The notes under the pieces: model-generated | The model's database searches: none | Seen by the model: only the letters and a program-made list of their open reading frames with translations | Told to the model about the DNA's origin: nothing | NCBI GenBank assembly: GCA_025360225.1 | Contig: JANYCN010000086.1 | Coordinates: forward strand, 1 to 45,539 | Reading direction: 5' to 3' | DNA length: 45,539 nucleotides | DNA from: Actinomycetes bacterium | GTDB taxonomy: Bacteria; Actinomycetota; Thermoleophilia; Gaiellales; F1-60-MAGs149 | Program-made: the position numbers and the translations under genes | Shown: positions 1-45,539 of the stretch, piece after piece | How positions within the stretch are numbered: position 1 is the first letter of the stretch | How the letters are laid out: each line of letters begins with the position of its first letter

Positions 1-375
1 CAGCACTGCCTCGACGGTCGTCACGGTGAACGGGCCGCTCACTGGCGTCGCCGTCAGCGTCCCATCCGAGAGGGTGGCGGCGGCACGGACGAGTCCGGCC
101 GCGCCGGTTCCCGAGATCGCCTCGTCGAGCACCGGGAAGGAGCATCGCCCGTCCCGACCTGGCTCCCCCGCCGGAAGCGCCTCGCGCGAGCGGGTCGGCG
201 ACTGGGATGACCCGGCGAGGAGCGCGACGTCCTCCTGGTCAACGTCGATCCCGGCCGCCCGGAGGCCGAGGTGCAGCTGGAAGCAACCGCACAGCTCGTC
301 GACCTGGGGCAGGGCGGCGTCGTGGATGGCGAGCAGCGCCGCTGCCCCGTTCACCGTTCGTGCAGTTGCATGCAT
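1..375 (-). CDS. Unknown protein, N-terminal part (runs off left edge)
   Basis: The first 125 codons of a minus-strand gene are present; the 3' end lies outside the window. The ATG at 375 is 1 nt beyond the stop of the upstream DDN-family gene (TGA, 379-377), so the two are probably co-transcribed and translationally coupled. The visible part is Ala/Leu-rich and soluble, with no signal peptide or membrane segment. It contains a Cys-Gly-Cys motif at about residues 29-31, inside a segment that looks helical. I do not recognise the family. Codon use matches the neighbours, so this is probably a real gene and not an antisense shadow. Confidence 0.6.
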   Translation of the reverse strand, partial: MHATARTVNGAAALLAIHDAALPQVDELCGCFQLHLGLRAAGIDVDQEDVALLAGSSQSPTRSREALPAGEPGRDGRCSFPVLDEAISGTGAAGLVRAAATLSDGTLTATPVSGPFTVTTVEAVL

Positions 376-376
376 C

Positions 377-790
377 TCAAGGCTCCAGCAGGACCACGGG
401 AATCTCCCGCGTCGTCCTCGTTTGGTAGGTGGCGTACGACGCGTACGCAGCGACGGCCCTCGGCCAGATCCTCGCCCGCTCATCCGCCGACGCGACCCTC
501 GCGCGCATTGGCGTGTGGTTCGCACCGATCTGCACCGATACGTCGGGGTCGGCGATGAGGTTGTGGAACCACGACGGATGCGTCGGCTGGCCACCGGCCG
601 AGGCGATCACCGCGAGATCTTCGCCATCCTCGAGGTAGAGCAGCGGCTGCGTCCGTTGGCGACCCGAACGCCGGCCCGTCGTGGTCAGCAGCAGCATCGG
701 CGCGGCGCCGTATCGACCGCCAACCGTGCCGCGGGTCAGGCGGTAGACGGACCTGTGCAGAGCGACCACCGCTCGCTGGCCCGCGTTCAC
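377..790 (-). CDS. Deazaflavin (F420)-dependent nitroreductase-family protein (DDN fold)
   Basis: A small split-barrel protein of the DDN family (about 137 aa, the usual size), expected to bind cofactor F420. Visible family marks are the TTTGRRSG segment early in the protein, the HPSWFHNL motif in the middle and the C-terminal TREIPVVLLEP. Known members carry out F420H2-dependent reductions of quinones or nitroaromatics; the substrate here cannot be told. I chose GTG at 790 because it starts at the conserved region and overlaps the stop of a 15-codon leader ORF. A TTG at 841 in the same frame is the longer alternative. The downstream partner gene starts 1 nt after its stop. F420 use supports an actinobacterial host. 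Confidence 0.82.
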   Translation of the reverse strand: MNAGQRAVVALHRSVYRLTRGTVGGRYGAAPMLLLTTTGRRSGRQRTQPLLYLEDGEDLAVIASAGGQPTHPSWFHNLIADPDVSVQIGANHTPMRARVASADERARIWPRAVAAYASYATYQTRTTREIPVVLLEP

Positions 791-834
791 GTGTGCACTG
801 CCGATGATCGCGCAGCGGGCCGTTCGATGGACAT
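787..834 (-). CDS. Possible 15-codon leaderless leader ORF
   Basis: ATG at 834 sits 6 nt after a TAGGAT -10 box on the minus strand (846-841), the leaderless spacing seen at many genes in this window. The frame (MSIERPAARSSAVHT, then TGA at 789-787) ends in a GTGA overlap with the proposed GTG start of the DDN-family gene, so ribosomes finishing the leader could restart there. It may simply be a spurious short frame, with the true DDN start at TTG 841. Confidence 0.25.
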   Translation of the reverse strand: MSIERPAARSSAVHT

Positions 835-840
835 GGCGCA

Positions 841-846
841 ATCCTA
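841..846 (-). promoter_or_regulatory. -10 box TAGGAT upstream of DDN gene
   Basis: TAGGAT on the minus strand, 6 nt before the ATG at 834. No good -35 is visible. The predicted transcript would start at or near that ATG. Confidence 0.4.
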
Positions 847-946
847 GCCGGCCTGAAGCCCCGTGTCACGATCCTGTATCGAATCGCCTACAGGGGTGCG
901 AGGCACCCGTACGGTCAGGGCCTTCCCCGACGACTGGAGCCTATCC

Positions 947-2422
947 GTGCGACGAACCCCTCGTAAGACCCTGTTGGCAGCCGCGCTGCTCGTCGGCGCG
1001 ACGGCGCCTGCCGTGTCCCTCGCGGCATCGCCAGCGCACCTCGCGCTGGAGACGGCAACGCCGTCGCTGCCGATCGACGGGTACGACGGAACCTACTTCC
1101 TCGGCGACCTCGGCGTCTATCTGACGAACCGCGGCGGCAGTCCGTTTGAGGTCCAGGTGACGCGGGCAACCTACGGATCACCGATCCGGGCGTTCCTCGC
1201 GACCCGCGACGACGATCACCGCCTCGTCCGGACGCCGCTGCCCGCCGGCATCGTCACCGGCTTCGCGGGCTTCGCCCGACTCGGTCACGTGACGATCACC
1301 GACGACGCCGGCGTCGTCGTATCGGACCAGGACATCGGCACGTGTATCGGTGGTGGCGCGCAGCGTCTTGCCGTGGATTCGAACGGGGCGTCTGCGTACC
1401 CCGCGATGTGCGGCGGTGGCAACCCGTTCACGCTCGGCGCCGCATGGGGAGTCGATGCCGGCTGGGCAGCGACCCTCGACGCGTCGAGCGCGACGTTCGT
1501 GGGGGTCTCCGGCACCTACCACGCGCACGTGGCGCTGGATGACGCGACGGCGGCAGCGATCGGCGTCGCACCGGCTGACCGGGCAGCCGACATCGATCTC
1601 ATCGGCACGATGCAGACCACGCTTCCGGGGGTGGGGAAGGTGCCGCACGCCGCCAGCAAGGGGCATCGGCTGCCGCGCGGTCTGCGCCGGTACACGCACC
1701 GGGCAGGAACGGCGCAGCCGGCCACCGACACGTTGCCCGACCTGATCGCCCTTCCGGCGTGGGGCATGAGCACCTCGAGCGACGCCGGGCGGGACTTCCT
1801 CAACTTCGGTGCGAACGTGTGGAACGCAGGGCCGGCTCAGCTCGCCGTCGAGGGGTTCCGCCGGAAGGGGACAGACGTGATGGATGCCTACCAGCTGTTC
1901 TCCCGCAACGGCAAGCAGGTCGGATACGCGGCGACGGGCACGATGGAGTTCGACCGCCGCCCAGGTCACAACCACTGGCACTTCGAGGACTTCGCCCAGT
2001 ACGACCTGCTTGCGGCGTCGGGCGCCGGGATCGTGCGTTCCGGGAAGCAGTCGTTCTGCATCGCGCCGACCGACGGCATCGACCTGCTACGCCCGGGAGC
2101 GGTGATGAACCCGTGGCTCGTTGGCCTCGGAAGTGCCTGCGGTTGGTCAAGCGCGCTGTGGATCCGCGAGGCGATGCCGGTCGGCTGGGGCGACACCTAC
2201 TTCCAGTACAAGTCGGGCCAGGCCTTCGACGTGACGGACGTTTCGAACGGCACCTACGCGGTGCGGGTGACGGCGAACCCCGGGGGTCGTCTGTTCGAGC
2301 GCACGCGCGCGAACGACACCTCGCTGCGCACCGTCATCCTCGGTGGCGTCCCCGGGGCGCGCACCGTAACGGTGCCGCCGTACATGGGAATCGACACAGA
2401 CCCGGCCCTCACGGTCGGGTAG
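947..2422 (+). CDS. Secreted lysyl oxidase-like copper amine oxidase
   Basis: A 491-aa exported protein. GTG 947 is preceded by GGAG 7 nt upstream and begins a signal peptide (RRTPRK, hydrophobic stretch, then Ala-Ala-Ser near residue 25). The N-terminal half, about residues 30-250, is beta-rich and unrecognised. The C-terminal part, about 275-480, matches the lysyl oxidase fold (PF01186). The copper ligands appear as His341, His343 and His345 in GHNHWHFEDFAQYDLL. Lys367 (SGKQSFC) and Tyr418 (GDTYFQ) fall where animal LOX forms the lysine tyrosylquinone cofactor, and DVTDVSNGTY matches the family's DITDV segment. It is therefore plausibly active on extracellular amines or protein lysines. It is transcribed alone; a strong hairpin follows the stop. 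An upstream in-frame ATG at 863 is less likely because the signal peptide would begin internally. Confidence 0.8.
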   Translation: MRRTPRKTLLAAALLVGATAPAVSLAASPAHLALETATPSLPIDGYDGTYFLGDLGVYLTNRGGSPFEVQVTRATYGSPIRAFLATRDDDHRLVRTPLPAGIVTGFAGFARLGHVTITDDAGVVVSDQDIGTCIGGGAQRLAVDSNGASAYPAMCGGGNPFTLGAAWGVDAGWAATLDASSATFVGVSGTYHAHVALDDATAAAIGVAPADRAADIDLIGTMQTTLPGVGKVPHAASKGHRLPRGLRRYTHRAGTAQPATDTLPDLIALPAWGMSTSSDAGRDFLNFGANVWNAGPAQLAVEGFRRKGTDVMDAYQLFSRNGKQVGYAATGTMEFDRRPGHNHWHFEDFAQYDLLAASGAGIVRSGKQSFCIAPTDGIDLLRPGAVMNPWLVGLGSACGWSSALWIREAMPVGWGDTYFQYKSGQAFDVTDVSNGTYAVRVTANPGGRLFERTRANDTSLRTVILGGVPGARTVTVPPYMGIDTDPALTVG

Positions 2423-2429
2423 CTCGCTT

Positions 2430-2475
2430 GCCGTGTGCCGCGCCGCGAGCTCAGCATCGCGGTGCGCCACACGGC
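2430..2475. terminator. Bidirectional hairpin between convergent genes
   Basis: Arms 2430-2447 and 2458-2475 pair over 18 positions with one mismatch and one G-T wobble around a 10-nt loop. It lies exactly between the lysyl oxidase-like stop (2422) and the lipoprotein stop (2483). There is no U-tract on either side, as is common for actinobacterial terminators. Confidence 0.65.
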
Positions 2476-2482
2476 GGGCGGA

Positions 2483-3265
2483 TCACGGGTGCAGGGTAAG
2501 CAGCGCGGCGCGATCGGCTGCCGTGGCAAGCGTCGCCTTCGCACAGGAGTCGATGCTCGAGGTGATCTGGTCGGCCTGCCCGCCGAACGTCGTCGCGTCA
2601 CCCTTCGATGGCGTCGAATACCGCGCTGCTGGCGATCGCGCAGCGACCGCGAGCGCCTCCTTGATCCGGCGGACAGCCTGCGTGCGCGCGTCGTCTGGGA
2701 GGCCACCAGCGCGGTCAGACCAGCACCACCAGCCAAAGTACTGCGCGCCGAGCTCGACAGCGTGAACAGCGCTTGTGCGAGCCGGGAACGCTCCCTCCGC
2801 GCACCGCGGCATTCCGTGCGTGTCCGCGAGGTACCAGAACCGGCCGTAGTGGGAGTACTCGGTGCTCCACGCCTGCTGGATCTTGGCGTCGTCGTGCTTC
2901 TTCCCAGCCGCGAGAATGACGTCCATGTCGACGAGGTCGGTATCGATGAGCGTTGCCATCGCCGTTCCAACCGTGTCGTCGCCGGCGGCTTGTCGGAGTG
3001 CGGCGCCAAACTGCTGTTCACGGTGGATGACGAGCTCGATCGTCGCGATGCGGGATTCCCACGAGCCGTTGTACATGCCGTTGAAGGACAGACCAAGCTC
3101 GGCGTTCACCTGGGCGCAGAGAGCGTCCAGCCTATGCGCGACCTGCTGCGGGGGTGGCGGCGCGTCGTTGAGCGCCGCCGTCCAGCCAGCAGGCTCGGAA
3201 GCGCATCCGGCGACGGTGGCGAGGCAGGCAAGCACGGCGACGTGGCGGAACTGGATGCGCGACAT
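2483..3265 (-). CDS. Putative lipoprotein of unknown function
   Basis: 260 aa. ATG 3265 gives a short basic N-terminus, a hydrophobic stretch and a lipobox ending VAGC at residues 18-21, so the mature protein should be lipid-anchored. Further Cys residues occur in DALCAQVN, MPRCAEG and GWWCWSD and near the C-terminus (SSIDSCAK); they could form two disulfides. No family is recognised. A perfect TATAAT (3278-3273) stands 7 nt before the ATG, predicting a leaderless transcript. The signal-peptide region (3182-3225) is duplicated almost exactly inside repeat copy A just upstream. Confidence 0.72.
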   Translation of the reverse strand: MSRIQFRHVAVLACLATVAGCASEPAGWTAALNDAPPPPQQVAHRLDALCAQVNAELGLSFNGMYNGSWESRIATIELVIHREQQFGAALRQAAGDDTVGTAMATLIDTDLVDMDVILAAGKKHDDAKIQQAWSTEYSHYGRFWYLADTHGMPRCAEGAFPARTSAVHAVELGAQYFGWWCWSDRAGGLPDDARTQAVRRIKEALAVAARSPAARYSTPSKGDATTFGGQADQITSSIDSCAKATLATAADRAALLTLHP

Positions 3266-3512
3266 GGCGGCAATTATACACCTGGAAGCCTGGCACGAAG
3301 CGGCCGCCGGCCGTGCCGCACCGGCCGGCGCAGGGCGCCTTCCTCGACACCGCCTCGGCGAGCGTCCTTGACGGGCTCCGCTCGTGGTCTGATTGTGAGA
3401 TGGCGTGGTGATCAGACTGCCTGGATCGTCCTGCGCTCGCCGGCTCTGCCACCCGTCGGGTGGCTCTGCCAGCCAGCAGGCTCGGAAGCGCATCCGGCGA
3501 GGGTGGCGAGGC
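3182..3512. repeat. 44-bp direct repeat (3182-3225 and 3469-3512)
   Basis: The segment coding for the lipoprotein signal peptide and lipobox (3182-3225) recurs at 3469-3512, inside repeat copy A, with one mismatch in 44 bp and in the same orientation. The other repeat copies have unrelated sequence at this place, so the element's interior appears to have been replaced by host gene sequence. Confidence 0.85.
3273..3278 (-). promoter_or_regulatory. -10 box TATAAT of lipoprotein gene
   Basis: Consensus TATAAT on the minus strand, 7 nt before ATG 3265, so transcription should begin at the start codon. There is no recognisable -35 at 17 bp. Confidence 0.65.
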
Positions 3513-3539
3513 CATAGCATCTGACAATCACACCACTAG
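3381..3539. mobile_element. Repeat copy A (MITE-like, CTAG-ended)
   Basis: 159 bp. The left end reads CTCGTGGTCTGATTGTGAGA and the right end, reversed, CTAGTGGTGTGATTGTCAGA: 17 of 20 match. It shares with copies C and D the block around GCCTGGATCGTCCTGCGCT and a small GCCACCC/GGGTGGC hairpin, then diverges into a duplicate of the neighbouring lipoprotein gene. It has no coding capacity. The CTAG at 3536-3539 supplies the TAG stop of the thiol peroxidase gene. Confidence 0.75.
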
Positions 3540-4033
3540 AGGACCGCGAGGGCAGCGTCGTAATCCGGCTCGTCGCCGATCTGCGGCACGAGCTGGGCGT
3601 GCAGGACCGTCCCGTCCCGATCGACCACGACGACCGCTCGCGCCAGCAGCCCGGCGAACGCCGAGCTCAGGAGGTCGACGCCGTAGGCCCGTCCGAACGC
3701 ATGGTCACGGAAGTCCGACGCCATCGTGACGCCCTCGATCCCTTCCGCCACGCAGAATGCCTGCTGCGCGAACGGCAGGTCGCGGGAGACGCAGACCACG
3801 ACCGTGTCGGCGAGCGACGCTGCCCGGACGTTGAACTGACGGACGGCCGCCGCGCAGACGCCGGTACCAACGCTCGGGAAGATGTTCAACACGACGCGGG
3901 TGCCAGCGAGGTCTCTCGACCGGACGGACCCGAGATCGACGCCGACGAGCGTGTACGCCGGCGCGACGCTCCCGACGATCGGAAGCTCACCTGAGGTGTG
4001 CGCCGGAGCGGCGCCGAGGAGCGTGTCAGCCAT
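3536..4033 (-). CDS. tpx: Thiol peroxidase (atypical 2-Cys peroxiredoxin)
   Basis: 165 aa, the normal size for Tpx, which reduces peroxides in the cytoplasm using thioredoxin. The peroxidatic Cys is in NIFPSVGTGVCAAAVRQFN and the resolving Cys in LPFAQQAFCVAEG, both aligning with E. coli Tpx. The usual SIDTGVC/SVDTPTC motif has Gly in place of Asp here. The C-terminus GDEPDYDAALAVL is also typical. Start ATG 4033 is supported by homology and by a TACATT -10 box 6 nt upstream. The stop codon TAG comes from the terminal CTAG of repeat copy A, so insertion may have trimmed the last residue or two (E. coli Tpx ends two residues later). Confidence 0.93.
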   Translation of the reverse strand: MADTLLGAAPAHTSGELPIVGSVAPAYTLVGVDLGSVRSRDLAGTRVVLNIFPSVGTGVCAAAVRQFNVRAASLADTVVVCVSRDLPFAQQAFCVAEGIEGVTMASDFRDHAFGRAYGVDLLSSAFAGLLARAVVVVDRDGTVLHAQLVPQIGDEPDYDAALAVL

Positions 4034-4039
4034 GAGGCC

Positions 4040-4045
4040 AATGTA
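4040..4045 (-). promoter_or_regulatory. -10 box TACATT of tpx
   Basis: TACATT on the minus strand, 6 nt before ATG 4033; a leaderless tpx transcript is predicted. Confidence 0.5.
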
Positions 4046-4086
4046 CCGGACCGCTCCACCCCGAGCACGTCGTCCGACCCCCACGC

Positions 4087-4093
4087 TACTAAT
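4087..4093 (+). promoter_or_regulatory. -10 box TACTAAT of SPFH gene
   Basis: TACTAA(T) ends 6-7 nt before ATG 4100, divergent from the tpx -10 about 45 bp away. A leaderless transcript is predicted. Confidence 0.5.
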
Positions 4094-4099
4094 TCAGAC

Positions 4100-5140
4100 A
4101 TGGATGACCTTTCCTCGATCCGCCAGCTCCGCCGCCCGCCGTCGCCGGGAAGGCTCGTCGTCCGGATCACCGCAGCGATCGTCGCGCTGGTCGTCCTGAT
4201 CGCCCTGCTCGGCGGGTTCTCCTCGGCGGTGTACGCCCCCGAGGCGCAACACATCACCGTCGTCCGCGACGGCGCCCCATGGCAGGGACACTCGATCAGC
4301 AGCGTGGTGCGTCCGAACAGCGGCCGTACCTGGATCGGGCTGTACGCTGTGACGCACTCCTACCCGGACTCGACGATCCAGCGCTACTACACGATCACGG
4401 CTGATAACGCGCGTGGCGACAGGGTCGGCGTCGACGTCGTGCACGTTCCGACCACTGACGGCGTTCAGGTCGGGATTGAAGGCACCTTCTACCTGAAGAC
4501 CGGCTTCGACGGGTCTGACGGAGGCGTTGCGCTCGTCCGGCAGTTCGACGACCAGTTCGGGACGCGCGTGTTCCCCGTGTCGTCCACCGCTGACCTGCTG
4601 CACGCCTGGGACGGTGAGCAGGGCTGGGCGGCGTTCCTCGACTCGATCGTCCGGCCCGTGATCGACAACGAGCTGCGGATCGCGGTCGGCGGGTTCCGCT
4701 GTCAGGAGCTGAACGCGGCCTGCGCGCTGGTCGCGAACGCGAACGCCGACGCGAACGCGGTCGCGCAGGCAGGCCAGCAGAATAACCAGAACCTTCAGCA
4801 GGTCGAGAACGCGATCAACAAGGGCCTCGCGGTCGACCTCCATGACAAGCTCGGGGCGGACTACTTCGTCAACGTCCGGTTCTCGCTCGCCAAGGTCACG
4901 CTGCCCGAACAGATCCAGCAGGCCGTGAACGACGTTCAGGCAGCACGGGTCGAGGTCGCAAAGGCCGCGGCAAAGGTGCAGCAGGCGCAGAAGCAGAACG
5001 AGGCGAACGCGCTCCTCTCGAAGACGTATGACACCTGCGCGGCATGCGCCCAGATCGACGCGATCAAGGCGCTCCCGACCGGATCGAACGTCTACTTCGG
5101 CATCCAACCGATCGTCACGGCGCAACCCGCCGCGAAGTAG
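4100..5140 (+). CDS. SPFH/band-7 (prohibitin-like) membrane protein
   Basis: 346 aa. One membrane segment lies at about residues 21-44, then an extracytoplasmic band-7 region (about 50-230) and a long Ala/Gln-rich coiled coil (about 235-320) with the VTLPEQIQQAV segment typical of prohibitin/stomatin proteins. Such proteins form oligomers that organise membrane domains or hold membrane proteases; no protease of that kind is adjacent. Four Cys are visible, in FRCQELNAAC and TCAACAQ, which may form disulfides outside the cell. The start is ATG 4100, with a -10 box 6-7 nt upstream. Confidence 0.8.
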   Translation: MDDLSSIRQLRRPPSPGRLVVRITAAIVALVVLIALLGGFSSAVYAPEAQHITVVRDGAPWQGHSISSVVRPNSGRTWIGLYAVTHSYPDSTIQRYYTITADNARGDRVGVDVVHVPTTDGVQVGIEGTFYLKTGFDGSDGGVALVRQFDDQFGTRVFPVSSTADLLHAWDGEQGWAAFLDSIVRPVIDNELRIAVGGFRCQELNAACALVANANADANAVAQAGQQNNQNLQQVENAINKGLAVDLHDKLGADYFVNVRFSLAKVTLPEQIQQAVNDVQAARVEVAKAAAKVQQAQKQNEANALLSKTYDTCAACAQIDAIKALPTGSNVYFGIQPIVTAQPAAK

Positions 5141-5246
5141 GAGTCGAACGAAGACCGGACTATCCTGCCAGCTGGGATCGATGGTCACTCGACAGGCCGT
5201 AGATGTGCAATGATGATCTCGCGTCGACCCTGGGGGGGGCAGCACC

Positions 5247-7916
5247 GTGATCGCTTCGCTACGCAGAAGGTGGGTCGTGCTCGTCGCGGTTGCGTTGCTG
5301 GCCGCGCCAGGGCAGGCGCACGCTGCCCGACCACACGTCGTTGGCGGAACGGCCGTCGCTGACGGTAGCTATCCGTTCGTCGCGAGCATCGTCTTCGTGA
5401 ACCCGCCGACGGACGCCGATCCGACCGGCCAGTTCTGTGGCGGCACGCTGATCGCGCCCCAGATCGTGTTGACGGCGGCGAGCTGCGTCGCGCGTTGGCC
5501 GATCTCGAGCCTGCGCGTCGTGCTCGGTCGGCGCGACCTGCGGCTGCCGGGCGAGCCGCACGTGATCGACGGCGTCACGGTCGCCGCTGACTGGAACCCG
5601 TACTCCGGCGAGCACGACCTCGCCGTCCTCCATCTCGCGACACCGTCGCCGATCGTGCCGGTTCGCCTGGCGAGCACGGCGCAGACCGACGCGGCCACGG
5701 TCGGCGTGACGTTCGGCTGGGGCGCGATCGATGCGGCCGGCGTGGTCCTGCCGTTCACGCTGCAGTCCGTGGCCGCACCGATCTCCACGACGGTCGACGC
5801 GGAGTCCGTCCTCGGCAACACCTTCCATGCCGGCAGCGAGATCGCCGCCGGCGACATAGCGCTTGCTCGTGTTGCCTGCGCCGGCGACGAGGGCGGGCCA
5901 CTCCTCGTCGGCGATGGCGTTGGCGGGTTCCTGCAGATCGGCGTCTTCTCGTTCAACCTCGACCGGACGTGTGGGAGCCCGGTCAGACCGGGCGTCTACG
6001 CGCGCGTGTCCGAGGATGTCGGGGCCCTCCTGACGGCCTCGCCGGTGCCCCGGTTCGTGGGTGACGCTTCCATCGTCGGCGATGGCAGCATCGGGGAGCC
6101 GCTGACCTGCCGCGCTCCGGTCAGCGGCGTCGACCCGGTGCTCAGGTACGCGTGGTTCATCCTCGACGACCAGGGCGATCGGCCGGACCGGCCGATCACG
6201 CACGCGACCGGGTGGAGATACACGCCGGTCTCGTCGCTGGTTGGCTCGACGATCTACTGCGCGGTCACGTTGGCCGTGGCGAACGGAACCGACAGCAGGT
6301 CGAGCGACGGGGTGCTGGTGCACTGGCGCGACCGTACGCCGCCACGATCCTGGCCGGTTCAACTGACCTGCGGGCGCACGACGTGCAGCCTCTACGTGAT
6401 CGCACGCGATCGCGGCCGGCACCGCACCGGGATCGCGCGCGTCGACGTGATCGTCGCAGTCCAGGGCCGCGCCGTGCAGGTGCAGCAAGCCCGGCACGTC
6501 GGCGGCGCCCGGTACGCCGTTCGCATCGGCGCGTTGCGGCCCGGTGCCGTGACCGTGTACACCCGCGCCACCGACCGCGCCGGCAACGTCGAGTCGACCC
6601 TTGCCGGCACCGGCTACACCGTCGCCTTCGGCCCGACCGCCCACGTCGTCGGAGGCGGAGGCACCGCGGTGCCCTACCCGTTCGTCGCCAGCATCGTGAA
6701 CCGCGCACGCGGCTCGTATCCCCCGTTCACGACCGTCTACTGCACCGGGACGCTCGTGGCGCCGCAGCTCGTGCTGACCTCGGTCGGATGTGTCAACGGC
6801 CCGGACTACTCCAGCACCACGGTCGTGCTCGGCCGCGCTGACATCAGGGATCCCGGCGAGGTACACGACGTGGACGGTGCGGTCCTCCCGCCGATCTACG
6901 ACGGGGTCCGGACGCGCCAGGTGGCGTTGCTGCACCTGACGACACCGTCGTCGATCACGCCCGTCACGCTTGCCACCGAGACTCAGGTGGATGGAGCGAC
7001 CGTCGGTACCGTGCTCGGCTGGGGACAGACGGACGCATCCGCGTCGGTCGTCCCGTTCCGGCTGCAGCAGGCCACCGTCTCGATCGCGAACAGCGCGGCG
7101 GCGGCGGCGCTCCTGGGCCGGGTGTTCGATCCGGCGACCGGGATCGCCGTCGGAGACGTGCCGCCGACACGATACGCGTGCGGTGAGGACGCGGGAGGAC
7201 CGCTCCTGATCGATGACGGGCACGGCGGCGTCGTTCAGGCCGCGCTGTTCCCGGGCCGCGTTGGCTGCTTGCCGAAAACCGTCCCGGATATCTACGCCGC
7301 CGTTGCACCGGAGGCGGACTGGCTAGTCGACCCATCGGTCCTGCCCGGCCTCGCGCATCCGCTGACGATCGTCGGTTCCGGTGCCGTCGGCAATCCCCTC
7401 GTCTGCGACGCGGTGCCAACGCTCCCTGGCAGCGTAATCACGTTCCAGTGGATCGGGCACGACCCTGACGGAGGCGTCACGACGATCACCGGCGCGACCA
7501 CCGACGTGCACGTCCCGACCGCCTCCGAGCGTGGCTGGCAGCTGTCCTGCGAGGTCACGGTGACGGCGGGGCGCCGTTCACTCCGCTTCGGCGCGGCCCT
7601 CGTCTCCGTCCACTGGGCCGACGTAACGCCGCCGCGCTCGTGGCCCGTCCGCCTTACGTGTTCCGATCGTCGTTGCACCGCGACGATCCGTGCCGAGGAC
7701 CGCGGCGCGACGGCGAGCGGCGTCCTGCGGGTCGAGGTCGTCGTCCTGGGACCGGGCAAGCGCGCGATCATGCGCGATGCCACGCGGCTCGCCGGCACCA
7801 CGTACGTCGTCAACCTCGGCAGGCTCCCGCCCGGCAAGGTGACGGTCCAGACGCGTGCGACCGACCGCGCCGGCAACCGACAGCGGGTCTTCGCGTTCGC
7901 GAGCTTCCGGCCATGA
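5247..7916 (+). CDS. Secreted tandem trypsin-like pseudoprotease with Ig/FN3-like modules
   Basis: 889 aa, start GTG 5247 after a G-rich RBS, with a signal peptide ending QAHA at about residue 27. The protein is an internal duplication: S1-like domain 1 (about 30-265), an Ig-like plus FN3-like region (about 270-465), S1-like domain 2 (about 468-695), then a second Ig/FN3-like region (about 700-889). Each half carries TPPRSWPV and ATDRAGN motifs. The chymotrypsin fold marks are clear (VVGG start, paired Cys, GWG, GGPL), but catalysis looks lost. Domain 1 has LTAASC (His to Ser79) and GDEGGPL (Ser to Glu215), keeping only Asp124. Domain 2 has LTSVGC (His to Gly514), RQVALLHL (Asp to Val559) and EDAGGPL (Ser to Ala649). 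A binding or adhesion role is more likely than proteolysis. It is transcribed alone. Confidence 0.85.
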   Translation: MIASLRRRWVVLVAVALLAAPGQAHAARPHVVGGTAVADGSYPFVASIVFVNPPTDADPTGQFCGGTLIAPQIVLTAASCVARWPISSLRVVLGRRDLRLPGEPHVIDGVTVAADWNPYSGEHDLAVLHLATPSPIVPVRLASTAQTDAATVGVTFGWGAIDAAGVVLPFTLQSVAAPISTTVDAESVLGNTFHAGSEIAAGDIALARVACAGDEGGPLLVGDGVGGFLQIGVFSFNLDRTCGSPVRPGVYARVSEDVGALLTASPVPRFVGDASIVGDGSIGEPLTCRAPVSGVDPVLRYAWFILDDQGDRPDRPITHATGWRYTPVSSLVGSTIYCAVTLAVANGTDSRSSDGVLVHWRDRTPPRSWPVQLTCGRTTCSLYVIARDRGRHRTGIARVDVIVAVQGRAVQVQQARHVGGARYAVRIGALRPGAVTVYTRATDRAGNVESTLAGTGYTVAFGPTAHVVGGGGTAVPYPFVASIVNRARGSYPPFTTVYCTGTLVAPQLVLTSVGCVNGPDYSSTTVVLGRADIRDPGEVHDVDGAVLPPIYDGVRTRQVALLHLTTPSSITPVTLATETQVDGATVGTVLGWGQTDASASVVPFRLQQATVSIANSAAAAALLGRVFDPATGIAVGDVPPTRYACGEDAGGPLLIDDGHGGVVQAALFPGRVGCLPKTVPDIYAAVAPEADWLVDPSVLPGLAHPLTIVGSGAVGNPLVCDAVPTLPGSVITFQWIGHDPDGGVTTITGATTDVHVPTASERGWQLSCEVTVTAGRRSLRFGAALVSVHWADVTPPRSWPVRLTCSDRRCTATIRAEDRGATASGVLRVEVVVLGPGKRAIMRDATRLAGTTYVVNLGRLPPGKVTVQTRATDRAGNRQRVFAFASFRP

Positions 7917-7950
7917 CGACGAACGGACCGCCGTCGGCACTGGTCTCTCC

Positions 7951-8026
<76 letters not shown>

Positions 8027-8037
8027 ATTCGGTTTCG

Positions 8038-8045
8038 AGTATAGC
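8038..8045. promoter_or_regulatory. Overlapping divergent -10 boxes (tRNA-Pro / zincin)
   Basis: The stretch AGTATAGC reads TATACT on the minus strand (8043-8038), 11 nt before the tRNA 5' end, and TATAGC on the plus strand (8040-8045), 8 nt before ATG 8054. RNA polymerase could open only one direction at a time. Confidence 0.5.
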
Positions 8046-8053
8046 TTCTCCTG

Positions 8054-8362
8054 ATGGATCGGAAGGCGTTCGAGGTGGTTGTGCGCGACGTGCTCGCAAC
8101 GCTGCCCGCGTGGACGACGAGGCCGCTCGCGAACGTCGCCGTGCTCGTCGAGGAGCGCGACCACGACGATCCCGACCTGTACGGTGTCTACGACGACGAC
8201 GGCGTCGGCCCGGCGCGGGTCGTGATCTTCCGCCGCCCCCTCGTTGAGGACTTCCCGGACGTGGCGCAGCTGCGCGCGGAGATCCGGATCACCGTGCTCC
8301 ACGAGATCGGGCACCACTTCGGGCTCGACGAGGACCGCCTCGACGAGCTCGGCTACGGCTGA
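8054..8362 (+). CDS. Small zincin-like metallopeptidase
   Basis: 102 aa, matching the short bacterial metallopeptidase family PF06262. The HEIGHHFGLDEDRLDELGY segment near the C-terminus is the HExxH zinc motif followed by the third ligand region. It is cytoplasmic with no signal peptide; the physiological substrate of the family is poorly known. ATG 8054 has a TATAGC -10 box 8 nt upstream and no Shine-Dalgarno, so it is probably leaderless. Its 3' end overlaps the convergent proS stop by 10 bp. Confidence 0.85.
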   Translation: MDRKAFEVVVRDVLATLPAWTTRPLANVAVLVEERDHDDPDLYGVYDDDGVGPARVVIFRRPLVEDFPDVAQLRAEIRITVLHEIGHHFGLDEDRLDELGYG

Positions 8363-10071
8363 GCGGGCAACGCCTTCGCGGCCGCTACGAGGGCGGCGAG
8401 CCGGGCCGGGGCCTCGGCCGGCGTGAGCACCTCGGTCTCGCCGCTCGCGCGGTGCTTCAGCTCGATCGTGCCGTCGGTCTCGAGGCGCTTGCCGATCGTG
8501 ATCCGCAACGGCACGCCAACGAGGTCGGCGTCCTTGAACCGGACGCCGGGCGACAGCTTGCGGTCGTCGACGAAGACCTCGACGCCGAGCGTCGCGAGCG
8601 ATGCGTCCAGCTCGTCCGAGGGCGCGATCGCGTCGTCGCCGATCGGTACGATCCACACGTCGTACGGCGCGATCGCCTGCGGCCAGACGATCCCGTTCTC
8701 GTCCGAGAACTGCTCGACGGCGGATGCCAGGATCCTCGCTGGACCGATCCCGTACGAGCCCATCCAGACCGGTTTCTCAACACCGTCGTCGTCAAGGAAC
8801 GTCGCCTCCATCGGCACGGAGTAGCGAAGCCCGAGCTTGAAGATGTTGCCGACCTCGATCGCGTCCTCGATGTGCAGACGACCGCCACAGTGGACGCACG
8901 CGTCGTCGCTCTCGGCATGGCGCAGGTCGATCGGGCGGGCGTCGAAGTCGCGCCCGTGCTGCGCACCGACGAGGTGGTAGCCCGTGCGGTTGGCTCCGGC
9001 GACGTACCCGCCGTCCGTGATCGACGGGTCGATGAGGACCTCGCGGACGGCGCCTCCGCGGAGGTTGACGGCGCCGATCGATCCCGGCTCGGCGCCGAAG
9101 GCCGCGCGGATCTCGTCCGGGTGTGCCGGGCGAAACGTCGAGCCCAACGCCTTCTGCAGCTTCAGCTCGTGGAGGCGGTGGTCGCCACGCACGAGCGCGA
9201 GGACCACTCCCCCGCGCTCGTCCTCGGGCACGACGATCACCGACTTCATCGTCGCACCCTCATCGACGCCGAGCAGCGTCGCGAGCGCCGCGATCGTCGT
9301 GACGTCGGGCGTCGCGATCTCGGTCAGTGGCTGGTCGGCTGCGACGGACACCGGCCGCGCTACCGAGACGGCCATCTCGACGTTCGCCGCGTAGTCGCAG
9401 CCGTCGCACAGAACGATCCGATCCTCGCCCGCCGGCGACGGCGCCATGTACTCGTGGGCGCCGGACCCGCCCATCATGCCAACGTCCGACTCGACCTTGT
9501 AGAAGCGGATGCCGCTACGGCGGAAGATACGGTCATAGGCCAGCTCGTGCTTGGTGTAGCCCTCGTCGAGCCCTGACTTGTCGCGGTCGAGCGTGTAGGA
9601 GTCCTTCATGATGAACTCGCGTGTCCGCAGCACGCCACCCTGCGGGCGAGGCTCGTCGCGTTCCTTGATCTGGATGTGGTACCAGATCTGCGGCAGGTCA
9701 CGGTAGGAGCGGATCGCCTCGCTCGCGTGAAAGGCGATCACCTCCTCGTGCGTCATCGAGAGCACGAGGTCTCGCCCGACGCGGTCCTTCAGGTAGAACA
9801 TCTCCGGGATCCCGTAGCGCCCGGACTTCTTCCAGAGGTCGGCCGGATGGAGGACCGGCATCAGCATCTCCTGGCCGCCGATCGCGTCCATCTCCTCGCG
9901 GATGATCTGCTCGACGCGACGATGGACGCGCCAGCCAAACGGCAGGTACGACCACAGACCCGCACCGATCTGGCGGATGAACCCGGCGCGCACGAGCAGC
10001 TGGTGCGAGCGGGCGACGGCGTCGCCCGGCGCATCGCGCAGGGTTGGGAGCAGGATCCGCGACGCCCGCAT
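8353..10071 (-). CDS. proS: Prolyl-tRNA synthetase
   Basis: 572 aa class II synthetase of the bacterial type, which charges tRNA-Pro and usually edits Ala-tRNA-Pro. The N-terminal catalytic core starts MRASRILLPTLRDAPGDAV and includes class II motif 2 in LRTREFIMKDSYTLD. A YbaK-like editing insertion spans about residues 220-380, and an anticodon-binding domain is at the C-terminus. ATG 10071 overlaps the lpdA stop in TGATG, so the two are translationally coupled; co-expression of lpdA and proS is probably just operon packing. Confidence 0.96.
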   Translation of the reverse strand: MRASRILLPTLRDAPGDAVARSHQLLVRAGFIRQIGAGLWSYLPFGWRVHRRVEQIIREEMDAIGGQEMLMPVLHPADLWKKSGRYGIPEMFYLKDRVGRDLVLSMTHEEVIAFHASEAIRSYRDLPQIWYHIQIKERDEPRPQGGVLRTREFIMKDSYTLDRDKSGLDEGYTKHELAYDRIFRRSGIRFYKVESDVGMMGGSGAHEYMAPSPAGEDRIVLCDGCDYAANVEMAVSVARPVSVAADQPLTEIATPDVTTIAALATLLGVDEGATMKSVIVVPEDERGGVVLALVRGDHRLHELKLQKALGSTFRPAHPDEIRAAFGAEPGSIGAVNLRGGAVREVLIDPSITDGGYVAGANRTGYHLVGAQHGRDFDARPIDLRHAESDDACVHCGGRLHIEDAIEVGNIFKLGLRYSVPMEATFLDDDGVEKPVWMGSYGIGPARILASAVEQFSDENGIVWPQAIAPYDVWIVPIGDDAIAPSDELDASLATLGVEVFVDDRKLSPGVRFKDADLVGVPLRITIGKRLETDGTIELKHRASGETEVLTPAEAPARLAALVAAAKALPAQP

Positions 10072-11474
10072 CAGCTCGCCCGCTTCTTCGTCGGCGGGAA
10101 GTGGATCGGACGCCCGAGCGCGACGAGCGCCGCCTCCTTCAACCCCTCCGCCAGGGTCGGATGCGCGGCGATCGAGTCGGCGACCGTCTCGATCGTCGTC
10201 TCCGAGTCGATCCCGATCACGCCGGCGTTCACCAGTTCCGTCGCGTTGATGCCGACCACGACGACGCCCAGGAGCTCTCCGTAGGTCGTCTCATGGATCG
10301 TCTTCACGAACCCCGTTCGATCGGCGTACATCGCTGCGCGCGCGATCGCTGCGAACGGGAACTGGCCCGTCACGACACGGTCATCGCCGTAGCGCGCCCG
10401 CGCCTGCGCCTCCGTCAGACCGACCGCCGCGACCTCGGGATCGGTGTAGATGCACCGCGGCACGGATCCGGCGACGGTTGCGGCGTGGCCGGCGATGTTC
10501 TCCGCAGCGACCTCGCCCTCTCGGAACGCCGTGTGGGCGAGCTGCCAGTGCCCGGCGACGTCGCCAACGGCGAAGATGTGAGGAACGCTCGTGCGGCGCG
10601 CGTCATCGGTCGCGATCCCCTTCTTGTCGTACCTGACGCCGACCGTGTCGAGCCCGAGGTCCTCGACGTTCGCGCCGCGACCCGTCGCGACAAGGATCAG
10701 GTCGCCCGTCACGGTCGACGGGGCGCCGTTCTTCTCGAAGTGGAGCGTCACGCCCTCGGACGTGTCCTCGACCCGGGTGCCGCGCGCCGAGAGGTGCAGC
10801 GCGATCTTCGCCTTCTTGAACGATCGCTCGAGGGCTGCGACGGCGTCGGCGTCCTCGTTCGCGACGAGGTGATCGAGGAACTCGACGATCGTCACCTGAG
10901 AACCCAGATGAGAGAAGATCGACGCGAACTCGCAGCCGATGACGCCGCCGCCGAGCACGATCAGCCGGCGGGGGATCTCGGTAACCGCCAGCAGCCCCGT
11001 GGAGTCGACGCAGCGCGGCCCGTCAATGCCGTCAATCGCCGGACGGAGCGGCCGCGAACCTGTCGCGATCACCGCGTGCTTGAACCGGACAGGCTCGGCA
11101 CCATCGACGACGATCTCGTTCGGGCCGCTAAACCGTCCTCTTCCGCGCACCACGACCGCGCCGTTCGCCTTCAAGAGACCACCGACGCCGCTCACCATCG
11201 TGTCGATGATGCCCTGCTTGTTCGCCTGAACCTGCGTCCAGTCGACCGACACCTCGCCGACGCGGACACCGAGCTGCGCGAACGTGTGATGCGCGTCCTT
11301 GACGGCGTGCGCAGACTGCACCCAGGCCTTCGTCGGGATGCAGCCAACGTTCAGGCACGTGCCGCCGAGGCTTCCCTGCTCGATCACCGCCACGCTCAGC
11401 CCGAGCTGGCACGCACGGATCGCGGCGGGGTATCCCCCTGGGCCCCCACCGAGCACTGCGACGTCGACGTCCAT
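10071..11474 (-). CDS. lpdA: Dihydrolipoamide dehydrogenase (E3)
   Basis: 467 aa flavoprotein that reoxidises lipoyl groups of 2-oxo acid dehydrogenase complexes. The FAD-binding GGGPGGYPAA motif is at residues 9-18, the redox disulfide is in GGTCLNVGCIPTKA, and the NAD-binding GGGVIGCEFA and active-site His in AAHPTLAEGLKEA are also present. It probably serves the E1/E2 operon at 14155-17428 on the same strand, although two genes lie between. ATG 11474 is preceded by GGAGGAG 12 nt upstream, and a TAGACT box lies about 40 nt upstream. This is one of the few genes here with a conventional leader. Confidence 0.95.
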   Translation of the reverse strand: MDVDVAVLGGGPGGYPAAIRACQLGLSVAVIEQGSLGGTCLNVGCIPTKAWVQSAHAVKDAHHTFAQLGVRVGEVSVDWTQVQANKQGIIDTMVSGVGGLLKANGAVVVRGRGRFSGPNEIVVDGAEPVRFKHAVIATGSRPLRPAIDGIDGPRCVDSTGLLAVTEIPRRLIVLGGGVIGCEFASIFSHLGSQVTIVEFLDHLVANEDADAVAALERSFKKAKIALHLSARGTRVEDTSEGVTLHFEKNGAPSTVTGDLILVATGRGANVEDLGLDTVGVRYDKKGIATDDARRTSVPHIFAVGDVAGHWQLAHTAFREGEVAAENIAGHAATVAGSVPRCIYTDPEVAAVGLTEAQARARYGDDRVVTGQFPFAAIARAAMYADRTGFVKTIHETTYGELLGVVVVGINATELVNAGVIGIDSETTIETVADSIAAHPTLAEGLKEAALVALGRPIHFPPTKKRAS

Positions 11475-11577
11475 ACGATTACGGCTCCTCCGGAACGGGA
11501 ACGACCACCCTGAGTCTAGTCCAGAGCCCGATCCGGCTCGGCGGCTCTCACCGGCCTCGGCCCTCGCGCCAGACGAG

Positions 11578-11583
11578 TAGGAT
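11578..11583 (+). promoter_or_regulatory. -10 box TAGGAT of acyltransferase gene
   Basis: TAGGAT, 6 nt before ATG 11590; leaderless start predicted. Confidence 0.5.
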
Positions 11584-11589
11584 GCCCTA

Positions 11590-13683
11590 ATGCGCGCCTC
11601 CGTGACGCTGCCGGAGGCCGGTGCCCAGCGATCCGGCACGCCGCCCGAGCCGGCCGTGTTCCGCCCCGACGTCGAGGGTCTCCGCGCGATCGCGGTCACG
11701 CTCGTCGTGCTCTATCACGCTGGCGTCTCCGCCGTCCCGGGAGGCTACGTCGGCGTGGACGTCTTCTACGTGATCTCCGGCTTCCTGATCACGGGCCTCC
11801 TCGCGCGGGAGATCGAGAGCACGGGAAGGATCTCGCTCCGCGGGTTCTGGGCCCGTCGCGTGCGGCGGTTGTTACCGGTCTCGACGATCGTGCTGATCAC
11901 GACCGCGATCGCGACAGCATCGGTTTACGCCGGCGTCGACCGGCCGAGCGTTGGCGCGGACATCAGGGCAGCCGCTCTGTACGTCTCGAACTGGCGGTTC
12001 GCTGCGAACGCCGTCGACTACCTCGGTGCTGATGCCGCGTTGAGCCCGGTGATCCACTACTGGTCGCTGAGCGTCGAGGAGCAGTTCTACCTCTGCTGGC
12101 CCGTGCTCCTGGTCCTTCTGACGCGGCTCGCCGGAAGGCGGTGGCTCCCGGTCGTCCGGGTCGCGATCCTCCTGATTGGGATCGGGTCCTTCACGACCTC
12201 GGTCGTCCTGACCCGCTCGGAGGCGACGAGCGCCTACTACGGGCTCCACACCCGAGCGTGGGAGCTCGCCGTCGGAGCGGCGCTCGCGCTCTGGGGCCGG
12301 GACGTCGCGCGCCTCGTGTCGCGCCGTCTTGCGGCGTTCCTCAGCACCGCTGCGCTCGTGCTGATCGCGTACGCGGCCTTGCGATACTCGACCTCGACCC
12401 CGTTTCCGGGCTCCGCGGCGCTCGTGCCTGTGCTTGGGGCCGCCGCACTGCTCGCGTCTGGCGCGCGCGGCGTTGCACCCGGCCTCGGACGGCTCCTGGT
12501 CGCCACGCCGATCACCTACGTCGGGCGGATCTCCTATGCCTGGTACCTCTGGCACTGGCCCGTCCTCGTCCTCCTGCGTGCGCGCGCCGGCACGTCCTGG
12601 CGCGTGGACGCGATCGCCGTCACCGCCTCGTTCTTGCTCGCCGCGATCAGCGGCGTGCTCGTCGAACGACCGGTCAGGGAGGCCCGTTGGCTGCGCCGCC
12701 ATGCCGGATCGACCCTGGCGCTGGGAGCCGTCCTGACGATCGTCCCTGTGCTGGTCGTCGGGCCGGTGCTCGCTGCGCCACCCGTCAGACACCGCCAGCC
12801 GACGTCAATCACGCAGGCGAGCGTCTCGATCCGGCCGGCAACGCGCGACGTCGTCCTCGCGATGACCCCGACTGGCGCGACCGGCGACATCGGCTGGGTG
12901 CAGAACGGGTGCTACGGCCACGTCTACACGCCGTCCGCGCCGTCCGCGTGCACCTTCGGGGACCTCGCCGGGAAGAGCGCCCTCGTGCTGCTCGGCGACT
13001 CGCACGCCGCCGCCCTCGCACCGGCGGTCATCGCGCTCGGGCGTCTGCGTGACCAGCGGGTGCTGGTCTGGGCGAAGCCAGGCTGCCCGTTCATCGACGT
13101 TCCGATGTGGTACGTGGAGCAGAACCGGGCGCTCATCGAGTGCACGGCCTGGCGCAGCAACGTCCTTGCGCTCCTGCGCGGCAGCGGTGAGATCGACTCG
13201 ATCCTTCTCGCGCGGAGCTGGTTCGAGCGCACGCGCGTCCGCGACCGCTCCGGCGGAGCGCTGTCAGATGAGGCGTTCGGTCGGGCATGGGCCGCTGCCA
13301 CGGCACGGATGCTCGTAACTCTCGCGCCTCTCGCCCGTCACGTGTACCTCGTCGCCGACGTGCCGGCCGCGCCGTCCAGCGTGCCGCGCTGCGTGTCCGC
13401 CAACCTCGATGACGTCTCGCGATGCAACTTCTCCCGTCAGGCGGGAGCGCATCCGGACAGCGCGCTGCTGCGGGAAGAGGCCGGCCCGGCTCGTGTCGGG
13501 CACGCGCGATTCGTCGATCTGACACCGCTCCTGTGCACCGCCACGGTCTGTCCCGGCGTCACGTCGGACGGCCTGATCGTGTACATCGACAAGAACCACC
13601 TGACGCGGACGTTCAGCGCTTCGCTCGGGCTGCTCCTCGAGCGTGCGATCGCGCAGGCGACCGCGTCACCGCCAACGCGGTGA
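11590..13683 (+). CDS. Acyltransferase-3 / SGNH fusion (OafA/YrhL-like O-acetyltransferase)
   Basis: 697 aa. The N-terminal AT3 domain (about 25-385) has ten or so membrane segments, RPDVEGLRAIAV at the start, the YVGVDVFYVISGFLIT motif and the WSLSVEEQFYLCWP motif, all hallmarks of OafA-type enzymes that move acetyl groups across the membrane. The extracytoplasmic C-terminal SGNH domain (about 430-690) shows the catalytic Ser in LLGDSHAAALAP and the late His in KNHLT. It should O-acylate a cell-surface or secreted glycan; the acceptor is unknown. It ends 6 bp from the convergent CBS gene. Confidence 0.9.
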   Translation: MRASVTLPEAGAQRSGTPPEPAVFRPDVEGLRAIAVTLVVLYHAGVSAVPGGYVGVDVFYVISGFLITGLLAREIESTGRISLRGFWARRVRRLLPVSTIVLITTAIATASVYAGVDRPSVGADIRAAALYVSNWRFAANAVDYLGADAALSPVIHYWSLSVEEQFYLCWPVLLVLLTRLAGRRWLPVVRVAILLIGIGSFTTSVVLTRSEATSAYYGLHTRAWELAVGAALALWGRDVARLVSRRLAAFLSTAALVLIAYAALRYSTSTPFPGSAALVPVLGAAALLASGARGVAPGLGRLLVATPITYVGRISYAWYLWHWPVLVLLRARAGTSWRVDAIAVTASFLLAAISGVLVERPVREARWLRRHAGSTLALGAVLTIVPVLVVGPVLAAPPVRHRQPTSITQASVSIRPATRDVVLAMTPTGATGDIGWVQNGCYGHVYTPSAPSACTFGDLAGKSALVLLGDSHAAALAPAVIALGRLRDQRVLVWAKPGCPFIDVPMWYVEQNRALIECTAWRSNVLALLRGSGEIDSILLARSWFERTRVRDRSGGALSDEAFGRAWAAATARMLVTLAPLARHVYLVADVPAAPSSVPRCVSANLDDVSRCNFSRQAGAHPDSALLREEAGPARVGHARFVDLTPLLCTATVCPGVTSDGLIVYIDKNHLTRTFSASLGLLLERAIAQATASPPTR

Positions 13684-13689
13684 TGCGGC

Positions 13690-14145
13690 TCAGGCCGCGC
13701 CGGTACGCATGCGGTGGATCGTCGCGAGCAGCTCCGCCGTGTCGACGTCATCGTGTCCATCGAACGCGCCGTGGCGCAAGCGAAGGGCCGCCCATGCCAT
13801 CAGGTCACGCATCGAGATCATCCCGATCACCCGACCGTGCTCGACGATCGGCAGGTGCCGAAAGTGCCCGTCGACCATCATCGCCATCGCCTCGGGCAGA
13901 GACGTCGACGCTGAGGCGATCAGCACGTGGCGGGTCATGCGGTCGGCGACGGTGGCGCCCGGTTCCGCGCCTGCCGAGAGGTAGCGCAGAAGGTCGCGCT
14001 CCGAGATCATGCCGGTAAGCGCGCCGCCCTCGAGAACGACCGCCGCACCGGTGTCGATCTCGATCATCTGGCGTGCGGCCTCGGCGATCGAGACGTCTGG
14101 CGCGACCGAGGCGAACGTCGTCGCCATGATGTCCGCGAGGTCCAT
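13690..14145 (-). CDS. CBS-domain pair protein
   Basis: 151 aa made of two CBS motifs (about 5-60 and 70-125), which fold together as a Bateman module and usually bind adenine nucleotides. MISERDLLRYL and MISMRDLMAW are the end motifs of the two repeats. No attached enzyme domain is present, so it may act as a free regulator; the target is unknown. It lies just downstream of the pyruvate dehydrogenase E2 gene and has its own TAGCAT -10 box overlapping the E2 stop, 6 nt before ATG 14145. Confidence 0.88.
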   Translation of the reverse strand: MDLADIMATTFASVAPDVSIAEAARQMIEIDTGAAVVLEGGALTGMISERDLLRYLSAGAEPGATVADRMTRHVLIASASTSLPEAMAMMVDGHFRHLPIVEHGRVIGMISMRDLMAWAALRLRHGAFDGHDDVDTAELLATIHRMRTGAA

Positions 14146-14151
14146 GCGGTG

Positions 14152-14157
14152 ATGCTA
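14152..14157 (-). promoter_or_regulatory. -10 box TAGCAT of CBS gene
   Basis: On the minus strand, 6 nt before ATG 14145, overlapping the TAG stop of the E2 gene. Confidence 0.45.
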
Positions 14158-15369
14158 GCCGACGAGCAGGATCGGAGCTTCCAGGTAGCGCTGGACGGAC
14201 TGAAGGAAGCGAGCCCCGTCGGCGCCCGAGGACGACCGGTGGTCAGCGGAGAGCGTCAGGTTCATGATCGGTCGAATCGCGATCGACCCGGCCACCGGAA
14301 CGGCGCGTTCGATCGTCGCGCCGACCGCCAGGATGCCTGGCTCGGGCGGGTTGATGATCGCGGCGAAGTGCGCCACGCCGAACATGCCGAGGTTTGAGAC
14401 GGTGAACGTTCCGCCCTCGATCTCCGGCTGGCGCAGCTGCCCGGTGCGGGCACGCTTTGCCAGGTCGCGCGCCTCGCTCGCAACCTGGCGGAGGGTCTTT
14501 CGCTCGACCTCCCGGATCACCGGAACGATCAGGCCGTCGTCGAGCGCGACGGCGATACCGACGTTCGCGTGTGGGTGATAGGCGACCTTCCCGCCGATCC
14601 ACGAGCGGTGGAACTGCCGGTTGTCGTGAAGCGCGAGCCCGCACGCCCGCACGATCAGATCGTTCACCGACACCTTCTCGCCGGTGGCAGCGAGGGCGGC
14701 GTTCAGCTCCGCCCGCGTCGTCATCGCCCGGGTCATGTCGATCTCCGCGGTGAGGTAGAAGTGCGGCACGGTGGCCTTCGCCTCGGACATGCGACGCGCG
14801 ATCACCGTCTGGATCCGGGTGGCGTCGACGACCTCGGCCTCGGCGGGTGGTGCGACGGGCGCGACCGCCCGCGGCGGCGGAAGCTCCTCGCGCCGACCGG
14901 CTCGGGCGATCAGCCGCTCGACGTCTGTGCGGACCACGCGGCCGTCGGGTCCCGACCCGCGGCCCGCCAGCTCGCGTAGGTCGACGCCCGACTCCTCCGC
15001 GATGCGTCGTGCGATCGGGCTCGCCTTGACTGGTGCGGTCGTCACGCGGGGCGTGGCGGGCGCCGAGCTGGCGCCGACGGGCGCAGTGACGCTCGTGTGG
15101 TCAGCGGCGGGGCGAGGCGTGATCGCCTCGCCAGGTTCGCCGACGATCGCGATCGGCGCACCCAGCTCGGCCGTCTCACCGTCGGCGACGAGGATCGCGA
15201 GGATGGTGCCGTCGAGGTCTGACTGGTACTCCATCGTCGCCTTGTCGGTCTCGATCTCCGCCACGACGTCGCCGGAGGCAACCAGGTCGCCCTCGTGCTT
15301 GATCCAGCGTGCGACCGTCCCACGCTCCATCGTGTCGGAGAGGCGGGGCATCACCAGCTCGTCTGCCAT
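14155..15369 (-). CDS. pdhC: Dihydrolipoamide acyltransferase (E2), altered active-site motif
   Basis: 404 aa core of the 2-oxo acid dehydrogenase complex. One lipoyl domain lies at residues 1-75 (lipoyl Lys in ETDKATMEY), then an Ala/Pro linker, a peripheral-subunit-binding domain (about 115-155, SPIARRIAEESGVDL) and the catalytic domain (about 180-404). The usual DHRxxDG motif reads DHRSSSG: the catalytic His is kept but the conserved Asp is Ser (codon 14227-14229). ATG 15369 overlaps the E1beta stop in TGATG. The symbol is by analogy; a branched-chain complex is possible, though the E1 sequences look like pyruvate type. Confidence 0.9.
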   Translation of the reverse strand: MADELVMPRLSDTMERGTVARWIKHEGDLVASGDVVAEIETDKATMEYQSDLDGTILAILVADGETAELGAPIAIVGEPGEAITPRPAADHTSVTAPVGASSAPATPRVTTAPVKASPIARRIAEESGVDLRELAGRGSGPDGRVVRTDVERLIARAGRREELPPPRAVAPVAPPAEAEVVDATRIQTVIARRMSEAKATVPHFYLTAEIDMTRAMTTRAELNAALAATGEKVSVNDLIVRACGLALHDNRQFHRSWIGGKVAYHPHANVGIAVALDDGLIVPVIREVERKTLRQVASEARDLAKRARTGQLRQPEIEGGTFTVSNLGMFGVAHFAAIINPPEPGILAVGATIERAVPVAGSIAIRPIMNLTLSADHRSSSGADGARFLQSVQRYLEAPILLVG

Positions 15370-16364
15370 CAGAGCACCCCGCACTCGGCGAGGAGCCCGC
15401 GGGCAGCCGCCTCGATCTTCTCCTCGAGCGGCATCGCGGCCAGCTCGAGCGACTTCGCGTACGGCATCGGCACCTCGGCGGAGCCGACGCGTTCGACCGG
15501 TGCATCGAGGTCGTCAAAGCAGGCACGGTGGACGCGCGCGGCGATCTCCGCCGAGATTCCGAAGGTCGCCCAGCCCTCCTCGGCGACGAGGCAGCGGCTG
15601 GTCTTCCGCACCGACTCGATCACCGTGTCGACGTCGAGCGGCCGCAACGACCGCAGGTCGATCACCTCGGCCTCGATCCCCGACTGAGCGAGGCGGTCAG
15701 CGACCGTCAGGCAGCGCCGGACGGTGTAGGAGTGCGAGACGATGGTGATGTCGCCACCCTCGCGAACGACCTTCGCGACGCCGATCGGGATCGCGCCATC
15801 ACCGGCCGTGGTGTCGAGCGGGCCCGTGAGGTTGTACAGGACGAGGTTCTCCATGAAGAGCACCGGGTCATCGTCGCGGATCGCGCTCTTCAGCAGCCCA
15901 TACGCGTCGGCCGGGGACGCCGGCGACACCACCTTCAGCCCGGGCGTGTGTGCGAAGAACACCTCGAGGCTCTGCGAGTGCTGCGCTGTGAGCTGCGCGC
16001 CCGCTCCCCCAGGCGTGCGGATCACCATCGGCACCTTCACCTTGCCGCCGAACATCTGGCTGACCTTCGCCGCGTGGTTCACGACCATGTCCATCGCGAC
16101 GAGGATGAAGTTCACCGTCATGATCTCGACGACGGGCCGAAGCCCGAGCATCGCGGCGCCAACTCCTGCGCCAACGAACCCCTCCTCGGAGATCGGCGTC
16201 TCACGCACGCGCTTTGGCCCCCACTTCTTCCAAAGCCCTGCGGTGACCTTGTATGAGCCCTCGAACCGTCCGATCTCCTCGCCCATCAAGAAGACGTTCG
16301 GGTCCCGGGCGAGCTCCTCGTCTAGCGCGAGCCGCAACGCCTCGCGGTAGGTCACGTCCGCCAT
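15369..16364 (-). CDS. pdhB: 2-oxo acid (pyruvate) dehydrogenase E1 beta subunit
   Basis: 331 aa. E1beta pairs with E1alpha to decarboxylate pyruvate with thiamine diphosphate. Typical segments are FLMGEEIGRFEGSYKVT, RVRETPISEEGFVGAG, VIRTPGGAGAQLTAQHSQSLE and the C-terminal DLRSLRPLD. The start lies inside the end of E1alpha (13-nt overlap) and the stop overlaps the E2 start, so the three subunits are made as one coupled operon. Confidence 0.94.
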   Translation of the reverse strand: MADVTYREALRLALDEELARDPNVFLMGEEIGRFEGSYKVTAGLWKKWGPKRVRETPISEEGFVGAGVGAAMLGLRPVVEIMTVNFILVAMDMVVNHAAKVSQMFGGKVKVPMVIRTPGGAGAQLTAQHSQSLEVFFAHTPGLKVVSPASPADAYGLLKSAIRDDDPVLFMENLVLYNLTGPLDTTAGDGAIPIGVAKVVREGGDITIVSHSYTVRRCLTVADRLAQSGIEAEVIDLRSLRPLDVDTVIESVRKTSRCLVAEEGWATFGISAEIAARVHRACFDDLDAPVERVGSAEVPMPYAKSLELAAMPLEEKIEAAARGLLAECGVL

Positions 16365-17428
16365 CCGCGCGTCTCCCTCCGCTCGCCGAACGGGCCAGCC
16401 GTGTCCATCCGGGCGAACTGGGCCGCGGTGCCAGGATCGCCATACACGTTGTCGTACAGGTTCGCGACTGTTGGCGTCGCTGCGGCGGCAGCGAACTTGA
16501 TCGCCTCGGTCACGGTGGCGTCAACCTCGCGGCGCAGCTCCGAGACGTCACCGACGTCAAGCGTGCCGGCCTCGATCGCCTGGTGTTCGAAGCGCGCGAT
16601 CGGGTCGCGCGTGCGCCACTCCGCGATCTCGTCCGCGCTGCGGTACACCTTCCCGGCGTCTGCAACGGAGTGTCCGCGCCACCGGTACGTGCACGTCTCC
16701 AGCAGCGAGGGCCGTCGGTCCCTCCGCGCCATCGTCAGCAGACGGGTCGTCGCCTCGTGAACGGCGAGGACGTCGTTCCCGTCGACCCGCTCACCGTGCA
16801 TCTCGTAGGCAGCAGCACGCTTCCACAGCTCGGTCTCACCTGACGCCATCGCGACGGAGGTACCCATGCCGTACAGGTTGTTCGTGATCTGGAAGATGAT
16901 CGGCAGGTTCCAGACGGCGGCGAGGTTGAGCGCCTCGTGAAACGCTCCGGTGTTCGTCGCACCGTCGCCGAACTGGCACAGCACGGCGCCGTCAGAGCCG
17001 GTGTAGTCGAGCGCGAGGGCGGCACCCGCTGCGATCGGCAGCTGGCCGCCGACGATCCCCCAGCCACCAAGGAAGCGCCGCTCGACGTCGAGCAGGTGCA
17101 TCGAGCCACCGTAACCGCCAGCAACCCCGGCCGCCTTGCCGAACAGCTCCGCCATCACGGCACCTGGGTCAGACCCCACGGCCAGCGCCGTTCCGTGGTC
17201 GCGATAGCTGGCGAACAGGTAGTCGTGGTCGCCGAGCGGATCAACTGCGCCGACGGTGGCTGCCTCCTCGCCGATCGCAAGGTGGCAGTAACCACCGATC
17301 CGTGCTCGTGTGTACTGCTCCTCCGTCCGCTCCTCGAACCGTCGGATCAGCACCATCGATCGGAGCAAGCGATGCGCCGCGTCGCGGTCGTGGAGGAGCA
17401 GGTGAGAGTGTTCGACTGAGCTTGCCAA
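16352..17428 (-). CDS. pdhA: Pyruvate dehydrogenase E1 alpha subunit
   Basis: About 358 aa. ThDP-binding signature GDGATNTGAFHEALN running to NNLYGMGTS, substrate-channel segment GGYCHLAIGEEA and phosphorylation-loop region YRWRGHSVADAGKVYR are all present; NLYGMGTS favours pyruvate over branched-chain substrates. The start is uncertain. TTG 17428 (GGAGG 12 nt upstream) keeps the conserved helix before RRFEE, whereas ATG 17356 would remove 24 residues of it. First gene of the E1alpha-E1beta-E2 operon, divergent from the gene at 17486. Confidence 0.9.
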   Translation of the reverse strand: MASSVEHSHLLLHDRDAAHRLLRSMVLIRRFEERTEEQYTRARIGGYCHLAIGEEAATVGAVDPLGDHDYLFASYRDHGTALAVGSDPGAVMAELFGKAAGVAGGYGGSMHLLDVERRFLGGWGIVGGQLPIAAGAALALDYTGSDGAVLCQFGDGATNTGAFHEALNLAAVWNLPIIFQITNNLYGMGTSVAMASGETELWKRAAAYEMHGERVDGNDVLAVHEATTRLLTMARRDRRPSLLETCTYRWRGHSVADAGKVYRSADEIAEWRTRDPIARFEHQAIEAGTLDVGDVSELRREVDATVTEAIKFAAAAATPTVANLYDNVYGDPGTAAQFARMDTAGPFGERRETRGWRT

Positions 17429-17472
17429 GTGCGTGTGGGCCTCCGTCCGACGGTAGCAGGTTTCCCTGCCGG

Positions 17473-17478
17473 TAGACT
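17473..17478 (+). promoter_or_regulatory. -10 box TAGACT of the 17486 gene
   Basis: TAGACT, 7 nt before ATG 17486; leaderless start predicted. Confidence 0.5.
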
Positions 17479-17485
17479 TTCGCTC

Positions 17486-17815
17486 ATGCCGAACCTGCAG
17501 GAAGGATGGGACGCCGCGCTGGCGGACGAGCCCGACGACTGGTCGCACCTGACGGCCGAGGTCGTGCTCGTCGACCCGGAGCGGATGGAGGAGGCGGCGC
17601 TGCTCGCGTGCTCGCTCAACCCGTGGCATGGCGACACCTGGCGCACGGGCCTCTTGCGCTTCCGCGCGGCCCGCACCCAGGGGTACGGTGCCAGCGCGCA
17701 GCTCGTGCGTGGAGTGTTCGGGCGCCTTGACACCGCTGGCATCGAGGCGTCCGTGCGCATCGTTAGCTCGCTCGCCGCAGTCGCGCCCGTCGGCACCCAG
17801 GGTCCGACCTTCTAG
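17486..17815 (+). CDS. Conserved-looking hypothetical protein
   Basis: 109 aa, acidic N-terminal half with several Trp (GWDAAL, DDWSHL, NPWHGDTW). The C-terminal half looks like a short alpha/beta segment (ASVRIVSSLAAVAPVG). There is no signal peptide or membrane segment and I do not recognise the family. It has its own -10 box 7 nt before the ATG and is followed after 4 nt by the zinc-ribbon gene, so the two probably form an operon. Confidence 0.65.
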   Translation: MPNLQEGWDAALADEPDDWSHLTAEVVLVDPERMEEAALLACSLNPWHGDTWRTGLLRFRAARTQGYGASAQLVRGVFGRLDTAGIEASVRIVSSLAAVAPVGTQGPTF

Positions 17816-17819
17816 TCGG

Positions 17820-18479
17820 ATGGGCCACCTCCGGATCGACGGTGAGGAGGTCGAGCTGAGCGGCGCGCGCATGGTTTGGCAGCGCGCGACGAGCGGCGGC
17901 CGGCGCGGCTTCGTCTTCCAGGTGACCGCGTATGGCCGGCGGCGGATGCTCCACCTCGCAGCCTGGGCGCCTGCCGACCGGATCGGCGACCTGACCGGGC
18001 AGATGGTGCCGTTGCTTGCGTCCGGGCCGGACGCAGCTGTTGACGGACGACTCTTCGCGAGCGGTGAGGTGCGCTTTGGGCGCGTCCGAGACGACCTCGC
18101 GATCCTCTCCGTCGATGGCACCGTCGAGGCTCTCGATCCCGAGTCGGACGCGAGATCGGTCGTCGAGGCGGACATTCGCGCCATCCTCTCAGCCGTTCTT
18201 GAACGAAGCCGGTGCGTCGCGTGCGGTCTAGCGTTGGGCGAGAACGTCGGCGAACGGGACGAGTTCGTCGGCGGCCACCGTGTCCGTCGCCCGATCGTTC
18301 CCGCGACGTGCGGCGCCTGCACGGGGTTCGCCGAGACGCCACGGCACTGTCCAACGTGCGGTGACGCCTACGAGGCGGACGCGGTGCAATCGCTGGGCGA
18401 CATGGCATCCGTGGCCTACACGGCGACGTGCCGGGCGGGACACACGTTCTCCGGCAACGTGTCGAGCGAGGCGCGTTAG
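17820..18479 (+). CDS. Hypothetical protein with C-terminal zinc ribbons
   Basis: 219 aa. The N-terminal part (about 1-110) is beta-rich with no recognised motif. The C-terminal part carries CVACG (about 137-141), CGAC (about 166-169), CPTCG (about 178-182) and a final Cys in TCRAGH. This suggests one or two structural zinc sites, with CGAC and CPTCG the clearest pair. Co-transcribed with the 109-aa gene upstream. The function is unknown; zinc ribbons of this kind bind nucleic acid or protein. The stop overlaps the convergent pheT stop by 4 bp. Confidence 0.68.
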   Translation: MGHLRIDGEEVELSGARMVWQRATSGGRRGFVFQVTAYGRRRMLHLAAWAPADRIGDLTGQMVPLLASGPDAAVDGRLFASGEVRFGRVRDDLAILSVDGTVEALDPESDARSVVEADIRAILSAVLERSRCVACGLALGENVGERDEFVGGHRVRRPIVPATCGACTGFAETPRHCPTCGDAYEADAVQSLGDMASVAYTATCRAGHTFSGNVSSEAR

Positions 18480-20920
18480 CCGCGCAGCGTCGCTCCGTGC
18501 TCGTCGCTGAGCGCGGCGACGATCGCCGTCCGAGCGACCGTTGCCTCCTCCTCGGTGAGCGTTCTATCCGGCGCCTGAAAGACGAGACGGACGGCGAGCG
18601 AGACCTTCCCGGCGCCAAGGCGCGCCGGATCGCGGAACACGTCGAAGACGCTTGCTGACGCGAGCAGCGGCCCGCCAGACGCCTTGACCGTTGCGATGAG
18701 GTCGGCCGCGGCGACGTCATCGGCAACGAGCATCGCGACGTCTTGTCGCACTGGCGGGTGCTCCGGCACCGCAACGTAGGAGAATCGTTGGCCAACCGCG
18801 CCCGCGACAGCCTCGAGATCAAGCTCGAGAACGGCAACCCGTCCAGCTAGCTCGAAGCGCGCTGCGACGGTCGGGTGCAGCTCGCCGAGCAGCCCACAAC
18901 GCACGCCGTTCACGCTGATCGCCGCCGAGCGTCCCGGATGCAGCATCGGCTGCGGGTCCGTCGTGACCTCGAGGTGGATGCCGAGCCGCCCGCCGATCGC
19001 CTCGAGGACGCCCTTCGCCGTGAAGATGTCGCACGGCAGCCCGCTTCCGTTCCAGCGTTCACCGCCAAGGTGCCCGGTGAGGACGGCTCCAAGCGTCCAC
19101 GGCTCGCTGGCAAGCTGCTCGACGGTGACACCGCCCGGGGGTGGCACGTAGAGGTGCGCGATCTCGAACAGGGCAACGTCCGTGCGGCCCGCGGCACGGT
19201 TGGTGCGCACCGCGTGAAGAAGGCTCGGGATCAGGGTGCGCCGAAGGTAGGCGAAGTCGGGGGAGAGCGGGTTCGCAAGCGCGACCATGGTGCGGCGAGC
19301 ATCGGCTGCCGCGAGCCCGTAGGCATCGACGCTCGCCTGGTCGACGAGGGAGACGGTGTAGGCCTCGTGGAGCCCCGCACCGGCGAGCACGTCCTCGATC
19401 GCACGGCGCATCGCCTGCGCTGCCGTCAGGCTGCCGCCACCGTCGCTTCGGGTCGGGATCGTCGCGGGGAGCAGCTCCAGCCCGTGGACCCGCCCGACCT
19501 CCTCGACGAGATCGATCTCGCGGGTCGTATCGAGCGCTCGCCACGTCGGGACGGTGACGGAGACTCCACCGTCGACAACGTGAGGCTCGTAGCCGAGTCG
19601 CGCCAGGATCCCGAGCGCCGTGGGGTCGTCAACCGGCATTCCGAGGATCGCCTCTGCACGGCCGGTACGCAGCACGACTCGCTCGCGCCGCGGCAGGGCG
19701 GCGTGCAGGTCGACGGCGTCGGGCAGCAACGCGGCGCCAGCGTGCGCTACGAGCAACTCGGCCCCCCACGCCCCGGCCTGGTTGGCGACGTGAGGGTCGA
19801 CGCCGCGCATCCAGCGTCCCGCGCCATCCGTGCGTAGGGCGAGCGCCCGGCACGTGTCCTGGATGCCGCTGCGGGCGAAGTTCGCTGCCTCGAGCACGAC
19901 GGTGGTCGTCGCCTCGGCGATCTCCGAGCCCTCGCCACCCATGATCCCGGCAATGCCGGAAGGGCCAGCAGCGTCGGCGATCACGAGCATGGCGGGCGTC
20001 AGCACGCGGTCCTTGCCGTCGAGGGTGGTGATCGTCTCACCGTCGCGGGCACGACGCGCGGTCAGCTCGCCGCCGCGGATCCTCGCTGCGTCATACGCGT
20101 GCAACGGGCTGCCAAGCCCGATCATCACGTAGTTCGTGATGTCGACGACGTTTGAGATCGGGCGCATGCCCGCGGCTGCGAGTCGCTGGCGGAGGCGAAG
20201 CGGCGACGGGCCAACGACGACGTCGTCGAACGCCCGCGCCGTGAAGCGGAGGCAGCGATCGGGGTCGTCGATGGCGATCCGCACCACGTCGCGCGTGGAG
20301 CGGGTGCCGGTCGCGGGGGGCTCGACCCCGGGCATCGGTGCGAGCTCGACGTCGAGAAGCGTTGCCACCTCGCGGGCGATGCCGTAGATCGAGAGGAGGT
20401 CGGCCCTGTTCGACGTTACCTCGAGCTCGAGGATCGTCTCGGCAAGCGCGAGGTGGTCGCCGGCAGGCGAGCCGATCTCGTAGCCACCGGCGAGGCGGAT
20501 GATCCCATCGTGCTCGTCGGAGAGCTGGAGCTCTCGCTCGGAGAGCATCATCCCGTCGGACGTCTCGCCACGCAGCTTTGCGCGGCGGAGCGGGTCGGAC
20601 GCCCCGGGTAGCACCGCGCCCGGCAGGGCGACGACGACGGTGTCGCCCGCCTGGAAGTTTGCGGCACCGCAAACGATCTGACGCGGCTCAAGCTCGCCGA
20701 CGTCCACGCGACACAGCCGGAGCCGATCGGCGTTCGGATGCTTGCCGAACTCAACGACCTGACCGATGCGAAAGAAGCCGTGGTTGGCACCGACGTCGAG
20801 CGCACCGCGGCGAACGACCCGGTCGACCTCGAGCCCGGAGAGCACGAGCTTCGCTGCGAGCACGTCGAGCGGAACATCGATCGCGACGTAGTCACGGAGC
20901 CAAGAGAGGGGCACCTTCAT
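18476..20920 (-). CDS. pheT: Phenylalanyl-tRNA synthetase beta subunit
   Basis: 814 aa, the usual length. Starts MKVPLSWLRDYV. Domains in order: EMAP-type tRNA-binding (about 40-150), B3/B4 editing region, B5, the catalytic-like core and the C-terminal FDX-ACB anticodon domain (about 715-814, HPPVRQDVAMLV). It partners PheS in an alpha2beta2 enzyme and edits Tyr-tRNA-Phe. ATG 20920 overlaps the pheS stop in ATGA. Confidence 0.95.
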   Translation of the reverse strand: MKVPLSWLRDYVAIDVPLDVLAAKLVLSGLEVDRVVRRGALDVGANHGFFRIGQVVEFGKHPNADRLRLCRVDVGELEPRQIVCGAANFQAGDTVVVALPGAVLPGASDPLRRAKLRGETSDGMMLSERELQLSDEHDGIIRLAGGYEIGSPAGDHLALAETILELEVTSNRADLLSIYGIAREVATLLDVELAPMPGVEPPATGTRSTRDVVRIAIDDPDRCLRFTARAFDDVVVGPSPLRLRQRLAAAGMRPISNVVDITNYVMIGLGSPLHAYDAARIRGGELTARRARDGETITTLDGKDRVLTPAMLVIADAAGPSGIAGIMGGEGSEIAEATTTVVLEAANFARSGIQDTCRALALRTDGAGRWMRGVDPHVANQAGAWGAELLVAHAGAALLPDAVDLHAALPRRERVVLRTGRAEAILGMPVDDPTALGILARLGYEPHVVDGGVSVTVPTWRALDTTREIDLVEEVGRVHGLELLPATIPTRSDGGGSLTAAQAMRRAIEDVLAGAGLHEAYTVSLVDQASVDAYGLAAADARRTMVALANPLSPDFAYLRRTLIPSLLHAVRTNRAAGRTDVALFEIAHLYVPPPGGVTVEQLASEPWTLGAVLTGHLGGERWNGSGLPCDIFTAKGVLEAIGGRLGIHLEVTTDPQPMLHPGRSAAISVNGVRCGLLGELHPTVAARFELAGRVAVLELDLEAVAGAVGQRFSYVAVPEHPPVRQDVAMLVADDVAAADLIATVKASGGPLLASASVFDVFRDPARLGAGKVSLAVRLVFQAPDRTLTEEEATVARTAIVAALSDEHGATLRG

Positions 20921-21942
20921 GCCGGGAACTGCTCCAGGAACCGCAGGTCGTTCTCGTACAGGAGCCGCAGGTCGGGGAAGCCGTGCTTCAGGAAGGCGAT
21001 CCGTTCGATGCCCATGCCGAACGCGAACCCGGACCACACCTCAGGGTCGTAGCCAGCGATCGTCAGGACGTTCGGGTCGACGACGCCGGCGCCAAGCATC
21101 TCGATCCACCCCGAACCCTTGCAGACGCCGCAGCCAGCTCCACCACAGAGAAAGCACGACACGTCGAGCTCGACGCTCGGCTCGGTGAACGGGAAGTAGC
21201 TCGTGCGCAGCCGGATCTCCCGTCCGTCGCCAAACAGCCGTCGTGCGACGTACTGCAGCGTCCCCTTCAGGTCGGCGAGGGTGATCCCGCGGTCGACGAC
21301 GAGGCCTTCGATCTGGTGGAAGATCGGCGAGTGCGTCGCATCCGGGGTGTCCCGCCGATACACACGACCTGGACAGATCACGTAGACCGGCGGCTCCTGG
21401 GCAACCATCGTCCGCGCCTGGACCGGCGAGGTGTGGGTGCGCAGGCACACGCCGGGGCCGACCCACAGCGTGTCCGTCTCCCCCTTCGCCGGGTGCCCGT
21501 CGGGAATGTTCAGCGCCGTGAAGTTGTAGTGCTCGAGCTCGATCTCCGGACCTTCCGCGACGGTGTAGCCGAGGCCGACGAAGATGTCCTCGAGCTGCCT
21601 TCGTACCTGGGTGAGCACGTGGAGGCCACCGGACGGCACCGGCGCGCCGGGAAGGGTCACGTCGACGCGCTCGGCCATCAGACGCTGTTCAAGCTCCAGC
21701 CCGGCGACGTGCTCGCTTCGGGTCGTGAGCGCCGCCTCGAGCCGCACTCGCACGTCGTTGAGGCGCTTACCGGCCGCTCCGCGCTCGGCTGGTGGGAGCT
21801 GGCCGATCTCCCGCAACTGCAGCGTCAGCGGCGCTGAGCGTCCGAGCACGGCAACACGGACATCCTCCAGCGCAGCCGACGTCGTGGCGGCGCTGATCGC
21901 GGACGTCGCGCCCGTCTCAAGCTCGTCGATGGCGGTGCTCAC
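20917..21942 (-). CDS. pheS: Phenylalanyl-tRNA synthetase alpha subunit
   Basis: 341 aa. A coiled-coil N-terminus (about 1-85), then the class II catalytic domain with HTSPVQARTM (motif 1 area), GRVYRRDTPDATHSPIFHQ (motif 2) and GFAFGMGIERIAFLKHG (motif 3). The CFLCGGAGCGVCKGSGW Cys cluster is typical of bacterial PheS. Start GTG 21942 has a TAGATT -10 box 9 nt upstream, so the leader is at most a few nucleotides and no T-box or attenuator is possible. Confidence 0.95.
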   Translation of the reverse strand: MSTAIDELETGATSAISAATTSAALEDVRVAVLGRSAPLTLQLREIGQLPPAERGAAGKRLNDVRVRLEAALTTRSEHVAGLELEQRLMAERVDVTLPGAPVPSGGLHVLTQVRRQLEDIFVGLGYTVAEGPEIELEHYNFTALNIPDGHPAKGETDTLWVGPGVCLRTHTSPVQARTMVAQEPPVYVICPGRVYRRDTPDATHSPIFHQIEGLVVDRGITLADLKGTLQYVARRLFGDGREIRLRTSYFPFTEPSVELDVSCFLCGGAGCGVCKGSGWIEMLGAGVVDPNVLTIAGYDPEVWSGFAFGMGIERIAFLKHGFPDLRLLYENDLRFLEQFPA

Positions 21943-21951
21943 TCCGTGCGA

Positions 21952-21961
21952 AATCTACCCT
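21952..21961. promoter_or_regulatory. Overlapping divergent -10 boxes (pheS / methyltransferase)
   Basis: TAGATT on the minus strand (21957-21952) serves pheS and TACCCT on the plus strand (21956-21961) lies 6 nt before GTG 21968. The two boxes share two base pairs, as at the tRNA-Pro/zincin junction. Confidence 0.4.
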
Positions 21962-21967
21962 GGAGGC

Positions 21968-22681
21968 GTGGAGACCGATCCGTACGCTGCGATCGCAGGA
22001 ATTTACGACCGCTGGTGCCAGGAGGTCATCGAGGACGTCGCCTTCTACGTCGCGCGCTGCGCGGGCGCGTCAGGCCCGGTGATCGAGATCGGAGCGGGAA
22101 CGGGGCGCATCACGATCCCCGTCGCTCTCGCCGGGCACGAGGTGCTCGCGATCGATCGCTCCGCGCCGATGCTTGCCGGGCTCGTCGCGGCGGCAGACCG
22201 CGCGCGGGTCGGTCAGCTCGTGCGGATCATCGAGGCTGACATCCGCGCGCTGCCGCCCCTTCCGACCACGGACCGCGTCATCGCGCCGTTTCGCGTCCTC
22301 CTGCACCTCGCCGACGACATCGAGCGGCTCGCCTTCTTCCAGGCGATCGCGGCCCTGCTCGTGCCCGGTGGAATCGTCGTCTTCGACGTCTTCGCACCGA
22401 CGAAGGCTGACGTTACCCAGACCCACGGGCGATGGCTCGAGCGACCGTCGGGCGTGCGTGAACGCGCTGTCTGGGACGTGCCCGGTCGACGTTTGGCGCT
22501 CGAGGTGCGCCTTCGCGGTCACTCGACGACGATGAGCCTCCACTGGACGAGCGACGATGCCTGGCGAGCCCTTCTCGCGACAGCGGGCTTCCGCGTCCTG
22601 GACGCCAGAGGTGGCTTCGCAGGCGAGCGCCTCGGTCGGGAGGGTGGCGACGCGGTGTACGTCGCGGAGCGCGTAGGCTGA
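21968..22681 (+). CDS. Class I SAM-dependent methyltransferase
   Basis: 237 aa. SAM-binding motif I is VIEIGAGTGRITIPVA, followed by the acidic loop end LAIDRSAPML and motif IV-like DRVIAPFRVLLHL, with a beta-hairpin C-terminal region. The substrate is unknown; the domain order resembles small-molecule methyltransferases. GTG 21968 is chosen because it is preceded by GGAGG and a TACCCT box and starts just before the conserved YAAIAGIYDRW. The metF-like gene follows after 5 nt. Confidence 0.82.
   Translation: METDPYAAIAGIYDRWCQEVIEDVAFYVARCAGASGPVIEIGAGTGRITIPVALAGHEVLAIDRSAPMLAGLVAAADRARVGQLVRIIEADIRALPPLPTTDRVIAPFRVLLHLADDIERLAFFQAIAALLVPGGIVVFDVFAPTKADVTQTHGRWLERPSGVRERAVWDVPGRRLALEVRLRGHSTTMSLHWTSDDAWRALLATAGFRVLDARGGFAGERLGREGGDAVYVAERVG
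22674..22679 (+). promoter_or_regulatory. -10 box TAGGCT of metF-like gene
   Basis: TAGGCT at the end of the methyltransferase gene, 7 nt before ATG 22687; a possible internal leaderless promoter. Confidence 0.4.
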
Positions 22682-22686
22682 TCGGC

Positions 22687-23556
22687 ATGAGCTTCCAACA
22701 GGCCATCCGAGATCGCCGTTTCGTCGTCACCAGCGAGCTGGTTCCGCCGCGGGGCGCCGACGCGGCGGCCTGTCGGGCTCGCGCCGAGGTGCTCGCGACG
22801 TTCGCCGATGCGATCAACGTGACGGACGGCGCAGGTGCTGCCGTGCGGATGTCAGCGCTCGCGGCGGCGGCGCTCGTGACGCAGTCCGGCGGGGCGCCGA
22901 TCGTCCAGATGACGACCCGTGATCGCAACCGGATCGCGCTCGCGGCCGACGTGATCGGTGCAGCGGCGATCGGGGCTGTCGGCGTGCTTCCCCTGTTCGG
23001 TGATCCCGTTGCCGGAGGCGAGAATGCCGACGCTCGCGAGGTGCGCGACCTCGACCCTGTGGGGCTCATCCGTCTGATCAAGGACCTGAACGACGGGAGG
23101 ATGCCATCCGGTGTTGCCTACGAGGGGACGCCGGGTCTGCCGATCGGCACCGCTGCCAACCCAAGCGGCGCGCCGGTCTCCGGTCTCGTCGCAAAGGTCG
23201 AGGCGGGAGCGACCTTCATCCAGACGCAGATGGTGCTCGACCTCGACACCTTCAACGACTGGTTCACCCGGGTGCTCGGGTCGGGGATCCACGACCAGGC
23301 GGCCGTCATCGTCGGCATTGCAGTCCCTGGCTCAGCAGCGGCGGCGGAGCGGTTTCGCACCTTTGGCGCGACGGTTTCCGACGAGGTGGTCAGAAGGGCC
23401 GGTGCCGGTGATGGTGTCGCGGTCGCAACCGAGATCGTCCGAGCGGTGGCCGGGACAGCGGGCGTCGCGGGCGTGCACCTCTACCCGCTTGCGACCCGCG
23501 TCGAGGACATCGCGGCCCTCGCGAGGGTGGCGCGTCAGGCGGCCGCGTCTCGCTGA
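22687..23556 (+). CDS. metF: Methylenetetrahydrofolate reductase (MetF family)
   Basis: 289 aa TIM-barrel flavoprotein expected to reduce 5,10-methylene-THF to 5-methyl-THF for methionine synthesis. VTSELVPPRGAD is the conserved N-terminal Glu segment, and TTRDRNRIALAADVIGAAAIG with LPLFGDP matches the RDRNRIALQSDLLGA/LTGD region of the acetogen-type MetF clade better than E. coli MetF. Its electron donor may therefore differ from NADH. The neighbouring methyltransferase is a suggestive but unproven partner. The 3' end overlaps convergent trmH by 22 bp. Confidence 0.82.
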   Translation: MSFQQAIRDRRFVVTSELVPPRGADAAACRARAEVLATFADAINVTDGAGAAVRMSALAAAALVTQSGGAPIVQMTTRDRNRIALAADVIGAAAIGAVGVLPLFGDPVAGGENADAREVRDLDPVGLIRLIKDLNDGRMPSGVAYEGTPGLPIGTAANPSGAPVSGLVAKVEAGATFIQTQMVLDLDTFNDWFTRVLGSGIHDQAAVIVGIAVPGSAAAAERFRTFGATVSDEVVRRAGAGDGVAVATEIVRAVAGTAGVAGVHLYPLATRVEDIAALARVARQAAASR

Positions 23557-24275
23557 CGACGTGTCTCGTAGAGCGCGATCGTCGCCGCCATGGCGACGTT
23601 GATCGAGTCAGCCGTTGGCTCTTGCGGGATCCGGCAGACAACGTCTGCGGTTGCAGCGTGGCGCGTTTCCAAGCCGTCTCGCTCGGCTCCGAGCAGAAAG
23701 GTCACCGGACCGCGCAGGTCGACGTCAGCGAGCTCAACGTCAGCGCGAGCGTCGAGCGCCACGCGAAGGCCCGACGGCGCGGCGGCGATGATCGGCACGG
23801 AGAAGATCGCTCCCATCGAGGCACGTACAGCGCGGTGCGAGAGCGGGTCAGCGCTTCCGGGCCCGAGCACGAGCGAGCCCGGGCCGAGCGCGCCGAGCGT
23901 GCGGAGGATCGTGCCGACGTTTCCAGGGTCGCGAACGCTTCCGAGCTCGACGGTGACCGTGCCGACGGGTGTTCGCGGGAGGTCTGACGCCGCGATGATC
24001 GCGATCAGCCGCGCAGGGTGGCCGAGCGAGCCGACCAGCGAGAGGAGCGCCTGGGAGACACGTACGACGTCGCATCCAGGAAGCTGCTCGGGCACGGCGG
24101 CGTCGGGGACGGCGAGCACCTCGACCGGGATGATTCCAGCGGCTATCGCCGCGTCGAGGAGGTCCTCCCCCTCCGCACAGAACAGGCCCAGAACGGAACG
24201 TGCCCGCCGGTCCTGCAACCGACGGGCACGTTTCAGACGCGGGTTGCCGGCGCTCGTGATCGCCGGCTCGGTCAC
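23535..24275 (-). CDS. TrmH/SpoU-family RNA 2'-O-methyltransferase
   Basis: 246 aa. N-terminal substrate-binding region (about 1-85), then the SPOUT knot with motif 1 [17 protein letters not shown], motif 2 [10 protein letters not shown] and motif 3 [22 protein letters not shown]. It probably methylates ribose in rRNA or tRNA. ATG 24275 overlaps the rplT stop in ATGA, so it belongs to the thrS-infC-rpmI-rplT cluster, where a SpoU enzyme is a common neighbour. Confidence 0.92.
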
Positions 24276-24637
24276 GCCTTCGAAGCGAGGGCGGACTTCG
24301 CGTGGCCAACCAGGGCCGAGAACGCGTTGGCGTCCGTGGCGGCGAGGTCGGCGAGGATCTTCCGGTCAACGGTGATGCCGGCGAGCTTCAAGCCGTGCAT
24401 CAGCTTCGAGTAGGAGAGGTCGTGCTGGCGGGCACCCGCGTTGATGCGGATGATCCAGAGCCGGCGAAAGTCACGCTTGCGCACGCGACGGTCGCGGAAC
24501 GCGTAGTTCCCCGACTTCATCACCTGCTCCTTGGCGCGGCGGTAGACCTTCGATTTCAGGCCCCAGTAGCCGGACGCCTGCTCAAGAACCTCGCGGCGCT
24601 TCTTCCGTGCGTGAATGCTGCGCTTGACGCGTGCCAT
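24272..24637 (-). CDS. rplT: Ribosomal protein L20
   Basis: 121 aa, normal size. Starts [20 protein letters not shown] and contains [20 protein letters not shown], both diagnostic. ATG 24637 is preceded by GGAGGAG. It is an early 23S rRNA assembly protein and in many bacteria represses its own infC-rpmI-rplT operon. Confidence 0.97.
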
Positions 24638-24647
24638 CAGGCTCCTC

Positions 24648-24845
24648 CTACTTCATCCCGAGGAGGCGCAAGGCCTCCCGGCGGTCGTTCGCGGCGATCG
24701 GCTGATCCTGGCTCAGCTTCCGGCGGCGCTTTGGGCTCATCTTGCCGCGCAGGTGGCTCTCCATCGCCTGACGGCGCTTCAGCTTTCCCGTCCCCGTCAG
24801 CTTCATCCGCTTCTTCGCGGACGAGTTCGTCTTCACTTTTGGCAC
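24648..24845 (-). CDS. rpmI: Ribosomal protein L35
   Basis: 65 aa. Starts [20 protein letters not shown], the L35 signature, and is rich in Arg/Lys. GTG 24845 is chosen over an ATG five codons upstream because it puts PKVKT at the N-terminus as in the family and has AGAGGG upstream. Sits 10 nt before rplT. Confidence 0.95.
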
Positions 24846-24890
24846 GATCGTCCCTCTCATACGTCGCCGGAACCGTGCCGGCGGGTCGCG

Positions 24891-25931
24891 TTACGCAGTC
24901 TCGTCCGCGGCGGGAGCCGTGGCGTCCTTCGCGGCAACCGGAGTCGCCGCCTTCCTTCTCGCAGCGGTAGCTGCTGGTGCCTTCTTCACGGCGGCCCGTA
25001 CCGGAACCGCCTCCGCTGCTGGTGCTGCGGGAACTGCTTCTACGTCTGGTACGACCGCCGCGGGAATCGCTTCCGCTTCTGGTGCTGCCGCCGCGGGAAC
25101 CGCTTCCGCTTCTGGTGCTGCCGCCGCGGGAACCGCTTCCGCTTCTGGTGCTGCCGCCGCCGGAACCGCTTCCGCTTCTGGTGCTGCTGCCGCCGGACTT
25201 GCCTCGGCTTCGGCTGGTTCCGCTTCTAGCGCAGCGGTGACCGCTTGCGGTGCCGCCGCCGCCGCTGGTGCCGCAGGGTCTGCTTCGACGGCGGGTGCCG
25301 CCGTGACCGCCTCGCTCGTGCCGTCCACCTCAGTGCCCTCGAGGACGCCGGCGATGGCCTCCCCGTCGCCCGTCCCGACTGGCGTCGCGAGCCGTGTCGG
25401 GCCGAGCATCATCACCATGTTCCGCCCGTCCTGGAGCGGCTCAGACTCGATCACGGCGATGTCCTTGACGTCCTCGGCCAGACGCAACAGGAGGTTTCGG
25501 CCACGCTCCGGATGGGTCGTCTCGCGCCCGCGGAACATGATCGTCACCTTGACCTTGTCGCGGTTCTTGAGGAACCGGATGACGTGGCCGCGCTTCGTCT
25601 CATAGTCGTGAGCGCCGACCTTCGGGCGGAGCTTGATCTCCTTGATCGTGATGGTGCTCTGGTGCTTCCGAGCGAGCTTTGCCTTCTGCTCCTGCTCGTA
25701 CTTGTACTTCGAGTAGTCCATCACGCGGCACACCGGTGGCCTGGCCTCCGGCGCTACCTCGACGAGGTCGAGATCCTGCGCCCACGCGTACTCGAGCGCC
25801 TCGTCCCGTGCCTTGATACCGATCTGCGAGCCGTCGGAGTCAATCAGGCGAACCTGTGGCACGCGGATCGACTCGTTGATCCGCGTCTTCGGCTCCTCGG
25901 GCGGTCGGTCGAACCCTCGCCGTGGCCTCAA
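24891..25931 (-). CDS. infC: Translation initiation factor IF-3 with long Ala/Glu/Pro C-terminal tail
   Basis: 346 aa, against about 175-200 in most bacteria. The N-domain (about 15-85, [14 protein letters not shown] and [17 protein letters not shown]) and C-domain (about 90-180, [18 protein letters not shown]) are complete. From about 190 a low-complexity tail contains 11-residue repeats of the type [11 protein letters not shown] and ends in a basic [15 protein letters not shown] segment. The start is TTG 25931: an in-frame TGA lies three codons upstream, so no earlier start exists. Rare start codons are a hallmark of infC, allowing IF-3 to discriminate against its own mRNA. Confidence 0.95.
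25048..25179. repeat. 33-bp tandem repeat inside infC
   Basis: Four consecutive 33-bp units (25048, 25081, 25114, 25147). Units 2 and 3 are identical, unit 4 differs at one base and unit 1 at three, and degenerate partial units flank both sides. The period is a multiple of three, so copy-number changes would alter IF-3 tail length without a frameshift. Confidence 0.9.
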
Positions 25932-26128
25932 GGTCGATCATCCCTGGTCAAATGCGCGCTGCTCCGTTCGTCGTAGGCGATGGGGTCACGAAGCTGACGA
26001 ACGCCACCCGCACACCGCATACGCACGCGCCGTCATACGACGCCGAGCACGCACTCGATTGAACCGGCGCGCCTCGCGGCGGACGGTGAGGATGCGGGTG
26101 AGCGCAGCCTGCTTGCCCCCGTAGGGTA
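25932..26128 (-). promoter_or_regulatory. infC leader region
   Basis: 197 bp between the thrS stop and the infC TTG. No ORF and no convincing -10 or terminator is visible. By analogy with other bacteria it could hold an L20-responsive leader, but I cannot demonstrate the fold. Confidence 0.25.
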
Positions 26129-28045
26129 TCAGATGGTCGTGGACGTGCGGGCGTCGACCTCGGCGAGGAGATCGCGCAGCAGGGCGTCGATCGGCTGCGC
26201 GCCGAGATCGCGGCGTCCATGACGGCGGACGCTCACCTCGCCGCTCTCGACCTCACGGTCGCCGAGGACGAGCATGAACGGTACCTTTCGCTTCTCTGCC
26301 TCCGCGATCTTCTTGCCGACTGACTCCGTCCGGCGGTCGATCGACGTGCGGATTCCCGCCTTCTCGAGGCGAGCGGCGATCGCGTCCGCCGTCTCGACGT
26401 GCCGATCGGAGATCGGCAGCAGCGCCGCTTGCACCGGCGCGAGCCAGAGCGGGAACGCACCTGCGTAGTGCTCGATCAGGATGCCGATGAAGCGCTCGAA
26501 CGAGCCGAACATCGCGCGATGGATCATCACCGGGCGGTGCTCGCGGTCGTCAGCGCCGGTGTAGGTGAGGTCGAACCGCTCGGGAAAGTTGAAGTCGAGC
26601 TGGCACGTGCCGCACTGCCATGAGCGGCCGAGGGAGTCGAGCAGGTGCATGTCGATCTTCGGGCCGTAGAAGGCCCCGTCGCCGGCGTTCACGACGTACG
26701 GGACGCCGCGGGCATCAAGAGCCTCGGTCAACGCTGCCTCGGCGCGATCCCAGATGTCGTCGGAGCCAACACGCTCCACGGGACGCGTTGAGAGCTCGAG
26801 CCGGAAGCCCATGCCGAAGATCTCGTAGAGGAAGAACGAGAAGTCGAGCACCCCCTGCACCTCGTCGACGATCTGCTCCGGCATGCAGAAAAGGTGCGCA
26901 TCGTCCTGCGTGAACGAGCGCACCCGCATCAGGCCGTGTAAGACGCCCTGCATCTCGTTGCGGTGCACGTGCCCGGCCTCGTTGATCCGCAGCGGCAGGT
27001 CGCGGTAGCTTCGCCGCTCGAGCTTGTAGACCAGGCAGTGGCCGGGGCAGTTCATCGGCTTCACGGCATAGTCGTGGTCGTCGATCTCGAGCGTGAACAT
27101 GTTCGACCGGTACTTGTCCCAGTGTCCCGAGGTCTTCCACATCTCCGCGTCGTAGATCAGCGGCGTCTTCACCTCGGTGTAGCCGCGCCGTCGGTTCTCA
27201 CCGCGCCACAGGTCGAGCAGCTGGTTGTAGATCACGAGCCCGCCGGCGTGCCAGAACGGTGCGCCTGGCGACTCCTCGTGGAACGAGAACAGGCCGAGCT
27301 GCGGCCCGAGGCGGCGATGGTCGCGGCGCTTTGCCTCCTCGATCCGGTGCAGGTGCGCCTCCAGCTCCTTCTGCGTGAAGAAGGCAGTGCCGTAGATCCG
27401 CGTGAGCTGGTCGCGCTTGGCATCGCCGCGCCAGTACGACCCGGCCAGGGACGTCAGCTTGAACGCCTTGATCGGCGCCGTCGACTGCAGGTGTGGGCCG
27501 CGGCACAGATCAGTGAAGCCGTCCTGGGTGTAGAACGTGATCGCCTGGTCCGCCGGCAGGTCGTCGATCAGTTCGACCTTGAACGGCTCCTGCTCGGCGA
27601 CGAATCGGGCGCGCGCCTCATCCCGCGTCACCTCCAGGCGGTCGAAGGCGTGGTCGCCGCGGGTGAGGATCTTGCGCATCTCGTCCTCGATCCGATCTAG
27701 GTCGGCCTCGACCGGCGACGTCGGGAACTGGAAGTCGTAGTAGAAGCCTCCGTCGATCGCCGGGCCGATCGTCACCTTCACGCCGGGGAACGCGGCGCGC
27801 GTCGCCTCGGCCAGCAGGTGTGCAGTGGAGTGACGCAGGACCGGCAGGGCCGCATCGTCACCGACTCGGACGACCGAGAACAGCGCGCCGTCCGGCACCG
27901 CAAGACGCAGGTCTTGCAACGTCCCGTTCACCGTCACCGCCGCCGTCGCCTGGGCGAGGCGCGGGCCGATCGACGCGGCGATCTCAAGGCCGGTCGAACC
28001 ATCGGGGACGTCGAGGACCTTGCCGTCGGGAAGCGTTACCTGCAT
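26129..28045 (-). CDS. thrS: Threonyl-tRNA synthetase
   Basis: 638 aa, full length. Domains: TGS (about 1-60, MQVTLPDGKVLDVPDGS), the SAD editing domain (HSTAHLLAEATRAAFPG and related His residues), the class II core with MNCPGHCLVYK (motif 1/zinc area) and FTQDDAHLF (motif 2 area), and the C-terminal anticodon-binding domain. ATG 28045 is confirmed by homology at residue 1. A palindrome overlaps its predicted -10 box. Confidence 0.97.
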   Translation of the reverse strand: MQVTLPDGKVLDVPDGSTGLEIAASIGPRLAQATAAVTVNGTLQDLRLAVPDGALFSVVRVGDDAALPVLRHSTAHLLAEATRAAFPGVKVTIGPAIDGGFYYDFQFPTSPVEADLDRIEDEMRKILTRGDHAFDRLEVTRDEARARFVAEQEPFKVELIDDLPADQAITFYTQDGFTDLCRGPHLQSTAPIKAFKLTSLAGSYWRGDAKRDQLTRIYGTAFFTQKELEAHLHRIEEAKRRDHRRLGPQLGLFSFHEESPGAPFWHAGGLVIYNQLLDLWRGENRRRGYTEVKTPLIYDAEMWKTSGHWDKYRSNMFTLEIDDHDYAVKPMNCPGHCLVYKLERRSYRDLPLRINEAGHVHRNEMQGVLHGLMRVRSFTQDDAHLFCMPEQIVDEVQGVLDFSFFLYEIFGMGFRLELSTRPVERVGSDDIWDRAEAALTEALDARGVPYVVNAGDGAFYGPKIDMHLLDSLGRSWQCGTCQLDFNFPERFDLTYTGADDREHRPVMIHRAMFGSFERFIGILIEHYAGAFPLWLAPVQAALLPISDRHVETADAIAARLEKAGIRTSIDRRTESVGKKIAEAEKRKVPFMLVLGDREVESGEVSVRRHGRRDLGAQPIDALLRDLLAEVDARTSTTI

Positions 28046-28048
28046 GGG

Positions 28049-28073
28049 CGCACGGTACTACGCCGACCGTGCG
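28049..28073. promoter_or_regulatory. 8-bp-arm palindrome at the thrS promoter
   Basis: CGCACGGT (28049-28056) and ACCGTGCG (28066-28073) flank a 9-nt centre. On the minus strand TAGTAC (28060-28055) falls within it, 9 nt before the thrS ATG. It could be an operator, or a hairpin if transcribed from further upstream. Confidence 0.35.
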
Positions 28074-28164
28074 TCAACCCGCGTCGAGCCTGGGCGCGCT
28101 CCGTCCAAGGCTGCAGGTCGGCTCCTCTGACCGCGGCGAGGTCGACGCGGATCGACGTAGTGGG

Positions 28165-28170
28165 TAGCAT
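28165..28170 (+). promoter_or_regulatory. -10 box TAGCAT of P-type ATPase gene
   Basis: TAGCAT, 7 nt before GTG 28178; leaderless GTG start predicted. Confidence 0.5.
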
Positions 28171-28177
28171 CCGGGTC

Positions 28178-30544
28178 GTGAGCGCTTTCGCCACGAGCGG
28201 GTTGACGTCGCCCGAGGCAGCGGCGCGGCTTGCCGCCGCGGGCCCTCGCGAGCCGCTCGCCGGAAGCAGGTCGGCGCGTTCCATCGTCCGCGCGAACACG
28301 CTGACGCTGGTCAACGGCATCACCCTCGCCTTCCTCGTCCTGATCGTCGCTGCGCGCGCGTGGAACGACGCGATCTTCGCAGGCGTGATTGCTATCAACA
28401 CGGCCATTGGCATCGTGCAGGAGCTGCTCGCGAAGCGCAAGCTCGACCGCCTGGCGCTGGTCATTGCACCACGCGCGCGCGTACGCCGCGACGGCATCGA
28501 GGTGGAGGTCGCGCCCGAGGAGCTGGTGTGCGACGACGTCGTCGAGGTCGCCCCCGGCGACCAGGTCGTCGCCGATGGGATCGTCGTTGCGGCGGCATCG
28601 CTGGCGATCGACGAGTCGATCCTGACGGGAGAGTCCGACGCGATCGGGAAGGCGCCCGGGGACGAGGTGCTCTCCGGCTCCTACTGCACCTCCGGCTCGG
28701 GGCTCTACCGTGTCACCGCGACGGGCAACGACGCGTTCGCTGCACGACTGACCCGGGAGGCGCGTAACGGCGGCCGCGTGCTCTCGACGCTCCAGCTCGA
28801 GATCAACCGGCTCCTGCGGACGCTCGTCTGGTTGATGGTGCCGCTCGCAGCCGTCCTCGTCGGCGCCCTCTGGCTGCACCGCACCGGGTTCCGCGAGGCG
28901 GCACAGACGGCCACGGCCGGGCTGATCTCAATCGTCCCCGAAGGCCTCGTGCTGCTCGCGTCGATCACGTTCGTCGCCGGGGCCGTGCGGATCGCCCGGC
29001 TTGGCGCGCTCGCCCAGCAGCTGAACGCGATCGAGTCGCTCGCCTCCGTTGACACCGTCTGTATCGACAAGACCGGGACGTTGACCGACGGCACGCTCGA
29101 GCTCGCAGAGGTGATCGCGGCCGAGGGCGTCGACGAGACGACGGCGCGCCGCGTGCTCGGTCGAATCGCAGCGGCGGGTCACGTGCGCTCCGCAACCTCA
29201 GACGCGATCGCTGCCGCCCTTGGCGGGGCGCCGGAGGAGACGCTCGCGGAGATCCCCTTCTCGTCTCGCTGGAAGTGGGCCGGAGCGCGGTTCGCTGACG
29301 GCGAGGTCCTGGTGCTCGGTGCGCCCGAGGTGCTCGGCGTCGGAACGCTTGGCGCGGAGATTGACGCCCGACAACGACGACAGGGCCGCGTCCTCGTGTT
29401 CGGTCGGGTCACCGACCTTCCACTTGCACCCGTGGCGGGCGCCGTCGTCGACGCGCCGCCCGGGTTCGTCCTGTGCGGAGCTGCCGTGCTGCTCGAGCGG
29501 ATCCGGCCAGACGCCGTCGAAACGCTGGCGTTTCTTGCCCGCGAAGGGATCGACGTGAAGGTCCTCTCCGGCGACGCTCGCGCGACCGTGGAAGCGGTCG
29601 CGGCCGCGGTCGGCCTGCCGACGGTCAGAGCAATCGCCGGTCCTGACCTACCGACCGATCCCGAGGCGTTGGCGGCTGCGGCGCTCGCCAACGGCGTGTT
29701 CGCGAGGACGACCCCTGAACAGAAGCGCGAGCTGGTCGCCGCCCTCACCCGCAGCGGCCGGTACGTTGCCGTCATCGGCGACGGCGTCAACGACGTGCCG
29801 GCGATGAAGGCTGCGCGGCTTGCCGTGGCGCTCGGCAGCGGGTCACAGATCGCCCGTGGCGTCGCGGACATCGTGCTCGTCACCGACTCCTTCAGCGCGA
29901 TCCCGAGCGGGATCGTCGAGGGTCGGCGCATCCTCGCGAACGTGCGGCGGGTCGCCAAGCTGTTCGTCGTCAAGTCGGCGTTCGCCGCCACCCTGATCCT
30001 GACCGTCGGCGTGTCCGGAGCCGCCTATCCGCTCCTCCCCCGCCACCTGTCGCTGGCGGCGACCTTCACCGTCGGCCTTCCAGCTTTCGCGCTCGCGCTC
30101 GCGGCGTCAACGGGGCGAGCAACGGAGCGCTCGTTCCTGCGCGACCTCGCACGGTTCTCCGTGCCGGCTGGCGCTGCATCAGCGGTTGCCGTGCTGGCTG
30201 CGTACGCAGCGACGCGAGCGCTACCCGGTCGCAGCGTCGCCGACGCGCGCACCGTCGCCGTGATCGTCCTCGTCCTGACCGGCCTCTACTGCGTGCTGCT
30301 GCTCGAGGACGAGGCGATGGCCCGCTCGCGCGTGCGCCGCGGGTCGGTCCTCGCGCTGATGGCGGCGCTCGTCGCCGGTCTCGCCGTGGCGTTCGCGGTG
30401 GCACCGATTCGCCACTTCTTCGCGCTCCAGCCGGTCGGTGGCGTCGAGGTGCTGCTGGCAGTGCTCGCCGCGGCCTTCACCGTCGGCGTTCTCGGGCTGT
30501 TCGGGTTCCGCGCACCGTTGCTTGCCCGTCGGCTCTTCGGGTGA
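28178..30544 (+). CDS. P-type cation-transporting ATPase (CtpE-like)
   Basis: 788 aa membrane pump. The actuator loop has LTGES, the fourth membrane helix reads IVPEGLVLLASI, the phosphorylation site is DKTGTLTDG, and the hinge has GDGVNDVPAMKAA. YPLLPRHLSLAATFTVGLPAF in the C-terminal membrane region resembles mycobacterial CtpE, a Ca2+ ATPase, so calcium or another divalent cation is the best guess. There is no N-terminal heavy-metal domain. The frame is open upstream to 27818, but GTG 28178 is chosen because of the -10 box 7 nt before it. The stop overlaps the next start (GTGA). Confidence 0.88.
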   Translation: MSAFATSGLTSPEAAARLAAAGPREPLAGSRSARSIVRANTLTLVNGITLAFLVLIVAARAWNDAIFAGVIAINTAIGIVQELLAKRKLDRLALVIAPRARVRRDGIEVEVAPEELVCDDVVEVAPGDQVVADGIVVAAASLAIDESILTGESDAIGKAPGDEVLSGSYCTSGSGLYRVTATGNDAFAARLTREARNGGRVLSTLQLEINRLLRTLVWLMVPLAAVLVGALWLHRTGFREAAQTATAGLISIVPEGLVLLASITFVAGAVRIARLGALAQQLNAIESLASVDTVCIDKTGTLTDGTLELAEVIAAEGVDETTARRVLGRIAAAGHVRSATSDAIAAALGGAPEETLAEIPFSSRWKWAGARFADGEVLVLGAPEVLGVGTLGAEIDARQRRQGRVLVFGRVTDLPLAPVAGAVVDAPPGFVLCGAAVLLERIRPDAVETLAFLAREGIDVKVLSGDARATVEAVAAAVGLPTVRAIAGPDLPTDPEALAAAALANGVFARTTPEQKRELVAALTRSGRYVAVIGDGVNDVPAMKAARLAVALGSGSQIARGVADIVLVTDSFSAIPSGIVEGRRILANVRRVAKLFVVKSAFAATLILTVGVSGAAYPLLPRHLSLAATFTVGLPAFALALAASTGRATERSFLRDLARFSVPAGAASAVAVLAAYAATRALPGRSVADARTVAVIVLVLTGLYCVLLLEDEAMARSRVRRGSVLALMAALVAGLAVAFAVAPIRHFFALQPVGGVEVLLAVLAAAFTVGVLGLFGFRAPLLARRLFG

Positions 30545-31698
30545 CGCGTCGGCAGCTCGTCGCGCTGCTCGCGACGTCGTACCTCGCGCGCGTCCCCGTG
30601 ACCGCGATTCCGCTCGGGCTGATCCTCGTGGCGCGCGCCGACGGGCATCCCTACAGCGACGCTGGGCTCCTGATAGGCGTCTACACGCTCGCGCTCTCGG
30701 TCACCTCGCCGCTGCTCGGCGGGCTCGCTGACCGGTTCGGCGCACCGGCCGTGTTCGGCGTCGGCGCGCCGACGTGCGCGCTGGCGCTCGCGACGATCGG
30801 CCTCGAGCCGGCTCACACCGCGCTTCCGGTCCTGCTCGTCCTGGCGGCCGTCGCGGGCGCGGCGCTGCCGCCGCTCGGCGCGCTGACGCGCGGCCTGCTG
30901 ACGCCGCGGCTGAGCGCGGAACGGCGCGCGCGCGTGTTCGCGATCGACGCGACGGCGCAGGAGCTCTGCTTCATCTCCGGCCCTCTCGTCCTGGCGCTCG
31001 GCGTTGCCGTCGCCTCGGCGCGCATCTCGCTGGTTGCGCTCGGCGCGTTCCAGGTCGTCGGGGCGATCGTGTTCTGGCTCGTCGGCCGCACGCTCGTCGC
31101 CGCGCGAGTGCAGACGGCGGAGCGGCCCGGTTCGCCGCTGCGGAGCGGCGCGCTCCGGACATTGCTTGCGATCGCGCTCATGACCGGTGCGCTGTTCGGG
31201 GCGTTCGAGCTCGCGATCACCGCGGCCCTAGACGCCGCGGGTCAGCGCAACCGCGCCGGGCTGCTGCTTGGAATCTGGTCCGGTGGGAGTCTCGTCGGCG
31301 GTCTCCTGAACGTCCGCTGGCCAACGGCGGACACGCGTCGTCGGCTCACCGGGTCGCTCGTGCTCTCGATCGTCGCGGCATCGCTCACGGCCGTCGTGTC
31401 CGGACACCCGTGGGCGCTGGCGCTCGCCCTCCTCGTCGCCGGGATCGTTCAGGCCCCGCTGATGGCGTGCTGCTACGTGCTCGTGCCGCTGTTCGCGCGC
31501 AACCGCGTGACCGAGGCGTTTGGCTGGCTCACGTCGGCCGTCGTCGGTGGGATCGCGATTGGCAGCGCGCTCGCGGGTGGGCTCGTCAACGGCCACGGGG
31601 CAGAGGCCGGCTTCGCGATCGGCGTGGTCGCGCCGCTGCTTGCACTTGCCCTCGTCCGCGGCCCGCTGGCGCGGGCTAGTGGTTTGATTGTCAAATAG
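30541..31698 (+). CDS. MFS transporter
   Basis: 385 aa with about 12 membrane segments. LADRFGAPAVFG is the loop 2-3 motif of the major facilitator family. Substrate unknown. GTG 30541 overlaps the ATPase stop by 4 nt, so the two are co-translated. The last seven codons and the TAG stop are encoded by the left end of repeat copy B, giving a C-terminal tail ASGLIVK that did not belong to the original gene. Confidence 0.85.
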   Translation: MTRRQLVALLATSYLARVPVTAIPLGLILVARADGHPYSDAGLLIGVYTLALSVTSPLLGGLADRFGAPAVFGVGAPTCALALATIGLEPAHTALPVLLVLAAVAGAALPPLGALTRGLLTPRLSAERRARVFAIDATAQELCFISGPLVLALGVAVASARISLVALGAFQVVGAIVFWLVGRTLVAARVQTAERPGSPLRSGALRTLLAIALMTGALFGAFELAITAALDAAGQRNRAGLLLGIWSGGSLVGGLLNVRWPTADTRRRLTGSLVLSIVAASLTAVVSGHPWALALALLVAGIVQAPLMACCYVLVPLFARNRVTEAFGWLTSAVVGGIAIGSALAGGLVNGHGAEAGFAIGVVAPLLALALVRGPLARASGLIVK

Positions 31699-31896
31699 CG
31701 GCGTTATCGGGTGTCTGGAGCGAGCGGAGGCGTTGCGCGTCGCGCAGGGCCTGCTGGGGCAAGCTCAAGCGGCGTGCGACGCTCCCGCGAAGCCCACGAT
31801 CCGGCACGCAGAGCGGGCCGGATCGTGGGCTTCGCAGCCAGCGCAGGACGATCCAGGCGCGCGAATGACCACGCTATTTGACCATCAGACCGCTAG
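31676..31896. mobile_element. Repeat copy B (complete, MITE-like)
   Basis: 221 bp, the best-preserved copy. Left end CTAGTGGTTTGATTGTCAAA and right end (reversed) CTAGCGGTCTGATGGTCAAA continue into TAGCG on both sides, with 22 of 25 matching. A perfect 19-bp internal hairpin (arms 31787-31805 and 31817-31835) can act as a terminator between the convergent MFS and DEAD-box genes. It is inverted relative to copies C and D. No ORF of its own. Confidence 0.8.
31787..31835. terminator. 19-bp perfect hairpin within repeat copy B
   Basis: Arms 31787-31805 and 31817-31835 with an 11-nt loop, between two convergent genes that have no other terminator. No U-tract. Confidence 0.5.
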
Positions 31897-33236
31897 TCTG
31901 CCGTGACCGCGGCGGCGTCCTGCTCGCCACTGCGCTCGGCCGCGCCGCGCCGTCGTCCACCGCGCCTGCCCCGGCGGCTCTTGCGCGCCGGGGTCTCGAC
32001 GCCATCGGTCGTGACGGCCTCGACGACAGCGATCTGTTCCGGCTCGGTGACGTCCGCGACGACCGTGACGGGCTCGGGTGCCCCTGGAGCGGTCCACTCC
32101 GGGATGCGGGCGCCCGTGAGCTTGAGGATCGCGTCGAGCTTCGGTCGTTCGCGGCGCGTGACGATCGAGATCGCCTTGCCGTCGCGCCCGACGCGGCCGG
32201 TGCGGCCGATGCGATGGACGTAGACCTCGGCGTCGTCCGGCAGGTCGTAGTTGATCACGTGCGTGACGTGGGAGACGTCGAGCCCACGTGACGCGACGTC
32301 GGTCGCGACGAGGATCGGTACGCGGCTCGCGCGGAACGCGATCATCACCGAGTCACGCGACCCCTGGCTCATGTCGCCGTGGAGCGCGCGGACGCGGTGG
32401 CCCTTCCTCTCCAGCTCGTCGGCGAGCCGCTGGCAGCCGAGCTTCGTGCGGGCGAAGACGATCGCGCTCTTCGGCTTCTCGGCGCGAAGGATGCGATCGA
32501 CCGTCTCGGGCTTGTCGTTCGGGGCGACCTCGATCATCCGTTGCTCGATCTTCTCGACCGTTACGACCTCAGGTGTGACGCTTACGGTGCGCGGCGAGTG
32601 CAGCTCCTCCTCGGCAAGCCGGCGGATCTCGGCTGGGAGCGTCGCGGAGAACAGCGCCGTCTGGCGCCCCCATGGCGACCGCTTGAGGATCGCGCGGACG
32701 TCATCGATGAAGCCCATCGAGAGCATCTCGTCGGCCTCGTCAAGCACCACCATCCGGGCATCCATGAGCAGCAGCTTGCCTCGATTGAGCAGGTCGAGCA
32801 CGCGCCCGGGTGTGCCGACGACGACCTGAGCGCCCCGCGCCAGGCGATCGATCTGATCGCGGATCGGCGCGCCACCGTACACGGGGACGACGTCGACGCC
32901 ATCGAGGTACTTGGCGAACGATCGAGCGGCGTCGCACACCTGGAGCGCGAGCTCGCGTGTCGGACAGAGGACGATTGCCTGCACGTCCTTCGCCTCTGGG
33001 TCGATCCGCTCAAGGATCGGGAGCATGAACGCGGCCGTCTTACCGGTGCCGGTCTGAGCCTGGCCGACGACGTCGCGGTCGCGGAGGAGGTGTTCGATCG
33101 TGCCTTCCTGGATGGGCGTAGCCTGCTCGTACCCGAGCTCATCGAGGGCACGCAGGATCGGCTCGGACAGGTCGAAGTCGTGGAAGCGCAACAGATTGGT
33201 CCTTTCAGGGTCAACCGGCCCCTGGGGGCGCGCCAT
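31893..33236 (-). CDS. DEAD-box RNA helicase
   Basis: 447 aa. Q motif ATPIQ, Walker A AQTGTGKT, PTRELA, TPGR, DEAD in VVLDEADEMLSMGF, SAT, VFART and HRIGRTGR are all present. The C-terminal tail from about 400 is Arg/Gly-rich (RRGRRGGRRRG), usual for RNA-binding helicases of the RhlE/CsdA type. Start ATG 33236 has GGGAGAGG upstream. The TAG stop is provided by the CTAG end of repeat copy B, so the last residues may have been altered by the insertion. Confidence 0.94.
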   Translation of the reverse strand: MARPQGPVDPERTNLLRFHDFDLSEPILRALDELGYEQATPIQEGTIEHLLRDRDVVGQAQTGTGKTAAFMLPILERIDPEAKDVQAIVLCPTRELALQVCDAARSFAKYLDGVDVVPVYGGAPIRDQIDRLARGAQVVVGTPGRVLDLLNRGKLLLMDARMVVLDEADEMLSMGFIDDVRAILKRSPWGRQTALFSATLPAEIRRLAEEELHSPRTVSVTPEVVTVEKIEQRMIEVAPNDKPETVDRILRAEKPKSAIVFARTKLGCQRLADELERKGHRVRALHGDMSQGSRDSVMIAFRASRVPILVATDVASRGLDVSHVTHVINYDLPDDAEVYVHRIGRTGRVGRDGKAISIVTRRERPKLDAILKLTGARIPEWTAPGAPEPVTVVADVTEPEQIAVVEAVTTDGVETPARKSRRGRRGGRRRGAAERSGEQDAAAVTAD

Positions 33237-33276
33237 CACGGCGCGCCTCTCCCGTGTCAGGACCGGATCTGCTCCC

Positions 33277-34068
33277 TCAGAGTACCTGACCGGCCGGCTG
33301 TTGGCCGAGGAGCGCCGCGAGCGCAGGCGCGAGCGCGACGTTCGCCGCGACGACCTCCGGTCGACCGTGCGGCCCGACCTCGCGGGCGAACGCCCCGCCT
33401 GCCTCGTCGACCAGCAGCCGGCCCGCCGCGTAGTCCCAGTGCTGGATGTCGGTCTCGTAGAAGCCGTCGAGCCGCCCGCAGGCGACCCAGGCGAGGTCGA
33501 GCGCGGCGGATCCGGCGCGCCGGATGTCTCTGACCGCCGCGATGATCGCCGGCAGCCGGGCCGCCTGCGCCGCCCGGAGCTCGGCGGTGTACGCGAACCC
33601 GGTTCCAAGCAGCGCGTGCGCCAGGTCAGAGGTCGTCGAGACGGTGATCGGCCGTCCGTTGAGGTCCGCGCCGCCGCCACGCGAAGCGGTGAAACACTCT
33701 CCCCGGCTTGGATCGAAGACACAGCCCGCGACGGGCCCATGAGCGTCCTCGACGGCGATCGAAACGGCCCACTGGGGAGCTCGGTATAGGTAGTTCGTCG
33801 TTCCGTCGAGCGGGTCGAGGACCCAGCGAAGACCGGTCGATCCCGCGCGGCTGGCACCCTCCTCACCGACGATCGCGTCATCGGGGCGCAGGGCGCCTAG
33901 CCGGTCGACGAGAAGCGCTTCCGATGCGCGATCGGCTGCGCTCACGAGGTCGGTCGAGGACGACTTGCTCTCAACGCCGACGGCGTTGCGCGAGGCGTGG
34001 TCGAGGAGGAGCGCCCCGGCGGCGCGCGCCAGGCTCTCGGCGAGCTTGGCGAGGGCGCCAGGGCTCAT
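33277..34068 (-). CDS. Inositol monophosphatase-family phosphatase
   Basis: 263 aa. The metal-binding motifs are complete: GEEG near residue 70, DPLDGTTN near 86, and the C-terminal WDYAAGRLLVDEAGG. Members hydrolyse myo-inositol-1-phosphate, fructose-1,6-bisphosphate or related sugar phosphates; which one applies here cannot be told. ATG 34068 overlaps the stop of the acetamidase-like gene (ATGA). Confidence 0.92.
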   Translation of the reverse strand: MSPGALAKLAESLARAAGALLLDHASRNAVGVESKSSSTDLVSAADRASEALLVDRLGALRPDDAIVGEEGASRAGSTGLRWVLDPLDGTTNYLYRAPQWAVSIAVEDAHGPVAGCVFDPSRGECFTASRGGGADLNGRPITVSTTSDLAHALLGTGFAYTAELRAAQAARLPAIIAAVRDIRRAGSAALDLAWVACGRLDGFYETDIQHWDYAAGRLLVDEAGGAFAREVGPHGRPEVVAANVALAPALAALLGQQPAGQVL

Positions 34069-34994
34069 CGGGTCGGTGGAAACGGCTTCGGGCAGGCGGT
34101 GATCTTCGGGATCATGACCCGTGCGATCGAGCTCGCCGGTGAGGGCTGGCAGGCCTGCGCGATGCCGACATCACACGCCACCGAGAGGAAGATGAACGCC
34201 TCCTCGAGCGAGAACCCCCACCCGTCGACGAGGAGCCGCGCCGCCTCCTCTGACGCGTTCGCCAGCGCCTCGGTCAGGTCACCGCCTGATGTGCCGTGCG
34301 CCACCCAGGCGTCCCGCAGCTCTGTGACGGGCCAGCGCCCTTGCGCGTGCTTCAGGAGGCCGAGCCGGACGACCACCGTCCCGGCGACCTCGACCCCCGT
34401 GCCGGCGATCTCGCCGTCCCCCATCGCTGCGTGCATGTCGCCGACGGCGAACATCCCACCGGGCTGACGCACCGGCAGGTACACGGTCGACCCGGGCCCG
34501 TGCAGGTGGTTGTCAAGGTTCCCGCCGTGCTGTCCGGCGAGGAAGTTGATGCACTCCTCTCCCCCGGTCGCAACGCCGATCACCCCCACCATCGGTCGCA
34601 TCGGAAACCGGATGCGGTCGTTCATGTGCACGACGCCGTCCTCGACGCGGAAGATCTTCGTCACCGGTCGGTCGACGAGGTGCGCAAGCTGCCCGAAGCC
34701 GGGGATGATCATCGCCGAACCGCGGGCAGCGGGTACGACCTCGAGCAGCTCGAGGACGAGAGAGTCGCCCGCCTCGGCGCCACGCACGTAGACCGGGCCC
34801 GTCGCGGCGTTCACCCGTTCGAGGTCGAGCGAGGTGAAGAGATCGGCCTCGCTCGTCACCTGACCGGTGAAGCAGTCGTTCAGCTCCATCCGGATCACGG
34901 CGCCGGGATCGACCGTCAGCACCGGTTCCATGTCGGGCCCGAACGCCCAGACGTGCTGGTCGCGCGTGATCTCGTGATCGACCCTAGTTGCCAC
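34065..34994 (-). CDS. Acetamidase/formamidase family protein
   Basis: 309 aa from GTG 34994 (314 aa from GTG 35009). The FmdA/AmdA family (PF03069) hydrolyses short amides to ammonia and an acid. Visible segments include PVLTVDPGAVIRMEL, GGNLDNHL, VGDMHAAMGDGEIAGTGVE and the C-terminal SLEEAFIFLSVACDV. GTG 34994 lies 2 nt after the stop of an excalibur remnant and leaves the conserved HEITRDQHVW intact. First gene of an operon with the monophosphatase. Confidence 0.87.
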   Translation of the reverse strand: MATRVDHEITRDQHVWAFGPDMEPVLTVDPGAVIRMELNDCFTGQVTSEADLFTSLDLERVNAATGPVYVRGAEAGDSLVLELLEVVPAARGSAMIIPGFGQLAHLVDRPVTKIFRVEDGVVHMNDRIRFPMRPMVGVIGVATGGEECINFLAGQHGGNLDNHLHGPGSTVYLPVRQPGGMFAVGDMHAAMGDGEIAGTGVEVAGTVVVRLGLLKHAQGRWPVTELRDAWVAHGTSGGDLTEALANASEEAARLLVDGWGFSLEEAFIFLSVACDVGIAQACQPSPASSIARVMIPKITACPKPFPPTR

Positions 34995-34996
34995 TG

Positions 34997-35120
34997 CTAT
35001 CGCTCGCACGCGACGCCGTCGTGGTCTCGGTCGCGCTGCCTATTGGCCCTGTACAGGGCGAGCGAGATCTTCGGCATGCCAGTGAGCCCGTCCGCGGTGC
35101 GTGCCGCGCCCGCCGACCTG
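34997..35120 (-). pseudogene. Excalibur calcium-binding domain remnant, truncated by repeat copy C
   Basis: Reading leftward out of repeat copy C, the frame gives about 40 codons ending LYRANRQRDRDHDGVACER and TAG. DRDHDGVACE is the excalibur calcium-binding motif (PF05901), normally the C-terminal end of secreted actinobacterial proteins. The first Cys of the domain and everything upstream are missing and are replaced by the element, so the copy appears to have cut the gene. Reading through from the element is possible but would not give an export signal. Confidence 0.55.
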
Positions 35121-35387
35121 CTAGTGGTCTGATTGTCAAATAGCGTGGTCATTCGCGCACCTGGATCGTCCTGCGCTGGCCGGCTCCGCCACCCTGCGGG
35201 TGGCTGCGCCGCCCAGCTTCGGCGACCACGCCGCCCCGCTGTGCGTGCCGGATCGTGGTCTTCGCGGGAACGCCGCGCGCCGCTTGCACTTGCCCCAGCA
35301 AGCCCTGCGCGACGCGCAACGCCCCCGCTCGCTCCAGACACCCGATGATGCAATTTGGCATTTACTCAAGACTGCTATACAGTCTAG
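35121..35387. mobile_element. Repeat copy C (decayed right end)
   Basis: The left end CTAGTGGTCTGATTGTCAAA at 35121 is perfect. The interior matches the reverse of copy B over most of its length (CCTGGATCGTCCTGCGCT, the TGCCGGATCGTGG block, CAGCAAGCCCTGCGCGACG, CTCCAGACACCCGAT). The right terminus has diverged: only scattered matches to the inverted repeat remain at 35350-35370, and CTAG at 35384-35387 is the possible end. The decayed end now forms the region just upstream of the MmpL gene. Confidence 0.65.
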
Positions 35388-35392
35388 CAGTC
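35355..35392 (+). promoter_or_regulatory. Promoter and operator-like inverted repeat of MmpL gene
   Basis: TTGGCA (35355-35360) could be a -35, with TATACA (35376, 15-bp spacing) or TACAGT (35378, 17-bp spacing) as -10. Overlapping this is an inverted repeat, GACTGCTA (35370-35377) and TAGCAGTC (35385-35392), shaped like a TetR- or MarR-type operator. No regulator gene is adjacent. Confidence 0.5.
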
Positions 35393-35415
35393 AAAACGTC
35401 CAGGAGCCAGATCTC

Positions 35416-37572
35416 ATGCGCCGCATTGCCCAGTTCGTGCTGCATCACCGCAGGATCGTCATCATCAGCTGGATCGTCCTCACCGCGATCGGCATTGGGC
35501 TCGCGCCGAAGGCGATCGACCGGCTCTCCGCGCAGTTTGGCGTGCCGGGGTACTCGGCCTACGAGGCGAACAAGCGCGTGCTAGCGGCGGCAGGCAACGG
35601 CTCGCAGCCGCCGGTGACGATCGTCTTTACCGCGGCGTCCGGGGATGTCACGAAGGCCGCCGGCTTGGAGGCGGCGATCGCCGCAGCGGCGGCGGCCGCA
35701 CCGGGCAGCCGCGTGTCGAGCGTCTTCTCTGCCGCGTCGGACGCCTACGTGTCGAAGGACCGGCGCACGACATTCGCCAACATCTACCCGGCCGGCGTGC
35801 GGGCGTTCGGACCGAACACGTTCCTCGCCCCGATCGAGGCGGAGATCGCGAGCCATAGGGTCGCCGGGGTGACGGCGAAGGTGACGGGCTTCGAGGCGCT
35901 GCAGATCGCCGAGGGCGACGGCGGCGGCGGACCGAGCCTCCTCGCCGAGTCGATGATCGGAGGCGTCGGTGCGCTGATCATCCTGCTGTTCGTGTTCGGC
36001 ACGGTTCCCGCCGTGCTGATGCCGCTCATGGTCGCGCTCGTCTCGATCATGACAACGTTTGGCTCCCTCTGGGCCCTCACGTACCTCACGGACGTCTCGA
36101 TCATCGTCCAGTTCCTCGTCGCGCTCGTCGGCCTCGGCATCGCGATCGACTACTCGTTGCTGATCATCTTCCGCTTCCGGGAGGAGCTCGCCGCGGGCCG
36201 GTCGGTCGAGGATGCGATCGTCGAGACGACGACCCACGCCGGCAAGGCGGTCGTCATCTCCGGCTCGACGGTCGCCGTCGGTCTCGTCTCGATGGTGCTG
36301 ATCCCGCTCCCCTTCATCCGATCGATCGGGCTCGGCGGGATGCTGATCCCGCTCGTCTCGGTCCTCTCGTCCGTGACGCTGCTTCCCGCCATGCTCTCGA
36401 TCATGGGACATCGCATCAACCGCCTGCGTGTGATCCCCAAGCGCTTCACCCGCGCCGGTGACGAGGAGCACGGGTTCTGGAACCGCTGGGCGAACCTGGT
36501 GATGCGCCGCCCGTACGTGACGGCTGCCGTCGGTCTTGGAATCGTCGCGATCCTGCTCGTCCCGGCGTTCCAGCTGCACGCTGCTGACGCCGAGGCCCGC
36601 TTCCGCCCAGGCGCTGGCCCGGCGATCGTTGGTCGCGACCAGCTGACCGCCGCCGGCATCAGCGCGGGTGTGATGAAGCCGTTCGTCGTGGTGCTCGAGG
36701 GAGCGAAGGCCGCGGACGCGGTCGGCCCCGTGTCGAAGGCGCTGGCAGCCGATCCGGGCATTGCCGGCGTCGCCGCACCGAAGGGCTGGGGCACGCCTTC
36801 GATGACGCTGCTCGAGGCCTTCTCGACCAGTGACGGCTCGTCGGTCGACTCCGCCAGCACCATCGCGAGACTGCACGACACCGTCCTGCCTGCCCTTGCT
36901 GCGTCGACGGGGGCGACGGTGACGCTCGGTGGGCAGGCCGCCGAGGAGCGCGACTTCATCGCCGCCGTCTACGGCAACTTCCCGATCGCGCTCGCCTTCG
37001 TGATCATCCTCACCTACCTGCTGCTCGCCCGAGCGTTCCGCTCGCTCGTGCTGCCGCTGAAGGCCGTGATTCTCAACCTCGTGTCGCTGGGCGCTGCGTA
37101 CGGCATCGTCGTGTTCGTCTTCCAGCAGGGCCACGGCTCGAAGGCGATCTTCAACGTGTCGGCGACGCAGTCGGTGATCTCGTGGATCCCGCTGATGATC
37201 TTCGCGTTCCTCTACGGCATCTCGATGGACTACGAGGTGTTCATGCTCGCCCGGATCCGCGAGGAGTACGACCTGCGCGGCTCCACTCGTGCTGCTGTCG
37301 GGCGCGGACTTGCCGCCACCGGCAAGCTCGTGACGAGCGCCTCGCTGATCCTGTTCTTCGCGTTCCTCGTGCTCGGGCTCTCGCCTGGCGCGGACATCAA
37401 GCAGTTCGCGGTTGGCCTGGCTGCGGGGATCGTGTTCGACGCGACGGTGATCCGCGTGCTGCTCGTGCCGTCGCTGATGCGGATCCTCGGGCACGTCAAC
37501 TGGTGGATGCCGGACGGCGTCGCACGCCTTCTTCGGGTGTCCGAGCCAGCGGTAGCACCTGAGGCCGGTTAA
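35416..37572 (+). CDS. MmpL/RND-family membrane transporter
   Basis: 718 aa. Two similar halves, each with one N-terminal membrane helix, an extracytoplasmic loop and a five-to-six-helix bundle. GIAIDYSLLIIFRFREEL and YGISMDYEVFMLARIREEY are the paired helix-4 motifs of the MmpL family, carrying the proton-relay Asp-Tyr. These pumps export lipids or small hydrophobic compounds by proton motive force. ATG 35416 has CAGGAG 9 nt upstream. Expression may be set by the operator-like repeat left at the end of repeat copy C. Confidence 0.9.
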   Translation: MRRIAQFVLHHRRIVIISWIVLTAIGIGLAPKAIDRLSAQFGVPGYSAYEANKRVLAAAGNGSQPPVTIVFTAASGDVTKAAGLEAAIAAAAAAAPGSRVSSVFSAASDAYVSKDRRTTFANIYPAGVRAFGPNTFLAPIEAEIASHRVAGVTAKVTGFEALQIAEGDGGGGPSLLAESMIGGVGALIILLFVFGTVPAVLMPLMVALVSIMTTFGSLWALTYLTDVSIIVQFLVALVGLGIAIDYSLLIIFRFREELAAGRSVEDAIVETTTHAGKAVVISGSTVAVGLVSMVLIPLPFIRSIGLGGMLIPLVSVLSSVTLLPAMLSIMGHRINRLRVIPKRFTRAGDEEHGFWNRWANLVMRRPYVTAAVGLGIVAILLVPAFQLHAADAEARFRPGAGPAIVGRDQLTAAGISAGVMKPFVVVLEGAKAADAVGPVSKALAADPGIAGVAAPKGWGTPSMTLLEAFSTSDGSSVDSASTIARLHDTVLPALAASTGATVTLGGQAAEERDFIAAVYGNFPIALAFVIILTYLLLARAFRSLVLPLKAVILNLVSLGAAYGIVVFVFQQGHGSKAIFNVSATQSVISWIPLMIFAFLYGISMDYEVFMLARIREEYDLRGSTRAAVGRGLAATGKLVTSASLILFFAFLVLGLSPGADIKQFAVGLAAGIVFDATVIRVLLVPSLMRILGHVNWWMPDGVARLLRVSEPAVAPEAG

Positions 37573-37596
37573 CGCAAGCACAATCTTCCGAGAACC

Positions 37597-37676
37597 GGGA
37601 ACAACGAACGGGATCCGTACGTTTGAGCATGTAGCCGAGGTAGACGGGCTGGGGGAACAACCTCCTACCGCGGCGG
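37597..37676 (+). promoter_or_regulatory. Two ECF-type promoter-like motifs upstream of the principal sigma gene
   Basis: GGGAACAAC occurs twice (37597-37605 and 37653-37661). After the first, CGTT (37620-37623) lies 17 bp beyond GGAAC, the layout recognised by actinobacterial stress ECF sigma factors. The second is followed 18 bp later by TCTC. The 168-bp region holds no ORF. A TAGGCA box close to ATG 37741 may be a housekeeping start. Confidence 0.45.
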
Positions 37677-37740
37677 TCTCATCCATCTACGAGGAGGCGC
37701 CAAGGACGTTGTCCGGCGCTGACGAATAGGCATATCCGCA

Positions 37741-38790
37741 ATGACTGACGCAACGATTACCACCAGCGAGCTCGACGCCCTCCTCGTCCGCGGAACGGAC
37801 GACGGGTTCGTGCGTACCGGCGAGCTCAAGGAGCTCGGCGACGCGCTCGAGCTCGACGCGCGCGACATGGAGGAGATCCAGGCGCTGCTCGAGACGCACG
37901 GCATCGAGATCCGCGAGGAGGAGGCCGCGCCGGCCGTCGCCGCGCCCGCAGCCTCATCCGGCGGCGGCGTTCCGGACGACTCGCTCGACCTGTTCCTGCA
38001 GCAGATCGGCCGCTACCCGCTGCTCACCGCCCGCGAGGAGATCGAGCTCGCGAAGCGGATCGAGCGCGGCGACCGGCTGGCAAAGGAGCGCATGATCACG
38101 TCGAACCTGCGTCTCGTCGTGTCGATCGCGAAGAAGTACCGCGGCACGCACGACCTGTCGTTCCTTGATCTGATCCAGGAAGGCATGCTCGGCCTGATCC
38201 GCGCGGTCGAGAAGTTCGACTGGCGCCGCGGACACAAGTTCTCCACCTACGCGACGTGGTGGATCCGCCAGGCCGTCGACCGCGGCATCCAGAACCGCAG
38301 CCGCGCGATCCGCCTGCCCGTGCACGTGATCGAGCGCGAGCGCCGCGTCAGCCGCGTCGAGCGCGACCTCACCGGCCGACTCGGTCGTCTGCCGGACGAC
38401 GAGGAGGTGGCGACCGCCGCCCGCCTCTCGACCGATGAGGTGCGCGCCGTGCGCGAGGCTGCGCGCACCGTCATGAGCCTCGACCAACCGGTCGGCGATG
38501 AGGGCGGCACCGCAGCCCACGAGCTGATCGGCTCGGACGAGAACGAGCCGACCGACGAGATCTACGCCTCGGACGCCCGGTACGCCCTCCGCGACGCGAT
38601 GGAGACGCTGACCGAGATCGAGCGCAGCGTCATCACGCGCCGCTACGGCCTTGACGGTGACGATCCTGCCACGCTGAAGGAGATCGGCGAGCAGCTCGGC
38701 CTGACCTCCGAGCGCGTCCGCCAGATCGAGTCCGGCGCTCTGCGCCGCCTCGCTTCTCGCCGCGAGCTCGCGGGCATGACCGCCGCGTAA
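37741..38790 (+). CDS. rpoD: Principal RNA polymerase sigma factor (SigA/RpoD)
   Basis: 349 aa, short for the family. A region 1.1-like segment (about 8-60), an Ala-rich linker, region 1.2 ([19 protein letters not shown]), region 2 ([37 protein letters not shown] and [13 protein letters not shown]), region 3 ([11 protein letters not shown]) and region 4 ([17 protein letters not shown]) are all intact. It directs housekeeping transcription; the TANNNT boxes described here would be its targets. Transcribed alone and followed by a strong terminator. Confidence 0.95.
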
Positions 38791-38817
38791 CTCGCAGGAA
38801 ACCAGCACGCCCTCACC

Positions 38818-38853
38818 GACGGGGCCCGGTCTTGATCGAGACCGGGCCCCGTC
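38818..38853. terminator. Terminator after sigma gene
   Basis: A perfect 15-bp GC-rich stem (38818-38832 with 38839-38853) and a 6-nt loop, followed by GTGCTTTCC. It lies between convergent genes and can serve both. Confidence 0.85.
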
Positions 38854-38864
38854 GTGCTTTCCGC

Positions 38865-39785
38865 TTACCAAAGGGCTGCGGCGGTGAGCTCGGCAACCAT
38901 CGTCTCGACGAGAAACGCCACCGCGGGTGATACAGCGACGACCTGCGCTGCGCCCTCCAGCGGCGTGCCGATCGCGATGATCGTGCTCGCGCGCTGCCGC
39001 GCCCACTCCATCACGCCCGCGTCATAGCGTGACCCGGTGAAGAGCAACGCGGTGTATCCCGGATGCTTCGACAGGTACACGTCGACGTGGAGCCAGTCGC
39101 CGGTCTCCGTTGCATCTGCGGCGACCCGTGGTCCTTCGCGCAGCATCAGCGCCGACTCGAGGGCGGAGGAGAGGCGTTCAACGGGCGCGATCGTGTAGAC
39201 GGTGTGGCGGTCTCGAACCCGCGTCACGAGCTCGTCGAGCCAGGCTGCGCGCGTGTCGATCAGCGCCCGCGCCGCGGAGACCGCTGGGCGGAGCGCCGCG
39301 ACGGGTGTGCCGCCCAGCAGGGCGAGCGTCGCGAGCGTCGTCTGGTAGCTCTTACACGACACGCCGCCCTCCTCAACGCCCGCGAGGAGCGGCAGCACGT
39401 GGTCAGCGCCGCTCGTGAGCGTCCGCTCCGGGTAGTTCGTGATCGCGATCGTTCGTGATACGCCGACGTGCCGCGCGAACGCCTCGACCGTCTCCTCGCT
39501 CGAGCCGGAGGCGCTGATGCCGATCACGACGGTGTCCCGTGATGGCGGAAACGGCGTGGCGGTGGACGCGAGCTCGGCGTGCGCGTCGATGCCGCGTGCG
39601 CGCAGCGCGACGCACGCCGACTGCGCGGCGAACGCAGAGCTGCCCATCCCGAGCATGACGATGCGGCGAGCGTTCGAGAGGTCGATTCCACGAAGCGGGC
39701 TCGACCGCCCCTCGTACGCGTCGAGCATGTCAGCCAGCACGTCGGGCTCCGCCAGCACGTCGCGCTCGAAACCGTCCCTGTTCAC
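38865..39785 (-). CDS. SIS-domain phosphosugar isomerase/deaminase (GlmS C-terminal-like)
   Basis: 306 aa with two SIS domains (about 35-165 and 185-306), similar to the isomerase half of GlmS without the glutaminase. GMGSSAFAAQ, ISASGSSEET and EEGGVSCKSYQTTLA line up with the GCGTS, ISQSGET and GVASTKAYT motifs that bind sugar phosphate. It may interconvert or deaminate glucosamine-6-phosphate. GTG 39785 overlaps the kinase stop (GTGA). Last gene of a three-gene coupled operon. Confidence 0.82.
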   Translation of the reverse strand: MNRDGFERDVLAEPDVLADMLDAYEGRSSPLRGIDLSNARRIVMLGMGSSAFAAQSACVALRARGIDAHAELASTATPFPPSRDTVVIGISASGSSEETVEAFARHVGVSRTIAITNYPERTLTSGADHVLPLLAGVEEGGVSCKSYQTTLATLALLGGTPVAALRPAVSAARALIDTRAAWLDELVTRVRDRHTVYTIAPVERLSSALESALMLREGPRVAADATETGDWLHVDVYLSKHPGYTALLFTGSRYDAGVMEWARQRASTIIAIGTPLEGAAQVVAVSPAVAFLVETMVAELTAAALW

Positions 39786-41122
39786 GTCGCTGCCCGGGCA
39801 AGCAGGCGGGCCATCCCAGCGCGTGGCGCGTACAGCCACGATGGCAGCATGCGTGCGGCGTACACGTACTCGTACGTCTCCTTCTCGAACATGAACGCGC
39901 GGAGGAGCGGTGCGTCGAACTCGAGCTCGGTGCCGGCCGCCGCCAGCTCGGCGGCGTACGTCGTGGTGAACCGGTCGATCGCCCGGTCGATCCAACGCTC
40001 GATGTCGATCTCCGGGCCGCTCCGACCATGTCGGCGCCCCTGCACCGTGCGTCCGATGTGGTCGAGCGACAGCACCATGCACGCCACGTCACGCATCGGG
40101 CTCGCTGGCCGAGCTCGCTCGTAGATGGTGCGCGTCGGCTCACCCTCGAAGTCAACGACGTGCAGGCCGCGCGGCGAGCGCAGCACCTGAGCGTAGTGCA
40201 GGTCGCCGTGGGTGCGGCACAGGAGTGGCGCAGGAAGGTGCTCGAGCGCGGCCAGCTCGAGGTGGATCCGGGGCGCCATCGCCGCCAGCTCAACGCCGGG
40301 CTCGGCGCCAACGAGGGAGAGCGCGCGTTCGAGCTGGCGTTCGGCCGCGAGTCGCCAGCCGGCCTGCTCCTCGGCGGTCGCCCGCGTCGTGCCGAGCTCG
40401 CGCGCGAGCGTCACGTGAAGCGCCGCGACGATACGAGCGACCTCAACGACCTCGTCGGTTGCTGCCTCGACGTCAACGGCTCGGGCGAGGCGGCCGCAGA
40501 TCGCCTCCCAGCCGTCCTCGGCGTCCGGGATGAACTCCTGCAGGATCGCGATCGCCGTTCGCTCGCCGCGCTCGGAGACGTGGACGATCGACCCCGCGTG
40601 GGTCGGCACGCCGGTGAAGCCGGCGCGCGCGGAGAGCGCCTCACCGAGCTCGATCTCGGGATGACGCCCGGGCTCGAGCCGCCGATAGACCTTCAGCGCC
40701 GCGCGCTCGCCGAGCACGATCGTGGTGTTCGACTGGTCCATGCCGAGGTCGCGCTCGCCGTAGAGGTTGCCCGCCACGCGCGCGAAGGCGGGAGACGGAT
40801 GCATGTCGAACGAGCCGTGAAGACCGCCGATGCGATCACCGGCACCGATCGCCTCGACCACTGCCGTCCAGAAGCCCTCGCCCGGCGCCGGCTCCCACAC
40901 GCGTGCCGCCTGAGAGACGAACGCCGGCAACAGGTAGCGTTCGGTGTCGCCGTCAGACTGCTCGACGTCGACGAGCAGCAGGAAGCCGTCCCGGAGCGAC
41001 GGCACCGGCATCGCGTCAACGACGCGCACGCCACGAACGCCGCGTCCCTTGCCGGCGAACCATCGCGCCTCTGCGAGCCGCAGCGTGTCGATGCCGCGGG
41101 CGACGGCGACCGGGTCGATCAC
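39782..41122 (-). CDS. Maltokinase-like sugar kinase (maltose or glucosamine)
   Basis: 446 aa with a bilobal aminoglycoside-kinase fold. WFAGKGR near residue 21 and the catalytic HGDLHYAQVL plus VVDFEGEP segments match the Pep2/Mak maltokinase family; SPMRDVACMV follows as in those enzymes. Classical maltokinases sit with treS or glgE, which are absent here. An actinobacterial branch of the family phosphorylates glucosamine, and the SIS isomerase next door makes that alternative attractive. GTG 41122 overlaps the glycosyltransferase stop (GTGA). Confidence 0.78.
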   Translation of the reverse strand: MIDPVAVARGIDTLRLAEARWFAGKGRGVRGVRVVDAMPVPSLRDGFLLLVDVEQSDGDTERYLLPAFVSQAARVWEPAPGEGFWTAVVEAIGAGDRIGGLHGSFDMHPSPAFARVAGNLYGERDLGMDQSNTTIVLGERAALKVYRRLEPGRHPEIELGEALSARAGFTGVPTHAGSIVHVSERGERTAIAILQEFIPDAEDGWEAICGRLARAVDVEAATDEVVEVARIVAALHVTLARELGTTRATAEEQAGWRLAAERQLERALSLVGAEPGVELAAMAPRIHLELAALEHLPAPLLCRTHGDLHYAQVLRSPRGLHVVDFEGEPTRTIYERARPASPMRDVACMVLSLDHIGRTVQGRRHGRSGPEIDIERWIDRAIDRFTTTYAAELAAAGTELEFDAPLLRAFMFEKETYEYVYAARMLPSWLYAPRAGMARLLARAAT

Positions 41123-42405
41123 GAGCGCGCCAGCCGCTCGATCAGATCGGCCGCCCGGACGGTTCCTGGGCTCGCCTGGAGGCGGGCGCTGATCGCCGCG
41201 AGCCGAGCGTTCAACGCCGTGTCGCCTGCGAGGCGGTCGATCGCCGCGGGCAGCTCCGCGTCGGCGAAGCCGTACGTCGACAGCTGCACGCCGAGACCGA
41301 GCTCGTCGACGCGTCGCGCGTTGTCGTACTGATCCCAGAACAGCGGCAGCGCGACGATCGGCTTGCCGTGGTGGAAGCACTCCGTCGTCGTGTTGTTACC
41401 GGCGTGGGAGATGACGACGTCGACGAGCGGGATGATCGCCGGCTGCGGCACGAACTCCTCGCCCCACATGTTGTCGTGCAGGCCGATCAGGTCGGCCTGG
41501 GGGCCCTTGGAGACGATCACGCGGTGCTCGGAGCGGCCGAGCACGTCCACGAGGCGCTGCATCAGCTCAACGTCGGCGGCGCCAAGGCTCCCGAGGCTCA
41601 GGTACACCAGCTTGCCCGTCCCCGTGTGCAGGTGCTCGGGGATCGTGAAGGTCGTGTCGGTCGCCCGTACGCACGAGTCGAGGCGGTGCCATGTCCGGTC
41701 GAGCGCCGCCGCGCGGCCGTAGTCGGCCTCGGCTGGATACAGGTACAGGTTCAGGTCGGGCGAGGAGTGCATGAAGGCGCGTCGGCTCGGTAGGCCGGGT
41801 GCGCCGCTCTCCCGACAGAACTCGTCGAAGCCCCCCCAGGCCTCGGCGGTGAGCCGCTCGTACTCCTCCCAGTACTCACGCCATCCCGTCCGATCGCCTG
41901 TCGCGTAGCCCGAGAAGACGGGCGGGACGTTAGCGTCGTGCAGCTCCGCCGGGTTGCACGAGAGGATCCGCACCCAGTGCTTCGCGTGCGCGGGTAGCGC
42001 GGGGAACGACACGACGTTGTCCTCACAGACGACGTCCGGCGCCAGCTCGTCGATGATCTCCACGAGGCGGGGATGCACGTACCGGCTGCCTTCGACCAGC
42101 GCCTCGAACGTCGGGACGATGAAGGAGGCGAGCTGCTCGATCGTCGGTTTGCGGAACTCGGGCGCCGTCTCGCGGATGAAGTCCTTCCAGAACTGGCCGG
42201 GCACCTCCGGCACCGCGGGCGCCGGGCCAAGGCGCATCAGTCGCTCCTCAAACCCCTGCGCCTCGAGGTTGCCCGCGAACGACTCCTCGATGATGAAGAC
42301 GACCCGGATGCCCCGTTGCCGCAGCTGTTGGCCGATGCCGACGCAGTTGTTCGTCGGCCCGTAGGCTCCCTCGGGAAAGAACACCACCGTTGGCTCGTTG
42401 CTCAC
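41119..42405 (-). CDS. UGT/macrolide-type (GT1) glycosyltransferase
   Basis: 428 aa GT-B enzyme. The C-terminal donor-binding signature is clear: SHAGNNTTTECFHHGKPIVA followed by PLFWDQYDNARRVDELGLG. The N-terminal domain (about 1-215) binds the acceptor, which is unknown. Such enzymes move sugars from nucleotide donors to small lipophilic molecules. GTG 42405 has GGAGAG upstream. First gene of the operon; two MFS transporters read away from it on the other strand, which could export a glycosylated product. Confidence 0.87.
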   Translation of the reverse strand: MSNEPTVVFFPEGAYGPTNNCVGIGQQLRQRGIRVVFIIEESFAGNLEAQGFEERLMRLGPAPAVPEVPGQFWKDFIRETAPEFRKPTIEQLASFIVPTFEALVEGSRYVHPRLVEIIDELAPDVVCEDNVVSFPALPAHAKHWVRILSCNPAELHDANVPPVFSGYATGDRTGWREYWEEYERLTAEAWGGFDEFCRESGAPGLPSRRAFMHSSPDLNLYLYPAEADYGRAAALDRTWHRLDSCVRATDTTFTIPEHLHTGTGKLVYLSLGSLGAADVELMQRLVDVLGRSEHRVIVSKGPQADLIGLHDNMWGEEFVPQPAIIPLVDVVISHAGNNTTTECFHHGKPIVALPLFWDQYDNARRVDELGLGVQLSTYGFADAELPAAIDRLAGDTALNARLAAISARLQASPGTVRAADLIERLARS

Positions 42406-42463
42406 TGCCGGCTCTCCTTCGCTTGTCGGGAACGGTACTCGGAGCACCTCTTCCCGTCGCGAG

Positions 42464-42469
42464 TACGAT
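42464..42469 (+). promoter_or_regulatory. -10 box TACGAT of MFS gene
   Basis: TACGAT, 7 nt before GTG 42477. It overlaps an in-frame ATG at 42468, which argues for the GTG as the leaderless start. Confidence 0.5.
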
Positions 42470-42476
42470 GACCCCC

Positions 42477-43667
42477 GTGGAGCAGCGTGATCCTCGACTG
42501 ATCCTCAGCGTTCAGGCGCTGCGCGCGTTCGGCTACGGCGCCGGCAGCGTGTTGCTCGGCGTCAGCCTCAAGCACGAGGGGATGTCACCTTCCCGCGTTG
42601 GTGTCGTGCTCGCCGCGCTCGTCGTCGGGATCCCGCTGGCTTCCGTGCTGCTCGCACGCTACGCCGAGCGCATCGGGCGACGGCGCGCCTACACGATCCT
42701 CCTCCTCCTGCTCGGCGTCGCCGGGACGGTCTTCGCGTTCAGCTCGAGCCTGCCGCTGCTGATCGTCGCGGCGCTCACGGGAGCGATCTCCAGCGACGTC
42801 GTTGAGAGCGGCCCGTTCACGTCGCTCGAGCAGGCGATGCTCGCGAACGGGCCCGCCGAGGGCCGGCTGCGGCTGTTCGCGACGTACAACATCGTCGCCA
42901 CGGTCGCTGGATCGTTCGGCGCGCTGGCCGCTGGCCTGCCGTCCATCGTCGGTGCGGGGATCAGCCCGTCCGAGCAGCGCCTCCTGCTCGTCTACCCGGT
43001 GTGCGCGCTGCTCGCCTTGCCGTTCGCGCTACGTCTCTCGCCCGCCGTCGAGGCTCCGCCTGCGCCTGTCGGTGCTGAGCGTCGCGCGCCCCTGCACCGT
43101 TCACGGCGGGTCGTGATCCGCCTGTCCGCGCTGTTTGCCGTCGACGCGGCGGCCGGTGGCTTCGTCGTCCAGGCCTACATCGCGTACTGGCTCACCTACC
43201 GCTACGACGCATCGACCGGCCTCGTCGCTGCCGTGTTCTTCGCGATCGGGATCCTTCAGGCGGCGAGCTTCAAGGCCGCTGTCTACCTCGGCGGCCGCAT
43301 CGGTCTCCTGAACACGATGGTCTTCACGCACCTGCCGTCGAACGTCCTGCTCGCTGCGATCGCGTGGGCGCCGAACCTTGGTGTCGCGATCGGCCTCCTC
43401 CTCTGCCGGTTCGCGCTCAGCCAGATGGACGTGCCGGCCCGTCAGGTGTACATCGCATCGCTGGTCGAGCCCGACGAGCGTATCGCCGCAGCGGCGTACA
43501 CCAACACCGCTCGATACGTCGTGCGCCCGATCGGCCCGGTCGGAGCTGGAGCGCTGCTCGCCGCCGGCTTCCCCGGAGCGCCGTTCCTCATCGCCGGGCT
43601 GGTCAAGAGCCTGTACGACCTCGCGCTCTACAGGGTGTTCCGGCGCGTGAGCGTCCCGGACGGCTGA
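42477..43667 (+). CDS. MFS transporter
   Basis: 396 aa, about 12 membrane helices with the RYAERIGRRRAY loop 2-3 motif. The segment SSDVVESGPFTSLEQAML after helix 4 and the late QMDVPARQVYIASLV resemble drug/metabolite efflux members, but the substrate is not predictable. GTG 42477 is preferred over ATG 42468 because the latter overlaps the -10 box. The next MFS gene starts 4 nt after the stop. Confidence 0.85.
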   Translation: MEQRDPRLILSVQALRAFGYGAGSVLLGVSLKHEGMSPSRVGVVLAALVVGIPLASVLLARYAERIGRRRAYTILLLLLGVAGTVFAFSSSLPLLIVAALTGAISSDVVESGPFTSLEQAMLANGPAEGRLRLFATYNIVATVAGSFGALAAGLPSIVGAGISPSEQRLLLVYPVCALLALPFALRLSPAVEAPPAPVGAERRAPLHRSRRVVIRLSALFAVDAAAGGFVVQAYIAYWLTYRYDASTGLVAAVFFAIGILQAASFKAAVYLGGRIGLLNTMVFTHLPSNVLLAAIAWAPNLGVAIGLLLCRFALSQMDVPARQVYIASLVEPDERIAAAAYTNTARYVVRPIGPVGAGALLAAGFPGAPFLIAGLVKSLYDLALYRVFRRVSVPDG

Positions 43668-43671
43668 CCCG

Positions 43672-44880
43672 TTGCCCGACCTCCCTGCGCCGCTGCGGAT
43701 CCGCGCGTTCCGGGCATGGTGGGCGGCGCTCCAGCTCTCGAACGCCGGCACCTGGATGCAGCAGGTCGCTGCTGGCTACCTGGCCTTCGCGGCGACGCAC
43801 TCCGCGACCTGGCTCGGTGTCGTCGCGTTCGCGCAGCGCGGGCCGTCGCTCGTCCTGACGCCGTTCGGTGGCCGCCTTGCCGACCGCTATGACCGCCGGC
43901 AGTTGCTGGCGGCGACCTTCGCCATCCAGCTGGCCGCGGCGTCGGGGCTCGCGATCGCCGCGGCAACGGGGCGTGCTAGCGGTGGCGTGCTCGTCGCGCT
44001 CTCGCTGTTCGGTGGCTGTGGCCAGGCGATCCAGTACCCCAGCCAACTCGCCACGATATCGTCGCTCGTGCCGGGCGAGCTCTTGCACTCTGCCGTCGCT
44101 CTCAACTCCGCAGGTTTCAACGTCGCGCGGATCCTTGGTCCGGCGATCGCGGGGGGACTGCTGGCGGTTCGTGGTGGGGCGACGCTGTGTTTCGTGCTCA
44201 ACGCGGGCTCGTTCGTCGTCCCGCTCGTCGCGCTCCGGCGACTGCCTGCATCGAGCGCGGGATCGTTGACGAGCGATGCGTCGGTCCTCGCCGGGATCGT
44301 CGTGATGTGGCGCACGCCGGCGCTGCGCCGGCTCGTGCTCGGCTGCGCGGCGTTCACCTTCGGTGCCGCGCCGCTGACGACCCTCGCCCCCGCCTACGCG
44401 AACGCGCTTGGCGGTGGGCCGGGGTGGCTGGGCGTTCTGCTCGGCTCGTTCGGCGCCGGCGCGGCGCTCGGCTCGGGCCCGGTCGTCCGCATCGCGCGAC
44501 GCTACGGGCGGAGCATCGTCATCCCTGGCGCGATGGTGGCGTTCGCTGTGAGCTCGGCGGCGGCAGCGCTCGCGCCGAACCCGTGGGCCGCGGCGGCGCT
44601 CTGCGCGCTGAGCGGGGTCTCCTGGCTCGCGGTCTTCTCCTCCACGAACGCCTCCGTGCAGCTGATCTCATCCGACGCGATCCGCGGCCGGATGCTGGCG
44701 TTGTACCTGTGGGCCTTGATCGGTCCGATGGCGATCTCGGCACCCGCCGTCGGCTGGCTCGCCGGGCGCATCGGCATCCGCGAGGCGCTCGTCGCGTGCT
44801 CGGCGTCGGTTGCCGTCGCGGGCGTCTTCGGCCTCGCGCGTCGGGTCGATGCGATCGACGCCGGGGCGCTCGCGGACTGA
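43672..44880 (+). CDS. MFS transporter (EntS-like, MFS_3)
   Basis: 402 aa, about 11-12 membrane helices. RIRAFRAWWAALQLSNAGTWMQ at the start, split here as RIRAFRAWWAA then LQLSNAGTWMQ, and GGRLADRYDRRQLL in loop 2-3 are typical of the EntS/MFS_3 exporter group. Starts at TTG 43672, 4 nt after the upstream MFS stop, so the two form an operon. Two unrelated MFS proteins in one operon could form a heteromeric or sequential export route, which is only inference. Confidence 0.85.
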   Translation: MPDLPAPLRIRAFRAWWAALQLSNAGTWMQQVAAGYLAFAATHSATWLGVVAFAQRGPSLVLTPFGGRLADRYDRRQLLAATFAIQLAAASGLAIAAATGRASGGVLVALSLFGGCGQAIQYPSQLATISSLVPGELLHSAVALNSAGFNVARILGPAIAGGLLAVRGGATLCFVLNAGSFVVPLVALRRLPASSAGSLTSDASVLAGIVVMWRTPALRRLVLGCAAFTFGAAPLTTLAPAYANALGGGPGWLGVLLGSFGAGAALGSGPVVRIARRYGRSIVIPGAMVAFAVSSAAAALAPNPWAAAALCALSGVSWLAVFSSTNASVQLISSDAIRGRMLALYLWALIGPMAISAPAVGWLAGRIGIREALVACSASVAVAGVFGLARRVDAIDAGALAD

Positions 44881-44900
44881 CCGGCGGTCGAGACGGCAAA

Positions 44901-45197
44901 TTGACTCGTGGTGCACCGCACGGTCCGGGCTCCCTTGACAGCGATGAACGTGCCGGGTACGTTACGGCCATCCTTGATCGGCGCCTGCGTTACGCGTACC
45001 AGATCACCGCTTACAGCGACCGCGTATGGACGTATATCAACGGAAGGTCCTTCTTCGCCGAGTGGACAGGTCAGTCGTGCGAGATCTCAGATCCCAAGTA
45101 CACCAACGCGGATGCCGTCAGTCAGCGGCCAGTGGCCAGCGCTGCGGGTGGCGTATGGATCTTCCAGATGGGCGAAGGCGGTGCGTTCGCGTGCTAG
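44901..45197 (+). CDS. Possible small protein rich in Trp/Tyr/Phe, or gene fragment
   Basis: 98 codons from TTG 44901. The part after 44970 looks coding (VWTYINGRSFFAEWTGQSCE, ending GGVWIFQMGEGGAFAC), with a composition unlike the antisense shadows of real genes, but third-position GC is lower than in the neighbours. A consensus promoter lies inside the frame, whose start point (about 44970) would fall on an ATC codon, so either the TTG or a non-standard start would be used, or this is a gene remnant. No family recognised. Confidence 0.3.
   Translation: MTRGAPHGPGSLDSDERAGYVTAILDRRLRYAYQITAYSDRVWTYINGRSFFAEWTGQSCEISDPKYTNADAVSQRPVASAAGGVWIFQMGEGGAFAC
44935..44963 (+). promoter_or_regulatory. 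Consensus sigma-70 promoter TTGACA-N17-TACGTT
   Basis: TTGACA at 44935-44940 and TACGTT at 44958-44963 with the ideal 17-bp spacing; the predicted start is about 44970. It is the only perfect -35 seen in the window. It would transcribe the small ORF and the interrupted ECF sigma gene. Confidence 0.55.
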
Positions 45198-45231
45198 AGG
45201 ATTCCGGGTCCGCGTTCGTCGAACGAACACG

Positions 45232-45411
45232 ATGTCCCGTCCGCTGTCGATACCGACCCGAGGCCTGCGATCTCCCGTGTCGCGACTGGAGGAGCTCTAC
45301 CGATCGCGGTTCGATCGGTACGTCGCCGTTGGCGGGGTGATGGTCGGTAACGATGCTGTCGACCTCGCGCAGGACGCGTTCGCGCTAGCGCTCGTCGGCC
45401 TAGTGGTCTGA
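45232..45411 (+). pseudogene. ECF sigma factor, truncated by repeat copy D
   Basis: ATG 45232 opens a frame whose residues 18-55 look like ECF sigma region 2: RLEELYRSRFDRYVAVGG, then GNDAVDLAQDAFALAL. At 45400 the frame enters the CTAG end of repeat copy D and stops at TGA 45409-45411, so regions 2.3-4 are missing or displaced beyond the window. Most likely a gene broken by the element. Confidence 0.6.
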
Positions 45412-45539
45412 TTGTGAAATGGCGTGGTCATCCGACTGCCTGGATCGTCCTGCGCTTGTCGGCTCTGCCACCCGTCGGGTGGCTACGCCGCTCAGCTCCG
45501 GCGACCGCGCCCCGGCCCGCTCTGCGTGCCGGATCGTGG
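45400..45539. mobile_element. Repeat copy D (cut by window end)
   Basis: Left end CTAGTGGTCTGATTGTGAAA at 45400, then CCTGGATCGTCCTGCGCT, the GCCACCC/GGGTGGC small hairpin and the TGCCGGATCGTGG block, in the same order and orientation as copy C. The right end is outside the window. Confidence 0.75.

Follow-up and report, generated by a model that had tools for sequence, protein, structure and literature searches.

A tandem of two predicted S1 pseudoprotease domains with Ig-like tails in an actinomycete genome, probably inactivated before its duplication

Dead trypsin folds are common in animals, and among bacterial proteins MamO and MamE are related to the HtrA/Deg family. In MamO of the magnetotactic bacteria, a domain of the trypsin fold has a degenerate active site and serves a non-catalytic function, and the protein activates MamE-dependent proteolysis (PMC4794232). 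In a survey of 91 prokaryotic genomes, 2 of the 247 trypsin-like proteins counted were inactive homologues (PMC2605481), so that dead S1 domains were rare in the bacterial genomes of that date. The insect serine protease homologues (SPHs) are described as S1 folds without catalytic activity and the human polyserases as having several S1 domains per chain (PMC4676143, PMC1435904). The secreted Vibrio cholerae proteins VesB and VesC (PDB 4lk4, 6bqm), which were studied as proteases, combine a single S1 domain with an additional beta domain at the C-terminus. An inactive S1 fold is already known, and so, separately, is a chain that carries more than one S1 domain. A bacterial tandem in which both S1 domains are dead and are combined with Ig tails was not found in the open-licence literature, and we describe such a protein here.

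The window, by which we mean the whole stretch of 45,539 nucleotides that was analysed, contains at positions 5247-7916 on the forward strand a single open frame of 889 aa with a GTG start. The whole ORF (5247..7916) comprises a signal peptide and two halves, in each of which an S1 pseudoprotease domain precedes two Ig-like modules; all the features given here are on the forward strand. A sigma-70-like promoter match, TCGACA-17-GATGAT, lies at 5189..5217, a weak consensus match only, with 1 found as compared to 0.1 expected in shuffled sequences. The first 26 residues (MIASLRRRW..AHA/A, 5247..5324) were read by eye as a Sec-type signal peptide, which suggests that the protein is secreted. Pseudoprotease domain 1 begins with VVGG (aa 31) and ends near aa 268 (5337..6050), with a Pfam Trypsin match at aa 31-255, a model pLDDT of 87 and Z-scores of 31-33 to trypsins. 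It is followed by Ig-like module 1a (about aa 270-358, 6054..6320), which is beta-rich in the model and resembles modules of further proteins from the class, and by module 1b with a Cys pair (about aa 359-455, 6321..6611), which starts near TPPRSWPV and has a weak Big_13 match below the cut-off. Domain 2, placed by family search and domain alignment, begins with VVGG (aa 467) and ends near aa 705 (6645..7361); its model has a pLDDT of 84 and Z-scores of 28-29 against trypsins. Module 2a (about aa 706-795, 7362..7631) was placed by the tail alignment and the model, and module 2b with its Cys pair (about aa 796-889, 7632..7913) by these and by the sequence. Module 2b is the C-terminal end of the protein, and no anchor was seen there.

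Pfam Trypsin matches the protein twice (E 4e-51). In a family search of the own genome, where the two domains were scored separately, domain 1 reached 109.7 bits (2.6e-31) and domain 2 71.3 bits (1.5e-19), both above the cut-off of 20.6 bits, and the tandem of two S1-like domains proposed in the first-pass annotation is thus well founded. The internal duplication proposed there is also borne out, as the S1 domains are 43% and the tails 40% identical to each other in pairwise alignment; it thus consists of a unit of about 430 residues that is present twice, in diverged copies. Both tails are beta-rich and Ig-like, with Pfam Big_13 matches below the cut-off only. Pfam gave no match to a PDZ domain in the 889-aa protein, the feature that follows the protease domain in HtrA/Deg, and the Ig-like modules are found there instead. 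NCBIfam gave only matches below the cut-off for the protein, and PHROGs none.

Both halves were modelled with AlphaFold, with alignments of the collected relatives' loci as input. The mean pLDDT was 87.1 for half 1 and 83.8 for half 2, a confidence in the fold that is partly borrowed from the many active trypsins contained in the input. Compared to the S. griseus trypsin 1sgt, the model of half 1 gave a Z-score of 31.7 (1.9 Å over 218 residues) and that of half 2 a Z-score of 28.8 (2.3 Å over 217 residues). Both halves are thus predicted to adopt the double beta-barrel trypsin fold, as had been anticipated for each of them, and the profile match and the models place the protein in the S1 (trypsin) family by descent. 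VesB and VesC were among the top Foldseek matches of both halves, but only parts of them match; their whole-length superposition is poor (rmsd 8 to 22), and they were rejected as a whole-length structural match.

The active sites were compared by profile alignment with 56 other S1 domains, namely the S. griseus trypsin and 55 relatives. At the positions of His57, Asp102 and Ser195, domain 1 has Ser79 (codon AGC, 5481..5483), Asp124 (GAC, 5616..5618) and Glu215 (GAG, 5889..5891), so that only the aspartate is kept. Domain 2 has Gly514 (GGA, 6786..6788), Gln558 (CAG, 6918..6920, placed by both pairwise and profile alignment) and Ala649 (GCG, 7191..7193). All 56 other S1 domains aligned have an intact His-Asp-Ser. 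The first-pass annotation had read the same residues in domain 1 and the same loss of the triad in domain 2, but it put Val559 at the Asp102 position, one residue off from Gln558. Neither domain retains the specificity-pocket residue Asp189, which is Val209 in domain 1 and Tyr643 in domain 2, and the oxyanion-hole Gly193 is retained in domain 1 (Gly213) and replaced by Glu647 in domain 2. The fold's disulfides had been described as kept, which is right for two of the three: Cys42-Cys58 and Cys191-Cys220 are retained in both domains, but Cys168 and Cys182, invariant in 50 of the 50 active domains compared, are alanines in both copies.

When a conserved column was defined as one kept in at least 80% of the active S1 domains, there were 44 such columns. 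Both copies retain 24 of them and both have lost 9; another 10 are missing from domain 2 only and 1 from domain 1 only. Those retained in both include Cys42, Cys58, GWG, Cys191, Asp194, GGPL and Cys220, and the earlier observation of GWG and GGPL in both domains was correct. A search for a cluster of residues common to the two dead domains and rare in active ones gave 18 positions, but no clear patch. With no intact triad in either domain, and Gly193 lost in domain 2, the protein is not expected to be an active S1 protease. It has the predicted S1 fold with catalytic residues missing, which makes it a probable pseudoprotease or serine protease homologue, and together with the signal peptide the residues S/D/E and G/Q/A at the triad positions support its description as a secreted tandem pseudoprotease.

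A maximum likelihood tree of 52 domains showed the two copies to be sisters with a support of 100/100. Their shared stem is 1.03 changes per site, and their end branches are 0.52 for domain 1 and 1.09 for domain 2. Both copies are without the same five features, His57, Ser195, Asp189, Cys168 and Cys182, and this, together with the long common stem of the sister copies, implies that activity was most likely lost once, before the duplication. The suggestion of the first-pass annotation, that different residues were lost in each copy, is not supported as worded and is probably misleading. One loss before the duplication is more parsimonious than separate losses, which is an argument of parsimony and not a proof. 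Domain 2 most likely decayed further after the duplication, and would then have lost Asp102 and Gly193. The codons at the Ser195 position are one base apart, GAG in domain 1 and GCG in domain 2, which fits with an ancestor that already had a non-serine residue there. The halves differ at 46% of their bases, which implies an old duplication and rules out an assembly artefact.

The retained fold and open frame had been taken as a sign of selection, and a comparison between the halves supports this. The difference is 0.527 at third codon positions and 0.401 at second ones, as compared to 0.600 and 0.736 for unrelated codons of the same make-up; third positions are at 88% of the unrelated level and near randomised, but second positions only at 55%. 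A simple dN/dS between the halves, 0.47 for the S1 domains and 0.84 for the tails, is near saturation at the synonymous sites, and the codon-position differences were for that reason preferred. Neutral drift simulated to the observed divergence gave about 8-9 stops across both halves, and both halves remained open in <0.1% of the runs (at most 0.05%). The real frame has no stop or frameshift across its 889 codons, and its GC3 of 0.87 is like that of the neighbouring genes. The constraint was measured between the two copies only, as the genomes searched gave no orthologue. If catalysis was lost before the duplication, this constraint acted on a dead protein; if inactivation instead followed most of the divergence, it would reflect an active past. 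The codon positions, the open frame and the two confident trypsin-fold models together point to selection for a folded protein.

No orthologous dead tandem was found among 16 genomes of the family, 129 of the order and samples of 399 genomes of the class (twice) and 396 of the phylum. The same searches and two scans of the genome contigs gave single-domain relatives only, or nothing, and the matches listed from plasmid records were single trypsin domains of <36% identity. The plasmid match of highest identity was to Miltoncostaea, which together with the GC content suggests an origin in the Actinomycetota, perhaps the Thermoleophilia. The closest S1 domain in a BLAST-type search, L056 of G192, is single and 43% identical. 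The proteins L103 (G172) and L059 (G281) of the same class are like each half of the tandem in having a Trypsin domain, then an Ig-like and then a Cys-pair Ig-like module; they differ from it in being single-copy and active by sequence, with an intact His-Asp-Ser, and they show what is likely the ancestral layout. The loci L096 and L097, from G305 and G274 of the class, each have two active S1 domains next to one another, so that local duplications of S1 domains are apparently nothing unusual there. The own genome has one other trypsin-type protein, a 541-residue frame with an intact triad that is 37% identical, and two further matches that are HtrA-like by sequence; no other protein related to the tails was found in it. 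It also encodes a putative lipoprotein of the SSI type (subtilisin inhibitor-like; L114, G000:C43:21493-21720), with an E-value of 8e-6 and above the Pfam cut-off.

The pseudoprotease gene is flanked on one side by ProRS, a zincin-type gene and tRNA-Pro(GGG). Immediately upstream of it, at 4100-5140 (+), Pfam identifies an SPFH/Band_7 protein gene, which has no match in the 15 other genomes of the family. Genome G001 has the same ProRS-zincin-tRNA-Pro order, followed by a subtilase-like frame instead of the pseudoprotease gene. Between genera, the DNA that adjoins the tRNA-Pro(GGG) 3' end looks variable: here (window 4100-8026) it holds the pseudoprotease and Band_7 genes, and it differs at 4894-6337 of locus L081. 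A mobile island was considered and rejected, as no attachment site was seen and the 3' end of the tRNA-Pro is unrepeated within the window. The ProRS frame of the relative G007 (L078, G007:C11:29441-31135) has one in-frame TAG, possibly a sequencing error. A frame at window 863-2422 has a match in two stretches to Pfam Lysyl_oxidase (E 2.5e-8), a family best known from animals.

The ancestor was probably an active single-copy secreted S1-Ig-Ig protease, of a kind still present in other members of the class. Catalysis would have gone first, with the loss of His57, Ser195, Asp189 and the Cys168-Cys182 disulfide, and the whole S1-Ig-Ig unit would then have been duplicated, after which Asp102 and Gly193 disappeared from the second copy while the fold stayed under selection. 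What would be left is a secreted pair of rigid barrels, each with two disulfides and variable loops and mounted on Ig spacers. The triad is disrupted and the S1 pocket residue replaced in both domains, and domain 2 is also without the oxyanion glycine, which makes both proteolysis and a substrate-like capture of inhibitors unlikely. Selection on the fold after the loss makes binding the most likely action, and the protein would then bind an extracellular protein or polymer with two linked heads, at parts of its surface away from the old S1 pocket. As a whole, we find it rather probable that a dead and then duplicated S1-Ig-Ig unit has been kept for non-catalytic extracellular binding, where the role is inferred and the order of events derives from parsimony.

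Other roles for a retained trypsin fold have to be weighed against this. Standard protease inhibitors bind substrate-like, into the S1 pocket and the oxyanion hole. Dead domains that soak up such inhibitors, and thereby shield the active proteases of the organism, would explain why both copies keep the fold in the models, and the SSI-type lipoprotein makes an interplay of inhibitors and proteases possible. With Asp189 replaced in both copies, a glutamate for Ser195 in domain 1 and another for Gly193 in domain 2, a substrate-like decoy is disfavoured, and we consider it unlikely. The protein could also regulate an active S1 protease in its own cell, by analogy to the insect SPH cofactors or to MamO in MamE-dependent proteolysis, a precedent from bacteria (PMC4794232). 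The intact trypsin-type protease of the own genome would be a candidate partner, but its gene is unlinked, being located on a different contig, and its tail has no detectable relation to those of the pseudoprotease; such a role seems rather unlikely.

That the gene is a decaying pseudogene, open by chance, is quite improbable: a frame free of stops, constrained second codon positions, a GC3 like that of the neighbours, and structural cysteines and GWG/GGPL retained in both copies all speak against it, even though domain 2 has the longer branch and has lost more conserved residues, and no orthologue was found in the family, order, class-sample or phylum-sample genomes. Domain 1 keeps Asp124, has the acid Glu215 at the Ser195 position and Ser79 nearby, and pseudoenzymes with migrated residues or new activities have been described (PMC10211241), so the old site might have a new catalytic or metal-binding use. 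As domain 2 has Gly, Gln and Ala there, the site is not common to both; no S1 precedent was found in the literature, and we regard such a use as very improbable.

The protein also differs from the described systems. MamO is a part of the magnetosome system, binds metal by a surface di-histidine motif and is not a tandem of S1-Ig-Ig units (PMC4794232), and the insect SPHs and human polyserases are animal proteins with other accessory domains, without the bacterial Ig tails. On the preferred reading, a duplicated dead unit kept for binding, its two dead S1 domains would be a concise example of how a protease fold can be taken over for binding, in which the order of loss and duplication can be read and active relatives share the layout, though so far the example comes from one genome. 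Tentatively, an S1-Ig-Ig protease that lost catalysis before its duplication may have turned into a purely structural, two-headed extracellular binder, a possible bacterial counterpart of the recognition and cofactor proteins of the SPH type in animals.
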